Source: Opitutaceae bacterium
GTDB taxonomy: Bacteria; Verrucomicrobiota; Verrucomicrobiia; Opitutales; Opitutaceae
Length of the DNA: 64,000 bases
NCBI GenBank assembly: GCA_028284235.1
Contig: JANQSC010000013.1
Location: forward strand, 124,001 to 188,000
Direction of reading: 5' to 3'
Positions 1 to 64,000 of the stretch are shown piece by piece. The notes beneath the pieces were generated by a model. It saw only the letters and a list, made by a program, of their open reading frames with translations, was not told the DNA's origin and did not search any database. Each line of letters opens with the position of its first letter. Within the stretch, counting starts at the first letter, position 1. The position numbers were made by a program, and so were the translations under genes.

Positions 1-63
1 CGCAATGCGGCCAGCTACACCCAACTAATGCGTTCATTGTATCCAAAAATTGACTTCTCGCTG

Positions 64-1092
64 TCAAACCTGCGCTAGCAAGTCTTTGTATTTCCGATAC
101 AACGCCCGAAACTGATGATAGGTCAGTCCTAGTTTCTCCGCCGCCGCGCTCTGCCGATTGCGTGACGCGCTCAACGCTTCGCGCAATCGTCGAATCTCCA
201 ATTCCTTGATCTCGTCGGAAAGTGAACGAACGGCGCTTGGAGCGTCCTCCGACCTCACTTCCGCATCTCCCTCGCCCTCCTCGCGATCCGCGTACGGGTT
301 GGAGAACGGGTTGAACTCAATATCGCTAATCACATCGGCGCCGCTTCGATAAACCGAGCGCTCCACCACGTTCTTCAATTCGCGAATATTTCCCGGCCAA
401 CCATACCGTTCGATTTTTCGCTCGGCGCTCGCCGAAAACGTCGGGGCTTCGTCGCGACCGAGTTCATGGGCCATCTGCGCCGCGAAATGTCGGGCCAAAT
501 ACAGTATATCTTCTTTCCGGGCCCGCAGGGGGGGAAGATAGAGCACTTCGAACGAAAGGCGGTCCAGCAGGTCGTCCTTGAACGTGCCCGCCTTGACCAT
601 TGCCGGCAAATCCGCGTTGGTCGCCCCGACAATTCGAGCGTCCACCTGAATCGAGTCCGAACTCCCCAGTCGCTCGAACGAACGGTATTCCACCGCCCGT
701 AAGACCTTTTCCTGTATCGGAATCGAGACGAGACCGATCTCGTCCAAAAACAAGGTCCCGCCCTCCGCCAGTTCAAACCGCCCCATGCGCCGTTCGCTCG
801 CGCCCGTAAACGCCCCCTTCTCGTGCCCGAAAAGCTCCGACTCGAGCACCGATTCCGACAAAGCCGCGCAATTCAAGGCCACAAGCGGCCCCTCCCATCG
901 TTCCGACAAGAAATGCAGACGGCTCGCCGCCAGCTCCTTGCCCGTTCCCCGCTCGCCAATGATCAACACAGGCCGCTCCACCTTCGCCACACGCGATAAA
1001 TCCTCCTGAAACTCCAAAAACGCCTCCGACACGCCAATCGCGTCCGGCAAGTTTCGAGGCTGATACAACGCATCTTCTTGGTGATTTTCCAT
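64..1092 (-). CDS. pspF: PspF-like sigma-54 enhancer-binding transcriptional activator
   Basis: AAA+ activator of sigma-54 RNA polymerase, expected to switch on the phage-shock operon that diverges from it. Counting from the ATG at 1092 (342 residues), Walker A GERGTGKE lies at about 46-53, the sigma-54 contact loop GAFTGA at about 93-98 and Walker B GTLFLDE at about 112-118. A Fis-type helix-turn-helix fills the last 45 residues. There is no N-terminal receiver or GAF domain, as in E. coli PspF, which is held off by PspA rather than by phosphorylation. An in-frame GTG at 1107 would add five residues; I prefer the ATG. A perfect palindrome just upstream (1111-1127) could serve both autoregulation and psp activation. 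Confidence 0.92.
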
Positions 1093-1110
1093 GGTTAATA
1101 AACCCACTAT

Positions 1111-1161
1111 TTGGTTTTTTTAACCAATTTCAATCTCTAAAAATCGCCACAGAAAAGTGGC
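1111..1161. promoter_or_regulatory. Two candidate PspF upstream activating sites
   Basis: In the pspF-pspA intergenic region there are two inverted repeats: TTGGTT-N5-AACCAA at 1111-1127 and GCCAC-N6-GTGGC at 1146-1161. If transcription starts near 1238 (from the -24/-12 element), they lie at about -127 to -111 and -92 to -77. This is close to the interval occupied by the two PspF sites in E. coli. The arms and spacing are seen directly; the binding role is inferred. Confidence 0.5.
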
Positions 1162-1211
1162 TAATTTTTTATTTATTTGAATACCAATACCTTACAACTT
1201 TTCCAAAAACT

Positions 1212-1227
1212 TGGCACGCAATCTGTT
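1212..1227 (+). promoter_or_regulatory. Sigma-54 (-24/-12) promoter of the psp operon
   Basis: TGGCAC at 1212-1217, five bases, then CTGTT at 1223-1227. The -24 half is a perfect match to the sigma-54 consensus and the spacing is right; the -12 half departs from TTGCA. It lies 40 bp upstream of the pspA start and beside an RpoN-dependent activator gene. This rules out the longer reading frame that would begin pspA at 1177, upstream of the promoter. Confidence 0.7.
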
Positions 1228-1266
1228 AATAGGAGCCCGAACCTAAATCATTTGAGGAAACAAAAC

Positions 1267-1944
1267 ATGGGAATATTTACACGATTCAAAGACATTGTTA
1301 GCTCCAACATCAACGCGATGCTGGATAAGGCGGAAAATCCGGAGAAGCTGATCAAGCAGATGATCCAGGAGATGGAAGACACGCTGGTAGAGATCAAGGC
1401 ATCTTGCGCCGGCGTGATGGCCAACAAGGCAAGTGTGAGCCGGGCGCTGGCGCGAGCCAGTGAACATGCGGAGGGTTGGGAATCCCGCGCCACTTTAGCG
1501 GTGAACAAAGGACGCGACGACCTCGCTCGCGAAGCGCTGGTCGAGAAACGCCGCTTCCTCGCCGAAGTCGAGCGCCTCACTAGCGAGAACGACCAGCTCG
1601 ACGAAGTCGTCGCTCAATACAAGAAAGACATGCAGGAGCTCGAGAGCAAACTCGAGGTCGCTCGCGACAAGCACAAGGCGCTTATCCACCGCCACGCCCA
1701 GGCCCAGAAACGCCACCAGGCCCAGACCACCATTCGCAAGGTGACCAATACCGACGCCTTCGCCCGTTTCGAAGCGCTCGAAGGTCGCATCGACCGCATG
1801 GAAGCGGAGGCCGACCTGGTCAACGTCAAACCGAAGGCCAATCTGGAGGACGAGATCGCCAGCCTCACCGCGGACGACGAACTCGAAGAAGAGCTTGCAG
1901 CCCTCAAAAAGTCATTGGAAAGTAAGGAAGAAACCAAAAGTTAA
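1267..1944 (+). CDS. pspA: Phage shock protein A (PspA/IM30 family)
   Basis: Peripheral inner-membrane protein of the PspA/Vipp1 (ESCRT-III-like) family; it binds stressed membrane and, in enterobacteria, inhibits PspF. The start is the ATG at 1267, preceded by GAGGA at 1254-1258, giving 225 residues (E. coli PspA has 222). The N-terminus MGIFTRFKDIV is the usual amphipathic membrane helix and the rest is charged heptad-rich coiled coil, with the family pattern NAMLDKAENPEKLIKQM at residues 18-34. It is the first gene of the pspA-pspB-pspC run and lies downstream of a sigma-54 promoter. Confidence 0.95.
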   Translation: MGIFTRFKDIVSSNINAMLDKAENPEKLIKQMIQEMEDTLVEIKASCAGVMANKASVSRALARASEHAEGWESRATLAVNKGRDDLAREALVEKRRFLAEVERLTSENDQLDEVVAQYKKDMQELESKLEVARDKHKALIHRHAQAQKRHQAQTTIRKVTNTDAFARFEALEGRIDRMEAEADLVNVKPKANLEDEIASLTADDELEEELAALKKSLESKEETKS

Positions 1945-1984
1945 TCGATACGTCGGCGCGAACCTCTAAGACACTGCCTCAACC

Positions 1985-2218
1985 ATGGAATCACCATTCG
2001 TCTTCGTCCTCGGAATACTCTTCATTGTCGTAGGACTGCCGGTAATCTGCGGCTCGCTTCTGTCCTACCACAAGCAGAAGAACCAGTTCAACGAGTCTAG
2101 GGCGAAAGACCTGGATAAAGAGGAAACCGAAATGCTCAACGATCTTCACAAAGGACTCGAACGCATGGACAAACGCATTCAAGCCCTCGAGACGATCCTC
2201 ATAGAAAAACGCCGCTAA
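1985..2218 (+). CDS. pspB: PspB-like inner-membrane protein
   Basis: Small protein of 77 residues with one N-terminal membrane helix (about 5-27) and a charged C-terminal coiled coil ending MDKRIQALETIL, which closely resembles the end of enterobacterial PspB. PspB and PspC sense envelope stress and relieve PspA inhibition of PspF. It begins 40 bp after pspA and ends 16 bp before pspC, as expected for an operon. The length matches the family (about 75 residues). Confidence 0.85.
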   Translation: MESPFVFVLGILFIVVGLPVICGSLLSYHKQKNQFNESRAKDLDKEETEMLNDLHKGLERMDKRIQALETILIEKRR

Positions 2219-2234
2219 CCTACTTTATAAAAAC

Positions 2235-2603
2235 ATGACAGGAAAACTTTATCGCTCACGCAACGGCCTCATCTTCGGAGTCTGCCGCGGCATCGCCGAG
2301 ACCTTCGACTTATCGCTGGGATGGATACGCTTCGGATTCATCGTCGCCTTCGCCATTACCCTCTTCTTCCCCACCGGGTTGATCTATCTCATCCTGGCGC
2401 TCGTCCTCAAACTCGAGCCCGCCGAGACGACGATCAACCGGCCTAGGGATCAAATCTTCGACGGCCCGTTCGACAGCCCGCGCAAAGTGGGGCTGCGACA
2501 GTTCAAGGCGAAATTCGATTCGCTCGAAGACAGAATCCGGCGTATGGAAAACCACGTCACCAACAAAGCCTACGACTGGGACAAACGGTTCCACACCGAG
2601 TAG
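2235..2603 (+). CDS. pspC: PspC domain protein
   Basis: 122 residues. The first 60 match the PspC domain: a KLYRSRNGLIFGVCRGIA motif, then a hydrophobic stretch FGFIVAFAITLFFPTGLIYL. The C-terminal half is a soluble charged segment with a predicted coiled coil (about 95-120). In the Psp response PspC acts with PspB at the inner membrane to capture PspA. It is the last gene of the psp run. Confidence 0.9.
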   Translation: MTGKLYRSRNGLIFGVCRGIAETFDLSLGWIRFGFIVAFAITLFFPTGLIYLILALVLKLEPAETTINRPRDQIFDGPFDSPRKVGLRQFKAKFDSLEDRIRRMENHVTNKAYDWDKRFHTE

Positions 2604-2817
2604 ATCCGTAGAAACGCTGTCGCCATTTTCTAGATACGAAATGGCGCCAGCCCGCAAGCCCGAACCGAACGAGCCACCGAGCTCGACTGCCGTCCACTGA
2701 ATCGCCGAGGCGATTCTCCTGGACCCTCAAAACGCGCCTTCAAAGCGACGCGTCAACAACCGCGACGGCCCCACTGTGCCCGCTCGCAAACCGACACCTA
2801 CGTTCACAACCGATCCA

Positions 2818-3351
2818 ATGAACACCGAAATCGTCTCCGAACACCGACCTAGAAAGACGTCCACCCGCTTCGCGCTCGCGATTTGCATTACCACCCTCGT
2901 CATCCTCGTCGCAGGATGCTCCTCCAAACAAGCGATGATCGTGCCCGACCTCTCGATGGCTCCCACCCTCGCCAAAGGAGAACGGGTTTACGCGAATTTC
3001 CGCACCTACCGAATCGAAGACCCGCAAGTCGGGGATCTCGCCATCTTCCTTCCCCGAGACCTTCAAAACCTCACCTGGACGCTCCGCGTCGCCGCAGTCG
3101 CGGGCGACACGGTTTCTTTCGAAAACAACGTTTTGCAAATCAACGGGTCGACCCGATTCGCTCCCGCCCCCCGCCAGAGCCAAACGTACCGTCTCCCCGC
3201 CGAAGCGCATGAAAACGCGTCGCGCGCCCTCCCCTACACGCTCCGGGAAAACGAGTACTACTTCCTGAGCGACGATCCGGAACACGCTGTCGACAGCCGA
3301 TACTGGGGCCCAATCCACCGCTCGGAAATCGTGGGAAAACTCACCCTGTAA
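2818..3351 (+). CDS. S26 signal-peptidase-like lipoprotein, catalytic Lys missing
   Basis: 177 residues from the ATG at 2818; an in-frame GTG at 2776 is less likely. The fold signatures of type I signal peptidase are present: the serine box LSMAPTL (Ser46), the box RVAAVAGDTV (90-99) and the C-terminal DSRYWGPI box (159-166). The residue just before Arg90, where the general-base lysine belongs, is Leu89, and no other lysine is near. A membrane stretch (18-33) ends in LVAGC, a plausible lipobox (Cys34), so the protein may be a lipoprotein rather than a membrane-embedded peptidase. It may be a non-catalytic relative. It converges on the thioesterase gene with only 4 bp between stop codons. Confidence 0.75.
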   Translation: MNTEIVSEHRPRKTSTRFALAICITTLVILVAGCSSKQAMIVPDLSMAPTLAKGERVYANFRTYRIEDPQVGDLAIFLPRDLQNLTWTLRVAAVAGDTVSFENNVLQINGSTRFAPAPRQSQTYRLPAEAHENASRALPYTLRENEYYFLSDDPEHAVDSRYWGPIHRSEIVGKLTL

Positions 3352-3355
3352 CGAC

Positions 3356-3784
3356 CTAGACGAACTCCGACTTCGCCCGCCGGACGAAGGCCTCCGGCAT
3401 TCGAGTGGGCTTGCCGGATTCCCGCCCGAGCGCGGCCATCTCCGTTCGCGCCAAAACAAGCAAGTCGCCGGTGAGGTCGTAACCACGATAGTACAAGTCG
3501 AAACGCGTCGGACGAAAATTGGTCGCGGAAATGTCGAGCTTCAACGTGTCCGGGTAGAGTCCCTGCTTCGTGTACTTCACGCACAGCTCCGACATAATCA
3601 GGGCCACCCCCTCCACATTTCTCTCGGTGTAGCCGAAGCGCTGCAAGTACTGCACTCGCCCCTCGTGAAGGTACTCGACGAATACGTTGTTCGCGACGTG
3701 GTCGCCATAGTTGTGATCCGTAATACGGAAGGGAATACGCGTCGAAAAATGTACCGGCTCGAACTGCTTGATCTCGTTGAACAT
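3356..3784 (-). CDS. Acyl-CoA thioesterase, 4HBT hot-dog family
   Basis: 142-residue single hot-dog domain of the YbgC/FcbC type. The N-terminal segment with FRITDHNYGDHVANNVFVEY corresponds to the family's catalytic and substrate region, where an Asp/His/Asn patch sits before the central helix. It should hydrolyse acyl-CoA thioesters in the cytoplasm; the substrate cannot be told from sequence. It appears to be a single gene, convergent with the S26-like gene. Confidence 0.8.
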   Translation of the reverse strand: MFNEIKQFEPVHFSTRIPFRITDHNYGDHVANNVFVEYLHEGRVQYLQRFGYTERNVEGVALIMSELCVKYTKQGLYPDTLKLDISATNFRPTRFDLYYRGYDLTGDLLVLARTEMAALGRESGKPTRMPEAFVRRAKSEFV

Positions 3785-4216
3785 TGCGATAGATGAATCG
3801 AAAACCCGACTCTCCCCTGCTCAGTCGAGAGAAGAACGCCAGCACCGCGAGACCGTAGTCGACCCTACGCTCAGCACAAACTCCAAATCACCGAAATCGC
3901 CAGTTCGAAAAGCGCCAACCACATCCGAGTCGATTTTCGAGCCCATCTCTCAAAATACACCCAGTTCAGACCCCTGAAAACGCAGCCGACCGCGCTCATT
4001 CAGATACAACCCCGCCGCCGCTTCGTTCATTCGACGTTTAATGAATGTATTTTTTTTGATTTCATGTTCCATTCAGGTTAAGTCGCTACAATGCCCGGCG
4101 ATGAATTCATACTCTAATAAGCTACCTACATACCGATTGTCGCTATGCGACGACATCGTTCCCATCTCCATCCCATCCTCAACCCGCTTCTATCTTCGCG
4201 ATAGCGATTCACGCCC
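3785..4216. other. Intergenic region between divergent thioesterase and response-regulator genes
   Basis: 432 bp without a credible gene. It must hold the promoters of both flanking genes. The only structure I see is an inverted repeat TTCATT-N8-AATGAA at 4026-4045 followed by an eight-T run, which could be an operator or a weak hairpin. Confidence 0.4.
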
Positions 4217-4870
4217 ATGAAGATACTGCTCGTTGAAGACACCGCCGCCTTGAGAGAGACCATCTCCGAGGCCCTGAACGAAGAAGGCTACCTCGTCGAG
4301 ATCGCCGCAGACGGCTCTGAAGCGTTCCGCAAGATCGAAATCACCGACTACGACGCGGTCATTCTCGACATCGTCCTCCCTGACTACGACGGATTCACCA
4401 TCCTTCGCACCATTCGCGAGAGTCAGCAGACGCCGGTAATTCTGCTGACCGCTCGAGACGCCATCAATGATCGGGTCAAAGGACTCGATCTCGGAGCCGA
4501 CGACTACTTGACCAAGCCCTTCGACCTCTCCGAACTGCTCGCCCGCCTCCGGGCCGTCACCCGGCGCGGCTACGGCGACCGGTCTCCCAAAATCGAGGTC
4601 GGGGAAGTCGTGGTGGACACCGCCAAGCGCAACGCCCAAAGAAACGGCGAAAAAATCGAGCTCACCACGCTCGAGTACTCCATTTTAGAGACTCTCGTGC
4701 GCCAACGTGGCGTCGTCGTCTCGCGCGCCTACCTGTACGACCACCTGTACACGGAAGACGAGAACACGCTCTCGAACGTGCTCGACGTCTACATCTACCG
4801 CCTCCGAGCCAAGCTGGGAAAAGACTTCATCCGGACGCGAAGAGGATACGGATACATCATTGAAGATTGA
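4217..4870 (+). CDS. OmpR/PhoB-family response regulator
   Basis: 217 residues: receiver domain (1-118) and winged-helix DNA-binding domain (about 125-217). Receiver residues are all present: acidic pair Glu7-Asp8, phospho-acceptor Asp51, Thr78 and Lys100. The DNA-binding half ends with the RTRRGYGYII pattern typical of OmpR-type wings. The stop codon overlaps the start of the kinase gene by one base (TGATG), so the two are translationally coupled partners. The stimulus is unknown. Confidence 0.92.
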   Translation: MKILLVEDTAALRETISEALNEEGYLVEIAADGSEAFRKIEITDYDAVILDIVLPDYDGFTILRTIRESQQTPVILLTARDAINDRVKGLDLGADDYLTKPFDLSELLARLRAVTRRGYGDRSPKIEVGEVVVDTAKRNAQRNGEKIELTTLEYSILETLVRQRGVVVSRAYLYDHLYTEDENTLSNVLDVYIYRLRAKLGKDFIRTRRGYGYIIED

Positions 4871-6354
4871 TGTTTCTGGGGAAAAACTCAATTCGATGGC
4901 GAATCCAGCGCTGGCACGGGCTACTCCTGGTTCTTCTCACGGCAATTATGTCGACCGGCTTTTTCTTCTACGAGAAAACCAGCCGGAAAAAGAAGATCGC
5001 CGCCGAAATGAGCTATTTCGTCAGCGCCCTGATCCCTCGCGTCCTCCCCCCGGACGGACGGATTCTCCGGCAGGAGGAACTGGACAATCGACACCGGCGC
5101 GGGGGGCCGCAAACCAGAAGTCGCCCTCCACGCGAAGGTGACGAAGCCGGCACGCGACCCTTGCCAAGGCGCCTCCCCCCCGGATTGAGTTCGGGGGACG
5201 GAGGAGCCCGCCCGCTGGAGGAAATTCTCGCAGATTCGGACTTCTACTATGTAGTCTGGGACTCGCAAGAGAGCATCGCTCTCAAATCGGACGACACTCC
5301 CGACAACATCTCCTATCCCAAGGAGACGCTTCGGATCGCCGAAACCGTCGTGAGAACCGTCAATGGCAACATGGAAGCCGTCCACGCCGTTCCCAACGGC
5401 GCAAAAATCGCAGTCGGGATACCCGAACGCCTCTTTCATCAGTCCATGTGGAAATTCGGGCTGATGCTCGCTGGGCTGAGCGCCGGGCTCGTCGCCACGG
5501 GAGTCCTCGTCGGCTGGATACTCCTTGGAAAAGAAACCCGGGAGATTTCCAACATCGCCGACGCCGCCGGTCGCATCGCCCACGGCAACTTGAGCGAACG
5601 CATCCGGTCGGAGGAGTCCGGCACGGAACTCTCCAATCTCGCCGAAGTGCTCAACAACACTTTCAATCGCCTCGAGCGTTCCTTTGAACAGCAAGTGCGA
5701 TTTACCGCGGACGCCTCGCACGAGCTGCGGACGCCATTGACCGCAATACTGACCCGCTGCCAGCTTACGCTTTCCAAAGACCGTTCCCCGGAAAAATACA
5801 AGGAGTCCATGGCAAGTTGCCTCGACGCCGCCCACCACATGAAAAAGCTCGTTGAGTCCCTGCTCGACCTGTCACGCCTGGACTCCGGCGAAGCCGCTTT
5901 GAATATTCAGGATACCAGCCTGCGCGAAATCGTAACCGACAGCCTCGAACTACTTAGCGCCCTCGCGGAAAAGAAGTTCATCGAAATCGACGCCAAGCTG
6001 GACCGCTTCCCCATACAAGCCGACGCAGCCCGCATCCAGCAAGTGTGCATCAACCTCGTCAGCAACGCCATCAAATACTCCCCACCCGGTTCGAAGATCG
6101 ATATCACTGTATCCAAAGTCGGAAGTACAGCGCTACTTGTCGTTGCCGACCAAGGCCCCGGAATACCGGAAGAAGACTTGCCCAATATCTTCAACCGATT
6201 CTATCGCGGCAACAATGGCATGCAGCCCGGCAAAGATAGCTGCGGACTCGGGCTGGCAGTCGCCAGAGCAATCGTCGCCGCCCACCACGGCTCGATCCAC
6301 GCCGCCAACCGCAGCTCCGGCGGCGCCCTCTTCCGAATCGAACTCCCTGCGTAG
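4870..6354 (+). CDS. Sensor histidine kinase (HAMP-HisKA-HATPase)
   Basis: 494 residues from the ATG at 4870, which overlaps the regulator's stop codon. TM1 is at about 17-35; a periplasmic region of about 160 residues follows, then TM2 (about 196-220) and HAMP. The HisKA H-box is ASHELRTPLTAI with phospho-acceptor His284. The catalytic domain has an N-box (NLVSNAIKYSPPGS), DQGPGIP and GLGLAVARAI. The periplasmic part contains an Arg/Pro-rich low-complexity stretch (about 55-115) unlike a usual sensor fold. It phosphorylates the adjacent OmpR-type regulator. Confidence 0.92.
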   Translation: MFLGKNSIRWRIQRWHGLLLVLLTAIMSTGFFFYEKTSRKKKIAAEMSYFVSALIPRVLPPDGRILRQEELDNRHRRGGPQTRSRPPREGDEAGTRPLPRRLPPGLSSGDGGARPLEEILADSDFYYVVWDSQESIALKSDDTPDNISYPKETLRIAETVVRTVNGNMEAVHAVPNGAKIAVGIPERLFHQSMWKFGLMLAGLSAGLVATGVLVGWILLGKETREISNIADAAGRIAHGNLSERIRSEESGTELSNLAEVLNNTFNRLERSFEQQVRFTADASHELRTPLTAILTRCQLTLSKDRSPEKYKESMASCLDAAHHMKKLVESLLDLSRLDSGEAALNIQDTSLREIVTDSLELLSALAEKKFIEIDAKLDRFPIQADAARIQQVCINLVSNAIKYSPPGSKIDITVSKVGSTALLVVADQGPGIPEEDLPNIFNRFYRGNNGMQPGKDSCGLGLAVARAIVAAHHGSIHAANRSSGGALFRIELPA

Positions 6355-6469
6355 TCCTACTCAGCGCAAGCGGGAAATTCTGAGCGCCTTTACCCAGGGG
6401 GCAGTAAATTAAACTCTAAAGCTTAATCTATTCATATTCGGTTCAGTTTCACTGCGTATTATCCGCGCC

Positions 6470-9289
6470 GTGATCACCCGATATCCCCTCTATAAAACGG
6501 CCTTCGCCAGCGCGCTCGCGCTAGTCTACGCCTCCCTTTTCTCCAACGCCGCGCTCACGCTGCGTCAATCCAACGGAACGTCCGGCAGCGCCTACTCCTC
6601 GTCCATTGGCCAAGGTGCCTACACCGCGTCGAGCGTAACCCTGCAGGACGCCTCGACAGAGACGCTACGCGGCCAGACCTTTATCGCCCGAACTCCCAGC
6701 GAGGAAGAAGCCGGCTGGAATCTAACCAGCGTCACGCTGCGATTTCTCACCAACGACGGCCTGCCCACTGTCGGTCCAAGCGATGTTTGGACGCTCACCG
6801 TAGTCGAATGGGATCCGCTGTGGGACGCGGGCGACTTTACCGCCTGGCTCGCTGGAGCCTCCGACGATCCGCTTGCCGGATTCGCGTCTCCCAACATTGT
6901 CGTTCAAGACTCCGGAGCATTCGATTCCGAAACAGACTTGATCAGCCGGTCCTTCTTCATCTTCGATCTCGACCCCTCCGAAGAGTACTTCATCGAAGCC
7001 GGAAAAGCGTACGCAGTCTATCTTTCCTACTCAAATCCAAGCGGCGACGGCCTTCTCGTCGAAACGCGCATACCCGAGGAGCACTCGGGCGGATCTATGA
7101 TCCACCAAGGCCCCGGATCCGCTCCCTCTGTCACCCAAGGAGAGATGCTCACCGTTTGGGTACACGGCGACGCAGCCACTCCCGACGACGGCAGAGACCT
7201 CGCGCCGCGATTTACCTTGTCCGACGATATCGAGCTTCCCCTCAACCTAGGCGCCTATTCGGAGAGCCACGTATCCGACTTCCACCCCTTCAACCCCGGC
7301 CAGGCGCTGGTCGGCTATACGGTCGAAAACGACAACAACGACCTCTTCAGCATTCAGCCCAGCATCGACAACGAAGGGAATCTTACTTTCACACCCGCGC
7401 CCGATACCCCCGGCGTCGCCAACCTGTCCGTCTACGCAACCGACAGCGGTGCGACCAACAACCGATCTTACGTCCAGACCTTTTCCATCACGATCACCGA
7501 CAGGGAAGTAACCACCATCCATGTCGATGCCGACACCCCCGCCGCTCCCGAAGCCCAGGACGGCCTTTCTTGGGATACCGCATTCGCGAGTCTTCAGGAC
7601 GGGCTCGCCGCAGCCGTCGACCTGGACGAAATCTGGATCGCCGAAGGCGCGTACTATCCCGATGAAGCGGTCGCCGGAATTGCCGATGTAGCCGACAACG
7701 ACAAGCAAACCAGTTTTCAACTGCGAGACAAGGTTGCCGTCTACGGCGGATTTTCTGGAAACGAACAAAGCCGCGACGAGCGAGACCACGTCGCCAATCC
7801 GACCATTCTATCCGGAGACATCGATCGCGACACCCACCCCGACATCGCGCCGAATCGCGTCGTGCTCGATTCGCCGGAAACTAATGTGAGAGGGGTGAAC
7901 GCCAATCTCGTCGTCGAAGGAACCGACTCCGGAGACGCGATTCTCGATGGATTCACCATCACCGCCGGGTACCAGACGACCTTCTACCCCGGCGGAGCCT
8001 TGGACGGTGGAGCGTCCTTGCGCAACTGCCGCATACAAGGAAACTACGGCAAAGACTACGGTCCTATCACCGTCTGGGACTCGAACTTGTCTCTCGTCAA
8101 TTGTGATGTTTTCTCGAATACAGGAGGCACGACCGGAGGGATACACACCTACGGTACTAACGTCACCTTGATCTCCTGCCGCATCAAAGGGAATCACGCG
8201 AACATCGATACACGGTACGAGTCCACCGGAGCCGTACTCCTCACCGGAGGCGAACACCTCATAGAGAACTGCCTCATCACAGGCAATCGAGCCCCGGGCG
8301 TGGGCGGAGTGAATATGGTCTACGGAAACGACAACGGCGATGAAGCCGCGGGACATATGCTGGTCATTCGCAATACGACAATCTCCGGAAACCTGTCGTA
8401 CGGAGACGTACATGAATTCACCACCGACATAGGCGGAATTAGAACTGGTTTCGGAAGCGATACCTACCTCCACAATTCAATCGTCTGGGGCAACAGTCCC
8501 CTTCTGGAAGAAGGTAGCGACGGTCTCCTCTCGGAAAACATCGAATACAGCCTAGTCGAGGGATCCACCCCGGGCGGCACCAACTTCGACGGGACCAACC
8601 CCGCCAACGACCCAGACTTTCAATCGCCAGTCGATCCAGTCGATACTCCGACGGCGGGAGGGAACTTCCGCTTGCTCGCCGAATCCCCGATGATCGGAGC
8701 CGGCGACGCCTCCCTGCTCGGAGACGATGTCGCCGACCTCGATCGAGACGGAGATACCGACGAGCCCCTGCCGCTCGACGTCATTGGCAATGCTCGCATC
8801 ATCGAAACCCTTGACCTGGGAGCCATCGAACACGTTGTCGCGGAAGAGCCTCTGAATTCACTGGAGGAATTTCGAGCCTTCCACGGATTGTCGGGTGACG
8901 GCTCGGACGATTCCAGCGAATCGGAGGAAAACGGACTGCCGATCCTGCTTAACTACGCGTTCGGTATCGAAGATACTGATACTGATTTCGTACCTCCTGC
9001 GGATCCCGACAACGGCACCCCCGGGCTCCCAAGCCTAGAACCGTCGAACAATGGATCTACATTGGAATTCAACTACGTCAGACGTGTCGACAGTGAAACG
9101 GAGTTGTCCTTCACCATTCAAAAAAGTTCGGACCTGTCTAACTGGACCGACATATCCGACGAGGACGGTTCGATCATCGGCACCTCCATCATCCCCTTCA
9201 ACGAGCAGTACGAATTCGTCGTCGTCGAATTCGAGCCAGCCGCAGGCAGCGTATTCTACTACCGACTCAACGTGGAAGCAGCCGAATAG
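6470..9289 (+). CDS. Secreted right-handed beta-helix (choice-of-anchor Q type) protein
   Basis: 939 residues, GTG start, with an N-terminal signal peptide (about 1-28). After a beta-rich N-terminal domain (about 30-250) comes a cadherin/Ig-like segment (about 260-345). A parallel beta-helix follows (about 350-770), opening with DGLSWDTAFASLQDGL and carrying many short repeats of the form INCxIxGN. The end of the helix (SLVEGSTPGGTNFDG, then an NDPDF motif) is typical of the choice-of-anchor Q family. The C-terminus (about 870-939) has the FTIQKSSDLSNWT pattern seen at the end of many Verrucomicrobial exported proteins. Likely a cell-surface or secreted polysaccharide-binding or degrading protein; no catalytic residues can be assigned. 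Confidence 0.75.
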   Translation: MITRYPLYKTAFASALALVYASLFSNAALTLRQSNGTSGSAYSSSIGQGAYTASSVTLQDASTETLRGQTFIARTPSEEEAGWNLTSVTLRFLTNDGLPTVGPSDVWTLTVVEWDPLWDAGDFTAWLAGASDDPLAGFASPNIVVQDSGAFDSETDLISRSFFIFDLDPSEEYFIEAGKAYAVYLSYSNPSGDGLLVETRIPEEHSGGSMIHQGPGSAPSVTQGEMLTVWVHGDAATPDDGRDLAPRFTLSDDIELPLNLGAYSESHVSDFHPFNPGQALVGYTVENDNNDLFSIQPSIDNEGNLTFTPAPDTPGVANLSVYATDSGATNNRSYVQTFSITITDREVTTIHVDADTPAAPEAQDGLSWDTAFASLQDGLAAAVDLDEIWIAEGAYYPDEAVAGIADVADNDKQTSFQLRDKVAVYGGFSGNEQSRDERDHVANPTILSGDIDRDTHPDIAPNRVVLDSPETNVRGVNANLVVEGTDSGDAILDGFTITAGYQTTFYPGGALDGGASLRNCRIQGNYGKDYGPITVWDSNLSLVNCDVFSNTGGTTGGIHTYGTNVTLISCRIKGNHANIDTRYESTGAVLLTGGEHLIENCLITGNRAPGVGGVNMVYGNDNGDEAAGHMLVIRNTTISGNLSYGDVHEFTTDIGGIRTGFGSDTYLHNSIVWGNSPLLEEGSDGLLSENIEYSLVEGSTPGGTNFDGTNPANDPDFQSPVDPVDTPTAGGNFRLLAESPMIGAGDASLLGDDVADLDRDGDTDEPLPLDVIGNARIIETLDLGAIEHVVAEEPLNSLEEFRAFHGLSGDGSDDSSESEENGLPILLNYAFGIEDTDTDFVPPADPDNGTPGLPSLEPSNNGSTLEFNYVRRVDSETELSFTIQKSSDLSNWTDISDEDGSIIGTSIIPFNEQYEFVVVEFEPAAGSVFYYRLNVEAAE

Positions 9290-9361
9290 CGCACTTTACA
9301 GGAGAGCTGTTAGCGTCCGTAAGCCGGACCCATTGCAGCATCACAATTGAGAACGGATTAT

Positions 9362-9397
9362 GGGCGAGTCGGGATTCCGACTCGCCCTGCCATTTTC
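9362..9397 (+). terminator. Intrinsic terminator after the beta-helix gene
   Basis: Perfect 11-bp stem (9362-9372 with 9377-9387) with a GATT loop, followed closely by a short T run. It lies 73 bp downstream of the beta-helix stop codon and before the next gene. Confidence 0.75.
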
Positions 9398-9515
9398 GAG
9401 TCAGTCGTCAAAAACGAACGAGAATGACGAGGGCCGACGTAATGTCTAACGAGCGCCTCGACCCAAATGAACGAAACGCAACGCAGAAATTAGAGGCGCC
9501 GAACCAAGGACGCCT

Positions 9516-9917
9516 ATGAGTACTCGAAAAAAGATCGCCCTCGCCTTCATCGCCACCCTCGGGCTCGGCACAGCGCTTACTATCACATGCTATTCGCCAG
9601 GATTTAGCAGCGAGGGCCATGCGGAGTCTCTCACCCAGTTCAAAGTCTCCGAAGCCTTCAAAACGCCGCTTAGGGCATACAAAATTCACATCGGCCAGTT
9701 CCCCACCACCGCGGAAGGCCTGCTTGCCTTGGTCGACGACTTTGGGACAGAAGGGTGGCGCGGACCCTACATCGAACGAGAAACACATCTCAAGGATCCA
9801 TGGGGTCGCCCCTTCCGCTACCGATTTCCCGGAGTAAAAAACCACGGCTGGTACGACTTGTACTCGCTCGGCCCCGACGGGATAGAAAGCGAAGACGACA
9901 TTACGAATTGGGACTAG
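9516..9917 (+). CDS. GspG-like protein lacking the prepilin motif
   Basis: 133 residues. The C-terminal 90 residues match the major type II pseudopilin (GspG) core: YKIHIGQFPTTAEGLLALV, then WRGPYIE, KDPWGRPFRYRFPG, YDLYSLGPDG and the calcium-loop-like end ESEDDITNW. The N-terminus has a hydrophobic helix (about 5-24) but no Gly-Phe-x-x-x-Glu prepilin peptidase site. It is therefore not an ordinary processed pseudopilin and may be a membrane-anchored or secreted derivative. No other type II secretion genes are nearby. Confidence 0.7.
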   Translation: MSTRKKIALAFIATLGLGTALTITCYSPGFSSEGHAESLTQFKVSEAFKTPLRAYKIHIGQFPTTAEGLLALVDDFGTEGWRGPYIERETHLKDPWGRPFRYRFPGVKNHGWYDLYSLGPDGIESEDDITNWD

Positions 9918-9971
9918 GGCGCGTCCATCTACTCGCTTGATTAAGCGTTCACGCGCCTCTATTCGTTAGAT

Positions 9972-11402
9972 ATGAAACTTGCTCCATTCCTCATCGTCTC
10001 GATCGCCGTAGGAGTCTTCAGCGTTCCCCAAACGCCAATCGCCGCTCAAAGCGACGCGACACAGCGACTCCTGAAACGCAATGAGATGTTCAAGCCGCAA
10101 ATCATCCAAGTGGCCGACAACGTGTATACCGCCATTGGATACCAAGTCACCGCCAACTCCATGATCGTCGGCGACGACGGTGTAATCATTATCGATCCAG
10201 GCCAGGCGCCCGTATTCGCCAGCCGCGTACGCAAAGCCTTCGAGGAAATCACCGACAAGCCGATAAAAGCAATTATCTACACGCATTCGCACGGCGATCA
10301 CGTCAACGGAGCGCCTGCATTCTACGAAGAAGGTAAAGGCATCGAGGTTTGGGCCCGCTCGAACTTCGGTTCCGAAGGGGCCCGCAACCAGATGACTGGC
10401 CTACAAGGCGGAGTCCGCCCGTCGAACACGCAAGGCTTCGACTTGAAACCCGAACAGAAAATCAGCGTTGGCGTCGCCATTCCACCGGAACGTCGCCCCG
10501 CCGGTAGTTTGATGGTCGACGGCGGAAGCCGAACGACTGGTGACGGACAGGCCCAACGCCCCAGAACGACTACGGGCCGCGGACAAGCCATGCGCGTCAA
10601 CCCCACTCACACCTTTTCAGAGGATCGCAAACGCCTTAAAATTTCAGGCGTCACGATCGACCTCGTCACCGCTCCAGGCGAAACCGCCGACCAGCTATAC
10701 GTTTGGATGCCAAAAGAGAAAATCGTCTTCGCCGGCGACAATTTCTACCAGTCCTGGCCCAATGTCTACCCGCTTCGCGGCACGGCCCGACGCTCCATCC
10801 GCGACTGGATCGCCAGCATCGACTCCATGTACCAGGAAGGCCCCACTCACTTGGTGGGCGGACATACGACCCCGATGATGAACAACGCCACCGAAGTGCT
10901 CGCCAACTATCGGGACGCTATGAAATGGGTCTACAACCGAACCATCGAAGGCGCCAAGCAGTTCATGACCCCTGACGAACTTGTCGAGTACGCCGCCCTT
11001 CCCGAACGCTTCGCCAAGCTCGACTACCTCGGCGACTACTACGGCAGCGTGGAAGGCACCATTCGCGACATCTACGCCCAAGACCTCGGCTGGTTCGACG
11101 GAGACGCTCTCAACCTTCACCGCGAATCCCCGCTCAAACAATCCCAGCGCATGGCCGATCTCGTCGGAGGAACCACCGCTCTCATGGCCAAAGCCCGCGA
11201 AGCCATGCAACAGGACGACCCGCTCGGCGCCGCCCAGCTCGCTCAGCATGTCATCCGGCTCCGCCCCGACGACAAGGAAGCCAAGCGGCTCATGGGCGAA
11301 GCGCTCGCCATCCTCGGAGAACGCACCTTCAACGCGCCTATGCGAAACTACACCATCTCCACCTCCAATCGCTACCTCGCCGCAGCAGAAAAAGAGAACT
11401 AG
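9972..11402 (+). CDS. Alkyl-sulfatase-like metallo-beta-lactamase fold hydrolase
   Basis: 476 residues with a signal peptide (about 1-25). The zinc motif THSHGDHVNG (about residue 105) and further His/Asp ligands (for example FAGDNFYQSW and GGHTTP) define the metallo-beta-lactamase fold. The C-terminal part (GWFDGDALNLHR, then a helical stretch ending NYTISTSNRYL) matches the alkyl sulfatase dimerisation domain of the SdsA1/BDS1 family. The C-terminal SCP2-like domain of full-length (about 650-residue) alkyl sulfatases is absent. Likely a periplasmic or exported hydrolase of sulfate esters; the substrate is not provable here. Confidence 0.75.
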   Translation: MKLAPFLIVSIAVGVFSVPQTPIAAQSDATQRLLKRNEMFKPQIIQVADNVYTAIGYQVTANSMIVGDDGVIIIDPGQAPVFASRVRKAFEEITDKPIKAIIYTHSHGDHVNGAPAFYEEGKGIEVWARSNFGSEGARNQMTGLQGGVRPSNTQGFDLKPEQKISVGVAIPPERRPAGSLMVDGGSRTTGDGQAQRPRTTTGRGQAMRVNPTHTFSEDRKRLKISGVTIDLVTAPGETADQLYVWMPKEKIVFAGDNFYQSWPNVYPLRGTARRSIRDWIASIDSMYQEGPTHLVGGHTTPMMNNATEVLANYRDAMKWVYNRTIEGAKQFMTPDELVEYAALPERFAKLDYLGDYYGSVEGTIRDIYAQDLGWFDGDALNLHRESPLKQSQRMADLVGGTTALMAKAREAMQQDDPLGAAQLAQHVIRLRPDDKEAKRLMGEALAILGERTFNAPMRNYTISTSNRYLAAAEKEN

Positions 11403-11481
11403 TCCACCCGTTTCGCCCGCCTAATGCGTAAAAAACCTCAAGATTGACCAAATTAAACGATTTATATGTAATCATAGTGGC

Positions 11482-12756
11482 ATGAAACGTACCGTGGAAA
11501 TCAATCGGAGACAGTTCCTCCGTGGGACCGGGGGGCTCATGGCCCTTCCCTTCTTGAGTTCGCTCCCCCTCTCGATCGCATCGACCGCCGGCCCCGTCGC
11601 CCAGGCGAGAAAACGTCTAATGTGCGTGGGCACATTCCTCGGCATGTACCCGGGCGAATGGCATCCCCAGAAAAACAGCTCCCGTGTACCCCGCCTCTTA
11701 GAGCCCCTCGCCGATCACAGAAGCGACTTCACCGTCGTCTCCGGCGTCGACCACGGAATCAACGGCGGCCACAAAGGAACCCCGTCCTTGCTCTCCGGCG
11801 TCTACCAGCCCGAGTACATCGGCGAGTCGATCATGGTCCGCAACCAGATCACGCTCGACCAGCTCGCCGCCAAGACCCTCAGCCGCGACAGCCGCTACCA
11901 TTCGCTCCAGCTCGGCGCCTCCGAAGGCAAGCCGACGCAAACCCTTTCCTGGGACGAAAACGGCGTTCCCCTTCTCCCCCAAGCCGACCCCGCCAAAGTA
12001 TTCGAGAAACTCTTCGTCAACGACCTCAATCCCAAAGAGGCCAGCCGAGCGATGGGCTTCAAGCGAAGCATCCTCGACATCGTCGCGGAAGACGCCCGCT
12101 CACTGCAGAAGGAAATCAGCTCCGAGGACCGCGATAAAGTCGACGCCTACTTCACCTCCATTCGAGACGTGGAAAAGCGCATCGAACGACAACAGCAATG
12201 GGTCAACACTCCCAAGCCCGGCGTCCCGCCGCTCCTCGAACGCCCCACCACTTTCCACGAGAACCTCGATCTCATGTTCGAGCTCAGCGCCCTCGCGTTC
12301 GAACACGACTGCACGCGCGTGATCTCCATCGAGCTCCCCGCGGGCGGACTTCCCATAATCCTCGGCGGCGAACAACTTTCCGGATACCATGGCCAATCCC
12401 ACCACGGGAAGGACCCGAAAGTCGTCGAAGAGCTTATCAAAATCGAGCAAATGCACACTCGCTCGCTCGCCAAGTTTATCACGCGTCTCAAAGGTATTCA
12501 GGACGGCGACGCTCGACTCTTCGACCGCACCCAGATCCTCTTCGGAAGCGGACTCGGGAACGGAAGCTCCCACTCCAATCGAAATCTGCCCGTGCTCCTC
12601 GCGGGAGGCGACCTGAAACACACCGGCACCGACCTTATCTTCGAAGAAGGCGAGACACCCCTGTCGAACGTATTCGTCACAATGCTACAGTCGCTTGGAA
12701 TTGAGGCCGACCGATTCGCCGGAAGCACCGGAAACATAAACAACGAGCTCGCTTAA
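11482..12756 (+). CDS. DUF1552 exported protein (Tat signal)
   Basis: 424 residues. The N-terminus NRRQFLRGTGGLMALPFL is a twin-arginine signal. The rest matches DUF1552, a family related in fold to sulfatase/phosphatase-like DUF1501 proteins and nearly always encoded beside a DUF1592/DUF1588 cytochrome in Planctomycetota and Verrucomicrobiota. The cytochrome gene follows 33 bp downstream, so they form an operon. The biochemical role of the pair is not established. Confidence 0.85.
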   Translation: MKRTVEINRRQFLRGTGGLMALPFLSSLPLSIASTAGPVAQARKRLMCVGTFLGMYPGEWHPQKNSSRVPRLLEPLADHRSDFTVVSGVDHGINGGHKGTPSLLSGVYQPEYIGESIMVRNQITLDQLAAKTLSRDSRYHSLQLGASEGKPTQTLSWDENGVPLLPQADPAKVFEKLFVNDLNPKEASRAMGFKRSILDIVAEDARSLQKEISSEDRDKVDAYFTSIRDVEKRIERQQQWVNTPKPGVPPLLERPTTFHENLDLMFELSALAFEHDCTRVISIELPAGGLPIILGGEQLSGYHGQSHHGKDPKVVEELIKIEQMHTRSLAKFITRLKGIQDGDARLFDRTQILFGSGLGNGSSHSNRNLPVLLAGGDLKHTGTDLIFEEGETPLSNVFVTMLQSLGIEADRFAGSTGNINNELA

Positions 12757-12789
12757 CGCCGAAACCGCTCACACCTGCCCCCAATTCGA

Positions 12790-15195
12790 ATGGACAATTC
12801 GGCTTACCGATTCGTATTCGCCCTGCTCGGCCTCGCCGCTCCCGCAATCGCTTCGCCCGAGTTCGACACGCTCGTCACCCCGTTCCTCGAAGAACATTGC
12901 TACAAATGCCATGGCGAGAAGAAGCAAAAGGGAGACATCCGGCTCGACACCCTCAGCCGAGACTTCACCCACGGCGAAAACGCCATTCTCTGGAAAGACG
13001 TATCCGATATGCTGATAACGGGGGACATGCCTCCCGAAGACGAGCCAAGGCCTCCCGTCGACGCGGTCACGAACTTGACCAGAGCGATCGACTCCGAACT
13101 GCGAGCCGCGGCCGAATCCCTCCGCGACGGCGGTCGCATCGCCATCCGCCGCCTCAGCCACACCGCTCTCGACAACACCGTGCGCGACTTGCTTGGAATC
13201 AATTTGCAACTGTCGAAGAATCTGCCCGCCGACCCCGATCTGGAAGGATTCAACAGCCTCGCCATCACTCTCGACGCCAATCCGGAAATGGTCCTGAAAC
13301 TCCAGGACAACGCCAACGCCATCGCCCGCCGAGCCATCGCCAGCGGACCCGACGTCCGCAGCGAACACCGCTACACAATCGGAACAATCGGGCACGGCTA
13401 CAACGTTGAAGAACGCGACGGCCATGTCATCACCTCCTCCAGTCGCGACCGGAAACATGTCATGTGGCCACAGGACTTCGTGGCCCCCCAAGACGGCGTC
13501 TACCGAATTCAAGTAAACGGATTCGCCCGCGACCTGCGCACCGACCTCGAGAATCAAGGAATTGAATACACCTACGTGCGGGAAAGCTACGAAAACAGCT
13601 TGAAGAAGCGAAAGCGCAAGCCCAACGACGTCCCGCGCCTCGTATCCATCGTCGCCATTCAAGCCTCCGAAGCGCGCCACATGGATGCTGCGACCGTACC
13701 CGGACGACGCGTCGGCTATTTCTACCTGGGCAACGAATCGGACTCGCAAACTGTCGACGTCCGCTTGTACGAAGGCGAGAACTTCATGGTGCACTACGCC
13801 GCCGCGGGCGCCTTAAACCAGTCGCCAATCGCGACCGTCAATGGCGAAGAGCGCCTCGTCTCCGACCTGCTCCACGTGAAGGCCATCCACGTCTCCGGCC
13901 CCGAGATCGACGCCTGGCCCCCGCCCGCCCGCCAACAGTTGCTCGGAGCCGGTCCCAATGACGCGACCGATGCGCGTTCCCGCATCGACGCGTTTCTGGA
14001 ACGCGCGTTTCGACGCCCCGTCCCCGAGCAAACGCAAAACGCCTTCCAACGACTCTACACGACCGGACTCGAACAGGGCCTATCGCCCGAAGCGTCCATG
14101 CGCAACGTAGTCGAAGGCGTCCTCACCTCCCCGCGCTTTCTTTTCAACTACGATCAAGGCGACGGCTCCGACGCTTGGGCCTTGGCCAATCGACTCTCCT
14201 ACTTCCTGTGGAACACGATGCCGGACGACACCCTCCGGACGCTCGCCGCGAGCGGCGAACTGCTCGATCCCCAAGTCCTTCGCCAACAGGCCATCCGCCT
14301 GCTCGAAGACGAGAAGTCCGCTCGTTTCGTCCAAGACTTCACCGCCCAGTGGCTCGGCCTCAAAGACATCGAGCTGATGCGGCCCGATCCGAAATTGTAC
14401 GAGGACTACGACCCGCTCCTCGAATCGCTCATGCGACAAGAAAGCGAAGCGTTCTTCGCCCACGTTCTCCGCGAAAACCTCCCTACGCGCTCCTTTCTCG
14501 ACTCGGACTTCGTTCTGGTCAACGAACGCCTCGCCAGCCACTACAATATCGACGGCGTCCAGGGCGACACGATTCGCCCAGTCCCTCTTCCCGCCGAAAG
14601 CCGACGCGGCGGCCTCCTCGGGCAGGCCAGCATCCTGAAGCTCACTTCCAACGGCACGCGTACATCGCCCGTCGTCAGAGGAGTTTGGATACTCGAAAAC
14701 TTGCTCGGCGACCCACCGTCGCCTCCGCCCGCAGACGTCATGCCGATCGAACCCGACGTGCGCGGCTCCAAGACGATTTTCGACATGCTGGCCCGCCACC
14801 GCGAAGTGGAAACCTGCGCCGACTGTCATCGCAGCATCGACCCTTGGGGATTCGGACTCGAGCACTTTGACGCCATCGGCGCCTACCGCGAAGTCTATCG
14901 CAACGGTCAACCCGTCTACGCGAAAGGATCCGTGCCGGGAGGCGAGTTCGACGGAATCGTCGACATGAAAGAAGTTCTCCTCGGACGCTCTAGCCAGTTC
15001 AATCGAGCCCTGACAGAAAAACTCTTCACCTACGCTCTCGGTCATCCGCTCACCGTCGCCGAGCAGATTGTCGCCGACGATATCGCCGCCGCGAACAGTG
15101 AAGGCCCCGGTGGATTCAAAGACCTCGTAGTGGCGATCTGCTCAAGTCCGCTCTTCCGTGGCGTTCCGCAACCCGAGAACCTGGCGAGCCGGTAA
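12790..15195 (+). CDS. DUF1587/1595/1592/1588/1585 c-type cytochrome-like protein
   Basis: 801 residues with a signal peptide (about 1-21). The heme-binding motif CYKCH lies at about 37-41, followed by the DUF1587, DUF1595, DUF1592, DUF1588 and DUF1585 modules in the usual order. A second Cys pair, CADCHRSIDPWGFGLEHFD, marks DUF1588. The family is exported and presumed redox-active. It pairs with the upstream DUF1552 gene. Confidence 0.88.
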   Translation: MDNSAYRFVFALLGLAAPAIASPEFDTLVTPFLEEHCYKCHGEKKQKGDIRLDTLSRDFTHGENAILWKDVSDMLITGDMPPEDEPRPPVDAVTNLTRAIDSELRAAAESLRDGGRIAIRRLSHTALDNTVRDLLGINLQLSKNLPADPDLEGFNSLAITLDANPEMVLKLQDNANAIARRAIASGPDVRSEHRYTIGTIGHGYNVEERDGHVITSSSRDRKHVMWPQDFVAPQDGVYRIQVNGFARDLRTDLENQGIEYTYVRESYENSLKKRKRKPNDVPRLVSIVAIQASEARHMDAATVPGRRVGYFYLGNESDSQTVDVRLYEGENFMVHYAAAGALNQSPIATVNGEERLVSDLLHVKAIHVSGPEIDAWPPPARQQLLGAGPNDATDARSRIDAFLERAFRRPVPEQTQNAFQRLYTTGLEQGLSPEASMRNVVEGVLTSPRFLFNYDQGDGSDAWALANRLSYFLWNTMPDDTLRTLAASGELLDPQVLRQQAIRLLEDEKSARFVQDFTAQWLGLKDIELMRPDPKLYEDYDPLLESLMRQESEAFFAHVLRENLPTRSFLDSDFVLVNERLASHYNIDGVQGDTIRPVPLPAESRRGGLLGQASILKLTSNGTRTSPVVRGVWILENLLGDPPSPPPADVMPIEPDVRGSKTIFDMLARHREVETCADCHRSIDPWGFGLEHFDAIGAYREVYRNGQPVYAKGSVPGGEFDGIVDMKEVLLGRSSQFNRALTEKLFTYALGHPLTVAEQIVADDIAAANSEGPGGFKDLVVAICSSPLFRGVPQPENLASR

Positions 15196-15224
15196 GAAGC
15201 GTCACCTTTAAGAAAGAAGGCTCA

Positions 15225-15245
15225 TGTAATGGGTTTTTCATTACA
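15225..15245. repeat. Perfect 7-bp inverted repeat TGTAATG/CATTACA
   Basis: TGTAATG-N7-CATTACA, with a T-rich centre, between the cytochrome gene and the converging histone-like gene. It could be a short hairpin or an operator; no T-tract follows the right arm. Confidence 0.4.
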
Positions 15246-15296
15246 ATCTTCGCGCCCCGCCAGTAACGTGTCGATCTATATATAGTCCGACCGCTA

Positions 15297-15800
15297 CTAC
15301 TTCTTCTTTCCCTTTTTCTTGGCGGGTTTCTTTTTGGCGGCTTTTTTCGCCTTCTTCTTCGGCGACTTCTTTTTAGAGGCTTTTACCTTCGACGCCTTTT
15401 TCTTGGGAGAGCGTTTCTTAGAAGCCTTCTTCTTTGCGGACTTGGCAGCCTTTTTCTTCGCCGGCTTCTTCTTGGCAGGTTTCTTGGTCTTCTTGCTCGA
15501 TTTCGCCTTGGCTTTCTTTTTCGCCTTCGGCTTTGCCACTTTCTTTTTCGGCTTCGGTTTCGCCACCTTCTTCTTCGGGGTGGACTTCGCTTTCGAAGCC
15601 GTCTTTTTCTTTGGCTTCGAGGCGAACTTCTTGGCAGCCGCAATTGTCGCTTTCGCCCGGGCAGGGCCAAATCCGGGGACCGTCGATAGCGCGGCTACCG
15701 TGCTGGAAGCGATTTTCGCAACGCTGCGAAACCCGTTCGCTTTTAAGGCTTCCGCCGTCGATGGGCCAATGCCCGTGATATCGGTAACTTGTGTACTCAT
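15297..15800 (-). CDS. Helix-hairpin-helix protein with histone-H1-like Lys/Ala tail
   Basis: 167 residues from the ATG at 15800; the frame is open upstream but that part overlaps the trkA leader and is not protein-like. Residues 1-55 form a helix-hairpin-helix domain with two glycine hairpins (ITGIGPSTAEALKANG and VPGFGPARAKATI). Residues 60-167 are almost only Lys, Ala, Pro and Ser in KKKAxK/PKKK repeats, like histone H1 and chlamydial Hc proteins. Likely a nucleoid-associated DNA-binding protein. The tail is repetitive at DNA level and prone to length change. Confidence 0.8.
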   Translation of the reverse strand: MSTQVTDITGIGPSTAEALKANGFRSVAKIASSTVAALSTVPGFGPARAKATIAAAKKFASKPKKKTASKAKSTPKKKVAKPKPKKKVAKPKAKKKAKAKSSKKTKKPAKKKPAKKKAAKSAKKKASKKRSPKKKASKVKASKKKSPKKKAKKAAKKKPAKKKGKKK

Positions 15801-16018
15801 AAAGGGTTTGCGACTTACTTTGCCGATGGAGTTCGAGAGCTCAGAACTATTGGCTGAATTCGACTCCAAGTCAAATCCACCCGGCCGCTTCTCGCGAATT
15901 GTAACAATTGAGCGCAGCTTCCATGGTGGTTGACCGAGGCGTTCCCCGAATCCGGGCGAAACCCGGCGACTCACTCTCCACTGGACAGTCACCCGCAATT
16001 CCCCAGAATCCGCCCGCA

Positions 16019-17371
16019 ATGAGAATCGTTATTGTAGGCGCAGGCGAAGTCGGTTCGCACCTGAGCGAAATGCTGGGCCTGGCGGACCACGACGTGACTG
16101 TGATCGAACGCGACGCTAAACTCGCGCAAATGCTTCATGAGCAACTAGATGTGCGTGTCATCAACGAGAACGGAAGCTCGGCCCGGACCCTTCTCTCCGC
16201 CGGAGTGCAGAAATGCGATTTCTTCCTGGCCATGACCAGCTCCGACGAAACCAATCTCGTCTCCTCTTCGCTGGCCAAAGCGCTCGGCGCCCGCACGACC
16301 TTCGCCCGGGTGCACGACACGACTTTTCGCGACAATTCGGTCGTCAATCACCAGAGCCACTTCGGCATCGACCATCTGGTCAATCCAGAGGCTCTCGCCG
16401 CCGTGGAACTAGCCAAACGCATCCGCAATCCCGGGCGAGTCGCCGTAGAGGACTTCGGTCGAGGCAAAATTGAAGTCCAGTCGATCGACATCCGACAGGG
16501 AGCGAAGATTATCGACGTCCCTCTAATCGAGCAGAAACTTCCCGGCGACCTCCGCATTGGGCTTGTCAAGCGCGGAGAGGTGACCTCCGTGGCGAACGCC
16601 CAAACGGTGCTACAAGAAGGTGACCAGGTGACCCTGTTCGGTCACCCCGATTCCCTCTTCGAAGCGAAACCGCTGTTCGACCCCGACGAGAAACTCTCGA
16701 AGAAAATCGGCATCACGCTCCTGAGCGGCAGCGAAATATCAATTTCCCTGATACGCCTGCTCAGCAATCCGCGCTTCAAGATTCGCGTCATCGAGAAAGA
16801 CCTCAACATTTGCCGATTCCTGGCGGAAAAGCTGCCCAATGTCACCTTCGTCAATGGCGAAGGCACGTCGCTGCGCGTTCTCGAAGAAGAAGAGATCGGC
16901 AGCTCCGACTTCTTTATCGCCTGCTCGAAGAACGACGAAACGAACATTATGACCTGCCTGCAGGCATTCAAGCTGGGGGCGCAGCACACTATGCTCGCTA
17001 TCAATCGGGCAGACTACATCGAAGTGCTCGACAAACTCAGTTTCTCGCTCGGTCTCGAACTCGCAGTTTCACCGCGTATCGCCACCGCCAACGAGATACT
17101 CCGCTATATCGGCAAAAAGTCGTTCATCGAACTGGAGGAAGGCAACAAGGACACTATCTGCATCATTGAAATCGACATCGGGGCGAAGTCCAATGTAGCC
17201 GGAAAGAAGATACGCGAGGTCCAATGGCCGGAAGGATGCGTCATCGTGGGCCACGAAAACAACTTCACGCCGAAAATGCCGACCGGCGAAGACGTACTTC
17301 AAGCAGGCGACTCGATAATCGCCATCATCCAAAAACCGAACATCAAAGAGCTCCTCAAATTGACAAAGTAG
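16019..17371 (+). CDS. trkA: Trk potassium uptake regulatory subunit TrkA
   Basis: 450 residues from the ATG at 16019, whose protein starts directly at the Rossmann strand MRIVIVGAGEVGSHL; the longer frame from 15908 is discarded. Two tandem RCK units are visible: RCK-N/RCK-C (1-225) and a second RCK-N/RCK-C (about 228-450) that opens with ITLLSGSEISISL and lacks the Gly-x-Gly-x-x-Gly loop. TrkA binds NAD(H) or ATP/ADP and gates TrkH at the cytoplasmic face. trkH follows 105 bp downstream. Confidence 0.93.
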   Translation: MRIVIVGAGEVGSHLSEMLGLADHDVTVIERDAKLAQMLHEQLDVRVINENGSSARTLLSAGVQKCDFFLAMTSSDETNLVSSSLAKALGARTTFARVHDTTFRDNSVVNHQSHFGIDHLVNPEALAAVELAKRIRNPGRVAVEDFGRGKIEVQSIDIRQGAKIIDVPLIEQKLPGDLRIGLVKRGEVTSVANAQTVLQEGDQVTLFGHPDSLFEAKPLFDPDEKLSKKIGITLLSGSEISISLIRLLSNPRFKIRVIEKDLNICRFLAEKLPNVTFVNGEGTSLRVLEEEEIGSSDFFIACSKNDETNIMTCLQAFKLGAQHTMLAINRADYIEVLDKLSFSLGLELAVSPRIATANEILRYIGKKSFIELEEGNKDTICIIEIDIGAKSNVAGKKIREVQWPEGCVIVGHENNFTPKMPTGEDVLQAGDSIIAIIQKPNIKELLKLTK

Positions 17372-17476
17372 GTTGTTAGGGCGACAGGAGTTTAGGCTGT
17401 AGGGAAATAATTGTTACATCCAACCAAACATCTCCCGCCTAAACGCCTACCGCCTAAACACCTTCCTCCCTAATCC

Positions 17477-18952
17477 ATGAATTTCGCCCTCGTCTCCAGG
17501 TTGTTGAGCGTCGTCTTGCTCGTGATCGCGCTTGCGTTCGCCTCTTGCTTGGCGATCTCCTTCTTGCTGGACGCGGATAGCGTCCGAGGTCTGGCGTCTC
17601 GCGCCTTCCTCGCGGCGATCGGCACGACTCTGGCAGCTGCGGCAGCCCTCTATTGGGCGGGTCGAAACGCTTCCCAGCGGTTTTTTCGCCGCGAAGCGCT
17701 GAGCATCATCGGGCTCGGCTGGATTATTTGTAGTCTCCTGGGGAGCATCCCCTACCTCATACTCACGCCCGAGATCGGCGTGTCCGGGGCGATATTCGAG
17801 AGCGTGTCCGGCCTAACCACTACCGGGGCCAGCGTTTTGGAACAGCTGGAAGAGAAACCCGCCAGCCTCCTTTTCTGGAGAGCGCTGAGCCAATGGATCG
17901 GCGGCATGGGCGTCGTCGTCTTCTTCGTCGCCATACTCGGATTTCTCGGAGCCGGCGCCAAACTGCTCTACGCCAATGAAGCCTCCGGTTCGACCGTCGA
18001 GTTCGAAGAGAGCCGCGTGCAGTCGACCGTGCTTCGGCTCATCTACATCTACCTCGGTCTTTCCGCCGCCTGCACGCTGGGCTACTGGCTTGCGGGGATG
18101 GGCTGGTTCGACGCGATTTGCCACATGTTCGCCACCGTGGCCACGGGGGGGTTCAGCACGCGAACCGAGAGCATCGCGGCCTTTCAAAACCCCGCCGTCG
18201 AACTCGTGGGAATCGTTTTCATGATTCTCGGGGCGATCAGCTTCCCGCTCATCCTTAGCATGGTTCGCGGGCGGTTTCGAAAGCTGCGCCAGAACACTGA
18301 ATTCATCGCCTTCATCGGAATCCTCACCCTGTCCTCGATCACGATCGCTTCGGTCATCGTTTTGGACGGCACCGACAAAGAGGTACTCCACGCCATTCGA
18401 TCGAGCGTATTCCAAACCGTGTCGATCATGACCACGACCGGATTCGCCACGGAGGATTTCGCCCAGTGGTCCGCCCTGCCGCAGTCCCTCCTGCTCGTCC
18501 TCATGGTAATCGGGGGCTGCTCCGGGTCCACCGCCGGGGGCATCAAGGTCAACCGCGTCGTCGTCGCCCTCCGCCTGTGCGTGCTCACGGTCGAACGCTC
18601 GTTCCGCTCCCGAGTGGTGAGACAGGTTCGCATGAACAACCGCGTTCTCAGCGACCAGGCCACCAACGACATCGCCATGTACCTCATCCTGACCGGAGCG
18701 ATCTTTCTCGTTTCCGTGCAGGTGGTTTCCCTCTTCGAGACCTTTTTCCTCATGGACACCAACCTCAGCGCGGTGCATGCCTGCTTCTTCAACATCGGCC
18801 CGGGTTTCGCGGAGGTCGGGCCCACTCAGACCTACGCCCCCTTCCACTCGCGCACCAAGCTCTTCCTCTCCCTGCTCATGATCCTCGGAAGGCTAGAGCT
18901 GTACGCCATCCTCGCCCTGTTCGCTCCCTACATGTGGAAGCGACTCGACTAG
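17477..18952 (+). CDS. trkH: Trk/Ktr potassium transporter membrane subunit TrkH
   Basis: 491 residues, strongly hydrophobic, about ten membrane helices. The four selectivity-filter loops of the SKT superfamily are clear: TTTGAS (about 113), ATGGFST (about 220), TTTGFATED (about 318) and NIGPGFAEVG (about 437). It imports K+ with TrkA (immediately upstream) as gating partner. Confidence 0.94.
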   Translation: MNFALVSRLLSVVLLVIALAFASCLAISFLLDADSVRGLASRAFLAAIGTTLAAAAALYWAGRNASQRFFRREALSIIGLGWIICSLLGSIPYLILTPEIGVSGAIFESVSGLTTTGASVLEQLEEKPASLLFWRALSQWIGGMGVVVFFVAILGFLGAGAKLLYANEASGSTVEFEESRVQSTVLRLIYIYLGLSAACTLGYWLAGMGWFDAICHMFATVATGGFSTRTESIAAFQNPAVELVGIVFMILGAISFPLILSMVRGRFRKLRQNTEFIAFIGILTLSSITIASVIVLDGTDKEVLHAIRSSVFQTVSIMTTTGFATEDFAQWSALPQSLLLVLMVIGGCSGSTAGGIKVNRVVVALRLCVLTVERSFRSRVVRQVRMNNRVLSDQATNDIAMYLILTGAIFLVSVQVVSLFETFFLMDTNLSAVHACFFNIGPGFAEVGPTQTYAPFHSRTKLFLSLLMILGRLELYAILALFAPYMWKRLD

Positions 18953-18971
18953 CGCGGCGCGATCCAGACGC

Positions 18972-19001
18972 AAAAAAGCGCATTCCAACCAGGGAACGCG
19001 C
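18972..19001 (-). terminator. Intrinsic terminator of the ferredoxin gene
   Basis: Read on the minus strand: 9-bp stem GCGCGTTCC/GGAATGCGC with a 6-nt loop, followed directly by six T residues, 30 bp after the ferredoxin stop codon. It lies between the convergent trkH and ferredoxin genes. Confidence 0.85.
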
Positions 19002-19030
19002 TCGAACGGGAAGAAAGTGTGCGCGCGTCG

Positions 19031-19267
19031 CTACTCGTCGCCGTCGTCGCCGATCGCCTCTACCGGGCACCCTTCCAGGGCTTCCATGCACAGGTCGATG
19101 CCTTCTTGCGTCGTCGGCTGCGCGTGCACGAACGAATAGGCCTCGTCGTCGTTGCGGGTAAAGTAATCCGGGGCGGTTTCGCGGCACAGATCGCAATCGA
19201 TGCACTGCTCGTCCACGTAGAACTTTCCGGCGGCGTTGTCCGCCCACTTTTCTTCTTTGTCTGCCAT
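19031..19267 (-). CDS. [4Fe-4S] ferredoxin
   Basis: 78 residues from the ATG at 19267; the open frame reaches 19354 but the sequence upstream is not protein-like. The cluster motif is CIDCDLC (Cys22, 25, 28) with Cys67 in the GCPVEAI sequence, the pattern of single-cluster [4Fe-4S] ferredoxins; Cys60 is an extra cysteine. It is very acidic, as usual for a soluble electron carrier. Its redox partner is unknown. Confidence 0.88.
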   Translation of the reverse strand: MADKEEKWADNAAGKFYVDEQCIDCDLCRETAPDYFTRNDDEAYSFVHAQPTTQEGIDLCMEALEGCPVEAIGDDGDE

Positions 19268-19456
19268 AGTAGGCGTATAAATCCGATTTGCCTTTCCCCT
19301 GTCAAGCGGAACGCGACACGTAGACAGCGAAATTCGCGCTCTCGAGGAGCTCAAATGGCGGATTTGGAGGGTATGCCACCCTCGACCAATAAACCGAATA
19401 CGCTTCGGAGCCTCAAAAATGCCGGCTCAAGAAACAAGCGGGTAAGCCAGGGCCCT

Positions 19457-19583
19457 TAGAGATTGTCTAATAAGTCGGAATATGTGTCGTCCGCATCCAG
19501 ATAGGCCCGCCGCAAGGCGGGCGCATTGCCAGACCCGAAAAAAGCCGGCTGCGACGCATATTCGGATTTATTAGATAGTCTCT
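19457..19583. mobile_element. MITE-like palindromic element, copy 1
   Basis: A 127-bp stretch whose ends are about 33-bp imperfect inverted repeats (left 19457-19489; right 19551-19583; about 27 of 33 matching), reading inward AGAGATTGTCTAATAA. In the middle is a CCCGCC-GCAA-GGCGGG hairpin (19506-19521). No coding potential. It abuts the end of the acetyltransferase gene. A related end pair occurs at 20368-20577. Confidence 0.6.
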
Positions 19584-19594
19584 TCAAAAGTTGG

Positions 19595-20251
19595 CTAGCT
19601 CGCACGCCAGACCATTGACCAGGTGCGAATGGAATCTACCGGGCAGCTCTCGAATACTGCAAGCCCGCGACCCTCGTAGAAGGCGAGATTTTCTACGGCT
19701 TCGGTATTCAGGCAAACGCCTTCCGACCCAGAGTGGCTTAGCGCTTCCCGTTTTGTCGCTTCCACCAAAGCCGCTCCCATTCCGAGACCTTGATACCCTG
19801 GCTTCACTCCCAGTATGCCGAGGTAATGATGAGGCCATGACGGCACTGTTTCGTCGCAGACGTCCGCATACTTCAGAAACCGTTCCGTCGCCTGCTCCCC
19901 CATCGCTACGCAGGCCTCGTCCCACAACTGGTCCAACTCAGGCGTTGAGAATTCTTCGCCTGGCTCGCTGATGACGGCGACACCTGCGATCTCTTCATTA
20001 ACGCGAGCGACCAAAACGGGCCAGTCTCTAACAATCCGCGCCTTGATGAGATATTCGAACATAACGCGAAATCGATCCGGGCCATCGTCCAAACCTTCGA
20101 ACATGTAGTGGGTAACCGGATAGTTCGCGAAAGCGTCGCGCAAAACGTCTGCGGCTAAAGCGATGTCTTTGCCATCTAGTCGGTCAACCTTCCAGGCTTG
20201 GGTGTTCGAGATTGAGTTAGAGCGATTTTCGATGATCGTTTTCATAAGCAC
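19595..20251 (-). CDS. GNAT-family N-acetyltransferase
   Basis: 218 residues. The C-terminal half contains the GNAT acetyl-CoA loop: HYLGILGVKPGYQGLGMGAAL (a Q-x-x-G-x-G/A pyrophosphate-binding loop), followed by a helix and the CLNTEAVENLAFYEGRGL segment, typical of GCN5-related acetyltransferases with a short-range acceptor site. The acceptor substrate cannot be inferred. Single gene; an alternative Met lies at residue 3. Confidence 0.85.
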   Translation of the reverse strand: MLMKTIIENRSNSISNTQAWKVDRLDGKDIALAADVLRDAFANYPVTHYMFEGLDDGPDRFRVMFEYLIKARIVRDWPVLVARVNEEIAGVAVISEPGEEFSTPELDQLWDEACVAMGEQATERFLKYADVCDETVPSWPHHYLGILGVKPGYQGLGMGAALVEATKREALSHSGSEGVCLNTEAVENLAFYEGRGLAVFESCPVDSIRTWSMVWRAS

Positions 20252-20574
20252 TTTGAGTTCACCTACATCATACGGCGCAGTCCAGGCAGTCGCTAGTCGG
20301 TGAACTACGGTATCCAGCGTCGCCCTCTACCGTATTCGGTCCTTATCCAGGACGAGCGCCGTCGCTAGGAAAGTGTCTAATGAATCGCTTTCGAGCAGCC
20401 CCAGAGCGTTTCCGAGTTCGAAATTACGGCTTTCGATTTGAGGTATACCCGGCCGTGTCTCGCCGTAGCCCCGCAGAGTGGGGACGAAAGCGGAAGTGTG
20501 TATCGAAATGAGGAAACGAAATTTGGAGCCGAAAGGCGCAAGTTCACGAAGAAATTGGATTTATTGGACACCCT
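20252..20574. other. Intergenic region between acetyltransferase and waaA genes
   Basis: 323 bp with no credible gene. It contains the acetyltransferase promoter side and, from 20368, the second MITE-like element. Confidence 0.4.
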
Positions 20575-20577
20575 CTA
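20368..20577. mobile_element. MITE-like palindromic element, copy 2 (diverged)
   Basis: Ends resemble those of the element at 19457-19583: the left end reads AAGTGTCTAATGAATC, and the right end on the other strand reads GGGTGTCCAATAAATCC; about 14 of 19 terminal bases pair. The right end overlaps the waaA stop codon. Internal sequence differs from copy 1 and is longer (about 210 bp). Confidence 0.4.
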
Positions 20578-21915
20578 AGCGTCCAGCAGGCGATCGAGCG
20601 CTTCCAACGTTCGCTCCAGGGACCCTCGACTATTTTCCGCCCACTCGCGTTGCCTTTTCGACTGAGCTTCGAGAGCGCGCCCATCTACCGCGAGAGTCAG
20701 GATTCTGGACACAAGGGTATCCTCGTCCTCGACCAATTCGGCGGCTCCTGACTCGAGCATCCCTTTGTGAACACTTCGAAAATTACTCATTCCCGGCCCA
20801 AAGAGTAGCGGCACGCCCAGCAAACCGCACTCGATTGGCGTCTGCCCTTCTTTGTGAGGCGGCAAACTCTTCCCGACAAAGGCTAAATCCGCCAATTGCG
20901 TGAGCGCTCTCAGCTCACCACTCGTGTCGCCCACCAGAATGTCTACCTCCGTTTCGGGAGCCCCTTCACTTTTGAAATGGCAACGCAAATCCGATGCTTC
21001 CCTCTCCAGTAGATCGCGAATTTCACCGCGCCGTTCGGCATGTCGCGGCACCAACATCAAACGGCAATTTGGAAGCGACCCGCGTAGCGACCTGAACGCT
21101 CGCAAAAGAGCCGCCTCTTCACCTGGCCACGTAGAGGATCCCAAAAGCACAAATCCGTTCCCCAGCCCCAAACCCTGCTTCAACTCAGCCCTCTTTCGGG
21201 CATCGAATCGCTCGCCAATATCGACGTCGACTTTGAGGTTCCCTGTAACGGAAATGCGTTCGGGAGGAAGGCCGATTTCCCGGAATCGCTCCGCATCGTG
21301 TTCCGAAATCGCCAGGACGCGTTCAATACATCTCAGATGCCCCCTAAAAAGAAATGACAACCGACGGGCATACCGGAACGACTTGTCGGAAAGCCGGCCA
21401 TTCACCACGACCATCGGAACGCCTCGTTTTCGGGCCTGGCGCATGTGCTCCGGCCACAGTTCCGTTTCAGCGCAGATTGCCACGTCCGAACGCGTCCGTT
21501 TCCAGAACTTCCGCGAAAACGGCCAAAAATCCAATGGAAAATAGTAAATCTTGTCGCAAATATCTGAATACTTTTCCGTCGCCAAGGCGTACCCCGTGCT
21601 GGTTGTGGTCGTCAACAACACCTCCACGCGCTCGTCGTCCGCCAATTTGCGCAGCAACGCCTCGACCACAAGGATCTCCCCCAAGCTTACCGCCTGTATC
21701 CAAACTCTGCGTTTGCCTTCGACCTTCCGCCAGTCTTCGACCCCGACGCCCAGGCGCATGGAAAACGTTCCCTCGCTATTGCCGCGCCGCTTCATCTTGA
21801 GCAAGTACTTGGGCGCGAGCGCCAAGGCCACGGGAGCGAAAATCAGCCTATAGATCCAAATAAACAACCCACGCTTAGAATCGCGTTTGCGAAAGAAACG
21901 CAAGCCCTCGCTCAA
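20575..21915 (-). CDS. waaA: 3-deoxy-D-manno-octulosonic acid (Kdo) transferase
   Basis: 446 residues (family about 420-430). A membrane-associated N-terminus (IYRLIFAPVALALAPKYLL) precedes a GT-B/GT30 fold. Conserved features include VWIQAVSLGE (His-to-Gln variant of the usual WIHAVSVGE start), ICAETELWPE (acceptor-side acidic residue), the ISVTGNLKVD loop, and the donor loop GKSLPPHKEGQTPIECG. It adds Kdo to lipid A precursor at the inner membrane, so the organism makes LPS. It diverges from the HIT gene across a repeat-rich intergenic region. Confidence 0.92.
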   Translation of the reverse strand: MSEGLRFFRKRDSKRGLFIWIYRLIFAPVALALAPKYLLKMKRRGNSEGTFSMRLGVGVEDWRKVEGKRRVWIQAVSLGEILVVEALLRKLADDERVEVLLTTTTSTGYALATEKYSDICDKIYYFPLDFWPFSRKFWKRTRSDVAICAETELWPEHMRQARKRGVPMVVVNGRLSDKSFRYARRLSFLFRGHLRCIERVLAISEHDAERFREIGLPPERISVTGNLKVDVDIGERFDARKRAELKQGLGLGNGFVLLGSSTWPGEEAALLRAFRSLRGSLPNCRLMLVPRHAERRGEIRDLLEREASDLRCHFKSEGAPETEVDILVGDTSGELRALTQLADLAFVGKSLPPHKEGQTPIECGLLGVPLLFGPGMSNFRSVHKGMLESGAAELVEDEDTLVSRILTLAVDGRALEAQSKRQREWAENSRGSLERTLEALDRLLDA

Positions 21916-22039
21916 TCCTAATCCTAATCATAATCTTAATCCAAACCTCTTAGTTGGAGGCGTGGGAGTGATTAGGATTATGAGTAAGATTAGGATTATG
22001 AGTAAGATTAGGATTATGAGTAAGATTAGGATTATGAGT
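21916..22039. repeat. 18-bp tandem repeat with inverted counterpart
   Basis: Units of ATTAGGATTATGAGTAAG begin at 21971, 21989 and 22007, with a partial unit at 22025-22039. Upstream (about 21916-21943) the reverse complement of the motif occurs (CTAATCCTAATCATAATC), so the region can fold back on itself. It occupies the divergent promoter region between waaA and the HIT gene. It stays in frame with the HIT gene because the unit is a multiple of three. Confidence 0.8.
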
Positions 22040-22102
22040 GCGAGTGCTAAGGGAACGATCGTTTTGACAGGGGAAGGCCCGACTCGCAGACTCTCAACCC
22101 AC

Positions 22103-22594
22103 ATGGACCACTTGCACGCCTACTGGAGAATGGAGTACGTCACGCAGGAGAAATCTCCCGCGGACCGCCGCCCCTTCGTCGACCTTCCAAAGTCGGACGA
22201 CGACAAAGCCTCGCTCATCCTCGCCCGCGAGCGCCACAGTTTCATCCTCATGAACCGTTACCCCTACAACGCGGGCCACCTATTGATTCTCCCTTACCGA
22301 GAAGTCCCTGACATCGAAGATCTTACGGACGACGAATGTCTATGCTTCCTCCAAACGACGCGTAAGGCGAAACGCCTTCTGACGGCCGCCCTCAAGCCCG
22401 ACGGATTCAATATCGGCATCAATCTGGGGGAAGCCGGCGGCGCGGGCATTCCCAAGCACTTGCATCAACACGTGGTCCCGCGATGGAAAGGCGACACAAA
22501 TTTCATGCCCGTCATCGGCTCCACCCGAGTGCTCCCGCAGTCCCTCGAAGCCATGTGGGACCACCTGAAATCCGTGTGCGAAAAGCTGGACTAA
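22103..22594 (+). CDS. HIT-family (histidine triad) nucleotide hydrolase/phosphorylase
   Basis: 163 residues from the ATG at 22103. The histidine triad is KHLHQHVVPRW near residue 119. The N-terminal WRMEYV...CIL-like pattern and the MNRYPYNAGHLLILPY strand match the AP4A phosphorylase/HIT branch. Likely splits dinucleoside polyphosphates or AMP-lysine-type adducts. The open frame extends to 21887 through the 18-bp tandem repeats, but nothing there looks like protein. First gene of a run with phoH, pgpH and ybeY. Confidence 0.85.
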   Translation: MDHLHAYWRMEYVTQEKSPADRRPFVDLPKSDDDKASLILARERHSFILMNRYPYNAGHLLILPYREVPDIEDLTDDECLCFLQTTRKAKRLLTAALKPDGFNIGINLGEAGGAGIPKHLHQHVVPRWKGDTNFMPVIGSTRVLPQSLEAMWDHLKSVCEKLD

Positions 22595-22631
22595 GCGGGT
22601 CCGAACCCTATTTTGCCTCCTTCTTTTCAAA

Positions 22632-23594
22632 ATGGGGTCGCGCACGCTACAATTCGAAAACGCGAGACAGCTGTCTCAACTCTACTGCGGGGACGAACGC
22701 AATCTGCAGCAGGTCGAGTCTGCCCTGAACGTCCGGCTCGTGACTCGGGACGGCTGGCTGCAGGTCGACGGCGAAGATCCCGCCATCGATCAAGTCGAAA
22801 CCTTGTTCAACCTGCTCTTAACTGTTCGAGAACAAGGACTTAAGATAAGAAAGCCTGATTTCGAAAGCCTCGTCGAAGGCGTGGCGGAAGACCGCGTAGA
22901 CGAGCTCCGGTCGCTTTTTGAAGACGAATGCGTCATCGCCACCCGCCGGTCGACGATCGTCCCGAAAACCCTCGGCCAAAAACGCTACCTCCGGTCCATT
23001 TTCGAGAACGACATCGTCTTCGGCATCGGACCCGCCGGAACAGGCAAAACCTACCTGGCCATGGCCGCCGCGGTCTCCAAGCTCCTCGACGGCAGCATTA
23101 AACGCCTCATCCTCAGCCGTCCCGCCGTCGAAGCGGGCGAGACCTTGGGCTTTCTTCCCGGCGACCTGCAAGAGAAGATCCTCCCCTACCTAAGACCTTT
23201 ATACGACGCGCTTTACGACATGATGGACCGCGACGACGTCGCCAAGCTCATCGAGAAAGGCGTCATCGAAATCGCCCCGCTCGCCTACATGCGTGGCCGC
23301 ACGCTCAGCGAGTCGTTCATCATTCTCGACGAGGCCCAAAACACCACGCCTGAACAGATGATGATGTTCCTGACCCGATTGGGAAATGAAAGTAAAATGG
23401 TCATCACGGGCGATATTACGCAAATCGACATCCCCCGGTCCAAAACCTCGGGGCTCCTCGAAATCCGAAAAGTTCTCAAGTCCTTGAAGGGGATAGACTT
23501 CCACTTTTTCCAATCCACCGATGTCGTGCGTCACCGCCTCGTCCAGAAGATCGTAGAGGCCTACGACGCCTATAAAAACCGGGAAGAAGGATGA
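22632..23594 (+). CDS. phoH: PhoH-family ATPase
   Basis: 320 residues. An N-terminal KH-like module (about 1-70) is followed by the PhoH ATPase: Walker A GPAGTGKTYLAM (about residue 134), SRPAVEAGETLGFLPGD, and Walker B with FIILDEAQNTTPEQM. PhoH proteins are RNA-related ATPases commonly encoded next to YbeY, as here. It starts 37 bp after the HIT gene. Confidence 0.93.
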   Translation: MGSRTLQFENARQLSQLYCGDERNLQQVESALNVRLVTRDGWLQVDGEDPAIDQVETLFNLLLTVREQGLKIRKPDFESLVEGVAEDRVDELRSLFEDECVIATRRSTIVPKTLGQKRYLRSIFENDIVFGIGPAGTGKTYLAMAAAVSKLLDGSIKRLILSRPAVEAGETLGFLPGDLQEKILPYLRPLYDALYDMMDRDDVAKLIEKGVIEIAPLAYMRGRTLSESFIILDEAQNTTPEQMMMFLTRLGNESKMVITGDITQIDIPRSKTSGLLEIRKVLKSLKGIDFHFFQSTDVVRHRLVQKIVEAYDAYKNREEG

Positions 23595-23667
23595 CTCCCG
23601 CCGCTTAAGATTAGTTTGCGCCAAGCGTTGAAATTGAATCTTTTCACTGTTCCCACGTCGAACCCGT

Positions 23668-26037
23668 ATGCCTCTATCTGAGCAGTTCAGAGCGCTTCTC
23701 AACCGCTTTTTCCGGAAAAAGCGGAAGAAACGCAAAACGGAGTCCTCCTCGTCCATCTTGATCTTCCTCGAGAAGAGCCGGGCGATCTCGATCGGCCTCT
23801 TCGCTCTGACCGTCGCGGCGATCGTGGTCACCAGCTTCATGGGCGTCAAACCGTCCGGCTACCAGTTCCTACCCAACCAAATCGCCTCGATCCGCATCGT
23901 GGCAGCCGAGGATTTCACTTACCAAAGCTCGATCCTCACTGAACAGAAACGCGAGCAGCTCCTCACCGAAGTGCCACCCGTCTATCGCACGGACATGCGC
24001 TACTTCAACACCTTCAGCAAACACGTCAACGAGCTCCTCGCCGACATGGACATGTTCGCCGAAGTCGAGCACGACCTCTCCGCCAGCGCCGCTCAAGACT
24101 ACATTCTAGAGATTACCGAACGCTTCAACGAGAAAAACAACTACCGCCTCTCCAGCGCCGACCTCACCACCATCCTCGAATTCTCCAACGCGGAAACCCG
24201 ACGCGACCTTATCGAAACCGGACTCATCAGCCTGCGCGAAAGCTACAAAATCGGCATCTACGACAAAGAAGACGCCAACTTCGACTTCGGCCAGCAGTCC
24301 ATCGCCCTTTTCAAATCCGGCAACGAAGTGAGCCAGCGACGAATCGAGTCCACCGACGACGCCCTCACTATGTTGCGCGTCGCCCTCAACGCGGAGAACG
24401 TTCCCCCGCAAGTTTCCAGCGCCTTCAGCCGTCTTTTCCGCGACGGCGTGCGACCGAATTTCCGCCGCGACGAAACGGAGATACAAGTAATGCGCCAGAA
24501 GATGCTGGAATCGCTAGAACCGGTGATCGTCAAAATCGAAAAAGGCGCCAGTATCATTGAACCCAATACGCGCGTCACGCCGGAGCAATACGAACAGCAT
24601 CTCGCCTACATACGCCATCTCGACGGCAAAGAGGTAGACACTCTAGACTTTCAACTGATCGGCCGCGTCCTCCTGGTAATGGCCATGCTTACCGCCGCGA
24701 CTTTCTACATTCGCCTCGAAGACCGGGCCACCTTGCAGAGCAATGGTCGCCTCGGACTCCTAGCTCTCGTAGTCGTCTGTAATCTCGCCCTCGTTCGACT
24801 GTGTTTCGAGCTCGGCGACCTCGACCAGTTTCTCTACGACAGCAGTCTATCCGCGATCCTCCCGTACATAACGCCGACCACGCTTTCCCCGCTCATCATC
24901 GCAATTCTCATGGGCAGCGGGCCCGGGCTGCTTACGGCGCTCGTGGTCAGCCTCTTCTCCGCCGTGATGTTCGGCAACCGGCTCGAGCTGATGGTCATGA
25001 CCTTCCTCGCCTCCTGCGTCGCCATTTTCATTTGCCGCAACATTCGCAAACGCAGTCGCGTCGTGACCGCGGGATTCGCCGCCGGGCTCTGCATCGCTCT
25101 CTTCACGCTCCTCTACAATCTCGCCGAGCGGATTCCTTCCGAGATCATATTCTACCAAGTCGTTTCCGCCTCCATCACCGGATTCGTGCAAGGAATCGTC
25201 ATCGTCGGCGTCCTGCCGTTACTGGAAACGCTCTTCAAACGCACCACCAACATCACCCTGCTGGAACTGAGCGACTACAACCACCCCATTCTGCGCCGCA
25301 TGCAGCACGAGGCTCCCGGCACTTGGCATCACAGCCTCATGGTCGCCAATCTCGCGGAGAACGCCTGCAACGCCATACGAGGCAACGCCCTGCTCGCCCG
25401 CGTGAGCTGCATGTTCCACGATATCGGAAAGCTCGTTAAACCTGAGTACTTCACGGAAAACCAACTCGACGGCCGCAATCCCCACGACGAGAAAACCGCG
25501 TCGTTCAGCGCTCTGGTCATCAAGAGCCACGTGAAAGAAGGCGTCGATCTCGGCCTCACCTACAAGCTTCCCCGTCCCATCATCGACGTCATTCGACAAC
25601 ACCACGGCACCAACCTCATTCGCTACTTCTATCACAAAGCGGTCCAGCAGGCCAAAGAGAACCCCGACGAAGACGCCCACGTGCTGGAGTCCACCTACCG
25701 CTACGACGGTCCCAAACCGCAATTCCGGGAAAGCGCCGTGATTCTCTTGGCCGACTCAATCGAAGCCGCCAGCCGGTCACTGCCCAAAGCGACGCCCCAA
25801 AACATCGAAGAACTCGTCGACCGCATTTTCAAATCGAATATCGACGACGGGCAACTCGACGAATGCGCCATCACCATGTCGGAGCTCGCCCTAATCAAAG
25901 AGAGTTTCATTTTCACCCTGATCAATTCACTCCACTCGCGCATCGCCTATCCGGGATCGAAGGAACCAGAGCACTCGTCCAGCAAGAAGACGACGAATGA
26001 ACGAAAGACCGAACGCGTCGAAGCGAGCGCAAATTAA
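23668..26037 (+). CDS. pgpH: 7TM-HD phosphohydrolase (PgpH-like c-di-AMP phosphodiesterase)
   Basis: 789 residues: one N-terminal membrane helix (about 35-55), an extracytoplasmic 7TMR-HDED domain (about 65-310), seven membrane helices (about 325-520) and a cytoplasmic HD domain. HD residues are visible: GTWHHSLMVANLAENA, then CMFHDIGKLVKPEYF with the HD pair, and NPHDEKT. Proteins of this layout hydrolyse c-di-AMP in Firmicutes; the same role here is inferred. The 3' end overlaps ybeY by 41 bp. Confidence 0.88.
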   Translation: MPLSEQFRALLNRFFRKKRKKRKTESSSSILIFLEKSRAISIGLFALTVAAIVVTSFMGVKPSGYQFLPNQIASIRIVAAEDFTYQSSILTEQKREQLLTEVPPVYRTDMRYFNTFSKHVNELLADMDMFAEVEHDLSASAAQDYILEITERFNEKNNYRLSSADLTTILEFSNAETRRDLIETGLISLRESYKIGIYDKEDANFDFGQQSIALFKSGNEVSQRRIESTDDALTMLRVALNAENVPPQVSSAFSRLFRDGVRPNFRRDETEIQVMRQKMLESLEPVIVKIEKGASIIEPNTRVTPEQYEQHLAYIRHLDGKEVDTLDFQLIGRVLLVMAMLTAATFYIRLEDRATLQSNGRLGLLALVVVCNLALVRLCFELGDLDQFLYDSSLSAILPYITPTTLSPLIIAILMGSGPGLLTALVVSLFSAVMFGNRLELMVMTFLASCVAIFICRNIRKRSRVVTAGFAAGLCIALFTLLYNLAERIPSEIIFYQVVSASITGFVQGIVIVGVLPLLETLFKRTTNITLLELSDYNHPILRRMQHEAPGTWHHSLMVANLAENACNAIRGNALLARVSCMFHDIGKLVKPEYFTENQLDGRNPHDEKTASFSALVIKSHVKEGVDLGLTYKLPRPIIDVIRQHHGTNLIRYFYHKAVQQAKENPDEDAHVLESTYRYDGPKPQFRESAVILLADSIEAASRSLPKATPQNIEELVDRIFKSNIDDGQLDECAITMSELALIKESFIFTLINSLHSRIAYPGSKEPEHSSSKKTTNERKTERVEASAN

Positions 26038-26476
26038 CAACCTCTGCCCGGGACTCGTCGCTCCCGAATCTGAAGTGGAACGCCTTTTTGCCGTGCTGGA
26101 CCGCTACGGCGGATTCGACGCCCCCAATGGGAGCCTTTCCATCGCCTTCGTATCCAAAATCGAGATAGCCCGAATCCACGAGCAGTTCATGCAAGACGGC
26201 TCCGCTACCGACGTCATCACCTTCCCCGGCGATAGCGACGAAGGCTTGGCCGGAGAGATTTGCGTCTGCCCGGAAATCGCCCGCGACTACGCCCGCGAAA
26301 ACAGCCTTCCCTTCAACCAAGAACTTTCCCTTTATCTTGCCCACGGCTACTTGCACCTGTGCGGATTCGACGATCGCGACGAGGCACAACGAGACGCCAT
26401 GCGCAACGCGGAAGCGCTCGCCATCGAAACGCTCGTTCGCCACGACGCCCTCCCCAATTTCTCTCTCGACTCTTAA
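25997..26476 (+). CDS. ybeY: Endoribonuclease YbeY (rRNA maturation factor)
   Basis: 159 residues, normal for the family. The zinc motif reads HGYLHLCGFDD: the first two histidines are present, but the usual third (in the ...G-x-D-H ending) is Asp. Upstream TDVITFPGD matches the conserved TDVLSFP strand. YbeY acts in 16S rRNA processing and ribosome quality control. It overlaps pgpH and is followed after 7 bp by a membrane protein gene. Confidence 0.88.
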   Translation: MNERPNASKRAQINNLCPGLVAPESEVERLFAVLDRYGGFDAPNGSLSIAFVSKIEIARIHEQFMQDGSATDVITFPGDSDEGLAGEICVCPEIARDYARENSLPFNQELSLYLAHGYLHLCGFDDRDEAQRDAMRNAEALAIETLVRHDALPNFSLDS

Positions 26477-26483
26477 ATTCGAA

Positions 26484-28100
26484 ATGGACGAATTCACGCC
26501 GAAATCCACGCGCGAACAGAAACTACGCTACCTTTATCGGGCCATATACGTCGCCGCCTTCGCGTTCCTCGCTCTCGAGGTCTACAACTACTACCATTTC
26601 AATTTCGGATACACCACCCTGCCCCGCTTTGGCTCCGAATTCCACGAACGCGCCCTTCCCGTCCTCAAAGACACCAACCACTATATATATAAACGAGGGT
26701 CCGGATACGACGGGCAATTCTACGCCCAGCTTGCGCTCGACCCGCTCGTCGTTGACCCCGACATCGAGAACGCCCTCGACAACGCGCCGTACCGGGCCCG
26801 ACGTATCCTCTTTTCCTGGACAGCTTGGGCGTTCGGCTTGGGCAACCCCCACTGGGCGCTGCAAGCCTACAGCGTTCAGAACGCATTGTTCTGGGCGCTC
26901 GCGGGATTGCTTCTGCTCCGCTGGCTCCCGCCCACCAATTGGCAGAACACGCTCCGGTTCGTCGCCTGCTTCTTCACCGCAGGCTTCGTTCTCAGCTTCA
27001 ATCGAGCCCTCCTCGACGGCCCCGGATTGTTCTTGATCGCTCTCGGAGCGCTCCTCGTCGAAGCGAATCGGAAATGGTCAGGCGCCGCGATACTCGGTCT
27101 CGCCGGACTCGGAAAAGAAACCAACCTGCTCGCGGTTTCATCCCTCTGGAGGCCCAGTTCCAACGGTTCGAAGATTCCACTCGGGTTTATCGGGCCCGCA
27201 ATCCTCGCCGCGCTGCCGTTCCTTATCTGGTTCATCTATATACAATTCACACTCACCCCGCACGGAACCAGCATCTCGGGAAACAGTAACTTCAGCTTTC
27301 CGCTCGTCGGGATATTCTCAACAGCTCTGCACAATCTGCGACTCGTGGGGGAATACGGCATGAGCAGCTCGATCTGGGTCCACTACGCCATGCTCGCCAG
27401 CCTATTCGTCCAGGGAATCTACCTCATCGCTCGGCCAAAACCCGAGAAAGTGTGGTGGCGCATCGGCGTCACCTACGCGGTCCTTATGCTCTTCCTCGGA
27501 ACCGCGGTCTGGGAAGGCGTCGACGCCGCTCCGCGCGTTCTCCTGCCGATGACCATCGCCTTCAATCTCCTCTTCACCCGCAAGCTGGCGTTCCTCCCAA
27601 TCCTGCTCTTCGCAAACGCGCTTACGCTGATCGGCCTGAGCAAACTCGAGCCCCCAATCGTTGAAGTACGGTTCGACATCCTCGGCCGATCCGATCTCGC
27701 CTACGACGTGGCGAGCGGAACCTATTCCGAAATCGAGTTCCAAAACGGCTGGTCCGTGCTCGAAGGAAGCACCCAGCGCTACTGGATCTGGTCCAGCGGC
27801 GACGGCCAGTTTTCCTACCGGATCCCCGGCGACAAAGACGTTCAAGCCAAACTGCACTTCATACCCAAGACGATCAACGCCCGCGAAATCATCTTCGAAG
27901 TAAACGGGGAAGCCGTATGGAACTTCGCCAGCCCCGCCGGCTACTCGGAAGCGGTCGCCATTCCAGTCACCTTCAAGTCGGGAGACAACTCCCTGCGCAT
28001 GTACAGCCCGACCCCGCCCGACAAGAGCGGCGCCGATCCCCGCGACCTGAGCTTCGCCCTCTACAACTACCGCGTCGAGCTGATCGACACACTACCCTAG
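26484..28100 (+). CDS. Polytopic membrane protein, probable glycosyltransferase-like cell-surface glycopolymer protein
   Basis: 538 residues from the ATG at 26484; a longer frame overlapping ybeY is discarded. About nine hydrophobic segments fill residues 20-400, and the last 150 residues are a soluble beta-rich domain. The motif GSGYDGQFYAQLALDP after the first helix resembles GT-C-type proteins annotated as involved in cell-surface glycopolymer formation. Donor and product are unknown. It is the last gene of the HIT-phoH-pgpH-ybeY run. Confidence 0.65.
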   Translation: MDEFTPKSTREQKLRYLYRAIYVAAFAFLALEVYNYYHFNFGYTTLPRFGSEFHERALPVLKDTNHYIYKRGSGYDGQFYAQLALDPLVVDPDIENALDNAPYRARRILFSWTAWAFGLGNPHWALQAYSVQNALFWALAGLLLLRWLPPTNWQNTLRFVACFFTAGFVLSFNRALLDGPGLFLIALGALLVEANRKWSGAAILGLAGLGKETNLLAVSSLWRPSSNGSKIPLGFIGPAILAALPFLIWFIYIQFTLTPHGTSISGNSNFSFPLVGIFSTALHNLRLVGEYGMSSSIWVHYAMLASLFVQGIYLIARPKPEKVWWRIGVTYAVLMLFLGTAVWEGVDAAPRVLLPMTIAFNLLFTRKLAFLPILLFANALTLIGLSKLEPPIVEVRFDILGRSDLAYDVASGTYSEIEFQNGWSVLEGSTQRYWIWSSGDGQFSYRIPGDKDVQAKLHFIPKTINAREIIFEVNGEAVWNFASPAGYSEAVAIPVTFKSGDNSLRMYSPTPPDKSGADPRDLSFALYNYRVELIDTLP

Positions 28101-28138
28101 AGAATCGCTAAGGGTAGGGCTCGACGGCCCGGCGAGCC
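28092..28138. repeat. Two adjacent hairpins after the membrane protein gene
   Basis: CTACCCT-N12-AGGGTAG (28092-28117), with the stop codon at its left loop edge, and GGCTCG-N9-CGAGCC (28118-28138). No T-tract follows. These could act as transcript 3' ends or be part of an intergenic repeat family. Confidence 0.45.
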
Positions 28139-28304
28139 GATACGGTTAATTGTACTACTCGCAACTGCGGACCGCCTGGCAGCCACCGACTGCACCGAGG
28201 TCTTTGACGGGATCGGTCCCCACCTTCGCGCTCAAAGTCGTGGATTCATAGGGTAGATAGAATCAAATCGAATCCGTAGGGCTGGCGCTTGCACCACGCC
28301 GCGA

Positions 28305-29129
28305 CTAAAGATCGTCCGCGCTCGCGCCCCCGCGCCGAAGCTCCCTCAAGCTCAAGGCATTGTCCCGCTTGGCCAATCGGCGTCCCGTCTCGTCCCGCAC
28401 CAACGGGCAATGGAAAAACGCCGGCGGCTCCGCCCCGAGCGAGCGGTATATTAAAAGTTGCCGCGCCGTGGACAGGAGCAGATCCTCGCCGCGAACCACT
28501 TCGGTGATCCCCATCGCGATATCGTCAACCACCACCGCGAGCTCGTACGACGGAATCCCGTCCTTGCGCCAAATAACGAAATCCCCGAAGTCCTGGCCCG
28601 CGACAAACGCCTGCGGCCCCAGATTGCCATCCTCGAACGCGACTGTTTCTCCCGCCGGCACGCGCAAGCGCCAATTCACCTCGAAAACCGATTGCCCCGC
28701 TTCCAATAGATAGGGCCGATCCCGGCAGAATCCGGGATAAATCAATTCTCCACCCTCGTCATGCGGGGCCTGAGTCGCCTCTCGCAAATCTTTACGCGAG
28801 CATCGGCAGGGAAACGCCGTCCGCTGCAATCGGATACGCTCCAACGCGTCTTGATAGAGAGCCAGCCTCTCGCTTTGGCGATAAGGCCCGCAACTCCCTC
28901 CGATGTCCGGGCCCTCGTCCCAGTCCAGCCCCGCCCATTTCAGATCCTCCGCCAACGCGTCCTCGAATTCCGACTTGCAGCGGTCTCGATCCAGGTCTTC
29001 GACCCTCAATATCAACTCTCCCCCTTCGACTCGCGCCCGCTCTTGAGCCGTCAGGAAAGTCCTGGCGTGCCCTCGGTGCATGTAGCCCGTCGGCGTCGGA
29101 GCTATTCGTCCTCGGTATCCAGATTCCAT
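28305..29129 (-). CDS. gluQ: Glutamyl-Q tRNA(Asp) synthetase
   Basis: 274 residues, a class I catalytic core without the anticodon-binding domain of GluRS. The start GRIAPTPTGYMHRGHA carries the HIGH-like signature, and the KMSKS-equivalent is RLAKRDNA near residue 252. A zinc-binding group (CRCSRKDL...CRD) lies at about 106-137. It attaches glutamate to queuosine in tRNA-Asp. A single gene on the minus strand, divergent from the ABC exporter. Confidence 0.9.
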   Translation of the reverse strand: MESGYRGRIAPTPTGYMHRGHARTFLTAQERARVEGGELILRVEDLDRDRCKSEFEDALAEDLKWAGLDWDEGPDIGGSCGPYRQSERLALYQDALERIRLQRTAFPCRCSRKDLREATQAPHDEGGELIYPGFCRDRPYLLEAGQSVFEVNWRLRVPAGETVAFEDGNLGPQAFVAGQDFGDFVIWRKDGIPSYELAVVVDDIAMGITEVVRGEDLLLSTARQLLIYRSLGAEPPAFFHCPLVRDETGRRLAKRDNALSLRELRRGGASADDL

Positions 29130-29149
29130 CGTCAGCGCTCGCTTGCAGT

Positions 29150-29236
29150 CTTAATCCTAATCATACTCCTAATCATAATCACAATCATCTCCAGCTCCTT
29201 CTTAATTTGATTACGAGTAGGATTAGGATTAGGAGT
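29150..29236. repeat. AATCCTAATCAT-type inverted repeat region
   Basis: The left part (TTAATCCTAATCATACTCC and on) and the right part (ACGAGTAGGATTAGGATTAG, 29212-29231) are imperfect reverse complements built from the same GATTAGGA-type words as the tandem repeat at 21916-22039. It also lies between divergent genes (gluQ and the exporter). Confidence 0.65.
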
Positions 29237-29330
29237 ACGACCTGAAGATTTAGACTTGCGCCCACCCGAATGTTCGCGCTTAACTCCCTCCACACTACAA
29301 ACTCCACCCCGCCCGAACCGTATTGAACTT

Positions 29331-29399
29331 ATGAATCCCATGCCACGAGACATTTCAGAGAATGTATACAGCATCGGGCGCGTTTTTAGAGACACTTAA
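29331..29399 (+). CDS. Candidate 22-residue leader peptide of the ABC exporter
   Basis: ATG at 29331 (second in-frame ATG three codons on), TAA at 29397-29399. The peptide begins MNPMPRDISENVY. No clear Shine-Dalgarno is present. It ends 13 nt before the first of a series of mutually exclusive stem segments that lead to an intrinsic terminator, the layout used by leader-peptide attenuators. Small ORFs occur by chance, so this is a proposal. Confidence 0.4.
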   Translation: MNPMPRDISENVYSIGRVFRDT

Positions 29400-29411
29400 A
29401 CGCATATACAG

Positions 29412-29500
29412 AGCCCGAGCTTCCCAAAACGCAGCGGGCTAACGAATTTCCCTCCCATCCCTATATGGCCCGCTTTTTTTATAAAAGCGGGTCTTTTTTT
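29412..29500 (+). promoter_or_regulatory. Candidate transcription attenuator upstream of the ABC exporter
   Basis: Four segments are visible: 1 AGCCCG (29412-29417), 2 AGCGGGCTA (29433-29441), 3 GCCCGCTTTT (29468-29477), 4 AAAAGCGGG (29483-29491), followed by TC and seven T (29494-29500). Segment 1 pairs with the CGGGCT of segment 2 (6 bp). Segment 2 pairs with segment 3 and its flank (29466-29474; 9 bp including one G-T). Segment 3 pairs with segment 4 (9 bp), making the terminator. Pairs 1:2 and 2:3 exclude each other, as do 2:3 and 3:4. The pairings are seen in the sequence; regulation is inferred. Confidence 0.55.
29469..29500 (+). terminator. Intrinsic terminator in the exporter leader
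   Basis: CCCGCTTTT/AAAAGCGGG, 5-nt loop, then a seven-T run. It lies 64 bp upstream of the first exporter start codon and points towards it, so it would stop transcription before the genes. There is no upstream plus-strand gene other than the short leader ORF that it could serve. Confidence 0.8.
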
Positions 29501-29563
29501 GGCCCACAACCAAATTCAAACCAACAAACTACAGAACAGTCACACGACACTGCCTTCGGGAGA

Positions 29564-31405
29564 ATGACTTCATCAAACTCCGAATCTTCACCTCCACAGC
29601 CCAAGTCCGCATTCCGTCAAATCAGCGCTCTCATCGCCCGACATCGATGGAAATACGGGATCGCCACCGCCTGCTTGTTCCTCGCGACCGCGTTCGAGTT
29701 TTTCGTGCCATTGATCGGCAGCGCGACCATCGACCACGTGTTGGATACTCAAGACGGCCAATCCAATCCATTGCTCGACCGGGTCATTCGCTTGCTCGGC
29801 GGCCCCGATCGAGTCGAATCGGCATTGTGGATACCCGCGGTTGCAATGCTCCTCTTTTCCCTGGCGGGAGGTATTTTCAACTACGTCCAAAAACGATTCG
29901 CCGCTCAAGCCTCTGACGGTATCTGCAAGCGACTCAAAGACGAGCTCTACGACCACATCCAACAGCTTCCCAACAAGTACCTGGACCAGTCCCAGACGGG
30001 CGACCTTTTGCAGCGCTGCACCTCCGACATCGAGACAATGCGGCTCTTCCTCGCGTCGCACGTGGTCGAAATTGGCCGATCCTTCATATTGATCGCCACC
30101 GTCGTCCCCGTCATGCTCGCATTGAACGCGAAACTCACAATCGTATCTACGTTTCTGATACCACTCATTATTCTGTACGGCTATTTCTACTTCAAGCGCG
30201 TAAAGGCCATTTTCAAGGAGGTCGACGAATCCGAGGGTAAATTAACTGCCGTCGTGCAGGAGAACATCACCGGAATTCGAGTGGTGCGGGCCTTTGGCCG
30301 CCACGACCACGAGATCCGGCGATTCGCCCAGCCCAATCGAGAATTCCGCGAAAAACGCATCCAACTGACGCGCCACATGGCTAATTTCTGGGCGCCTTCC
30401 GACATGCTCAACCTCGTCCAGATCGGACTCGCTCTCGTCGTCGGCTCCTACATGGCAATCAACGGACAGACCACCATCGGCACGCTCTTCGGTTTCCTCG
30501 CTCTGCTCAACATCGTACTCTGGCCTGTTCGAATGATCGGCCGTATCCTTACCGACCTCGGCAAGACCATCGTCGCCATCAATCGCATCAACGAAATCTT
30601 CACCCAGCCCGTCGAGACACGCAACGACCAAGTCGCCCTTCGCCCCGATCACCCAGTCGCCGGCCATATCGAATTCCAAAATGTCTCCTTCAGCCATTCC
30701 GAAGACCGTCCGACCGTCCAGGATATCACCTGCGTCGTCGAGCCCGGACAAACCTTGGCTATCCTCGGCTCGTCTGGAGCAGGGAAGACGACGCTCATGA
30801 ATCTTCTCCTCCGCTTCTACGACTGCGACAGCGGCACCCTGTCCATCGACGGAATGGACTTGAAGCAACTCGACCGCAGCTACCTGCGCGACCAGTTCGG
30901 GGTCGTCCTGCAAGAGCCCTTCCTCTACTCGCGCACGATCGAGGAGAACATTCGCTTCGGGTCGACCCAAGCCCAGTCACGCGCGGTCGAACAAGCCGCC
31001 CGGGCCGCGTGTATCCACGAAACCATTCAAAATTTCAACGACGGATACAAAACCGAAATCGGCGAACGGGGCATCACCCTGTCTGGAGGACAGCGCCAGC
31101 GCGTCGCCATCGCCCGAGCCATCCTGCGCGATCCTCCTATCCTGCTGCTCGACGACGCCCTCAGCGCCGTCGACAACGAAACGGAAAAAGCCATCATCGA
31201 AGCGCTCGACCGGCGCCGCGGAAAGAGCACGACCATCGTAATCGCCCACCGTCTCTCCACCCTCGCCCACGCCGACAAAGTAATCGTCATGGAAAAAGGA
31301 CGTATCATTCAAACGGGCACGCACGAGACGCTCACTCAAGAAGAAGGGCTCTACCAGCGCCTTTGGAATATACAAACCGAACTCCAGTCCAAACTCACTG
31401 CCTAA
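29564..31405 (+). CDS. ABC exporter half-transporter, degenerate-site subunit (BmrC/LmrC-like)
   Basis: 613 residues from the ATG at 29564, preceded by GGGAG; the open frame from 29465 runs through the terminator and is not used. The six-helix transmembrane domain is at about 25-325 and the ATPase domain at about 365-600. Walker A is GSSGAGKTT, the signature is canonical (LSGGQRQRVA), and Walker B is ILLLDDALSAVD, with Asp where the catalytic Glu is expected. The H-loop is VIAHRLSTLAHAD. This Asp is characteristic of the degenerate half of heterodimeric multidrug or lipid exporters. The partner follows 30 bp downstream. Confidence 0.88.
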   Translation: MTSSNSESSPPQPKSAFRQISALIARHRWKYGIATACLFLATAFEFFVPLIGSATIDHVLDTQDGQSNPLLDRVIRLLGGPDRVESALWIPAVAMLLFSLAGGIFNYVQKRFAAQASDGICKRLKDELYDHIQQLPNKYLDQSQTGDLLQRCTSDIETMRLFLASHVVEIGRSFILIATVVPVMLALNAKLTIVSTFLIPLIILYGYFYFKRVKAIFKEVDESEGKLTAVVQENITGIRVVRAFGRHDHEIRRFAQPNREFREKRIQLTRHMANFWAPSDMLNLVQIGLALVVGSYMAINGQTTIGTLFGFLALLNIVLWPVRMIGRILTDLGKTIVAINRINEIFTQPVETRNDQVALRPDHPVAGHIEFQNVSFSHSEDRPTVQDITCVVEPGQTLAILGSSGAGKTTLMNLLLRFYDCDSGTLSIDGMDLKQLDRSYLRDQFGVVLQEPFLYSRTIEENIRFGSTQAQSRAVEQAARAACIHETIQNFNDGYKTEIGERGITLSGGQRQRVAIARAILRDPPILLLDDALSAVDNETEKAIIEALDRRRGKSTTIVIAHRLSTLAHADKVIVMEKGRIIQTGTHETLTQEEGLYQRLWNIQTELQSKLTA

Positions 31406-31435
31406 CCAACTGGGCAACCACTTTTCATCCATCCA

Positions 31436-33283
31436 ATGAACGCGCCGCTCGAAGAAGACGAAATTCAAAACAATATAAATGTCGATCTCTGGAAACGAAT
31501 CTTCCAATTCGCCTTGGCGCACAAACGCCTGCTCATTCCACTCACCGCCTCGGCGATCGCCCTCAGCGTCATCGAGTCGCTGCTGCCCATCGCCACCAAG
31601 TTCGCCGTCGAGGTAATCGAGTTCGGCAAGCCGGTCGAAGCGCTGTGGTTTCCCGCCGCGTTCTATTTCGGCTTGTCCCTGGCGTTGTCGATTCTCGTCT
31701 ACGTGTTCATCCGCTGCGCCGGATCGATCTCCCACCACATCAGTCACGACATCAAGCGCGACTGCTTCAAGCGCTTGCAAGAACTCGAATTCGCATTCTA
31801 CGACTCCCAGCCAACCGGTTCGCTGATCTCCCGCCTGACCGCGGACTGCGACCGGCTCTCCAACATCCTCGCCTGGGGGTTTCTCGATCTCGTTTGGGGC
31901 ATCTTCTTCGTCATCGCCATGGCCATCACCATGTTGATTCTGAACGTTGAACTCGCTCTGCTCGTGCTCACCACAATCGTGCCGCTCGTGTTCTTGAGCA
32001 GCTTTTTCCGCAAGCGCATGCTCATAGCCTCCCGGCAAATCCGAAAGCACAACGCCCGCATCACCGCGTCCTACAACGAGGGGATACACGGCGTGAAAAC
32101 GACCAAAACGCTGGGGCGCGAGAGGGAGAACTTGAGCGAGTTCGAATCCATGTCCAGCGACATGTTCAACGCGTCGGTACGGCGCGCCATACTGGGGGCC
32201 ATCTACCTTCCGCTGGTCGTAGCCATTGGCAGCGTCGGTTCCGGGCTCGCCCTCTGGTATGGCGGAGCGAACGCGCTCTCCGGGGACCTCTCGCTCGGCA
32301 CGATGATCGCGTTCATGAGCTTCGCGGGACAGTTTTTCTTCCCCATCAATCAAATCGCCATGGTTCTGGCCGAACTGCAAGGCGCTCAAGCTGCGGGGGA
32401 ACGCGTGATGGGTTTGCTCGCCACGTATCCGAAAATCAAGGACTCGGAATCCGTCATCGCACGTATTGAACAGCACAAATCCAGTGTGGATTCTACACAC
32501 GCCCTCGACGGTTACGCGAACCGAATCGAGAGGATCGAGTTCCGAAACGTCGGATTCACTTACAACGAGAAAGAAATCGTCCTCGACGACTTCAATCTCT
32601 CCGTCAAGCGCGGCCAGACCATCGCCCTCGTCGGACCGAGCGGAGGCGGCAAGAGCACCATCGTCAGCGTTCTCTCGCGATTCTACGAGCCCACTAGCGG
32701 CGCCTTGGAATTCAACGGGGTCGACTACCGTCAACGCAGCCTCGACTGGCTGCAAAGCCAGCTCGGGATCGTGTTGCAAACGCCCCACCTCTTCAACGGC
32801 ACTATTAGCGAGAATATCCGCTACGGACGACTCGATGCGACCGATGAAGAGATCGAATCCGTCGCCCGAATCGTCAACGCCCACGAATTCATATCGAATC
32901 TGGAAAACGGATACGAAACCGTGATCGGTGAAGGCGGCGCCCGGCTTTCCACCGGCGAGCGCCAGCTGATCTCGTTCGCCCGAGCCCTCGTCGCCGACCC
33001 GCAGATCTTCATCATGGACGAAGCGACCTCCTCCATCGACACGGAGACGGAGGCGCTCATTCAAGAAGGTATGCAGCGAATCTTCCAAGGCCGCATCAGC
33101 TTCGTCATCGCCCACCGTCTATCGACCATTCGCTCCGCAGACCAGATACTCTTCATCCGCGAAGGCAAAATCGCGGAGCAAGGGACGCACACGGAGCTGA
33201 TGGACTTGAAAGGAAGCTACTTCGACTTGTATTTGAAGCAGTTCCGCCGAGAACGTGTCAGCGACGAACTCGAAGCAAGCTAG
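31436..33283 (+). CDS. ABC exporter half-transporter, catalytic-site subunit (BmrD/LmrD-like)
   Basis: 615 residues: six-helix membrane domain (about 20-330) and ATPase (about 360-600). Walker A GPSGGGKST and Walker B IFIMDEATSSID have the catalytic Glu, but the signature is LSTGERQL instead of LSGGQ. Combined with the upstream subunit, this gives one consensus ATP site (this Walker B plus the partner's LSGGQ) and one degenerate site (partner's Asp plus this LSTGE). That complementarity indicates an obligate heterodimer. The substrate is unknown; drugs or lipids are usual. Confidence 0.88.
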   Translation: MNAPLEEDEIQNNINVDLWKRIFQFALAHKRLLIPLTASAIALSVIESLLPIATKFAVEVIEFGKPVEALWFPAAFYFGLSLALSILVYVFIRCAGSISHHISHDIKRDCFKRLQELEFAFYDSQPTGSLISRLTADCDRLSNILAWGFLDLVWGIFFVIAMAITMLILNVELALLVLTTIVPLVFLSSFFRKRMLIASRQIRKHNARITASYNEGIHGVKTTKTLGRERENLSEFESMSSDMFNASVRRAILGAIYLPLVVAIGSVGSGLALWYGGANALSGDLSLGTMIAFMSFAGQFFFPINQIAMVLAELQGAQAAGERVMGLLATYPKIKDSESVIARIEQHKSSVDSTHALDGYANRIERIEFRNVGFTYNEKEIVLDDFNLSVKRGQTIALVGPSGGGKSTIVSVLSRFYEPTSGALEFNGVDYRQRSLDWLQSQLGIVLQTPHLFNGTISENIRYGRLDATDEEIESVARIVNAHEFISNLENGYETVIGEGGARLSTGERQLISFARALVADPQIFIMDEATSSIDTETEALIQEGMQRIFQGRISFVIAHRLSTIRSADQILFIREGKIAEQGTHTELMDLKGSYFDLYLKQFRRERVSDELEAS

Positions 33284-33295
33284 AGTTTGGTATTC

Positions 33296-33367
33296 GCCCA
33301 CGAAGGACACGAAGTTCACGAAGATTTCAATCTCTCTATCTTAGTGAACTTCGTGCCCTTCGTGGGC
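33296..33367. repeat. Long hairpin between convergent exporter and oppC genes
   Basis: 24-bp arms (33296-33319 and 33344-33367) pair at 23 of 24 positions around a 24-nt loop. The arms contain two copies of the word CACGAAG. The hairpin fills the gap between the exporter stop codon and the oppC stop codon. It may act as a bidirectional terminator or be a copy of a dispersed repeat. Confidence 0.75.
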
Positions 33368-33374
33368 GGCACTC

Positions 33375-34142
33375 TCAGTCTGTCTTGATCGTCCGGATCG
33401 CCCACAGGATTCCGCACAGCGTTACTCCCGGCCAAACGACCAGCAACGGATCGAGCAAGAGATGCTTCTGGTGCATCTTCAAAAGCGTTCCCAGTTCCGC
33501 CCAATTCGGGTCCCCGGCCAATCCGAGGAAGGTTAAAGCGCTCAGTTCCAGAATGGCGATGGCGTAGACCAGTTTCCAAATTTCCAAAAATTGCGGCCGC
33601 ACATTCGGAAGCAAACTAAAGAAGAACAAATGGCGCGCGCCGCCACCGATCGCCCGACTCGCCTCCACGTGGGCCAGCGCATTCTGTTCGATCCACAAGA
33701 TCCGAATCTGCCGAAACGCGAGTGGAACGCCCGCCACGGAAATCGCGAACGACAGCGTCGCCGGTGACCGCTCCATGAAGATCATGAAGAGCAGACCCAA
33801 AAACATCACAGGAATCGCGATACCGAGCGAGACAACCGAGAGAATCGCTTGCGACACCCATCGCCCCCCTTTTCGCTCGAGGGCCAGCAGCGCCGTAGAA
33901 AACGCAAGCGTACCCACACTCGCTAGCAACGCGTAGAAAACCGTATTGGCCGCCCCTCGCCAAACCCGGCTGAGCACGTCCTGGCCCAATTCGTCGATCC
34001 CGAACGCGTGACTCCAATTGAATCCCGCATCCACGACTCCGAGAAACGCCTGTGAATACGGATCGAACGGCGTGACTACAAATCCCAGCGCGCAAAGGAA
34101 AAAACAACCCAGTGGATACGCGTTGCGACGCAATCGACTCAT
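33375..34142 (-). CDS. oppC: Oligopeptide/dipeptide ABC transporter permease (OppC/DppC)
   Basis: 255 residues, about six membrane helices. The N-terminal GIDELGQDVLSRVWRGA is the OppC/DppC family signature, and the EAA-like loop is EASRAIGGGARHLFFFSLLP. It is shorter than typical OppC (about 290-300). The start overlaps the end of oppB by 4 bp (ATGA). It imports peptides or related solutes with the neighbouring subunits. Confidence 0.87.
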   Translation of the reverse strand: MSRLRRNAYPLGCFFLCALGFVVTPFDPYSQAFLGVVDAGFNWSHAFGIDELGQDVLSRVWRGAANTVFYALLASVGTLAFSTALLALERKGGRWVSQAILSVVSLGIAIPVMFLGLLFMIFMERSPATLSFAISVAGVPLAFRQIRILWIEQNALAHVEASRAIGGGARHLFFFSLLPNVRPQFLEIWKLVYAIAILELSALTFLGLAGDPNWAELGTLLKMHQKHLLLDPLLVVWPGVTLCGILWAIRTIKTD

Positions 34143-35164
34143 GACGCGCCTCCCGATTCTTCAGCGTCGCTCACCACGTCGAGCCACCGGGCAACGACAT
34201 CAGAAATAAAGGCCACGGAGAACACCAGCATGATCAACATCAGAAGTAGGTACTGGGCGACGAAGAGGTCGCGGTCGATAATCGCCGTCACCACATAGCG
34301 CCCGATTCCCGGCCACGAGAAAACGGTTTCCGTCAAAAACGCGCCCCCGAGCAACGCCCCGAAAGTCGTTCCCACCACCGTGATCACCGGCGAGCCCGCC
34401 ACCCGCAGCAAGTGCCGAAACACAATGCGGGAACGGCTAAACCCTCGGGCTTTGAGCGCTGTGTAGAGTGCCGTGATTGGCGGCTCGTTCAAGCGGGCGA
34501 AAAGCACCGTCGACACATTGGCCGCGGGAAACACCGCCAAACACATCGCCGGCAAGGCCAGATAGTGAATCGCCATCCCGAAACTCGGCCAATCCCACGC
34601 CAGCAAACTGTCAATCAGCAGAAGCCCTGTCCGGTCGTCAGGCGGCAGCGCGGCGATGTCGAACCGCCCGCCTAAAGGAAAAACACCAAGCAAAAGCGAG
34701 CCGACCACCAACGCGACCAAACCAATCCAAAATATGGGTACGGTCAATCCGATCGTCCCAAACGACATAGCGATGGTCCGATTCAAGCGACCCGGGCTCA
34801 CTCGAGCATACAACGCCGCGCTTGCCCCGAAAAACACCCCAATAAGCATCGCTACCAAGCTCAACTCGATCGTCGCGGGAAAGTAGAGCCGAACATCTTC
34901 CATCGCCAACCGGCCCGTCTGCAAACTACGCTCCCAGTCGCCCGTGAGAAATTTCTTGTGGAACAGTCCGTATTGATAAATCCAAGACCGATTCAATCCC
35001 ATCCGCTCCCGCTCCGCGGCAATCTCCTCCGGATCCGGGAACTTCTCGAACTTGAGCTCGATCGGATCCTCCGGAATCGCCTTCATCGCCAAAAACAACG
35101 CCCCGCTCGCCACAATATAGACGGCGATCAGATAGACTATTTTTCCAGCAATGAATTTGAGCAT
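34139..35164 (-). CDS. oppB: Oligopeptide/dipeptide ABC transporter permease (OppB/DppB)
   Basis: 341 residues with six membrane helices. The N-terminal segment IVASGALFLAMKAIPEDP, the middle PIFWIGLVAL and the EAA loop TALKARGFSRSRIVFRHLLR are typical of OppB. Overlaps oppC by 4 bp. About 200 bp of repeat-rich sequence separates it from the substrate-binding protein gene upstream. Confidence 0.9.
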   Translation of the reverse strand: MLKFIAGKIVYLIAVYIVASGALFLAMKAIPEDPIELKFEKFPDPEEIAAERERMGLNRSWIYQYGLFHKKFLTGDWERSLQTGRLAMEDVRLYFPATIELSLVAMLIGVFFGASAALYARVSPGRLNRTIAMSFGTIGLTVPIFWIGLVALVVGSLLLGVFPLGGRFDIAALPPDDRTGLLLIDSLLAWDWPSFGMAIHYLALPAMCLAVFPAANVSTVLFARLNEPPITALYTALKARGFSRSRIVFRHLLRVAGSPVITVVGTTFGALLGGAFLTETVFSWPGIGRYVVTAIIDRDLFVAQYLLLMLIMLVFSVAFISDVVARWLDVVSDAEESGGAS

Positions 35165-35172
35165 CTCTAATC

Positions 35173-35312
35173 GGTAGCGGCCGATCTTCCCTCCAGGGGT
35201 TGACGCGTCAATCTAAACCCGCCGGGACGTCGGGTTCCACCGTAAGAACGCGATCCCGCCAAGCGGGAGCAGAACCAGGCGTTAAGTGGCCGCTCGGAGA
35301 CCGGCCGCTACC
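35173..35312. repeat. Intergenic element with perfect 11-bp inverted ends
   Basis: GGTAGCGGCCG at 35173-35183 and its exact reverse complement at 35302-35312 bracket a 140-bp noncoding stretch, with an internal ATCCCGCCAAGCGGGA hairpin. It interrupts the opp operon between the substrate-binding protein and oppB. Possibly a palindromic repeat or MITE. Confidence 0.55.
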
Positions 35313-35360
35313 CACTTCAAACCCACAACCGCCATCAATTCACTCTTCACCATTCACAAT

Positions 35361-36974
35361 TCACTCTTTCCTAATTCCGCTCAATCGCAAGTCGCCGATC
35401 TTCTGCAGTTCAAACCCTTGGTATCCCGACCGCAGCACGACAATACTGTCGCCATGTACGAGCGGAAGAATCGGCAGATCCCGGCGCCACAAATCCAACG
35501 CGTCCCCGTAGAGCGACGCCCGCGCCGCCGAGTCCGTCTCCAACCGACCCGCAAGCAGCAGTCGATCCATTTCCTCACTCCGATAAAAACTATAGTTTGT
35601 TGCCGTCCCTTTCTCAGTCGCCCAACTGGCGAAAAACACGCTGAGAAAATTGTCCGTGTCCCCGTTGTCCCCAATCCAGCCGATTAAGCCCGCTTCAAAA
35701 TCCCCGTTGCGCAAATCGCTCAGGTGGGCTTTGAAGTCCTTTGAAACGACACGGGTCGGAATCCCCACCGCTTCCAACTGGCCTTTGATAAAGGTCGCCG
35801 TCGTAACCGGATCCGGGAGATACGGTCGCGGCGCGTTCAACACCTGCAATTCGAGCGGCGGCCCGAACCAGTCTGGGTTAGCCGCGACGATCGCTTTCGC
35901 CTTTTCCACATCGCGCGGAATCGCGTCCTCGGTTTCCGGATACCCTAGGAACCCCTTCGGAATCGGATAATTCGCCGCTCGGCCCGCTCCGTTCAACGCA
36001 ACGTTTGCCAGCGTCTCCCGATCAATTGCCAGCGCGATCGCCTCCCGCAACTCGCGATTGGCCATGCGCTCGCGCTCCAAGTTGAAGACGAGATAGCCCA
36101 CGTTCAATCCCGCTTCCTGAAACACATCGATGTCCGGGTCTTCCTTTAACGCGGCTAGCTCCGCCGGCTGCAATCCATCCATCCCCTGGATTTCCCCCGT
36201 CTTTAACTTGAGCAAACGCACCGTGTTGTCGGGCGAGACGGTCATGACGATGCGTTTCAGCGACGGCTTTTCGCCCCAATAGTCTTCGTTTCGATCCATG
36301 ACGATGGCCTGGTTCGGCCGCCAGTCGACGAAGCGAAACGGTCCGGTTCCCACCGGATGCCGCTGGAAGTTCGGACCGTGGGTTTCCAGCGCCGTCGGGC
36401 TGACGAGGAACGCGGGAAACACTGCCAGGGAGTTGAGCAACGACGCGTTTGGCTTGGAAAGCGTAAACACGAGCCCCATATCGCCATCGGCCTCGACTGA
36501 GACAATGTCCTGGTAGAGATACTTCCAATACGAAAACGACGCCTCCTTCAAATGCCCCGGATGATCGGGATCGATCTGCCGCTGAAAGGTAAAAAGCGCC
36601 GTTTCAGCGTTCAAAGGCGTCCCGTCGTGGAAACGCACGTCCGCTCGCAGCTGAAAACGATAAGTCAACCCGTCCTCGGAAATCGAATACGATTCCGCGA
36701 GCCAAGGTTCGATCTCCAAAGTGCCGCTCTTAAAACGGACCAGGCCCTCGCAGATTTGAGCCAGCGTGTTCCCCGACTCGCCATCGTCGATATCGGCGGG
36801 ATCCAGTTTTTGGGCGTCGCTGCCGCGGGCGAACACAAACACGTCGCTCGGAGCGCTCGAGTCGCCACTCGAGCACCCCGCGAGCGCTAGGAACGCTCCC
36901 AGCCCCGCCAGCAGTTTAAGAAAAATAGGACCTATACGTCCTATAAGACCTATAAGTCCAATCATGCCCATCAA
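35361..36974 (-). CDS. oppA: Peptide ABC transporter substrate-binding lipoprotein (SBP_bac_5)
   Basis: 537 residues. A lipoprotein signal ends at LALAGC (Cys about 34). Family features include the YRFQLRADVRFHDGTPLNAE segment, the PVGTGPFRFVDW loop and the NVGYLVFNLER motif, matching OppA/DppA. The N-terminus before the signal is made of a 9-bp DNA repeat (GLIGLIGRIGPI). The start codon overlaps the stop of the upstream 1156-residue gene (ATGA), so the two are coupled. It binds peptides in the periplasm for OppBCDF. Confidence 0.88.
   Translation of the reverse strand: MMGMIGLIGLIGRIGPIFLKLLAGLGAFLALAGCSSGDSSAPSDVFVFARGSDAQKLDPADIDDGESGNTLAQICEGLVRFKSGTLEIEPWLAESYSISEDGLTYRFQLRADVRFHDGTPLNAETALFTFQRQIDPDHPGHLKEASFSYWKYLYQDIVSVEADGDMGLVFTLSKPNASLLNSLAVFPAFLVSPTALETHGPNFQRHPVGTGPFRFVDWRPNQAIVMDRNEDYWGEKPSLKRIVMTVSPDNTVRLLKLKTGEIQGMDGLQPAELAALKEDPDIDVFQEAGLNVGYLVFNLERERMANRELREAIALAIDRETLANVALNGAGRAANYPIPKGFLGYPETEDAIPRDVEKAKAIVAANPDWFGPPLELQVLNAPRPYLPDPVTTATFIKGQLEAVGIPTRVVSKDFKAHLSDLRNGDFEAGLIGWIGDNGDTDNFLSVFFASWATEKGTATNYSFYRSEEMDRLLLAGRLETDSAARASLYGDALDLWRRDLPILPLVHGDSIVVLRSGYQGFELQKIGDLRLSGIRKE
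36926..36960 (-). repeat. 9-bp tandem repeat inside the oppA signal sequence
   Basis: Read on the minus strand: GGACTTATA, GGTCTTATA, GGACGTATA, GGTCCTATT in tandem, encoding Gly-Leu/Arg/Pro-Ile triplets. Because the unit is nine bases, copy-number change would keep the frame and only lengthen or shorten the signal peptide. Confidence 0.7.
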
Positions 36975-39900
36975 CGAAACAAGTTGGGATCCACTCCGAG
37001 ACAGCCGTTCAGTTTTTCGCGATAATCCGCCGAGCGGAAGGTCTCTAGCCGGCGGGCAATGCGGCGATGCAAACCGGCCTCGTCGATACGCTCGCCCATC
37101 CCCGCGTTAATGTCGCGGTCGAGGAAACTGTCCAGATACTTCTCGTGTCGCTCCCAAAGCTGGATGTCCACTTTTTGCTTCGTATCCAGACGCTCCTTAT
37201 ACCAGTCGCTCGCAAGCAGCGACTTCAAGGTAAACAGCTTGCGGAACTCCGGATCCCGGTAGCCCATTCCCTCGTATTCGCCGTGGGCCATTACGTGCAG
37301 AAGCGCTTTCATCGGCGGGCACGCCGCTTCGATTGAGCCATCTTCAAAGTAGTTCAACGCGACGCGACGCTGCGTCTCGACGATGTTCTTCACGCCATCG
37401 GCAAATACTTCCAGGTCCTGCAGTTCAGGCTTCAAAATCGACTCGGGGAACACGGAACGCGGATTGGAAAAGATCCTTCCGCCAAATTCCTGAATGAACT
37501 CGCCCGTAATGCGATAGCCGAGACGCGACGCCTCCACATTTTCGCCTTCGTGTTCGAAGTCGTCGCAGTGCTCGAGGTAGCCGTTCTCGATCAGATAGGA
37601 CGCTTTGCGCTCGTCCGGCCGCATGCGGCACCACAACTCTGGAATCAGCAAACTGATGTCATGGTCGCAACGGAACTTCGGCCCAATGCACCCTGCCGAT
37701 GACGTAAACGCCTCGTATCCTGTTACCAAATACGATACCAACGCGTTGTTCAGGTCGACTATCGGCAACAGCATATTGAACGGCCCCTTGGTCAAGGCGC
37801 CTTCCGAGCCAGCGCCGGTCGTCGATGGCGATTTCCCCGTCAAACTTGCGGTGAAGTCCATCATCAATTCCGGCAGTTCCTGATAGTGGATCGGATTGTA
37901 GACTGCGAGAGCGCGAATGCCTTCGGAGGGCGGGTTGTTACGCCGGCCGGGCAAAACAGCGTTAACCGGAAACGGCGGGGTTTCGCCTTTGCCGATACGG
38001 CGATAGAGACGGGCCCCGACATTGGCGATGTAGGTCGAGCGACGATCCTCCATGTCGAGACGGTTCTGCAAGTAGCGCGGGTTCTTCGAGGGCTTGCCCT
38101 CCCAAATGCGCGGCTCCGAAGACGAGACCGCGAAATCCGGAGACTCAGCTCGATTGAATTCGCGGAGGACGCGCTGCATCGGCTCTGTGAAGTTGCCGAA
38201 GCGAATTGCGTCCTTTTCGATCTCCTGTATCTGCTCGCGCGTCATCGGTTCGTAGTTCGAGAAAAACAATCCCTTGCGCGAAAAGTCTTTCTCCGTGGTC
38301 TTGTCATAACCGCGATGAATGGCTTCGTCCGGGCGCTGGAACAAGCGGTACTCGCAGTTGAGAATGAACTTAAGCGACTTGTCCGTCTCCACTCCTTTGT
38401 CCAGCCCCTTGAGCAAAGAAGCCGGCACTACCACCGACGCGGATATGTCGTCCTCGGTTTGGATCTTCGACGCTGGAAAAAAGTCCTTGCGGAGACTGAA
38501 TACGCGCCATGAGCCATCCTCCTCGAAGCCGACGCGCAGGTACTGGCTGATCAACTTCTGATCTCGGTACTTCAGCTCGTTGCCAGGCTTGCCGTTGACC
38601 ACGTCCACGCTGAACCGGTCGCGCCAGTCGTCACCCCAGTCCTCCTTGTAGAATCGCTTTACCACCAGAACAATGTCGATGACGTATCCAGGAATCGACT
38701 TCAGCCAAGCGTTGTACTCGTCGCTGTAGGATGGCGACGTGGAAAGCAGCTTGATCACCGATCCCAGCGAACGATCGCTGCCGAGAATGGAGCGTCCTTT
38801 CTCTCGATTGAGGGACGCATCCTTGAAACGCGAGCCGTACTCCTTGTTGACGACCTCCTCCACCAAATCAAAGTCTTTCTTGATGTCCGCCGTGAAGACG
38901 GGTCCCGCCACGATCGCGTCCGCGAGCGACTTGGAAATTTCCGATTTCCCCCCGCCCGACACGGTACAAGGCTTGTGGCAATAGGTGCTCACCGCTCTCG
39001 TGCCGATCAAGCGCCAGCGACGCCCCACCATGGGGCGCACCATCTCGACCTTGTAGCCCGACGGTAGGATGTAAGTCACGTCCGGCTGCAACTGGAGATT
39101 CTTCGAGCTGCCGTCTTTTTCCCACTCGATTTTCTGGTCATGCAATGTAAACCGCGACTTGCGCGGGATGTAAATGATATCCGGATACGTCTTGTCGACC
39201 GCGTACCCGTCTTTGTGCACTTCGATTTCATCGCCCAAGGCGGCCACCGTTTCGTCGAAGGTGTGGTCCACCCCTTGAATGTACTCGCTCAGTCGGAATT
39301 CTTCGCCCAAGTCGTAGCTGGCGAAGGAGATCGCTCCGCCGGCGTGCTCTTCCTCCACGTTTCCGAGGAGGTTGGCCGCGTAGGAAATCTGGGTTTTCAC
39401 TTCCTTCTTGCAGTAACCGTAGTAGTTGTCGGCGATGAGCGTCACCACCACGCCACTACTGTCGCGCGAGGTTACTTTGAAGGCGCCGCCGTCGTTGTAG
39501 CGTTCGTCTTCGGATTCCCAGCACATGCCGTCGCGCTTCTGTCGATCGGTGGCCTCGCTCACATGCGGCAAGCCGAGCTCTTTTTTGGTAAAGGTGATCA
39601 AGTGCGGGGCGAGAATGACGCAGCCGGTGTGGCCCGACCAGCGCTTCACGTCGAGTCCGCTGTCGTTTTCGGAAAGATAGGGATCGCCCGCGTTGCCGAA
39701 GATGCTCTCCACGAAGTCGAGGTTGCTGCAGAGATTGCCCGGGGCGAAGAAGCGCACTTCGAGGCGTTTTTCCTCCGTGACGCCTTCAACGGCCGGCTGC
39801 ACGATTGGACGCAGCATCAACGAAACGAAAACCCGGGCCTTTTCTTCCTGCGTCGAAGTGAAGGGCAGCTCCAGGAGCTCGTCCGGCGGATTGAGGGCTT

Positions 39901-40441
39901 TTTCAAGCAACTTGGCGAATACGGGGAGCGGAACCGCTTTCTTGTCGGCAGGAATCGGCAGGCCGCCTTCGGCAACGTGGAAGACGCCTTTCGTCGTGCG
40001 GCGGTCGCTGGCAGGGTTGTTAAGCACGCCTTGGGCCACGCGGAAACTGCTGACGATATTCGATTTGAAGGAGTCCTCGTCCGGCGGCAGCGACAAGGCC
40101 CGGGCCAAGCCGTGGCGTTCCAAAATGAGCGAGTTGGTCGGGACCCACTTGCGGTCCTCCACGTCGAGTCCTTTGAAAAGTCGCTCGATGTAGTCCTGGA
40201 TTCGCTGGTCCACCGGGCACAGGTGCTCGCGGAGGAGACGGTTTTTCTCGGCGACGCTTTGCAAGAGGGAGCTGCCCATCTGCAGGAACGGGTAGTCTTT
40301 TTCGTCCCCGAAGATCGGGTAGCCCTTGGAGCGGAGTTTGAGATTCAGATACTCAATCAACGCCTTCTCGTCGTAGCTATTTTCGCCGGTTTCCAGGTCG
40401 AAACCGATGCGTGTCTTCAAATTGTTCCAGTCGTTGTTCAT
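36971..40441 (-). CDS. Probable PPi-type phosphoenolpyruvate carboxykinase
   Basis: 1156 residues, soluble, no signal peptide. I recognise it from memory as the large bacterial/entamoebid PPi-dependent PEP carboxykinase family (about 1130-1160 residues), which interconverts oxaloacetate + PPi and PEP + CO2 + Pi. Supporting features are its size and a central segment YCHKPCTVSGGGKSEISKS (about 500-520), a glycine-rich anion-binding loop. It is followed by AGPVFTADIKKDFD with acidic, possibly metal-binding residues. ATP- and GTP-PEPCK P-loop motifs are absent. Its stop overlaps the start of oppA, and it lies between oppF and oppA, which is odd for a central-metabolism enzyme. The identification rests on recall. 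Confidence 0.6.
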   Translation of the reverse strand: MNNDWNNLKTRIGFDLETGENSYDEKALIEYLNLKLRSKGYPIFGDEKDYPFLQMGSSLLQSVAEKNRLLREHLCPVDQRIQDYIERLFKGLDVEDRKWVPTNSLILERHGLARALSLPPDEDSFKSNIVSSFRVAQGVLNNPASDRRTTKGVFHVAEGGLPIPADKKAVPLPVFAKLLEKALNPPDELLELPFTSTQEEKARVFVSLMLRPIVQPAVEGVTEEKRLEVRFFAPGNLCSNLDFVESIFGNAGDPYLSENDSGLDVKRWSGHTGCVILAPHLITFTKKELGLPHVSEATDRQKRDGMCWESEDERYNDGGAFKVTSRDSSGVVVTLIADNYYGYCKKEVKTQISYAANLLGNVEEEHAGGAISFASYDLGEEFRLSEYIQGVDHTFDETVAALGDEIEVHKDGYAVDKTYPDIIYIPRKSRFTLHDQKIEWEKDGSSKNLQLQPDVTYILPSGYKVEMVRPMVGRRWRLIGTRAVSTYCHKPCTVSGGGKSEISKSLADAIVAGPVFTADIKKDFDLVEEVVNKEYGSRFKDASLNREKGRSILGSDRSLGSVIKLLSTSPSYSDEYNAWLKSIPGYVIDIVLVVKRFYKEDWGDDWRDRFSVDVVNGKPGNELKYRDQKLISQYLRVGFEEDGSWRVFSLRKDFFPASKIQTEDDISASVVVPASLLKGLDKGVETDKSLKFILNCEYRLFQRPDEAIHRGYDKTTEKDFSRKGLFFSNYEPMTREQIQEIEKDAIRFGNFTEPMQRVLREFNRAESPDFAVSSSEPRIWEGKPSKNPRYLQNRLDMEDRRSTYIANVGARLYRRIGKGETPPFPVNAVLPGRRNNPPSEGIRALAVYNPIHYQELPELMMDFTASLTGKSPSTTGAGSEGALTKGPFNMLLPIVDLNNALVSYLVTGYEAFTSSAGCIGPKFRCDHDISLLIPELWCRMRPDERKASYLIENGYLEHCDDFEHEGENVEASRLGYRITGEFIQEFGGRIFSNPRSVFPESILKPELQDLEVFADGVKNIVETQRRVALNYFEDGSIEAACPPMKALLHVMAHGEYEGMGYRDPEFRKLFTLKSLLASDWYKERLDTKQKVDIQLWERHEKYLDSFLDRDINAGMGERIDEAGLHRRIARRLETFRSADYREKLNGCLGVDPNLFR

Positions 40442-40568
40442 AGAAGCGTAAGTGTCAGTCAGTGGGTAGGGAGCGTACAGAATAACGCGTTAATCCCTGC
40501 TCCCTTCAAGCTAGAACCATACCGAGTCGGATTTTCCACCCGATTGGCGCAAAATTGAGCGTATCGGC

Positions 40569-40583
40569 CCGGGCAACGCCCGG
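40569..40583 (-). terminator. Short GC hairpin after oppF
   Basis: CCGGGC-AAC-GCCCGG, 9 bp downstream of the oppF stop on the minus strand. Only a distant short T run follows, so termination would be weak or partial. The downstream PEPCK-like gene starts about 130 bp further. Confidence 0.35.
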
Positions 40584-40591
40584 AACCCAAC

Positions 40592-41425
40592 TCACCCCGC
40601 CCCAACAATCGTCGGCATTTTCGGCACGGCGTCGAGCAGGCGCTGCGTGTAGGGATGCTGCGGGGAGCGATACAAGTCGTCCGTCGGGCCCTGCTCGACG
40701 ATTTCGCCTTTCTCCATCACCAGGGCTTCGTCGCAGATGTGCTCAACGACCGCAAGGTCGTGGGCGATAAAGAGATAGGTAATCCCCAGTTCGTCTTGAA
40801 TGTCCTGCAACAAATTCACAATCTGAGCCTGGACGCTGACGTCGAGGGCGCTGACGCATTCGTCGCAGATGATGAATTCCGGGTTGGAGCTGAGGGCCCG
40901 GGCGATGCAAATCCGCTGTCGCTGGCCGCCGCTGAACTGGTGCGGGTAGCGATTCATGGAATCCGCTGGCAGCCCCACCTTCTGGAGCAAGTCGGCCACG
41001 CGGACCTTGCGGTCCGCCTTGCTCATCTCCGGGGCGTGTACGACGAGCGGCTCCGCCACGATCGAGGCGATCGTCAGGCGCGGGTTCATGGACGCGTAGG
41101 GATCCTGGAAAATCGTCTGAATCCGCTTCCGGTAAGGCATAAACTCCGAGTCGCTCAACGCGGAAATTTCCTTCCCATCGTAGTGAATCGAACCACCTCC
41201 CATCGGCGCCAATCGCAAGATCGCTTTCCCAATCGTGCTCTTTCCGCTTCCGCTCTCGCCAACCAGCCCCATCGTCGTGCCCCGCTTCACCTGAAACGAA
41301 ACCCCCTTCACCGCGTGCACAAACTCGGTGCGTTTCAACAACGCCCCCCGCTGAGCCGTGTAAGTCACGCTCAAATCAATCGCCTCAAGCAACACCCCGT
41401 CCTCACGATCCATTTCACTCTTCAC
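40592..41425 (-). CDS. oppF: Peptide ABC transporter ATP-binding protein (OppF/DppF)
   Basis: 277 residues. Walker A is GESGSGKST, the signature is FSGGQRQRICIARAL, and Walker B is FIICDECVSALDVS. The C-terminal oligopeptide-type extension ends HPYTQRLLDAVP. The segment YTAQRGALLKRTEFVHAV is typical of OppF. It is 10 bp after oppD, in the same operon. Confidence 0.92.
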   Translation of the reverse strand: MKSEMDREDGVLLEAIDLSVTYTAQRGALLKRTEFVHAVKGVSFQVKRGTTMGLVGESGSGKSTIGKAILRLAPMGGGSIHYDGKEISALSDSEFMPYRKRIQTIFQDPYASMNPRLTIASIVAEPLVVHAPEMSKADRKVRVADLLQKVGLPADSMNRYPHQFSGGQRQRICIARALSSNPEFIICDECVSALDVSVQAQIVNLLQDIQDELGITYLFIAHDLAVVEHICDEALVMEKGEIVEQGPTDDLYRSPQHPYTQRLLDAVPKMPTIVGAG

Positions 41426-41435
41426 TCTTCACTCC

Positions 41436-42266
41436 TCACTCTTCTAATAGGGCGTAGTCCACCACCGGCAATCGTTCCCGCTTCGCCCCCATTTTTGGGA
41501 TACACTTGATGAGGGCCTGCGTGTAGGGGTGCTGTGGATTCGCCAAGATCGTCTCAGCCGGCCCCGCCTCGACGATTTTGCCGCGAAACATGACCGCCAC
41601 GTCGTCCGCGAATTCGTCCACGATGCCGAAATTGTGGGTGATGAGGATGATCGACATGTTCAACCGCTCGCGCAAGTCCCGCAGCAAATTGATGATCTGG
41701 GCCTCGATCGTCACGTCCAAAGCGGTCGTCGGCTCGTCCGCAACCAGGATCCGCGGTTGGCAGGCCAGGGCGATGGCGATCATGACCCGCTGCTTCATAC
41801 CTCCGCTCATCTGGTGCGGGTAGTCCTTGGCTCGGTTCTCGGGATCGCGAATGCCCACTTGATCGAGCAAGTTCACGACCTCCTTCTCCACGTCCTCCAC
41901 GTCGTCCCGGTGGTACTGGATGGCCTCCGCGATTTGGTTGCCGACGGTGTAGTACGGATTTAAGGACGTGGACGGCTCCTGGAAGATGTAGGCGATCTGC
42001 TTGCCGCGAACTTGCCGTCGCTCTTTGGGCGACAAGTTGAACAAGTCCTTCCCGTCGAGCCGGGCTTTGCCGGAAACCTGGCAGAGCGGCGGAGGCGGGA
42101 GGAGACGGGTCAGCGACATGCACGTAACGCTCTTGCCACTGCCGCTCTCGCCTACGATGGCCAAGGTCTTGCCCGCATCCAATTGGAAGGAGACGCCCTT
42201 CACCGCTTCGTTCACCCCGTCGCGGGAATGGAAGGACACCTTGAGATCTTCGACGTCTAAGAGCAT
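41436..42266 (-). CDS. oppD: Peptide ABC transporter ATP-binding protein (OppD/DppD)
   Basis: 276 residues from the ATG at 42266 (MLLDVEDLKVSF); a longer frame to 42323 adds nothing recognisable. Walker A GESGSGKSV, signature MSGGMKQRVMIAIAL and Walker B ILVADEPTTALDVT are present, plus the C-terminal HPYTQALIKCIP motif of OppD-type ATPases. First gene of the opp operon. Confidence 0.92.
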   Translation of the reverse strand: MLLDVEDLKVSFHSRDGVNEAVKGVSFQLDAGKTLAIVGESGSGKSVTCMSLTRLLPPPPLCQVSGKARLDGKDLFNLSPKERRQVRGKQIAYIFQEPSTSLNPYYTVGNQIAEAIQYHRDDVEDVEKEVVNLLDQVGIRDPENRAKDYPHQMSGGMKQRVMIAIALACQPRILVADEPTTALDVTIEAQIINLLRDLRERLNMSIILITHNFGIVDEFADDVAVMFRGKIVEAGPAETILANPQHPYTQALIKCIPKMGAKRERLPVVDYALLEE

Positions 42267-42497
42267 AGAGATGCCGAAACTGTGCCGAATTTCCACAATC
42301 CGCCAAGTGCAAAACGAGTCCATTCGTACATGAGCAATTTAGAGAACACTCTAAATTACTCATGAGTATTCTAGGGTCCGGCAGACAATTCTCTACATTC
42401 CACCCAAGACCAAGAACCCAGAACCAAAAACCCCACCCCTTTTTTCTTGCCCGGTTCGTCGAATTCCTGTTCGTTCCCCCACCTTCATTGACTGATC

Positions 42498-42582
42498 GCT
42501 CAGGTGGTGAAATTGGTAGACACGCTGTCTTCAGGCGGCAGTGCCGCAAGGCATGGGGGTTCGAGTCCCCCCCTGAGCACCA
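42498..42582 (+). tRNA. tRNA-Leu(CAG)
   Basis: 85 nt with encoded CCA. The acceptor stem GCTCAGG (42498-42504) pairs with CCTGAGC (42572-42578). The D-loop is TGAAATTGGTAGAC, the anticodon loop CTTCAGG has anticodon CAG at 42532-42534, the long variable arm is TGCCGCAAGGCA, and the T-arm GGGGGTTCGAGTCCCCC is intact. The 3' 25 bases recur at 61924-61947, so it is the attachment site of an island. Confidence 0.96.
42558..42582 (+). repeat. attL: 3' end of tRNA-Leu
   Basis: The 25 bases from the T-arm to the CCA end (GGTTCGAG...GAGCACCA) are repeated in the same orientation at 61924-61947, differing only by one C in the C-run. tRNA 3' ends are the usual target of tyrosine integrases. Confidence 0.75.
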
Positions 42583-42697
42583 AATGACCCTCCGTGCCAG
42601 TACCTGCCAATTCGGGGCTATCCGTTTCGCAATCAAGAGGTTGCGATGGCTCAAAAGGCTCTTTGACCGCGTCAGGAAAAGACGCTAAATGACCCTG

Positions 42698-42734
42698 AAA
42701 GTCTGATCTTTGTGAGTCTATTTGCGCGCGCTCG
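42698..42734 (+). repeat. 37-bp direct repeat near island left end
   Basis: Begins AAAGTCTGATCTTTGTGAGT. It matches 61830-61866 at 31 of 37 positions in the same orientation. It lies 115 bp inside attL. Function unknown. Confidence 0.6.
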
Positions 42735-42789
42735 GGTTCGGCGTTATCCTCCTGTATTGTGGCTACTGTCTATAGGTCAGTGTAGCAGT

Positions 42790-43190
42790 CTACCTCCCAA
42801 GAAGACGATCGATCTTTGAGCGTGCTTCCATCCCCGATTTTTGAGACATTCGGTAAGCGATGTAATACTTGTTGACGTTCCCAACGTAGCGGACGGTTTC
42901 GCGGGCCGCAATGTACTCGACATTGTTAAACCAAACGTTCGGATTCAGTCCTTGAGCAGCTGCTCTCTTCCGCCACTGATCGACTCTCCCAGGACCGGCG
43001 TTATAGGAAGCTAATGCAAAATCAAACTGCGTTGCTTCATCCATTGCAGATCGTGAATCGAGCCGCTTCACTATTTCCGCCATATAGAGCGCGCCAGCGT
43101 GAATATTCTGCTCTGGATCGTAAGGATCCAATTCCATGTCTGCCGCGGTGCTTGGCAGCAACTGCATAATGCCTACCGCGCCCGCCCACC
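42790..43190 (-). pseudogene. C-terminal remnant of a lytic murein transglycosylase (MltF type)
   Basis: From the GAVGIMQLLPSTA motif onward the frame matches the second half of an SLT domain (NIHAGALYMAEIVKRL, FALASYNAGPGRVDQW, ETVRYVGNV), ending normally at 42790. The part carrying the catalytic Glu is missing: upstream of about 43190 the same frame reads the antisense-like third frame of the thuA gene. The gene was therefore cut at its 5' side by the rearrangement that brought in thuA. Confidence 0.8.
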
Positions 43191-43928
43191 AGCCGAGCGG
43201 ATACCATCGACCACCCCTGAACCGGCGGCCCATTGGGCACCGCGCAGGAGCAGGGCCTGGAATCCGGCGTTTTGCATATTTTCTGCTCCATGTCCTAGCA
43301 ACAGGGTGAAACAGCGGCCTTCGCCGAACCGACCTGCCAAAGCGCTGGGTTCCCAGTTTTTCGTTAGGTTCGAATAAGCTTCCGTCAGTATCGTGGCGTC
43401 GGGGTGTACACCCGCGCGATGCCATAACTCATCGTTTGTTCTAAAACCTTCCAACCCCTCTGTTATAGGGTGAACGGCTTCGGTCGTCCTAACCTCGAAC
43501 TCATGCAGCGGGCCATGGCCGGTCTGTCCCGTTTTCCAAGTCGCCAGGCATATTTTCTGATAATCATCCCAGTCGGGAAAGGACGCGGATCCGGCATGCA
43601 CTACCACATGCCCGCCGCCGTTGCGCACGAAATCCACATAAGCGGTCTTCAGAGCGACCGACCATGCTGCGGGTTTCTCTTTTCCAAAAGCGTTCCAGTT
43701 GCTCAAAAGCAGGTCGTAGTTCGCGAGCGCCGCCGCGGTAAGTTGCTCAGGCTCCGTCACTACATCCACCTTGAACGCGCCGCTCTGCTCCAGAATCCAT
43801 TCGAGAACCGGATTGGTGTTCATCCACTTGTGATTGTTGCTACCCGTCAGGATAACAACACTCATTTTTTCGGCGTGGATCATGAGGACCGACGTTTGAA
43901 CGATCAGCAGTAATAAGATTCTTTTCAC
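43173..43928 (-). CDS. ThuA-domain protein, exported, with aberrant C-terminus
   Basis: 251 residues, signal peptide about 1-19. ThuA domain features: VVILTGSNNHKW, YDLLLSNWNAFGKEKP, GGGHVVVHAGSASFPDW, NDELWHRAGVHPDATIL and FTLLLGHGAENMQNAGF. The family has a glutamine-amidotransferase-like fold and commonly sits with sugar isomerase and Gfo/Idh genes, as here. The last residues (VVDGIRSAGGRAR) come from DNA of the broken transglycosylase, so the natural C-terminus has been replaced. Confidence 0.82.
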   Translation of the reverse strand: MKRILLLLIVQTSVLMIHAEKMSVVILTGSNNHKWMNTNPVLEWILEQSGAFKVDVVTEPEQLTAAALANYDLLLSNWNAFGKEKPAAWSVALKTAYVDFVRNGGGHVVVHAGSASFPDWDDYQKICLATWKTGQTGHGPLHEFEVRTTEAVHPITEGLEGFRTNDELWHRAGVHPDATILTEAYSNLTKNWEPSALAGRFGEGRCFTLLLGHGAENMQNAGFQALLLRGAQWAAGSGVVDGIRSAGGRAR

Positions 43929-43965
43929 TATTAAAAGCTCCTGGCCAAACAGAGATTAGGATTGC

Positions 43966-44817
43966 TCAGCAAGCGACACTGGACCATTCTCGCAGGCGTT
44001 CTGCTGACGACTTTACCGCTTCCGCTCCGGCGATCTCTAAAGTCGTCGCCCCTGTAAATCCGATCTTCCTCAATTCTTCTACAATCTGCGGAATGCCTAC
44101 TACTCCGTCACCGAGAGGGATCGGGCTCATTCCGCAGCCAAACTGCTTGCCACGCTTTTCTTCCCACTCTTCCGGCATGTCCTTCCAGTGAACGTGCCCG
44201 ATACGAGAACCAAAGGTCTTCACGAAATCCAGGGGTTCCGAACCACCCAGCCAGCTATTGCCCGTATCGAGACAAATCCCGACACTGTCTTCGTGACCAA
44301 GCGAATCCAGCAGATCGCCCATGAGTTCAACCGAGTCCGTCACTGGGCCATGAGGCTCGATGAGCAGACGAATACCCAATTCTTCCGCCCACTCGATCGG
44401 TGTCTGCAGTTTTTCGCGAATCACCAGCAGTTGTTCCTGGGTGGACAGCTTCCGTCCAAAATCCATATACGGCTCTCCTTCAGTCGTGATAACTTCGTGG
44501 ATACCTAGTTCCCTTGCGAGCCGCAAGGCCTTGATGATCTGAGTCGTCCCATAACGTTCCGGACTCGCAGCATCGAGCAGGTTTGCATGAGCGCAAACGG
44601 TAGTAATCTCCAAGCCGTTCCTTCGCGCCATCTCGCGGATCCGCCTCGGGTGCGCATCGAGACTCTGCGAGGCGGCGAACCCAAACTCCACTCCGAGCGT
44701 CGCTCCGTCGTGATTGTCAGTCAGGTCAATGTAGTCGAAGCCAAGATCCTTAACTATTTGAAATTGTCGTTCCAGCGGCTGGAACGGTTCAACAAGGGCG
44801 AAACATCCTATTTTCAC
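43966..44817 (-). CDS. Sugar phosphate isomerase/epimerase-type TIM barrel
   Basis: 283 residues of the xylose-isomerase-like (AP endonuclease 2) family. Strand-end metal and substrate residues are visible: IDLTDNHD, TTVCAHANLL, VITTEGEPYMD, LLIEPHG (Glu), GICLDTGNSW (Asp), IGHVHWKDM (His) and TTLEIAG (Glu). Likely epimerises or isomerises a sugar or inositol derivative in the cytoplasm. Part of the AraC/Gfo-Idh/ThuA cluster. Confidence 0.82.
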   Translation of the reverse strand: MKIGCFALVEPFQPLERQFQIVKDLGFDYIDLTDNHDGATLGVEFGFAASQSLDAHPRRIREMARRNGLEITTVCAHANLLDAASPERYGTTQIIKALRLARELGIHEVITTEGEPYMDFGRKLSTQEQLLVIREKLQTPIEWAEELGIRLLIEPHGPVTDSVELMGDLLDSLGHEDSVGICLDTGNSWLGGSEPLDFVKTFGSRIGHVHWKDMPEEWEEKRGKQFGCGMSPIPLGDGVVGIPQIVEELRKIGFTGATTLEIAGAEAVKSSAERLREWSSVAC

Positions 44818-44858
44818 TTTTATTGTATTGAGGGTTAAATTATAAAATTCGCTCTATC

Positions 44859-46202
44859 TCAAGAAATGCCGTACGGCTCGCGTTCCGGTCGAGCGAGCAT
44901 AGCATTGGCCTCCGCATCGCCCTTCACGCTCAATGTCTTAGGATCGTAGTTCAAAACTCGACCCGTACGAATCGCCGCATTGCCCAGATGGCTAATCGCA
45001 TCGCCGTTGATTGCCGAATCAATCGGGCAAAGCGTTGTCTCGCGCGAAACCATACAATCTACGAAATTTCGCATGTGCCCAGGACTGACCACCGCTCGCT
45101 TCTCGAACGAATCGAAATCCACGCTTCCTAGGTTGACGTATTTCCCTTTGTGATACAGGTAACACGCCCCGCGCGAATGGCAGACAAAGCCTTCCGTCCC
45201 ATGGAAGGCAACCCCGTTGTACTGGTAGTACTCGTGATACCCCCCCACCTCTTTCTTCGCGATCGAGTCGTCCATGAAACGCACCTTCGTCCCATCATCC
45301 GCATAGGCCATATCGATATCCCAGTTGCGCAAGGTATTATACAGGTCCGGCTCCTGCGGGACAAAACCTGAGCCATCATAGCGAACCGGAGCCGTATGCT
45401 CTTTTTGAAGTCCCCATTGCAAAATATCGATTGGATGCGCTCCCCAGCCCGCGATAAAACCAAGGGCGTAGTCATAGCAATGCCAGACGCCGAAATTATC
45501 CACTCGCGCATCTGAGTACGGAGCCTCCTTAGCCGGCCCAAGCCACAAGTCGTAGTTGAAATTCGATGGCACGGGTTGCGATTCGATCTTGCCTACGGCA
45601 TCGATCCCGAGTGAAGGAGCCCAGACATCGACATGCTGAATCTTACCCACATATTCATTCCAAACTAGTTCGACCGCTTGACGTGCTGAAGGCGAAGAAT
45701 GCTGCTGGGTGCCATACTGAAAAACGCACCGATTTCGGGCCAACTCCTTTCGTAAGACCTTTGCCCGAGGAAGCGAGATGCCTAGAGGCTTTTCCACGTA
45801 CATATCCTTGCCCGCCCGAGCGGCGGCTATCGCGATCGGCACGTGCCAATGATCCGGAGTCGCCACGACGATACCATCGATATCAGGCATCGCCAATACC
45901 TCACGAAAATCCTCGAAGGTCCGGCAATAGTCTCCCCCATAAGCCGCGTTGCACGTGGCGGCCTTTGCGATTCGTCGCTCCTCGAACGGGTCCACTGCAG
46001 CAACGACCCGTACAGTCTCTATTTTCAGCAGCTCCATGAGCAATTCGTCGTTCATCCGATCTCCACAGCCGATTATAGCGATGTTCAGTCGCTTTGACGG
46101 ACTCGCTTTGCCAAATACCGAAGCAGGCGAAATGAAGGTAGAGGCCGCAAAACCAAATCCGGCTTCGCGAATAAAGGTTCTTCGGGACTTTGAGTTGCTC
46201 AT
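44859..46202 (-). CDS. Gfo/Idh/MocA-family oxidoreductase with Tat signal
   Basis: 447 residues from the ATG at 46202 (MSNSKSRRTF); two in-frame Met codons lie upstream, to 46220. A twin-arginine signal (SRRTFIREAGFGFAAS) precedes the NAD(P) Rossmann domain: IAIIGCGDRMNDELL, then VEKPLG. The C-terminal domain follows (about 180-430), with a DFGVWHCYDYALGFIAGWG-like segment. Exported members probably act on sugars with a tightly bound cofactor. It is 44 bp downstream of the AraC regulator. Confidence 0.85.
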   Translation of the reverse strand: MSNSKSRRTFIREAGFGFAASTFISPASVFGKASPSKRLNIAIIGCGDRMNDELLMELLKIETVRVVAAVDPFEERRIAKAATCNAAYGGDYCRTFEDFREVLAMPDIDGIVVATPDHWHVPIAIAAARAGKDMYVEKPLGISLPRAKVLRKELARNRCVFQYGTQQHSSPSARQAVELVWNEYVGKIQHVDVWAPSLGIDAVGKIESQPVPSNFNYDLWLGPAKEAPYSDARVDNFGVWHCYDYALGFIAGWGAHPIDILQWGLQKEHTAPVRYDGSGFVPQEPDLYNTLRNWDIDMAYADDGTKVRFMDDSIAKKEVGGYHEYYQYNGVAFHGTEGFVCHSRGACYLYHKGKYVNLGSVDFDSFEKRAVVSPGHMRNFVDCMVSRETTLCPIDSAINGDAISHLGNAAIRTGRVLNYDPKTLSVKGDAEANAMLARPEREPYGIS

Positions 46203-46232
46203 CGCTAATGACATTACCAAGTATTCGCTCCT

Positions 46233-46332
46233 ACGGCAATCAAAAGCGGTCGGCGGTAAATTTTTATAGTTTGCGATAGGCCGATGGAGTAACCCCCATC
46301 TGCTCGCGAAACACCTTGGAGAAGTATGCGCT
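46233..46332. repeat. AraC 3' end repeat, copy 1
   Basis: The last about 22 codons of the intact AraC gene plus about 30 bp of its downstream sequence (ACGGCAATCAAAAGCGGTCG and on) recur with mismatches and small shifts at 51001-51099. Same orientation. Confidence 0.75.
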
Positions 46333-47274
46333 CGAGCTGAAGCCTACCTCGTAGCCTATCTCGGTTAGCGACATGTCCGGCCTCTCGGCCATCTGGCATT
46401 TCGCCGCTTCGATGCGCTGCTTCATCAAGTATTCGAAAGGCGTCTGATTCGTCAGCTCCTTGCAGACATGGGTAAACGTGGTTCTTCCGAGGTGGCACTC
46501 ATTCGCCATTTCTTCCAAACTCCACGCTCGAGACATGTAGCTCCGATGCTTAGCAATATCGCCGAGAAAAACCTGCACGGCACGGCGAGCGCTGGAGAGA
46601 TTCTCGTCCAACTCCGGAGACTGCGACTTCAACAACTGCAGCAGCTCAAGCAGGATCGCATTGATCACCACCACCACCGTGGATATCTGCTCGATCGGTC
46701 GAGCCGACTCCAAGACTCGCCGCAATTTTACGAACGCCTCCACCATCGACCGATCCGCAGATCGAATGGGAGTCTCGTTTTGCCTTAGCAAATTAGCAAG
46801 TTCCTGTTTGTCCTGCTCTGAGAGAACGATCCAGTCCGGCCAGCACCAGGCCTGATTCGGCATTCGTACTCCCACATCGACGATAAACCAAATCAGCTTG
46901 TTCGGCGGCATGAAACCGCGACCTAGAGCATGCGGTTGCCACGGGCGAGTAACCGTGAAATCACCGCTCTCCATTTGCTGCCAGCTATCGTGCAAGGCAA
47001 ATGGCAGCGAGCCTGACTCGAGAAAACAAAGCTCGATCCCCTCGTTGCGATGCTCCTCAAGACACCAATTGCCCTGTTTACCAAGACTCCAGTAGCCCAC
47101 CGAACGCAAATATGGAAACTCCTGCTCCATCGCTTCGCCAGGGTAACCGCCACGCCCAAATCCACCAAACGCAACCTCGCCTTTCTCGATCGCATCCACC
47201 AAGGCGACACAACTATCCGCCTTCAGCACTTTGTCCCGAAACCGGTAACGAGCAATCAACTCATCCATACTCAT
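46264..47274 (-). CDS. AraC-family transcriptional regulator
   Basis: 336 residues. The N-terminal cupin-like sensor part is at about 50-140 (GDFTVTRPWQPHALGRG). The C-terminal double helix-turn-helix is at about 235-336: SLEEMANECHLGRTTFTHVC, then LTEIGYEVGFSSSAYFSKVF and MGVTPSAYRKL. The genes downstream on the same strand (Gfo/Idh, TIM barrel, ThuA) are its likely targets, probably in response to a sugar. Confidence 0.9.
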   Translation of the reverse strand: MSMDELIARYRFRDKVLKADSCVALVDAIEKGEVAFGGFGRGGYPGEAMEQEFPYLRSVGYWSLGKQGNWCLEEHRNEGIELCFLESGSLPFALHDSWQQMESGDFTVTRPWQPHALGRGFMPPNKLIWFIVDVGVRMPNQAWCWPDWIVLSEQDKQELANLLRQNETPIRSADRSMVEAFVKLRRVLESARPIEQISTVVVVINAILLELLQLLKSQSPELDENLSSARRAVQVFLGDIAKHRSYMSRAWSLEEMANECHLGRTTFTHVCKELTNQTPFEYLMKQRIEAAKCQMAERPDMSLTEIGYEVGFSSSAYFSKVFREQMGVTPSAYRKL

Positions 47275-47840
47275 ACTACTAAAGAGAACTTCCTATCCTC
47301 GCAAGCGGATTATCATCTGAGAAATTATCAAAAAAGTCTGAGTCGCTTCGACAAGGCTTTCGGTTATGATCTTCTATGACTAGTCCAGAATTTTCGCTCT
47401 ACGAAAAATCGCGTCAACGAGCAGCAGCTTATATCCAGCGATGAAATAGTCTACCTGTTGAGAATCGTCATACACACTATCCTTGAACACTAGGCCGCGT
47501 GGACAAATTCCGGAACGAGTCGAATCGAGAACATTTTGAGGCGAAGTCGCGGGCTTCGACCTGAGCAATATTAAAATATTGGGAAGGGAGGAAACGCGAT
47601 TGCGACCAAAATGGGCCGATCTCGACGACATGAGTGAATTTGTCCACGCCGGCCTAATATTGGCCCGATCAATAGAAACATATTAATCACAATCAAAGGT
47701 CAGGGTTCAATGGCCCAGCACGCCATACCGTTTCGCAGGCTCCAACATCGTTGGAATCGTGGGCATCCGCCCCTGCCCTACGACAGGGGCGGATCCCGTT
47801 TTAATTAATCATAACATACAATAGCTAGCTAGAAAATATA
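47275..47840. other. Intergenic region between AraC and TonB receptor genes
   Basis: 566 bp. I see two hairpins: TCCAAC-ATC-GTTGGA (47741-47755) and a strong 11-bp stem at 47765-47794. A minus-strand frame at 47380-47631 (83 codons) resembles nothing I know and may be chance or a gene scrap. Confidence 0.5.
47765..47800. terminator. Strong hairpin downstream of the TonB receptor gene
   Basis: ATCCGCCCCTG-N8-CAGGGGCGGAT, extended by GGG/CCC around one bulged C. On the plus strand it runs into TTTT; on the minus strand (the direction of the receptor transcript) only an A-rich stretch precedes it. It lies 47 bp after the receptor stop codon and is the obvious 3' end structure. Confidence 0.6.
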
Positions 47841-50804
47841 CTAGAAATCGCGGCCATATGAAATCTTAGCGCTGAGCGGGCGAGAGTAGAGCAGTCCGTA
47901 GATATCCTGGTCGTCGAGCAAGTTCGACACGTTGAACTGGACGTACTGCGGCATGTCGCCCTTGGTCCGCCAATCGTAGCGGATCATCGCGTCCACGTTA
48001 TAACGCGGATCCGTCTCGAGCACGAGCGGAACTCCATTGACATCATTAATATTCTGGCTGGCTCCGCGGGTCACGCCGGAGAGGTACTCACGCTCGGATT
48101 CCCAATAGCCGCCGAGACCAACGGTTGTACCCGAAAGCCGGCCTTCTGTGAACCTGTAGCTGCCCCAGAGGTCGAAGCGGTACTTCGGCGTATCATCGCC
48201 AGCGCGCTGGCCTACACCCGTGCGTGTTTCAGTAGCTGGACCGAGCGAGCCGAGGGCGCCGGGATCTCCATAGACGTCTTCTCGGGGGTAGTTCAATGTA
48301 CCCCAGGCGCCATTGTCGTAGTTCCATACAGCCCAGCGGTCCTCGCGAAACGGATACGCTATCCACTTCCCGAAATCGAGACGCTCGACTTCCGTGATCG
48401 CCGCATTCGCGACAAGCTGTAGATTCTCTGAAACGTTAAACAAGATCTGCGCATCATAACCATCGGACTGGTCTGTCTGAAGCAACGTCGAGTTAACAGA
48501 TCCATTCCCATGATAGAAAACCGTGTCCATCGTTGCATTATTGACGATCGGATCACTGCCATCCAGGCCCCAGTAGAGGAATCCTAGCCACCCTTTAGTC
48601 TCTTCGAGACTCGCAAAGCCGGCGTCCAAATATGCAGCCCCTTCCGGCATGCTAGCGTTTACATACCAAGTCGGGGCGCCATTGCCTTCGTCGGTGCGAA
48701 AAATCGCTCCGGATTCCACGCCGTCCAACCAGGCTTGATAAGCCGTTCCGGTATCAAGCGCATCCGAGAGGCCGCCGTTCGATCCGCCGATCGTCTGTGC
48801 CACTTGTGTCGGAACCCAATTGTCAATGTTGTACACGATGTCCTTGGTCGGATCGAAATTGGGACTGCCAAGCGTAGCAGGCGCAAACCAAGGAGCGGAG
48901 ACGTATCCGACACGCTGGATCTTGTACTTGCTGATCGTGCCGGATATCTTTCCGTCCATCAGGTCGAACTTGATTCCAATCTCCTCGCTCTTAGCCCGGC
49001 TGGCTCCCGCAGGCGCTCCCGTATCGGCTAGTATTTGGCCAGAAAAATTTGGCTGCAAGCCTTCAGACTCGAGTGCGTAAAGCGAGATCTTGTCGTTAAT
49101 CTTGAAACTGAGGCCGTACTGGTTGGTGTCGTCAGTCTGCGTCTCGCCTACGGAAGAAGTGAAAGCGAAAGCAGCATCGGGATCATTACGAAAATTATTA
49201 TTGTTTGATGTATCATTAATGTCCCTACGCGCCCCAACCATCGCCATCAAACGATCGTCGAGGAATCTGCCTAGGTAGCTGATGTACTTACCTTCGTTGA
49301 TGCTCGTTGACATGGCGTTATTGTTATTGAAAATATCGATTGTGTCGCTACCATCGCCCTGCGTAGCGAAGCGCAATGGGCTCAGCTCGTTCGGCCTGCG
49401 GTAGTTGAATTGGTTCGGCAGAGTACTCCAGTTAACCGAGCGGCGTTCGTGATGAAGATATGAGTAGCCAACGAGAAACTGGTTGTCTATCTGCATCCAC
49501 TCCGACGCATTGTCGAAGAGCGACTTTTCATAGGCGAACTCGAGGCGATACTGGTGGCGCGTGTTCTCCAAATCGTTGCGACTCCACTGGTACTGGATGA
49601 TTGACCCTGGAACTTCCCCCGCATCAACGTTGCCGTTGGAACTCTCCCGGCCCTCCACAAACGGCTGAAGAACGATCGTCTCGCGGAGCGATTCAGGGCC
49701 TACGTTCGTGAACAACTGGGCAGACATGTCGAGCAATTGCTGGTCATGCGTGGAGTAATTGTATCCAGCGAGGAGGTTGCCGCCCTCGAAAAGCTTGTGG
49801 GTCACCTTGAACAGCACGTTACTCGATTGGCTATCCAAATACGTGTCCGGACCCGTCACTCGGAACTCGCGCGGATTGGCGCCGGGAGGCGTGTAGAATC
49901 CGCTGTGCTCGTTTTGGTCGTTGTTGAAACCGACATCTGCCACGGAGCGAAGACGGCGTGCCCCAATGCCGCTAAGATTCTGCTCGCCGTATTCGGCGTC
50001 CAGATAGATTTCAGTTTTCTCGCTCGGTTTCCAGATCATAGAAGGAGCAATGAAAAAATGATCCTGCTTGTAGTACTCAGTATGGTCGCCGCTGGACTGG
50101 CTAACTCCCGACAAGCGAAAGGCTACCTTGCCGTCTTTCGAAAGCGCCCCCGTCGTATCAAAGGTACCACGCATAAGATCGTTGGTTCCATAAGTGAGGT
50201 CGATCGAACTGGACTTCTCAGCAGAAGGGCGGAGCACTAAGTAGTTGATCACACCTCCGAAATTGCCCGTTCCATAAAGTAGGGCCGCCGGGCCGCGCAC
50301 AACTTCCACGCGCTCTATATTTACCGCGTCAGTAGCGTTCTGGCGAAGAAAACCGTCGCGTAACGCATTGTCAGTAACGAAGCCGCGCAACTTGAGTTGA
50401 ACCCCGTTCGGATTCGCGGTCGAGGCTTCTGCGCTATTAACGCCTCCAGGCCCCTGGTAAGCCTGCGTACCGCGTTTCGACAAGTCGTTCTGCGACTCTA
50501 GAATAATCCCAGAACTGTATTTGAGCGCTTCGCGCAAGTCCGTTGCGCCCGTGTCGTCGATAAACTCTCGGGTTACCACTTCAAGCGGCATCGGGAGGTC
50601 CTTGATCGCCATGTTCAAGCGTGTGCCGGAAATAGAATTCGTCGCGCGGTAGCCGCTATCTTGAGAGCCATCCACATAAAACGGAGACAACTCTACGAAT
50701 TGCTCAGACTCATCGTCCTGGGCCGATAACGACAGGACGCTTAGGGTACCGGTAATAAAAACAGCTGTCGATTTGTTAAAGTAGGTAGCTAATTGCTTTT
50801 TCAT
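47841..50804 (-). CDS. TonB-dependent outer-membrane receptor
   Basis: 987 residues with a signal peptide (about 1-28, LSVLSLSAQ). The plug domain has the Opitutales-style N-terminus VELSPFYVDGSQDSGYRA, then LREALKYSSGIILESQND, and ERVEVVRGPAALLYGTGNFGG (about 165-185). The remaining about 750 residues are beta-barrel ending in Phe (SYGRDF), as required for outer-membrane assembly. It probably imports a carbohydrate or siderophore-like ligand; no SusD partner is present. The neighbouring sulfatase and sugar genes favour a glycan. Confidence 0.92.
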   Translation of the reverse strand: MKKQLATYFNKSTAVFITGTLSVLSLSAQDDESEQFVELSPFYVDGSQDSGYRATNSISGTRLNMAIKDLPMPLEVVTREFIDDTGATDLREALKYSSGIILESQNDLSKRGTQAYQGPGGVNSAEASTANPNGVQLKLRGFVTDNALRDGFLRQNATDAVNIERVEVVRGPAALLYGTGNFGGVINYLVLRPSAEKSSSIDLTYGTNDLMRGTFDTTGALSKDGKVAFRLSGVSQSSGDHTEYYKQDHFFIAPSMIWKPSEKTEIYLDAEYGEQNLSGIGARRLRSVADVGFNNDQNEHSGFYTPPGANPREFRVTGPDTYLDSQSSNVLFKVTHKLFEGGNLLAGYNYSTHDQQLLDMSAQLFTNVGPESLRETIVLQPFVEGRESSNGNVDAGEVPGSIIQYQWSRNDLENTRHQYRLEFAYEKSLFDNASEWMQIDNQFLVGYSYLHHERRSVNWSTLPNQFNYRRPNELSPLRFATQGDGSDTIDIFNNNNAMSTSINEGKYISYLGRFLDDRLMAMVGARRDINDTSNNNNFRNDPDAAFAFTSSVGETQTDDTNQYGLSFKINDKISLYALESEGLQPNFSGQILADTGAPAGASRAKSEEIGIKFDLMDGKISGTISKYKIQRVGYVSAPWFAPATLGSPNFDPTKDIVYNIDNWVPTQVAQTIGGSNGGLSDALDTGTAYQAWLDGVESGAIFRTDEGNGAPTWYVNASMPEGAAYLDAGFASLEETKGWLGFLYWGLDGSDPIVNNATMDTVFYHGNGSVNSTLLQTDQSDGYDAQILFNVSENLQLVANAAITEVERLDFGKWIAYPFREDRWAVWNYDNGAWGTLNYPREDVYGDPGALGSLGPATETRTGVGQRAGDDTPKYRFDLWGSYRFTEGRLSGTTVGLGGYWESEREYLSGVTRGASQNINDVNGVPLVLETDPRYNVDAMIRYDWRTKGDMPQYVQFNVSNLLDDQDIYGLLYSRPLSAKISYGRDF

Positions 50805-51000
50805 GGGAGTAATCTAGGTTAGTTTATAGGTTACGAGTAACGATTTGCTGGCATCGCCAAGCATTTATGTGTCGCACGTTAAAGAACAAAAAAGGCCACA
50901 TAAAGGTCGATGGCACGAATCCAGAGTCGTTCTCGCGAATAGAGAATTATCGAGATTGCGGGTTTCTCATCGCGAATTATGATAATAAACATCTGCACCA
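50805..51000. other. Upstream region of the TonB receptor gene
   Basis: 196 bp of AT-rich noncoding sequence that must carry the receptor promoter. No clear -35/-10 or operator stands out. Confidence 0.35.
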
Positions 51001-51099
51001 ACGGCAATCAATAGCGGTCGTCGGTAAATTTTTATAGTTTACGGCAGGCTTATGAATTGGCCCCGTCGGCTCGCCCGCCACCTTGGAGAAGTATACGCT
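51001..51099 (-). pseudogene. Remnant of a second AraC-family gene (3' end)
   Basis: Copy 2 of the AraC 3' repeat. On the minus strand YFSKV is readable, then the frame is degraded relative to YFSKVFREQMGVTPSAYRKL of the intact gene, with a one-base shift near the end. Similarity stops at about 51100, where the IS66 remnant begins, so the rest of the gene was removed by the insertion or a later deletion. Confidence 0.7.
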
Positions 51100-51129
51100 A
51101 GCCCATTGTAAGCGACACAGAATCGTCCC

Positions 51130-51955
51130 CCTATGGCGTATTCGGTTTTTTCCAGTTCGCCGGTGTCAAATCGGCGAGTTGCTCTTCGCTCATGTCCGGA
51201 ACGTTCCTGTCGAGGATGTCTCGCAGATAGGTAGCGTAGCGGGATCGAGTGGAGGATGGCCGCTCGCTCGCCAGCTTCGGGATGGCCCACGAATAGCCAG
51301 TTCTTTTTTCCTACGGCGGTCGGGCGGATCGCGTTTTCCATGAGGTTGTTGTCGATTTCCACTCAAGCGTGGAGAAGATAGGTCGAAAGGTCCTCCCAGA
51401 TTCGCAGGGAGTAGTCGCATGCCTTGAACAGGGCGCTTTGCCGCAGACAGTTTCGTCGCAGGATAGTCAATACCCTGCGGATGCGAGCGCGCGTATTGGC
51501 GGACTTCCGTTTTATCAAATCCAGGGCGCGCGAGACGCTTGACTTGAAGCAGACGTTGCCTTCGGGACCCGAGTAGGCGCAAAGCCACCCTTTGCGGCCT
51601 TTCCTCTGCCCGTAGTCCAGATCGCAATACTGGATGGGCGTTGCGTCGACCTGCAGGTAGTCGCCTTCGAGCAGCTCCATTCGCATATGCAGGTAGATCG
51701 GCTGATCCATTGGGCGACCCTATCGACCCAGCCGACGAGGTTCTGGCACGATATGGAGAGGCCGTAGCGTTTGCTGATCGCGCATTGGCGGTAAAGGGGG
51801 AGGCGGTCCGGGAACTTCGCGACGACTATGTAGGCTAGCAGTTCGGCGGAGGCGAGCCCTTCGACGACGGGCACTAGAGCTGGGGCGACGACTGGAAGAA
51901 GCGTTTTGTCGGAGACTTTCCGATACTTGGGCCGGGCGATACGCTTGCGGTAGAA
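51130..51955 (-). pseudogene. IS66 transposase (TnpC-like), frameshifted and nonsense-mutated
   Basis: Frame 1 reads RKRIARPKYRKVSDKTLL...GLASAELLAYIVV...LPLYRQCAI. After a shift (near 51700) it continues GDYLQVDATPIQYCDLD (the first DDE-type Asp). An in-frame TGA near 51360 replaces the Arg of the VEIDNNLMENAIRP motif. After another shift (near 51240) it ends YLRDILDRNVPDMSE...ADLTPANWKKP. At least two frameshifts and one stop make it inactive. Confidence 0.85.
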
Positions 51956-51959
51956 GCGC

Positions 51960-52168
51960 TACAAGAGCCGCGCTCTCGAGGGCGATCGGGTTGGCGAACT
52001 CGACAAGATCGAAGCGCTCAGAGCTCTTCGAAAGCCATCGTTTCAAAGTCGCGTAGCATATCCCCATCTCCTTGCAGAAGCGAGACGCGCTGTATTCGCT
52101 TTGACCGAAAGCAGCAGCAGCTCATCGCGTTCCTCTTTGCTATATCGTTTTCCTTTGTCTTTGCTCAC
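51960..52168 (-). pseudogene. IS66-type accessory ORF (helix-turn-helix), frameshifted
   Basis: From a GTG at 52168 the frame reads KDKGKRYSKEERDELLLL. After a shift it continues as a helix-turn-helix segment FCKEMGICYATLKRWL. This is the small DNA-binding ORF that precedes IS66/IS3 transposases. Confidence 0.6.
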
Positions 52169-52396
52169 GAGCACAATCTACACGAATCCAACCGGCTTGG
52201 AAAGATGGTCGATTCCGTACCGTTTGCAGCCCATCAGGAGTTACACTACTTCCACTCGAACCCTGGTCAAATATTCGAAAAACGCCTGGTTCGCGAATTC
52301 CTTGCCTTCCTGCGAAAACGTGGCCCTTTCCTGGTCGGTCTTCTTAGCCGAAGGCTGCGATCTCAACCGGTGCAGTCACGCGACTGCAAGATCGCC

Positions 52397-53830
52397 TTAA
52401 AAAGTATGCCGAATTTTTTGCAATAGAGTGTGCATGTACTTCGCGATCTTTTCGTATTCCGGTAATTCTGACACATTGAAATTTTCCTGAGGGTCGATAA
52501 GATGATTATACAACATTCTCGGCGCTTCATTCCCGGAACCCCATTCCGTGTAGAGATAGTCTTTCGTTTTTACAGAAAGAGCATTACCTTCAATTATATA
52601 TACAGCTTCCTTGTGGAGTCTCGAGGGGTCGTTGAAAATCGGCAGCATACTCTTGCCTTCACAGTGCTCGGGGATTGCCAGGCCCAGCATCTCGCATACC
52701 GTGGGGTAGATGTCCACAAATTCTACCGTCTGTTCAACGCGTCGTCCTTCATGTCCGGGAATTTGAATTATTAAGGGTGAATGTATAGAGTGGTTCATCG
52801 TGTTGTGCTTTCCCCAGAAATTGTGTTCACCTAAGTGGAAACCGTGATCCCCCCACAAAATAACGATGGTATTTTTTTTAAGTCCCAGATCTTCCAGACA
52901 GTTCAAAAGTTTTCCCACCTGAGCGTCAATATAACTAACACATGCGTAATAGCCATGACGTGCGAGCCTATGAAATCCCTCATCATCAGGCCAACCCTGG
53001 TTTGCTGAGTATTGGCTATAAATTTCTCCCGATCCACCTAGATTCTTAGGGGCGCCTTTCGGTCGAAATCTATTATCTGCCAGCGCTATATCCTCCCTAT
53101 TGTAGAGATCCCAATATTTTTTTGGAGCATTGAATGGCAAATGAGGACGCCAAAAACCACAGGCTAGAAAGAATGGCTCCTTAGATTCGGCAAGCACCTT
53201 GAGGTCGGCGATCGTTTTCTCGCAAACCTGGCCATCGTGGTAGGCATTGTCAGGGACATCAGCGGACTCATAAAAGGGTCCTTTACGACCTTCGACAAGA
53301 ACGGCGGATTCCGGATTCACCCAATCTTGATATATATTATAGTGATGGAGGCCTGCGCCACTATTGTCATTAGATCGCCAGGCTGGCTCGGTCCACGCTC
53401 TCGGAGAATCTTCCTGCACATGCATCATTTTGCCATTGCTGATTGTGTAGTAACCGGCCTGTTTTAAGTACTCTGGCAAACTTGGGACTCCTGGAGCATC
53501 GTAATCCGAGCGGCAATTATACCCCATGAATCGCTTCCCAGGTATTGGTCGCATGCCAGTTAGCAGACTGGCTCGGGAAGAGCCGCAAATAGCAGCATTG
53601 CTGTATGCATTCAAAAATAGCGTTCCACTGCTCGCCAATTCATCGATATGAGGGGTTTGTATCTGTTTGGCTCCATAGCATCCAAGCTCAGGTCGCAAAT
53701 CATCGACCGCAATGAATAGGATATTCAAATGGCTCGACCCTTCTTTGGAATAGGACAAAGACAGTGCGAGCATCCAGGTGCCTAGCGTGACAAACAGACG
53801 GTTCGCTAATAGATTGCTTTTCATTTTCAC
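52397..53830 (-). CDS. Sulfatase (iduronate-2-sulfatase-like), exported
   Basis: 477 residues, signal peptide about 1-28. Metal ligands Asp43-Asp44 in ILFIAVDDLRPELGCYG; catalytic region ICGSSRASLLTG (Cys82-Arg86); WGDHGFHLGEHNFWGKH supplies the second metal pair and Lys; C-terminal subdomain about 400-477. The formylglycine motif reads C-G-S-S-R instead of C-x-P-S-R. The family desulfates glycans in the periplasm; it fits the nearby TonB receptor and sugar genes. Its DNA is more AT-rich than the backbone. Confidence 0.88.
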   Translation of the reverse strand: MKMKSNLLANRLFVTLGTWMLALSLSYSKEGSSHLNILFIAVDDLRPELGCYGAKQIQTPHIDELASSGTLFLNAYSNAAICGSSRASLLTGMRPIPGKRFMGYNCRSDYDAPGVPSLPEYLKQAGYYTISNGKMMHVQEDSPRAWTEPAWRSNDNSGAGLHHYNIYQDWVNPESAVLVEGRKGPFYESADVPDNAYHDGQVCEKTIADLKVLAESKEPFFLACGFWRPHLPFNAPKKYWDLYNREDIALADNRFRPKGAPKNLGGSGEIYSQYSANQGWPDDEGFHRLARHGYYACVSYIDAQVGKLLNCLEDLGLKKNTIVILWGDHGFHLGEHNFWGKHNTMNHSIHSPLIIQIPGHEGRRVEQTVEFVDIYPTVCEMLGLAIPEHCEGKSMLPIFNDPSRLHKEAVYIIEGNALSVKTKDYLYTEWGSGNEAPRMLYNHLIDPQENFNVSELPEYEKIAKYMHTLLQKIRHTF

Positions 53831-54352
53831 TTCCGTTTCAACGTTAACAAAAAAAGGTTGGGCATTTCAAAAAATAAAAGCCGCTATTGGTAAGCGCAGG
53901 GTAAATATTATATAATAATAATCCCAGTTAATCTCCTACAACATTCATTCCAACCCTTTACAAGGAGGGAAGTCAGTGACTCCAAACGTACGGAAAAGCA
54001 TTATTCTGCGCCTAAAATAGCGCCATCGTGACTACCTGTGATATCTGTATAGTGAACGTTCAGCTTTTTGAGAACATCGAATTTCGCCTCCCAAAGACTG
54101 AGAGGCGATAGTAGAGCAACGCATCCAATATTCATTCTGATAGTCTACCATAAATAGAACACACATTGCTTTAAGAATTTACCACTGGTAAAAATCGCAA
54201 ATTTGAACTTGATAAAAGATGTCTCCAGTGTCCAGTTAAGGGGCTTCTTTAGGTTTGCAAGTTAATGGTTATCATAGAGAAAGGCGATATGTATGATGTA
54301 ACGCATTTGAATTCGGCTTCAATGGTTTCAGGGCTTATTGAGACTGACTGGC
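53831..54352. other. AT-rich intergenic region upstream of the sulfatase
   Basis: 522 bp with no gene I can support and no strong repeat. Confidence 0.4.
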
Positions 54353-54568
54353 ATGAACACCAACCGTCTTGTTTTCTCTCAAATTGTCGATACGATCTAT
54401 CGCGCGCAGTTCGATCGTTGCGTATCCAATTACCCCATGCTGCGGAAGGGCAGAAGCTTCACGGCGAGGGACCAGTTCTTTTGCATGGCCTTCGCCCAGT
54501 TCATTTTCCGGGAGAGCCTGCGCGACATCGAGGCCTGCCTTCGCTCCCAGGCCAATCTGCTCGAATGA
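54353..54568 (+). pseudogene. N-terminal fragment of an IS4-family (DUF4372) transposase
   Basis: 71 codons from the ATG at 54353 reading MNTNRLVFSQIVDTIYRAQF, then FDRCVSNYPMLRKGRSFTARDQF and CMAFAQFIFRESLRDIEACL, the conserved DUF4372 start of IS4-type transposases. It stops at 54568; the catalytic DDE domain is absent. Confidence 0.8.
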
Positions 54569-55066
54569 CAATCTAGAAGGCATAGAGGTCTAGCATTTGG
54601 CGTCACGCCATACCAGCTCTAAACGACCTCGGCCAAATTCGTGTGGACCTATTAGTGGACATGTGCGATCGTCGAATTCATAAGCGATTGTACAAAAAGG
54701 AGTTCTCGAGTCATTTCGCAGGGTTCGACTCCCGTCACCCCTAGCCAGTTGATGGCATGAGGTGTCAAGGCACGCCAAATCGAACTCCAAAACCTGTGCA
54801 CCTATTTCTGTACGCGACTGGATTTGGGAACGACAGGCCAATGAGTCCCAACTCGTCACGAGCCCTAGGGGAGAAGCATGAATCCCAGCCTTAAAGTTCA
54901 ATCAATAACTTAGCCCAAATACCATCTCAAATCAGCAGACACTCCGACTCACATCAATCAACGCAATTGACTCACCTGGTTTCGACCCAACCGCTCCCCA
55001 CCAATCAACTAATTTATGTGACTTCGATAATGAGCGATTTCGAAAGCGATCCAAACCGGAAGTAAA
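54569..55066. other. Intergenic region after the transposase fragment
   Basis: 498 bp without a convincing gene; a minus-strand frame at 54590-54901 has no protein-like character. A tRNA T-arm-like motif (GGGTTCGACTCCC, 54724-54736) is followed by CACCCCTAGCCA but the arm pairs only three bases. Confidence 0.4.
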
Positions 55067-55693
55067 TCACCATGGCATACCCTTCCGACGAATAACAATA
55101 CCCATAATTATTGAAGGATAAGTGAGAATAAGGCCAGTCATAGCCCCAGTCCAAAGTCGAGTATCAGAATCTCTAAATGTCAGATTTTCAGGAAATCCCC
55201 AAAAATTAGTGACAACGGCCAATCCCTGCACAACTCCAATCGCGACCCCTCCAACAATTGGCAGGAGAAGCACCAACTTGTTAGATCTTAGTGAACCTCC
55301 AAAGAACTTGGCTATCTCTATAGATACGCCAAAAAGAAATCCGGTGCAAATCAAGGCTAGCAGCGACCTCCAGCTTACTAGGCTACCAATAGACTGACTC
55401 ATCATTCCCCAATTTGGGCTAATCACGTACGCATGTATAAAACCACCAGTAAATGACCACAAAGCACAGCCTGTGATCGCTCCAACAACCAAGGGACGCC
55501 ATTTCTCTCCGGTCGAACCAATCGAATGAGCTATGCTTGGAGTCCCTACCCAAAGTTGACTTCCACAGGCTCCGCATCTTGACCCAGGCACGGGACCTGG
55601 CGGTAGGCAATCAAGATCGAGGCCAGCACATGAACGCATAATAGTTCTGCGAATCGGTCCGCAATTTGGGCAATACAGCTTCGTCATAATCAA
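55067..55693 (-). CDS. Zinc-ribbon membrane protein of unknown function
   Basis: 208 residues. The N-terminus has paired cysteines, YCPNCGP (8-14) and RCGACGSQLW (about 39-48), a likely zinc ribbon. Four hydrophobic stretches follow (about 68-90, 107-128, 142-163 and 180-202). A second Met lies at residue 3. The orientation matches the SIR2 gene upstream, but 160 bp separate them. No known family recognised. Confidence 0.55.
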   Translation of the reverse strand: MIMTKLYCPNCGPIRRTIMRSCAGLDLDCLPPGPVPGSRCGACGSQLWVGTPSIAHSIGSTGEKWRPLVVGAITGCALWSFTGGFIHAYVISPNWGMMSQSIGSLVSWRSLLALICTGFLFGVSIEIAKFFGGSLRSNKLVLLLPIVGGVAIGVVQGLAVVTNFWGFPENLTFRDSDTRLWTGAMTGLILTYPSIIMGIVIRRKGMPW

Positions 55694-55852
55694 CTATCTC
55701 CCATTCCTTCACCCCATAGACAACACCAGATTTATGTATTCATTTCGGGTGAGGCATAAGTTTATTACAAATCGTAAAATCCATCAGGACAGATTTTGAG
55801 CAACAAGAAATTTACTTCCCTTTTAGCATGAGAAAATAGGTCTACGCCGAAC

Positions 55853-58723
55853 TTATCCATACCTATCTAAAACTGTTTCTACTCTCTCTAAAATCGCTTT
55901 GCTTACGTCTGAATCCTTTTTTAGTTCTGAAAAACAATGTTGAGCTTTATCAATATCTTCTTTATTCAGATATACCGTAACGAGATTCTCAAGAGTCAAA
56001 GGATAAACGGAACCAAACCTCTCCACATAACTCTGGTTCGCCTGCTCTAGTCTATCCTGAGCTTCATCCATTCTTCCCGTATAAAGATAGGCTAAGCCCA
56101 AATTTGCGCTAGCTATAATACTATCTCCATAATCCTCAATCCATCTCTCCAATAGTTCGATTTCTTTACTGTAGTTTCCCAATCGATGAGCTAGGTTTGT
56201 CTCTAGAAATCTCATAAATTTCCGAGACGAAGGAAACAATTCTATCATTTCTTCTATCATCTCATGCGCAGTAGAATATTGCAGTGCGTGAATTTTAGAA
56301 TTGAGAATATCTTGCATCTCCTCGTACTTTGCAAGCCCTCTAGGGCCAAGACCCACCCTTGCCTCATCAATCATTTCCTGATGTATCACACTTGTCTTGC
56401 TCAATCCATGAAAACTCTGAAATGCCGCAGCACGATTTTGCTTGATGATTTCTAAATATCGCGGATCGCCTAAGGCTTTTGCTGTATTCTCAGCCAGTTG
56501 CAAAAAGTATTGGGCCTTGTTCAGATCGTTTAACTTAAGGCAACACTCCGCCAAATGCATCGCATCTTCGATCTGGCCTCGAGCGTTGCCGGTTATATCG
56601 AAATGAATTGCAAGCGCTTCTCTAAAATACTCGATGGCTGCCATGTAGCTCTCATCCTTAACAGCTGAGAATCCCAAAATTCTCAGAGCATAGGCTTTAA
56701 TCTGAATCTTTCCGAAGTCTCCATGAACGATTCCCAAAACCTCTTCTATATATTTTTCAGCAATCCTTTTCTTGTCCGTATCGATCCACTCAAAAGCGAA
56801 ATCCAATAACATCCGGCAGTATGTCGACTCATATAACCTTGGCTCAGATTGTGCCGTTATAAATTCTCTCTGCCTCTCAAGCAGACGAACCGCCTTATCA
56901 TTTTGCTGATTGTTGGCATACGCAGAAGAGCATAGCGATAGCGCACGAAGCCAGGAATAATCGTTTCTGCTGAGATCCGTTTCGTACACCCTTATTGCTT
57001 CATTACACAATTCAATACATGACTTCCAGTTGCCAATCTCGAATGCCAACAATGCAAAAAAGCTCAACCCATCCCCCCTTTTGAGATTCAGTCTGCCAAT
57101 CCACCCCTCAACCTTCTTCCAAAAATCGGCAACAGCTCGATTCTCTACTTGCTGCACCAGTTTCTCAAACTCCTGCGGCCATTCAAGATTCCATCTCTTC
57201 AAAATGTAGTTGGCGACGGCGGTTGTGTCCTCGACGATGTTTCGTCTAGAGTTCTCGTGGTTCGCCCATATTTTCTCCACTCTATCCAGTTCATCCCTAC
57301 CTGATGTGAAATGGCTTACCCACACACCCTTTCCCTGCAATGGAGAGGCATTGCCTATGATAGGCGTTATATCGAAGATATCAGAACCAGAGTAGCCGAG
57401 GAAGACGAATGGGCATGTCTCTATCAGGCTCTGCATCATCAGCGAACGCGGAATACTCAAAGTTCCACTCATATAAACCTCTTCGCTTTGAGCTTTCGCT
57501 TTCACAGCATCTATCTCGAATCCGACGTTCATAGTCTTATCGGAAGTGCTAGCCAAGGCGTTGGTCGTAATCGCTAGACTATTATAATCGCTCGCCGTAC
57601 CGTGAATCTTGAGTAGTATGCCTCCTTTGGCATCAACTGAAACCGAGTGATCGTAAGCATCCTGAAATTGCTTATCCGTGACAAGTACGACGAGCTCTTC
57701 ATCTGGAAAGAGTTTTTCGTATGCCGCCTCAATGAGCTCGTCGAAATTCGTCGTCACAACAACATGCCCTCTTCTTATGGCATGAGCCAACATGAAGTGG
57801 TTGATATTTGGCTCGATCCGCATATCCGAATTACGTGCATTTAGATAATCCGAAAACGTAAGTACGCAGTTTCCGCAAATCTCCATCAATGCTTGAAAAG
57901 TGGGTTCGAACGGGAAATACGAATGTCCTATAAAGTCAGACACGGATTCTTTGAAAGACTCCCCGTGCAAATCTGCTTGTTCCAAAATCCTTCGCAAAGA
58001 CCCTTCATCTATTTCAATCAAAACATCCGTGATGTGGTCGATTATCGATCCCGCCAATGGCAAATTCGAAGGAGCTGGTAGAGATATCCCTGCACCAACA
58101 AAAAAAGCGATCCTTTCGCTATTATCCAGCAATCCCTCGAAGAGGTCACGATTGTCCCGAGAAGGCATCGTTCCATTCCCTTGAATAATGACGCTGGAGC
58201 GATCCTCACTTGCTCGTGAAAGAATATCCTTAACCCTAGCATCTTGATGGTTTCTTTTTTGTGACGAATCAAGCAACTGTCTAATTTTGATATCACGATT
58301 TATCGAATACGCTTTTTGCAGCAATTTACCGGCCTCCTGCCACTCTCCCAGACAATAGTGGCACAGTCCTTTGCCATGTAGAGATTCCCATGAGTTCTCA
58401 TCGATATTCAAAGCCTTCGCAAAACAATCTAGGGCAGCTCTGTATTGCCTCGTTTCCAAATAGGTATTAGCCAAATTATGATGCGCATTTAGGATAGCAT
58501 AGGGCTTAATGCTGAGCTTAAGACTGATCTTGTGATACTCAATCGCCTGACTGTAAACGCCCTTCCTCGACATTATATTCCCCAAATTGGTGTAGGCATC
58601 GGGTTCTTCCGGAAACCTCGAAACAACATGCCTAAACACTTTTTCCGCATTCTCTATATCACCATTATTTGCGTACGAAATTCCCTCTCGATTCAAACGA
58701 TCAGCTTGTTTGATTCCCGTCAT
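55853..58723 (-). CDS. TPR-SIR2-TPR protein, probable NAD-consuming defence effector
   Basis: 956 residues from the ATG at 58723; a TTG at 58735 is the alternative. Residues 1-150 form about four TPRs (DAYTNLGNIMSRKGVYSQAI, NLANTYLETRQYRAALDCF). Residues 195-510 are a SIR2-like domain: FFVGAGIS (207-214), VVTTNFDELIE (322-332; Asn326), LLKIHGTASD (370-379; His374) and FLGYSGSD (441-448), so the NAD-site residues are kept. Residues about 560-950 are further TPR-like helical repeats. SIR2 proteins of this kind kill infected cells by NAD+ depletion in several antiphage systems. The location in an AT-rich part of an island fits. Confidence 0.75.
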   Translation of the reverse strand: MTGIKQADRLNREGISYANNGDIENAEKVFRHVVSRFPEEPDAYTNLGNIMSRKGVYSQAIEYHKISLKLSIKPYAILNAHHNLANTYLETRQYRAALDCFAKALNIDENSWESLHGKGLCHYCLGEWQEAGKLLQKAYSINRDIKIRQLLDSSQKRNHQDARVKDILSRASEDRSSVIIQGNGTMPSRDNRDLFEGLLDNSERIAFFVGAGISLPAPSNLPLAGSIIDHITDVLIEIDEGSLRRILEQADLHGESFKESVSDFIGHSYFPFEPTFQALMEICGNCVLTFSDYLNARNSDMRIEPNINHFMLAHAIRRGHVVVTTNFDELIEAAYEKLFPDEELVVLVTDKQFQDAYDHSVSVDAKGGILLKIHGTASDYNSLAITTNALASTSDKTMNVGFEIDAVKAKAQSEEVYMSGTLSIPRSLMMQSLIETCPFVFLGYSGSDIFDITPIIGNASPLQGKGVWVSHFTSGRDELDRVEKIWANHENSRRNIVEDTTAVANYILKRWNLEWPQEFEKLVQQVENRAVADFWKKVEGWIGRLNLKRGDGLSFFALLAFEIGNWKSCIELCNEAIRVYETDLSRNDYSWLRALSLCSSAYANNQQNDKAVRLLERQREFITAQSEPRLYESTYCRMLLDFAFEWIDTDKKRIAEKYIEEVLGIVHGDFGKIQIKAYALRILGFSAVKDESYMAAIEYFREALAIHFDITGNARGQIEDAMHLAECCLKLNDLNKAQYFLQLAENTAKALGDPRYLEIIKQNRAAAFQSFHGLSKTSVIHQEMIDEARVGLGPRGLAKYEEMQDILNSKIHALQYSTAHEMIEEMIELFPSSRKFMRFLETNLAHRLGNYSKEIELLERWIEDYGDSIIASANLGLAYLYTGRMDEAQDRLEQANQSYVERFGSVYPLTLENLVTVYLNKEDIDKAQHCFSELKKDSDVSKAILERVETVLDRYG

Positions 58724-58843
58724 CCAATGAAACAATGAATTTATGAAATTTGAAATTTCTATTGCTGGATCAGATCGCGAGTTGCTCGCATTAGATGTGC
58801 GACCATCGAAATTCCAGCGTATAGTTATGTTCAGCGATTCGCA

Positions 58844-59365
58844 TTACCCAAACCGCCTCTTTAACTGACTAATATGACTATCGAAAATAGATTTTCCTTC
58901 GGGGGACACACCTTGAAATCCAGAAATCTGACTTTTTGCGGTTTCAAGGGAATCGATCGCCGCAACATGGTCTCCTTTACCACATAATGCTCCGCTTAGG
59001 TAGATCGCAGCTTTCGCCCAAATTTCGAATACATCCTCATTCATGGGAATCAGCGAACAATAGAATTTCGCTTCATTCGCGTATTTCTCCGCCTCGTCGA
59101 AATCTTGCGCAAGCCCAAGCACACTTGCTAAGAAGCACTTGCACTGGCTCGTGAACAAAGAAGGACGCCCACTTTGCTTCTCAGCTATTTCTACCGCTTG
59201 CTTCGCGTAGTTAATAGCATTGCGGAGATGCCCAGGCCCCTCTGTAAAGGAGAACTCGCTCGGGTTATTGGACCGCGCAATGAAACGTTGTGCAAAATCC
59301 ACTTCCGCACTTGCTTGTTGAAAGGCCCTTAAGGCACTCTCGGGAGTTGCAGGCTCACTTCTCAT
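58844..59365 (-). CDS. Small TPR-like protein next to the SIR2 gene
   Basis: 173 residues, all alpha by appearance, with TPR-like spacing: LRNAINYAKQAVEIAEKQ, then FLASVLGLAQDFDEAEKYAN and GALCGKGDHVAAIDSLETA. No catalytic motif. Same strand as the SIR2 gene, 120 bp upstream of it. It could be a partner or sensor; it could equally be independent. Confidence 0.55.
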   Translation of the reverse strand: MRSEPATPESALRAFQQASAEVDFAQRFIARSNNPSEFSFTEGPGHLRNAINYAKQAVEIAEKQSGRPSLFTSQCKCFLASVLGLAQDFDEAEKYANEAKFYCSLIPMNEDVFEIWAKAAIYLSGALCGKGDHVAAIDSLETAKSQISGFQGVSPEGKSIFDSHISQLKRRFG

Positions 59366-59499
59366 AATCTCTGATTAAATGGCTTTAGCATAGCCTTCTG
59401 ATTTGCGGAACAAACGCAAGAAACTACCAGGAGATTTTACGCCAATCATCGCCCCCTCGCCTATTCAGACCTAGCCTTTCGGGGCACGTGCCAACCACC

Positions 59500-60441
59500 T
59501 CACGACGAAGGAACATATTTAATGATGATTTGTGCGGCCGCTTCATAGGATACGGTTACCGTGAAAGGCTCAGTCCACAACACAGTCCACTCGCCGTCAC
59601 GTCGACCGATGCCGAGAAAACCTTTCCTACTTGGAGTGTTACACTCAATCTCAGATATTGTTGCATTCTCGGAAATCCGTTCTACGGCAGCCTGGAACGC
59701 ATGCTCCTCACTAAATGCGTTGAGCTTCTCCATTCCGGATTTTCCGACCTTCGATACTATGGTTTGAATAATCTTCGCTCCCTCAGGCAATTTCGAGGTG
59801 GCATTGAGTCTCGCAGCATCCTCGGTACCGCCAGAACCTGTAATTTTATCATCAGCAAGAGCATCGCGCATCTTGACGTCTACGATCTGTTGGGGCGAGA
59901 TGAATTTAAACACATTCCTGAACCCCGAAGCGATATCTCTGCCCGCAAAGTCCTTGGAGACCGCAAGCGACTCTCGTGCAATTCGCGTAATCTCTGCTTG
60001 GAAGACGACATACTCCAGATCTCCGATCCCTGAGCCCGACTCGAGGCGAATCTTGTCTCTTATAAATGAAACGCGTTCCGTGTGAGGTATTCGAAACATT
60101 TCTGCATGATATATGAGTTTATTAATAGTAGATCGCATCTCGCTCTCACTAGCAGGATGCAGCCTTATATGGCTCTGTAGATTGGAGATCTCATGGAATC
60201 CACAAAGAAGCCGCTCTGCTTGGCTTGGATCATGGGACAAGGCTTCAAGGAAACGAATTCTCGCATCATCCAATAACCGTATGAACCTTGCTACCGTTGC
60301 AGGCTCGGGCCTCCTTCGCGTTAATCCCTCCCAGTAACTGGCCTCCGGGCCCATTCCGCGAACAAACGGTGCAAATTCACGCGTCAGTCTTTTAGCATCA
60401 TCGAGCAGCTGAATACACGAACTATAGTCGCTTCCGCTCAT
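59500..60441 (-). CDS. Unrecognised 313-residue protein
   Basis: 313 residues with a mixed helical N-terminal two-thirds (DDAKRLTREFAPFVRGMG; RRPEPATVARFIRLLDDARI). A beta-rich end (about 255-313) carries FLGIGRRDGEWTVLWTEPFT, reminiscent of the small subunits of surface-exposed or pilin-like proteins, but no family is recognised. No signal peptide, no membrane helix. Upstream of the TPR and SIR2 genes on the same strand. Confidence 0.5.
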   Translation of the reverse strand: MSGSDYSSCIQLLDDAKRLTREFAPFVRGMGPEASYWEGLTRRRPEPATVARFIRLLDDARIRFLEALSHDPSQAERLLCGFHEISNLQSHIRLHPASESEMRSTINKLIYHAEMFRIPHTERVSFIRDKIRLESGSGIGDLEYVVFQAEITRIARESLAVSKDFAGRDIASGFRNVFKFISPQQIVDVKMRDALADDKITGSGGTEDAARLNATSKLPEGAKIIQTIVSKVGKSGMEKLNAFSEEHAFQAAVERISENATISEIECNTPSRKGFLGIGRRDGEWTVLWTEPFTVTVSYEAAAQIIIKYVPSS

Positions 60442-60756
60442 CTATGCCTTTGCTGCGTCACCCAAGCAATTCTATCATTTCTGAACATAATGATACCATA
60501 CAGATGCGTATCCAAAGATTGTACTTAGCTTCTAGATAAAACATACGTTGCACTAGGTCAATCCCGCAATACCTTTCGGTGCTGGTCAGTACCCATCCTC
60601 GCGTTTCTTACAAGGCAGCTAGCTGGACCTTCAAACAATGAAAACATCCCAAGTTAAATGGAGAACTGGGGCCGATCGATACGTCCAAGCGTCATTTTCT
60701 GATCGAACAAGAAACAACGAGTATCTGACTGTGATTGTACTGCAATCAAAAAAAGA
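60442..60756. other. Divergent intergenic region, 315 bp
   Basis: AT-rich, between two divergent unknown genes. Presumably holds both promoters; no distinct motif identified. Confidence 0.4.
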
Positions 60757-61476
60757 GTGCACCTTGTTTTTCAGTCGTACGTTGAAGGCTATCAGCAATT
60801 GAGATTGTTCAATTCAAACCTTGCGAAAACCGCTACAGGGCACAACAAACTTAATGACGTCATTATGAAAACACCCCATCTCCGATTCGACAAAAACATA
60901 ATGACAAAAGTGGTAAGCAAGAATCTACTAAGCCGCCCGACAAAAACCTTTACCGACTACTCTTACTACGGTGCAAGCTGCGTAAGCCTCGCACAGTCGC
61001 TTCGACAGAGAACTTTAGGATACGATCGGGAATTCACAACTGAAGATTTCGAGAAAAATCCAACAGGATATTTCATTTTGCGTGTCGAGTCGGCTCATAT
61101 TCGCCTAGCCAATTCGCTCTCAGAAACTGGAACGATCCTGGCATTGGTTTCGATAGGAAGCGAAAACGTTGACCTTATTGAAACTGCGTCGCGTAGACGT
61201 TCTTCTCAAGCTCTCGGAGGAATACCAACCGATTCAGGAACTAATACAAAAGGCATGAGCTCCGACCAAAAGATATCGGCTTACATCTCGGCACATATTG
61301 AGATTCTTCAAGAACTCGAAGAATTACATGCTGTAGGTGAAGACAGACTTAGACTCTGTAACGAAGGAGAGGCATTTAAAGAAGACTTTAGACATATGCT
61401 AGAATTATTAGGTGAAGAACTTAAAACCGCCAATTCCCTATTTGGAAAACCTCGGTGGCTGTTCTGGAAACGCTAA
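60757..61476 (+). CDS. Unrecognised 239-residue protein
   Basis: 239 residues from a GTG at 60757; an internal ATG at 60865 (MKTPHLRFDK) is another possible start. Mostly helical and charged, no signal or membrane helix. Visible segments: LRFDKNIMTKVVSKNLL, YYGASCVSLAQSLRQRTLGY and a helical end with many Glu (ILQELEELHAVGEDRL). It may be a coiled-coil-type protein. Divergent from the 313-residue gene. Confidence 0.45.
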   Translation: MHLVFQSYVEGYQQLRLFNSNLAKTATGHNKLNDVIMKTPHLRFDKNIMTKVVSKNLLSRPTKTFTDYSYYGASCVSLAQSLRQRTLGYDREFTTEDFEKNPTGYFILRVESAHIRLANSLSETGTILALVSIGSENVDLIETASRRRSSQALGGIPTDSGTNTKGMSSDQKISAYISAHIEILQELEELHAVGEDRLRLCNEGEAFKEDFRHMLELLGEELKTANSLFGKPRWLFWKR

Positions 61477-61923
61477 AAGTAAACTACTGTCAAATCGAGT
61501 ACTCGCTATTACAGTACAGATGAGTCTTTTTAAGCACAAGCTATGCTATCACCAATTCCATTGCCGCAAGTAATTCGAATTTAAGCCCAAACTGGCAGGT
61601 AACGGTAGATTAATGCCGTTCGATTTTTCCAGGCCACCTCAAATCTAAGTCGTTAATAATCAGCAAAAATTGAGCCTACCCGTTTCATTGCACAACCAAA
61701 TCAAAAAGACACGGTAGCAAAGGGTGCTTCGCTCTACTCAACCGAAGAAACAATACTCAATACAGCTTTCTTCAAGGAGTCCGGCAGCCGATCCCAGAGT
61801 ACGACAATCCGAGCCAACTCGGGATCAACAAAGTCAGATCTTTGTGTGTCTATTTGTGTACACTCGCAATTCCCAGAGCCATAAGTATTCTTACTATCAA
61901 CACTTTGCAAGTTAGAACACTGA
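61477..61923. other. Right end of the island, noncoding
   Basis: 447 bp, AT-rich, without a supported gene. It contains the 37-bp repeat at 61830-61866 shared with the left end. Confidence 0.4.
61830..61866 (+). repeat. 37-bp direct repeat near island right end
   Basis: Matches 42698-42734 at 31 of 37 positions, same orientation; 57 bp inside attR. Confidence 0.6.
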
Positions 61924-61947
61924 GGTTCGAGTCCCCCCTGAGCACCA
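61924..61947 (+). repeat. attR: duplicate of the tRNA-Leu 3' end
   Basis: GGTTCGAGTCCCCCC followed by TGAGCACCA, identical to the end of the tRNA-Leu gene except one fewer C. No tRNA body precedes it (the preceding bases do not form an acceptor 5' half or anticodon arm), so it is a fragment left by integration. Confidence 0.75.
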
Positions 61948-61981
61948 GGCTCCGCGAGGCGCGAGCCGTAGACGGAGCCTG
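61946..61981. repeat. Perfect 9-bp hairpin at the island edge
   Basis: CAGGCTCCG (61946-61954) pairs exactly with CGGAGCCTG (61973-61981). It begins at the CCA end of the tRNA fragment, where the natural terminator of tRNA-Leu would sit before integration. No T-tract. Confidence 0.5.
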
Positions 61982-62269
61982 TCGCGGCGTAACAGCGTGA
62001 AGCCGGACTAAGCGCCCAACCCGAGAGCTACGCCCCGGCAAGCCCTTCCCGCGATCCCGGCAAGCGACTTTTCCACCAATCAGAGAAGCTTCCGTCTCTG
62101 TTCCACTTCGCCGAGACAAGTCGCCTCAGCATGTCATTCCGCAAGGCGCGAGTCGGATCCCGCTTAGCGGGGCTGCCTCGACGATGCCCCTTCCTAATCC
62201 ACGCCACAAAGAGCAGTTCGGCGCTTCAGTCCGAGTCCCTATATGAGCGAATAGCGGATGGTATTATGC
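61982..62269. other. GC-rich intergenic DNA after attR
   Basis: 288 bp with no gene seen. GC content rises back to backbone level here. Confidence 0.4.
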
Positions 62270-63706
62270 TCAAGCCAGTATGTCTTTGACGACATGCCCG
62301 TGCACATCGGTCAGCCTGTATTGCCGTCCTTGAAAACGGTAGGTCAGCCTTTCATGGTCGATTCCCAGTTGGTGGAGAATAGTCGCCTGCAGATCATGCA
62401 CATGAACCCCGTTTTCCACGATATTGAAACCGAATTCATCCGACGCCCCATGCACATGGCCTTTCTTGATACCCGCTCCAGCCATCCACATCGAGAACGT
62501 TCTACCATGGTGGTCGCGGCCGTATTCAGTCGGTTTGACATCGCCTTGACCATAAGGCGTTCGGCCGAACTCGCCACCCCAAATAACTAAAGTATCATCC
62601 AGGAGTCCCCGCGCCTTGAGGTCTTTCACCAAGGCGGCAGAGGGGCGGTCCGTATCGCGGGCCAAAACGGGCAACCTGTTGTGCAGCCCCCCATGGTGGT
62701 CCCAGCCTCGCTGGTAAAGCTGAATGAAACGCACGCCCCGTTCTGCGAGGCGCCGAGCCATGAGACAGTTGGCCGCAAATGTACCCGGTTTTCTCGCTTC
62801 GTCTCCATAAAGCTCATACATGCTTTCTGGTTCGTCACTCAAATCAGCTAAATCCGGCACACTGGTCTGCATGCGATAGGCCATCTCATATTGGGCGATG
62901 CGGGTCTCGATTTCTGGATCCCCGAATTTTTCAAACGATTTTCGGTTCAACGAGCCGAGGTGATCGAGATAGTCGCGGCGCCTGCCATCGTCGATACCCG
63001 AGGGATTCGCCAAGAACAATACGGGTTCTTTGCCTCCTCGAAACTGGACGCCTTGATGTTTTCCGGGCAAAAACCCCGAGCTCCAGAGCCGCGAAAGCAA
63101 TCCCTGCCCAGCAACCGCCTCGCTTGGCACAGAATTCATCACCACAAAGGCAGGCAGGTTTTCGTTTTCAGAGCCGAGGCCGTAATCCACCCAGGAACCC
63201 ATACTGGGACGTCCCGGAAGTTGACTGCCGGTCTGCATGAAAGTGATGGCCGGATCGTGATTAATTGCCTCGCTATGGACCGAGCGAATCAGGCAGATTT
63301 CGTCGGCTATCGTTTGCGTCCATGGCAGCATCTCGCTGAGCTCGATACCGCATTCGCCAGCCCTGTTGAACTTGTATTTGGAAGGCACGACCAGAAACCG
63401 GTCTTGATCGGAAACCATTCCGGTCACCCGTTGCCCACCAAAGATCGATTCAGGAATATCCTGACCAAATCGACTGGCCATCTCTGGCTTGGGATCGAAA
63501 AGATCCAAGTGGGAAGGCCCTCCAGATTGGAACAGAAATATAACCCGTTTGGCCTTGGGCTCGCTTGTCGCCATATATTTGAGCGAATCTGCCGCGTATC
63601 CGTTTTTGGCGAAGATCGATCCCAAAGCCGCTGTACCCAATCCGTAGGCCATGCGGCTAAGGAACTCTCTGCGGCTGGATGAGGAATTAAATTTCGAGCA
63701 ATACAT
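62270..63706 (-). CDS. DUF1501 exported protein (Tat signal)
   Basis: 478 residues. Twin-arginine signal SRREFLSRMAYGLGTA. DUF1501 features: VIFLFQSGGPSHLDLFDPKP, IRSVHSEAINHDPAITFMQTG, MGSWVDYGLGSEN, VRFIQLYQRGWDHHGGLHN and IWGGEFGRTPYGQGD. The fold belongs to the alkaline phosphatase/sulfatase superfamily; the function is not known. It follows a DUF1553-type gene by 12 bp, the standard pair in Planctomycetota and Verrucomicrobiota. Confidence 0.9.
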   Translation of the reverse strand: MYCSKFNSSSSRREFLSRMAYGLGTAALGSIFAKNGYAADSLKYMATSEPKAKRVIFLFQSGGPSHLDLFDPKPEMASRFGQDIPESIFGGQRVTGMVSDQDRFLVVPSKYKFNRAGECGIELSEMLPWTQTIADEICLIRSVHSEAINHDPAITFMQTGSQLPGRPSMGSWVDYGLGSENENLPAFVVMNSVPSEAVAGQGLLSRLWSSGFLPGKHQGVQFRGGKEPVLFLANPSGIDDGRRRDYLDHLGSLNRKSFEKFGDPEIETRIAQYEMAYRMQTSVPDLADLSDEPESMYELYGDEARKPGTFAANCLMARRLAERGVRFIQLYQRGWDHHGGLHNRLPVLARDTDRPSAALVKDLKARGLLDDTLVIWGGEFGRTPYGQGDVKPTEYGRDHHGRTFSMWMAGAGIKKGHVHGASDEFGFNIVENGVHVHDLQATILHQLGIDHERLTYRFQGRQYRLTDVHGHVVKDILA

Positions 63707-63718
63707 GGTAGTTGTGGC

Positions 63719-64000
63719 TTAGCCTTTGGTTAACGTTTCATCCAAATTCAAAATCAAGCTCATCAACAGGGCGCTGGCTGCCAATTCGGGGCTGGGCTCC
63801 TCATTTTCTCGTTCAAATCCGCCAGACTTTAGGAAGGATTCGATTGCGGAAGGATCCTTTTGAAAGGAGTCTAACGCATCGTTGTAGGCGGCGAGCAGGA
63901 TATTGGTTTCACTGGCCTCCGGCCATCGTCCCGTAGCCGTCAGATAGGCTTCCCGTACACGCTGGTCAAAGGGAACGGTTTCAATATCCAATAGCGATTG
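63719..64000 (-). CDS. DUF1553-type cytochrome, C-terminal part (runs off the window)
   Basis: The frame is open to the window edge (upstream codons read QSLLDIETVPFDQRVREAYL). The segment RVREAYLTATGRWPEASE and the end ALLMSLILNLDETL are typical of the C-terminus of DUF1549/DUF1553 (PSD1-type) proteins. A TTG at 63991 is not the true start; most of the gene lies beyond 64000. Confidence 0.8.
   Translation of the reverse strand, partial: QSLLDIETVPFDQRVREAYLTATGRWPEASETNILLAAYNDALDSFQKDPSAIESFLKSGGFERENEEPSPELAASALLMSLILNLDETLTKG

Follow-up and report, generated by a model that had tools for sequence, protein, structure and literature searches.

A predicted ribosome-mediated transcription attenuator with a six-segment pairing cascade in front of a heterodimeric ABC exporter operon of Opitutaceae

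Introduction

What does the short leader in front of an ABC exporter operon of an Opitutaceae bacterium sense, and through which RNA pairings would it choose between termination and read-through? The leader lies in a stretch of 64,000 nucleotides of contig JANQSC010000013.1 (the window), where four segments, AGCCCG, AGCGGGCTA, GCCCGCTTTT, and AAAAGCGGG followed by T7, are located 5′ of the genes for a heterodimeric exporter. A sequence-only reading had arranged these segments as a drug-induced attenuator resembling bmrB of Bacillus subtilis, with a ribosome stalled close to the leader's stop codon covering segment 1 and so opening the gene. Based on conservation, covariation, and predicted folding, we consider it probable that a ribosome-mediated transcription attenuator controls the exporter operon, operating via a cascade of six segments.

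Results

Leader and exporter genes

The features of the locus are listed in Table 1. The 22-codon ORF previously noted is present and presumably translated; AGCCCG does lie 3′ of it, at a distance of 12 nt and not 13. The proposed pairing of AGCGGGCTA (S2) with TGGCCCGCT in S3 is borne out, with 9 bp including one G–U pair, and the mutually exclusive hairpins and the predicted terminator, present in the window, recur before orthologous exporters. The arrangement is thus that of attenuators in general, with a short ORF 5′ of an intrinsic terminator and an exclusive terminator/anti-terminator pair conserved in sequence and predicted pairing. A set of four segments is incomplete, however, since S0, which lies inside the ORF and competes for segment 1, had been overlooked. 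Upstream of it, S-1 can pair with S0 in a helix weaker than the others.

Table 1. Features of the leader and exporter genes in window coordinates
Feature	Position	Strand	Description
Predicted promoter	29255-29284	+	CTTGCG (29255-29260), 18 nt, CTTAAC (29279-29284)
Leader ORF	29331-29399	+	22 codons and stop, MNPMPRDISENVYSIGRVFRDT
S-1 (CCCAUGC)	29337-29343	+	near ORF start; pairs with 29371-29378 (GCAU-C-GGG) in the minimum-energy fold; S-1:S0 in the window alone, p 0.28
S0 (UCGGGC)	29374-29379	+	within leader ORF; pairs with S1; window alone, p 0.10
S1 (AGCCCGA)	29412-29418	+	pairs with S0 or S2
S2 (AGCGGGCUA)	29433-29441	+	pairs with S1 or S3
Linker (UUUCCCUCCCAUCCC)	29447-29461	+	between S2 and S3; near-invariant
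S3	29467-29477	+	terminator 5′ arm
S4	29483-29500	+	terminator 3′ arm (29483-29493), then T7
ABC exporter subunit 1	29564-31405	+	613 aa; degenerate catalytic site (D531); canonical LSGGQ
ABC exporter subunit 2	31436-33283	+	615 aa; catalytic E529; non-canonical LSTGE

The terminator stem is the longest among 10 terminator-like sites in 6 kb, for which shuffled sequences lead one to expect 6.3 sites, and of 200 shuffled versions of the 170-nt leader, 199 fold less well than the native sequence (z −3.2). A CTTG[C/T] motif occurs within 85 nt 5′ of the leader ATG in all 43 loci with enough sequence (12.8 expected from shuffles), at positions −28 to −79 relative to the ATG, and points to a promoter with a putative −10 element and transcription start site. 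A consensus promoter scan found none at 29255-29284. Only a tRNA reached the gathering score of an Rfam family in the whole window, and the best sub-threshold match was suhB/mmgR, with 25.9 bits against the 41 needed.

The exporter is, by its sequence, of the heterodimeric ABC type as had been stated, with D531 and E529 in its two subunits, and may carry drugs among its putative substrates. Subunit 1 has the catalytic-site D and LSGGQ in all 66 loci, including G008, where the gene is broken. In subunit 2, legible in 51 of the 66 loci (15 were not read), the residue is E in 48 and D in 3, the latter being judged mis-hits to subunit 1.

Occurrence in relatives

The leader is conserved in related genomes, the check that the sequence-only reading had itself proposed: an automatic scan with a segment finder tuned to each locus found the complete arrangement in 44 of 56 orthologous loci of the same family. 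By eye, it is at least partly present in six more (G206, G015, G195, G194, G023, and G209), and such a leader is absent from the remaining six ortholog loci examined, G271 among them. In further families of the class, orthologs are likewise preceded by leaders; beyond the window's family, few loci have S0 placed within the ORF by the scan. A covariance model built from a clade of 26 sequences, which does not recover the window's own copy, gave 35 matches in 252 genomes at E <= 5.6e-7, all before this exporter and 26 of them training sequences. A DNA search of the window's own genome returned one strong copy and five other matches with E of 3 or more. Scanning genome contigs of named relatives yielded 26 loci with a best identity of 40%, none of which was used further.

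All 44 loci tested have an ORF of 17-27 codons whose stop falls between S0 and S1, where shuffling expects 1.8; the sample consists of 47 loci with a called terminator minus G015, G017, and G206, and the underlying segment search was fitted locus by locus. The relatives' ORFs span 18-26 codons, S0 starts at codons 13-20 (codons 13-17 in 39/44 loci), and S1 starts 7-21 nt 3′ of the stop. In 40 of the 44 loci, the latter distance exceeds 8 nt, which places S1 outside the assumed ribosome footprint.

Covariation of the segments

Because MAFFT over all clades (36 of 44 leaders) misaligned S0 and S1, covariation was counted on the 26-sequence clade and otherwise on per-locus segments. S0 tracks S1 (permutation z −8.6, 0 of 20000), the 44 loci showing 27 distinct S0/S1 combinations, and within S0:S1 a hairpin that encloses the stop codon of the leader has changed on both sides in five of its six pairs. 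Weaker tracking was obtained for codons 2-9, which hold S-1, against S0 (z −4.9) and for S1 against S2 (z −2.8); the S-1:S0 helix beats its own shuffle mean in 33/44 loci, 11 of them at p<=0.05. None of 500 shuffles attained the covariation score obtained for the ON structure as a whole; one measure of the same analysis, further pair types, was not above shuffles (12 versus 13.2). The cores of S1:S2 and S3:S4 are invariant in the aligned clade, so that covariation cannot test these helices. The S2 core GCGGG is invariant in the 36 leaders of the MAFFT alignment. Of 252 family genomes, 17 contain the exact 15-mer of the linker, each a single time, and in 15 of these 17 it lies at the present leader.

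Folding with a ribosome on the leader

In the ribosome model, the RNA behind and under the ribosome was removed and pairs across it were assumed to be forbidden. Under this mask, moving the ribosome from codon 4 to the stop raises the mean probability of S1:S2 from 0.26 to 0.84 and lowers that of S0:S1 from 0.65 to 0. A switch of more than 0.2 between ribosome positions is predicted in 35/44 loci, against a mean of 10.2 and a maximum of 16 in 40 shuffled sets. S1:S2 exceeds 0.5 in 43/44 loci when the ribosome is at the stop; when it is at codon 4, S1:S2 equals or exceeds S0:S1 in 11/44. The nearest intact relative, G005, is without the switch, and the no-ribosome model gives the window itself an S0:S1 probability of 0.88, that is, read-through rather than termination. 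An earlier mask that allowed pairs across the ribosome gave the window an S0:S1 value of 0.97 at the stop, against the proposed reading, and this value vanishes because the later model forbids such pairs by assumption. Equilibrium folding including S3 favours S2:S3 over S1:S2 on average at every ribosome position having at least five loci; the switch therefore depends on S1:S2 forming first.

Discussion

Altogether, a cascade can be proposed in which transcription would start about 40 nt 5′ of the short ORF and each of six segments would pair with its neighbours only (S-1:S0, S0:S1, S1:S2, S2:S3, and S3:S4, the terminator). Ribosomes running normally would mask S0 while S1 and S2 are made, so that S1 pairs with S2 and S3 is left to form the terminator with S4, which stops transcription; likewise, with a ribosome anywhere past S0, the stop codon included, S1 would hold S2 and the terminator would form. 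A ribosome held within the first ~10 codons would cover S-1, allowing S0:S1 and then S2:S3 to form, with read-through into the exporter genes. When no ribosome is present, S-1:S0 would form and termination is expected in most loci. It is most likely that the sensor reads the position of the ribosome, and hence general translation stress instead of a single drug or amino acid.

The original four-segment mechanism is unlikely to hold as proposed. Its segments exist and its S2:S3 helix is strong; however, S1 lies mostly beyond the reach of a ribosome at the stop, the S0 that tracks S1 from within the ORF is not needed by it, and predicted folding with the ribosome at the stop favours S1:S2 in nearly all loci. 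Since segment 1 is mostly beyond the assumed footprint and S0 competes for it, a ribosome at the stop should favour termination. Still less credible, by a small step, is a plain terminator or constitutive small RNA without regulatory read-through, the exporter having its own promoter downstream. Such a reading would suit the near-invariant linker and the persistence of leader and terminator in genus members with a broken exporter, where one pair (G001/G009; linker plus S3 33/36 versus gluQ side 425/570) indicates leader-specific constraint and another (G003/G010; 31/36 versus 534/570) does not. It is opposed by the covariation of S0:S1 and of the stop-codon hairpin, and by the consensus scan, which found no promoter between 29500 and 29564, though the same scan misses the proposed leader promoter.

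That the leader peptide itself stalls with one antibiotic class, like the erm, hflXr, and msrD leaders, is improbable but deserves some weight: in the model, a stall no later than about codon 10 would open the gene, and in another family, f24, Arg occupies codon 10 in 8/10 leaders of 20 codons. However, purifying selection on the peptide was not found in the window's family. For the codons before S0, pN/pS is 0.88 (52 closer pairs) or 1.10 (all 253 pairs) in the main clade, no lower than in shifted frames (0.85 and 0.80), and 0.80 (28 pairs) in genus g20. Moreover, RLR occurs in 1/44 leaders, and the conserved A–G codons, like the W codon of f24, fall within RNA helices. Because the peptide is without sign of selection, the general translation-stress sensor is favoured over the drug-specific arrest peptide. 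Amino-acid attenuation of the trp kind shares the logic of an early stall opening the operon, and yet is very improbable: the target is an exporter, no three identical residues stand in a row at codons 2-13 of the 44 leaders, and any one residue occurs there at most four times, in two leaders.

By analogy, the terminated leader might also act in trans as a small RNA whose linker serves as an anti-Shine–Dalgarno-like seed, repressing other mRNAs when translation is healthy, which we regard as doubtful. If this were true, one translation-stress switch would open the exporter and withdraw the small RNA.

Among resistance-type genes, the ribosome-read attenuators described in the portion of the literature available stem largely from Firmicutes, apart from isolated cases in other groups. 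The predicted attenuator of this locus extends over many genera of another class in front of one exporter, with a pairing cascade deeper than the textbook four segments, a freely varying peptide, and constrained RNA pairing. The open-access literature, covered mostly at the level of listings, yielded no such system in this bacterial group. A comparison across these loci could show which features a uORF sensor has to retain (position, frame, and stop) and which it can dispense with (the peptide). If induction is confirmed, translation-stress control of the exporter would be of long standing in these bacteria.

In trp-type attenuators, an early stall opens the operon; a ribosome that has reached the stop codon closes it, as does the lack of a ribosome. 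The early-stall step appears in the available part of PMC4191407; the present leader differs in having no regulatory codon runs and two more segments. The rnTrpL RNA of Sinorhizobium, a terminated attenuator RNA acting also in trans, is the model for the small-RNA reading; it is, however, a trp leader, and the likeness is one of description, as far as the accessible text goes (PMC7298713). The hflXr (rli80) leader of Listeria likewise combines a uORF with an alternative terminator/anti-terminator before a translation-inhibitor resistance gene, but with a 14-aa uORF bearing an RLR arrest motif, in the part of the account at hand (PMC6310831). According to the sections available of PMC4191407, bmrB-bmrCD shares a leader ORF, whose translation is the sensor, before a heterodimeric multidrug ABC exporter, so that the parallel drawn earlier is a functional one. 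The layout differs: the bmrB terminator is inside a coding region of 53 codons, whereas the shorter ORF here ends before S1, at 29399, ahead of a terminator starting at 29467, and S0:S1 and probably S-1:S0 come as extra layers. Close in mechanism is the vmlR leader of B. subtilis, with its anti-antiterminator/antiterminator/terminator cascade and a ribosome on a short uORF, variants of which with other sequences are still functional; it differs in a three-codon uORF, an ABC-F target, and NusG-dependent pausing, and the available part of its description has no S0-like or S-1-like layer (PMC9226507). The leader would thus belong, by analogy, to the known kind of bmrB/vmlR-like attenuation, its novelty being the extra pairing layers, S0:S1 and probably S-1:S0.

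Leader anatomy and conservation

The leader anatomy given by the sequence-only reading was correct in that the short ORF, the segments, and the terminator were all located in the window; the 22-codon ORF before segment 1 stood, with a gap of 12 nt instead of the proposed 13 nt. The segments S-1 to S4 can each pair with their neighbors, S3:S4 being the predicted terminator. The 170-nt leader folds at -45.8 kcal/mol versus -33.9 ± 3.8 for shuffles (z, -3.2), and the minimum-energy fold of the full window leader combines S-1:S0, S1:S2, and S3:S4.

Leader, flanking, and exporter features of the window
Feature	Positions	Strand	Remarks
Divergent gene upstream of leader	28305–29129	minus	presumably resembling glutamyl-Q tRNA(Asp) synthetase
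TAATC-type repeat	29150–29240		between divergent gene and promoter
CTTG[C/T] copy	29255–29260	+	predicted promoter element
Leader ORF	29331–29399	+	22 codons, MNPMPRDISENVYSIGRVFRDT then stop; sequence reading
S0 UCGGGC	29374–29379	+	within leader ORF; can pair with S1 (GCCCGA)
S1 AGCCCG	29412–29417	+	starts 12 nt after leader stop
S2 AGCGGGCTA	29433–29441	+	sequence reading
Linker UUUCCCUCCCAUCCC	29447–29461	+	near-invariant, C-rich, anti-Shine-Dalgarno look
S3, terminator 5' arm	29467–29477	+	
S4, terminator 3' arm	29483–29493	+	T7 directly after
ABC exporter subunit 1	29564–31405	+	613 aa
ABC exporter subunit 2	31436–33283	+	615 aa

A CTTG[C/T] motif is found at most 85 nt 5' of the leader ATG in 43 of 43 loci (12.8 expected; G005, with too short an upstream sequence, left out), and a consensus promoter scan of the window did not list its copy there. 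The TAATC-type repeat is dispersed and partly palindromic, with 69 BLAST matches at E ≤ 0.001 in G000, the genome of the window, many of them representing two strands of one place. In two loci of relatives, L118 (G258) and L121 (G261), the stretch separating the leader ATG from the CTTGCC element includes a perfect GGGCGGAGC/GCTCCGCCC hairpin.

Subunit 1 was matched at E ≤ 1e-130 in 57 of the 252 genomes of the family, and 56 of these loci were examined, the 57th match, in G121, starting at base 9 of its contig; 50 of the 56 carry at least part of the element. The second scan identified terminators in 47 of 54 loci, and S0, S1, S2, S3, S4, and the ORF occurred together in 44, G015, G017, and G206 being dropped from the terminator-positive loci. 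By eye, leader and terminator are also present in G206, G195, G194, and G015; the leader of G023 lacks a clear T-run, and the terminator after the G209 leader is weak. No leader was seen by eye in the ~400–500 nt upstream of the exporter in G268, G017, G271, G060, G063, and G166, in the first three of which another gene ends immediately 5' of the exporter. The matched gene start is ~200–280 nt 3' of leader and terminator in L137 (G195) and L241 (G194), where an apparent, partly duplicated exporter-gene start follows the terminator.

A covariance model built from 26 sequences and searched against the 252 genomes gave 35 matches at E ≤ 5.6e-7, all before this exporter pair; 26 of these 35 top matches were the model's own training sequences. 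Subunit 2 was confirmed downstream of model matches in G265, G107, and G026 (none among the 57), and likewise in G135 (E, 7.3e-6). Matches in G060:C280 (E, 2.1e-6), G059, G121:C165, G247, and G062 had no subunit-2 match and by eye resemble gene-end terminators. At E ≤ 0.1, 124 of 252 genomes had a match, the weaker ones being inspected in five cases. The element is real and conserved, and the conservation in relatives looked for by the sequence-only reading extends to the complete arrangement, including the short ORF, in the 44 loci.

Across these loci, the ORF has 18–26 codons, with S0 at codon 13–20 and S1 7–21 nt past the stop. The pN/pS ratio was 0.88 for the ten codons before S0 (52 closer pairs, 23 main-clade leaders), and 1.10 and 0.80 for the 13 codons before S0 over all 253 main-clade pairs and 28 pairs of genus g20, respectively; shifted main-clade frames gave 0.85 and 0.80. 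Thus no selection on the peptide was detected in the main clade or g20, subject to saturation. At the S0 codons, it is the nucleotide sequence that is conserved. The 44 leaders contain no run of three identical residues in codons 2–13, RLR occurring in one and [RK]x[RK] in three.

Pairing chain and predicted switch

The four-segment set of the sequence-only reading was incomplete, having overlooked S0. S0 and S1 change jointly in relatives (GGACGAGCC/GGCUCGUCU, GCGGACCG/CGGUCCGC, GCGGGCUC/GAGCCCGC, UCGGGC/GCCCGA, and others), giving 27 combinations in 44 loci, which are not independent events because related loci share both segments. The duplex energy was -13.8 for matched versus -11.2 for re-dealt partners (z, -8.6; 0 of 20000 permutations); the corresponding tests gave z -4.9 (0 of 20000) for S-1 with S0 and z -2.8 (73 of 20000) for S1 with S2. 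When the partner region was dinucleotide-shuffled in each of the 44 loci, S0:S1 was better than the shuffle mean in 42 (19 at p ≤ 0.05), S1:S2 in 43 (20), and S-1:S0 in 33 (11), the window alone giving p values of 0.10, 0.04, and 0.28, respectively.

Another hairpin, nested within S0:S1, was recognized in the 26-sequence clade; the leader stop codon falls in its loop or close to it, and both partners have changed in five of its six pairs. The covariation score of the whole ON structure, in which S0:S1 would leave S2 for S3, was reached by 0 of 500 shuffles, its number of both-side-changed pairs by 19, and its number of further pair types by 475. S1:S2 and S3:S4 showed no double change in this clade, as would be expected for arms that have two partners each, and therefore receive no support from covariation.

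The RNA was folded from the ribosome leading edge (P-site +14) to the start of S3. Mean probabilities of S0:S1 and S1:S2 in the 44 loci were 0.65 and 0.26 when the ribosome occupied codon 4 (11 loci being exceptions), 0 and 0.84 when it occupied the stop, and 0.27 and 0.59 in its absence, the change occurring mainly as the ribosome position moves from 5 to 4 codons before S0. Of the 44 loci, 35 had a switch of more than 0.2, as compared with a mean of 10.2 and a maximum of 16 in 40 sets with the leader shuffled between the codon-4 footprint and S1. These probabilities suggest that a ribosome held early in the leader would open the gene and one reaching the stop would close it; the earlier logic, in which a ribosome near the stop opens the gene, is probably inverted. 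The window itself gave 0.88/0.08 without a ribosome, which predicts read-through, unlike most relatives, 0.64/0.30 at codon 4, and 0/0.84 at the stop. Its nearest intact relative, G005, showed no switch in masked-ribosome folding.

ABC exporter

Judged from sequence, both subunits are ABCB-like exporters. Their best matches among solved structures are eukaryotic P-glycoproteins; bacterial chains among the matches listed are TM_0288, the 5mkk/6raf pair, and Bacillus YheH, which we take to be TM287/288, TmrAB, and BmrD, respectively. Neither protein met an NCBIfam cut-off among the 25 families listed for each. An alternative, longer subunit 1 ORF from 29465 would start just 5' of the terminator hairpin. 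The catalytic residue of subunit 1 is Asp, and its signature is LSGGQ, in 66 of 66 loci (including the broken gene of G008). Subunit 2, readable in 51, has Glu in 48 and Asp in three (G008, G263, and G063, judged best matches to subunit 1), with signatures LSTGQ (33), LSTGE (12), LSGGQ (3, taken as the same mis-hits), LSSGQ (2), and LSAGQ (1). This residue pattern is that of a putative heterodimer with one degenerate site, and the Asp/Glu split and signatures fit the heterodimeric exporter originally proposed behind the leader.

Distribution outside the family, linker, and broken exporters

The search beyond the family covered 384 genomes from the class and 260 from f24, another family of that class. 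ORFs of 20 codons precede f24 orthologs in 10 of 16 genomes, as well as the orthologs in G335 and G412 from two other families, by which the leader appears more widely distributed than the window's family. The f24 loci concerned are L151, L157, L205–L207, L209, and L214–L217. A terminator was called in nine of 12 outside loci scanned, two (G495 and G405) being judged spurious. Among loci with a plausible leader, only G606 and G412 have S0 inside the ORF; the evidence for the S0 layer therefore comes from the family. The f24 leaders have Arg at codon 10 in 8/10 and Trp at codon 13 in 6/10, the Trp codon overlapping a CCUGG..CAGG hairpin by eye, and a peptide constraint is possible there.

The exact linker occurs once each in 17 of 252 genomes, 15 times at this leader, in three genera, and twice elsewhere. 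G000 and G005 are identical at 34/36 positions of linker plus S3 versus 47/86 of leader ORF plus S1. According to the respective reports, alphaproteobacterial sRNAs bear a CCUCCUCCC anti-Shine-Dalgarno motif (PMC10746234), and rnTrpL is a terminated attenuator able to act in trans (PMC7298713). Of 11 genus members, G000 and G005 alone gave a full-length exporter match; G003 (L033, its contig stopping within the remnant), G001 (L034), G009 (L036), G010 (L037), and G008 (L110) have a broken or mostly deleted exporter and keep leader and terminator. These leaders have 22–24 codons, that of G010 having a GTG start if no inner ATG serves instead. Leader conservation after exporter loss is present in the pair G001/G009 and absent in G003/G010. 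The best Rfam match, suhB/mmgR, is sub-threshold (25.9 bits; cut-off, 41). It seems rather unlikely that the terminated leader also serves as a trans-acting sRNA, its linker being an anti-Shine-Dalgarno-like seed that would repress other mRNAs in healthy translation.

Comparison with known systems

As reported for bmrB (PMC4191407), vmlR (PMC9226507), hflXr (PMC6310831), and topAI/toiL (PMC12121999), uORF ribosomes sense translation inhibitors. The main text of a survey listing uORF motifs in 26 genomes (PMC8632094) contains neither "Verrucomicrob-" nor "Opitutaceae". The present element is predicted to work like these four systems, and a putative drug link of the leader is plausible. The bmrB-like arrangement of the sequence-only reading holds for the predicted uORF attenuator and the heterodimeric exporter, but the bmrB terminator lies inside the ORF, whereas the present one lies beyond it. 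By prediction, the element is a variant of known uORF attenuators with extra pairing layers.
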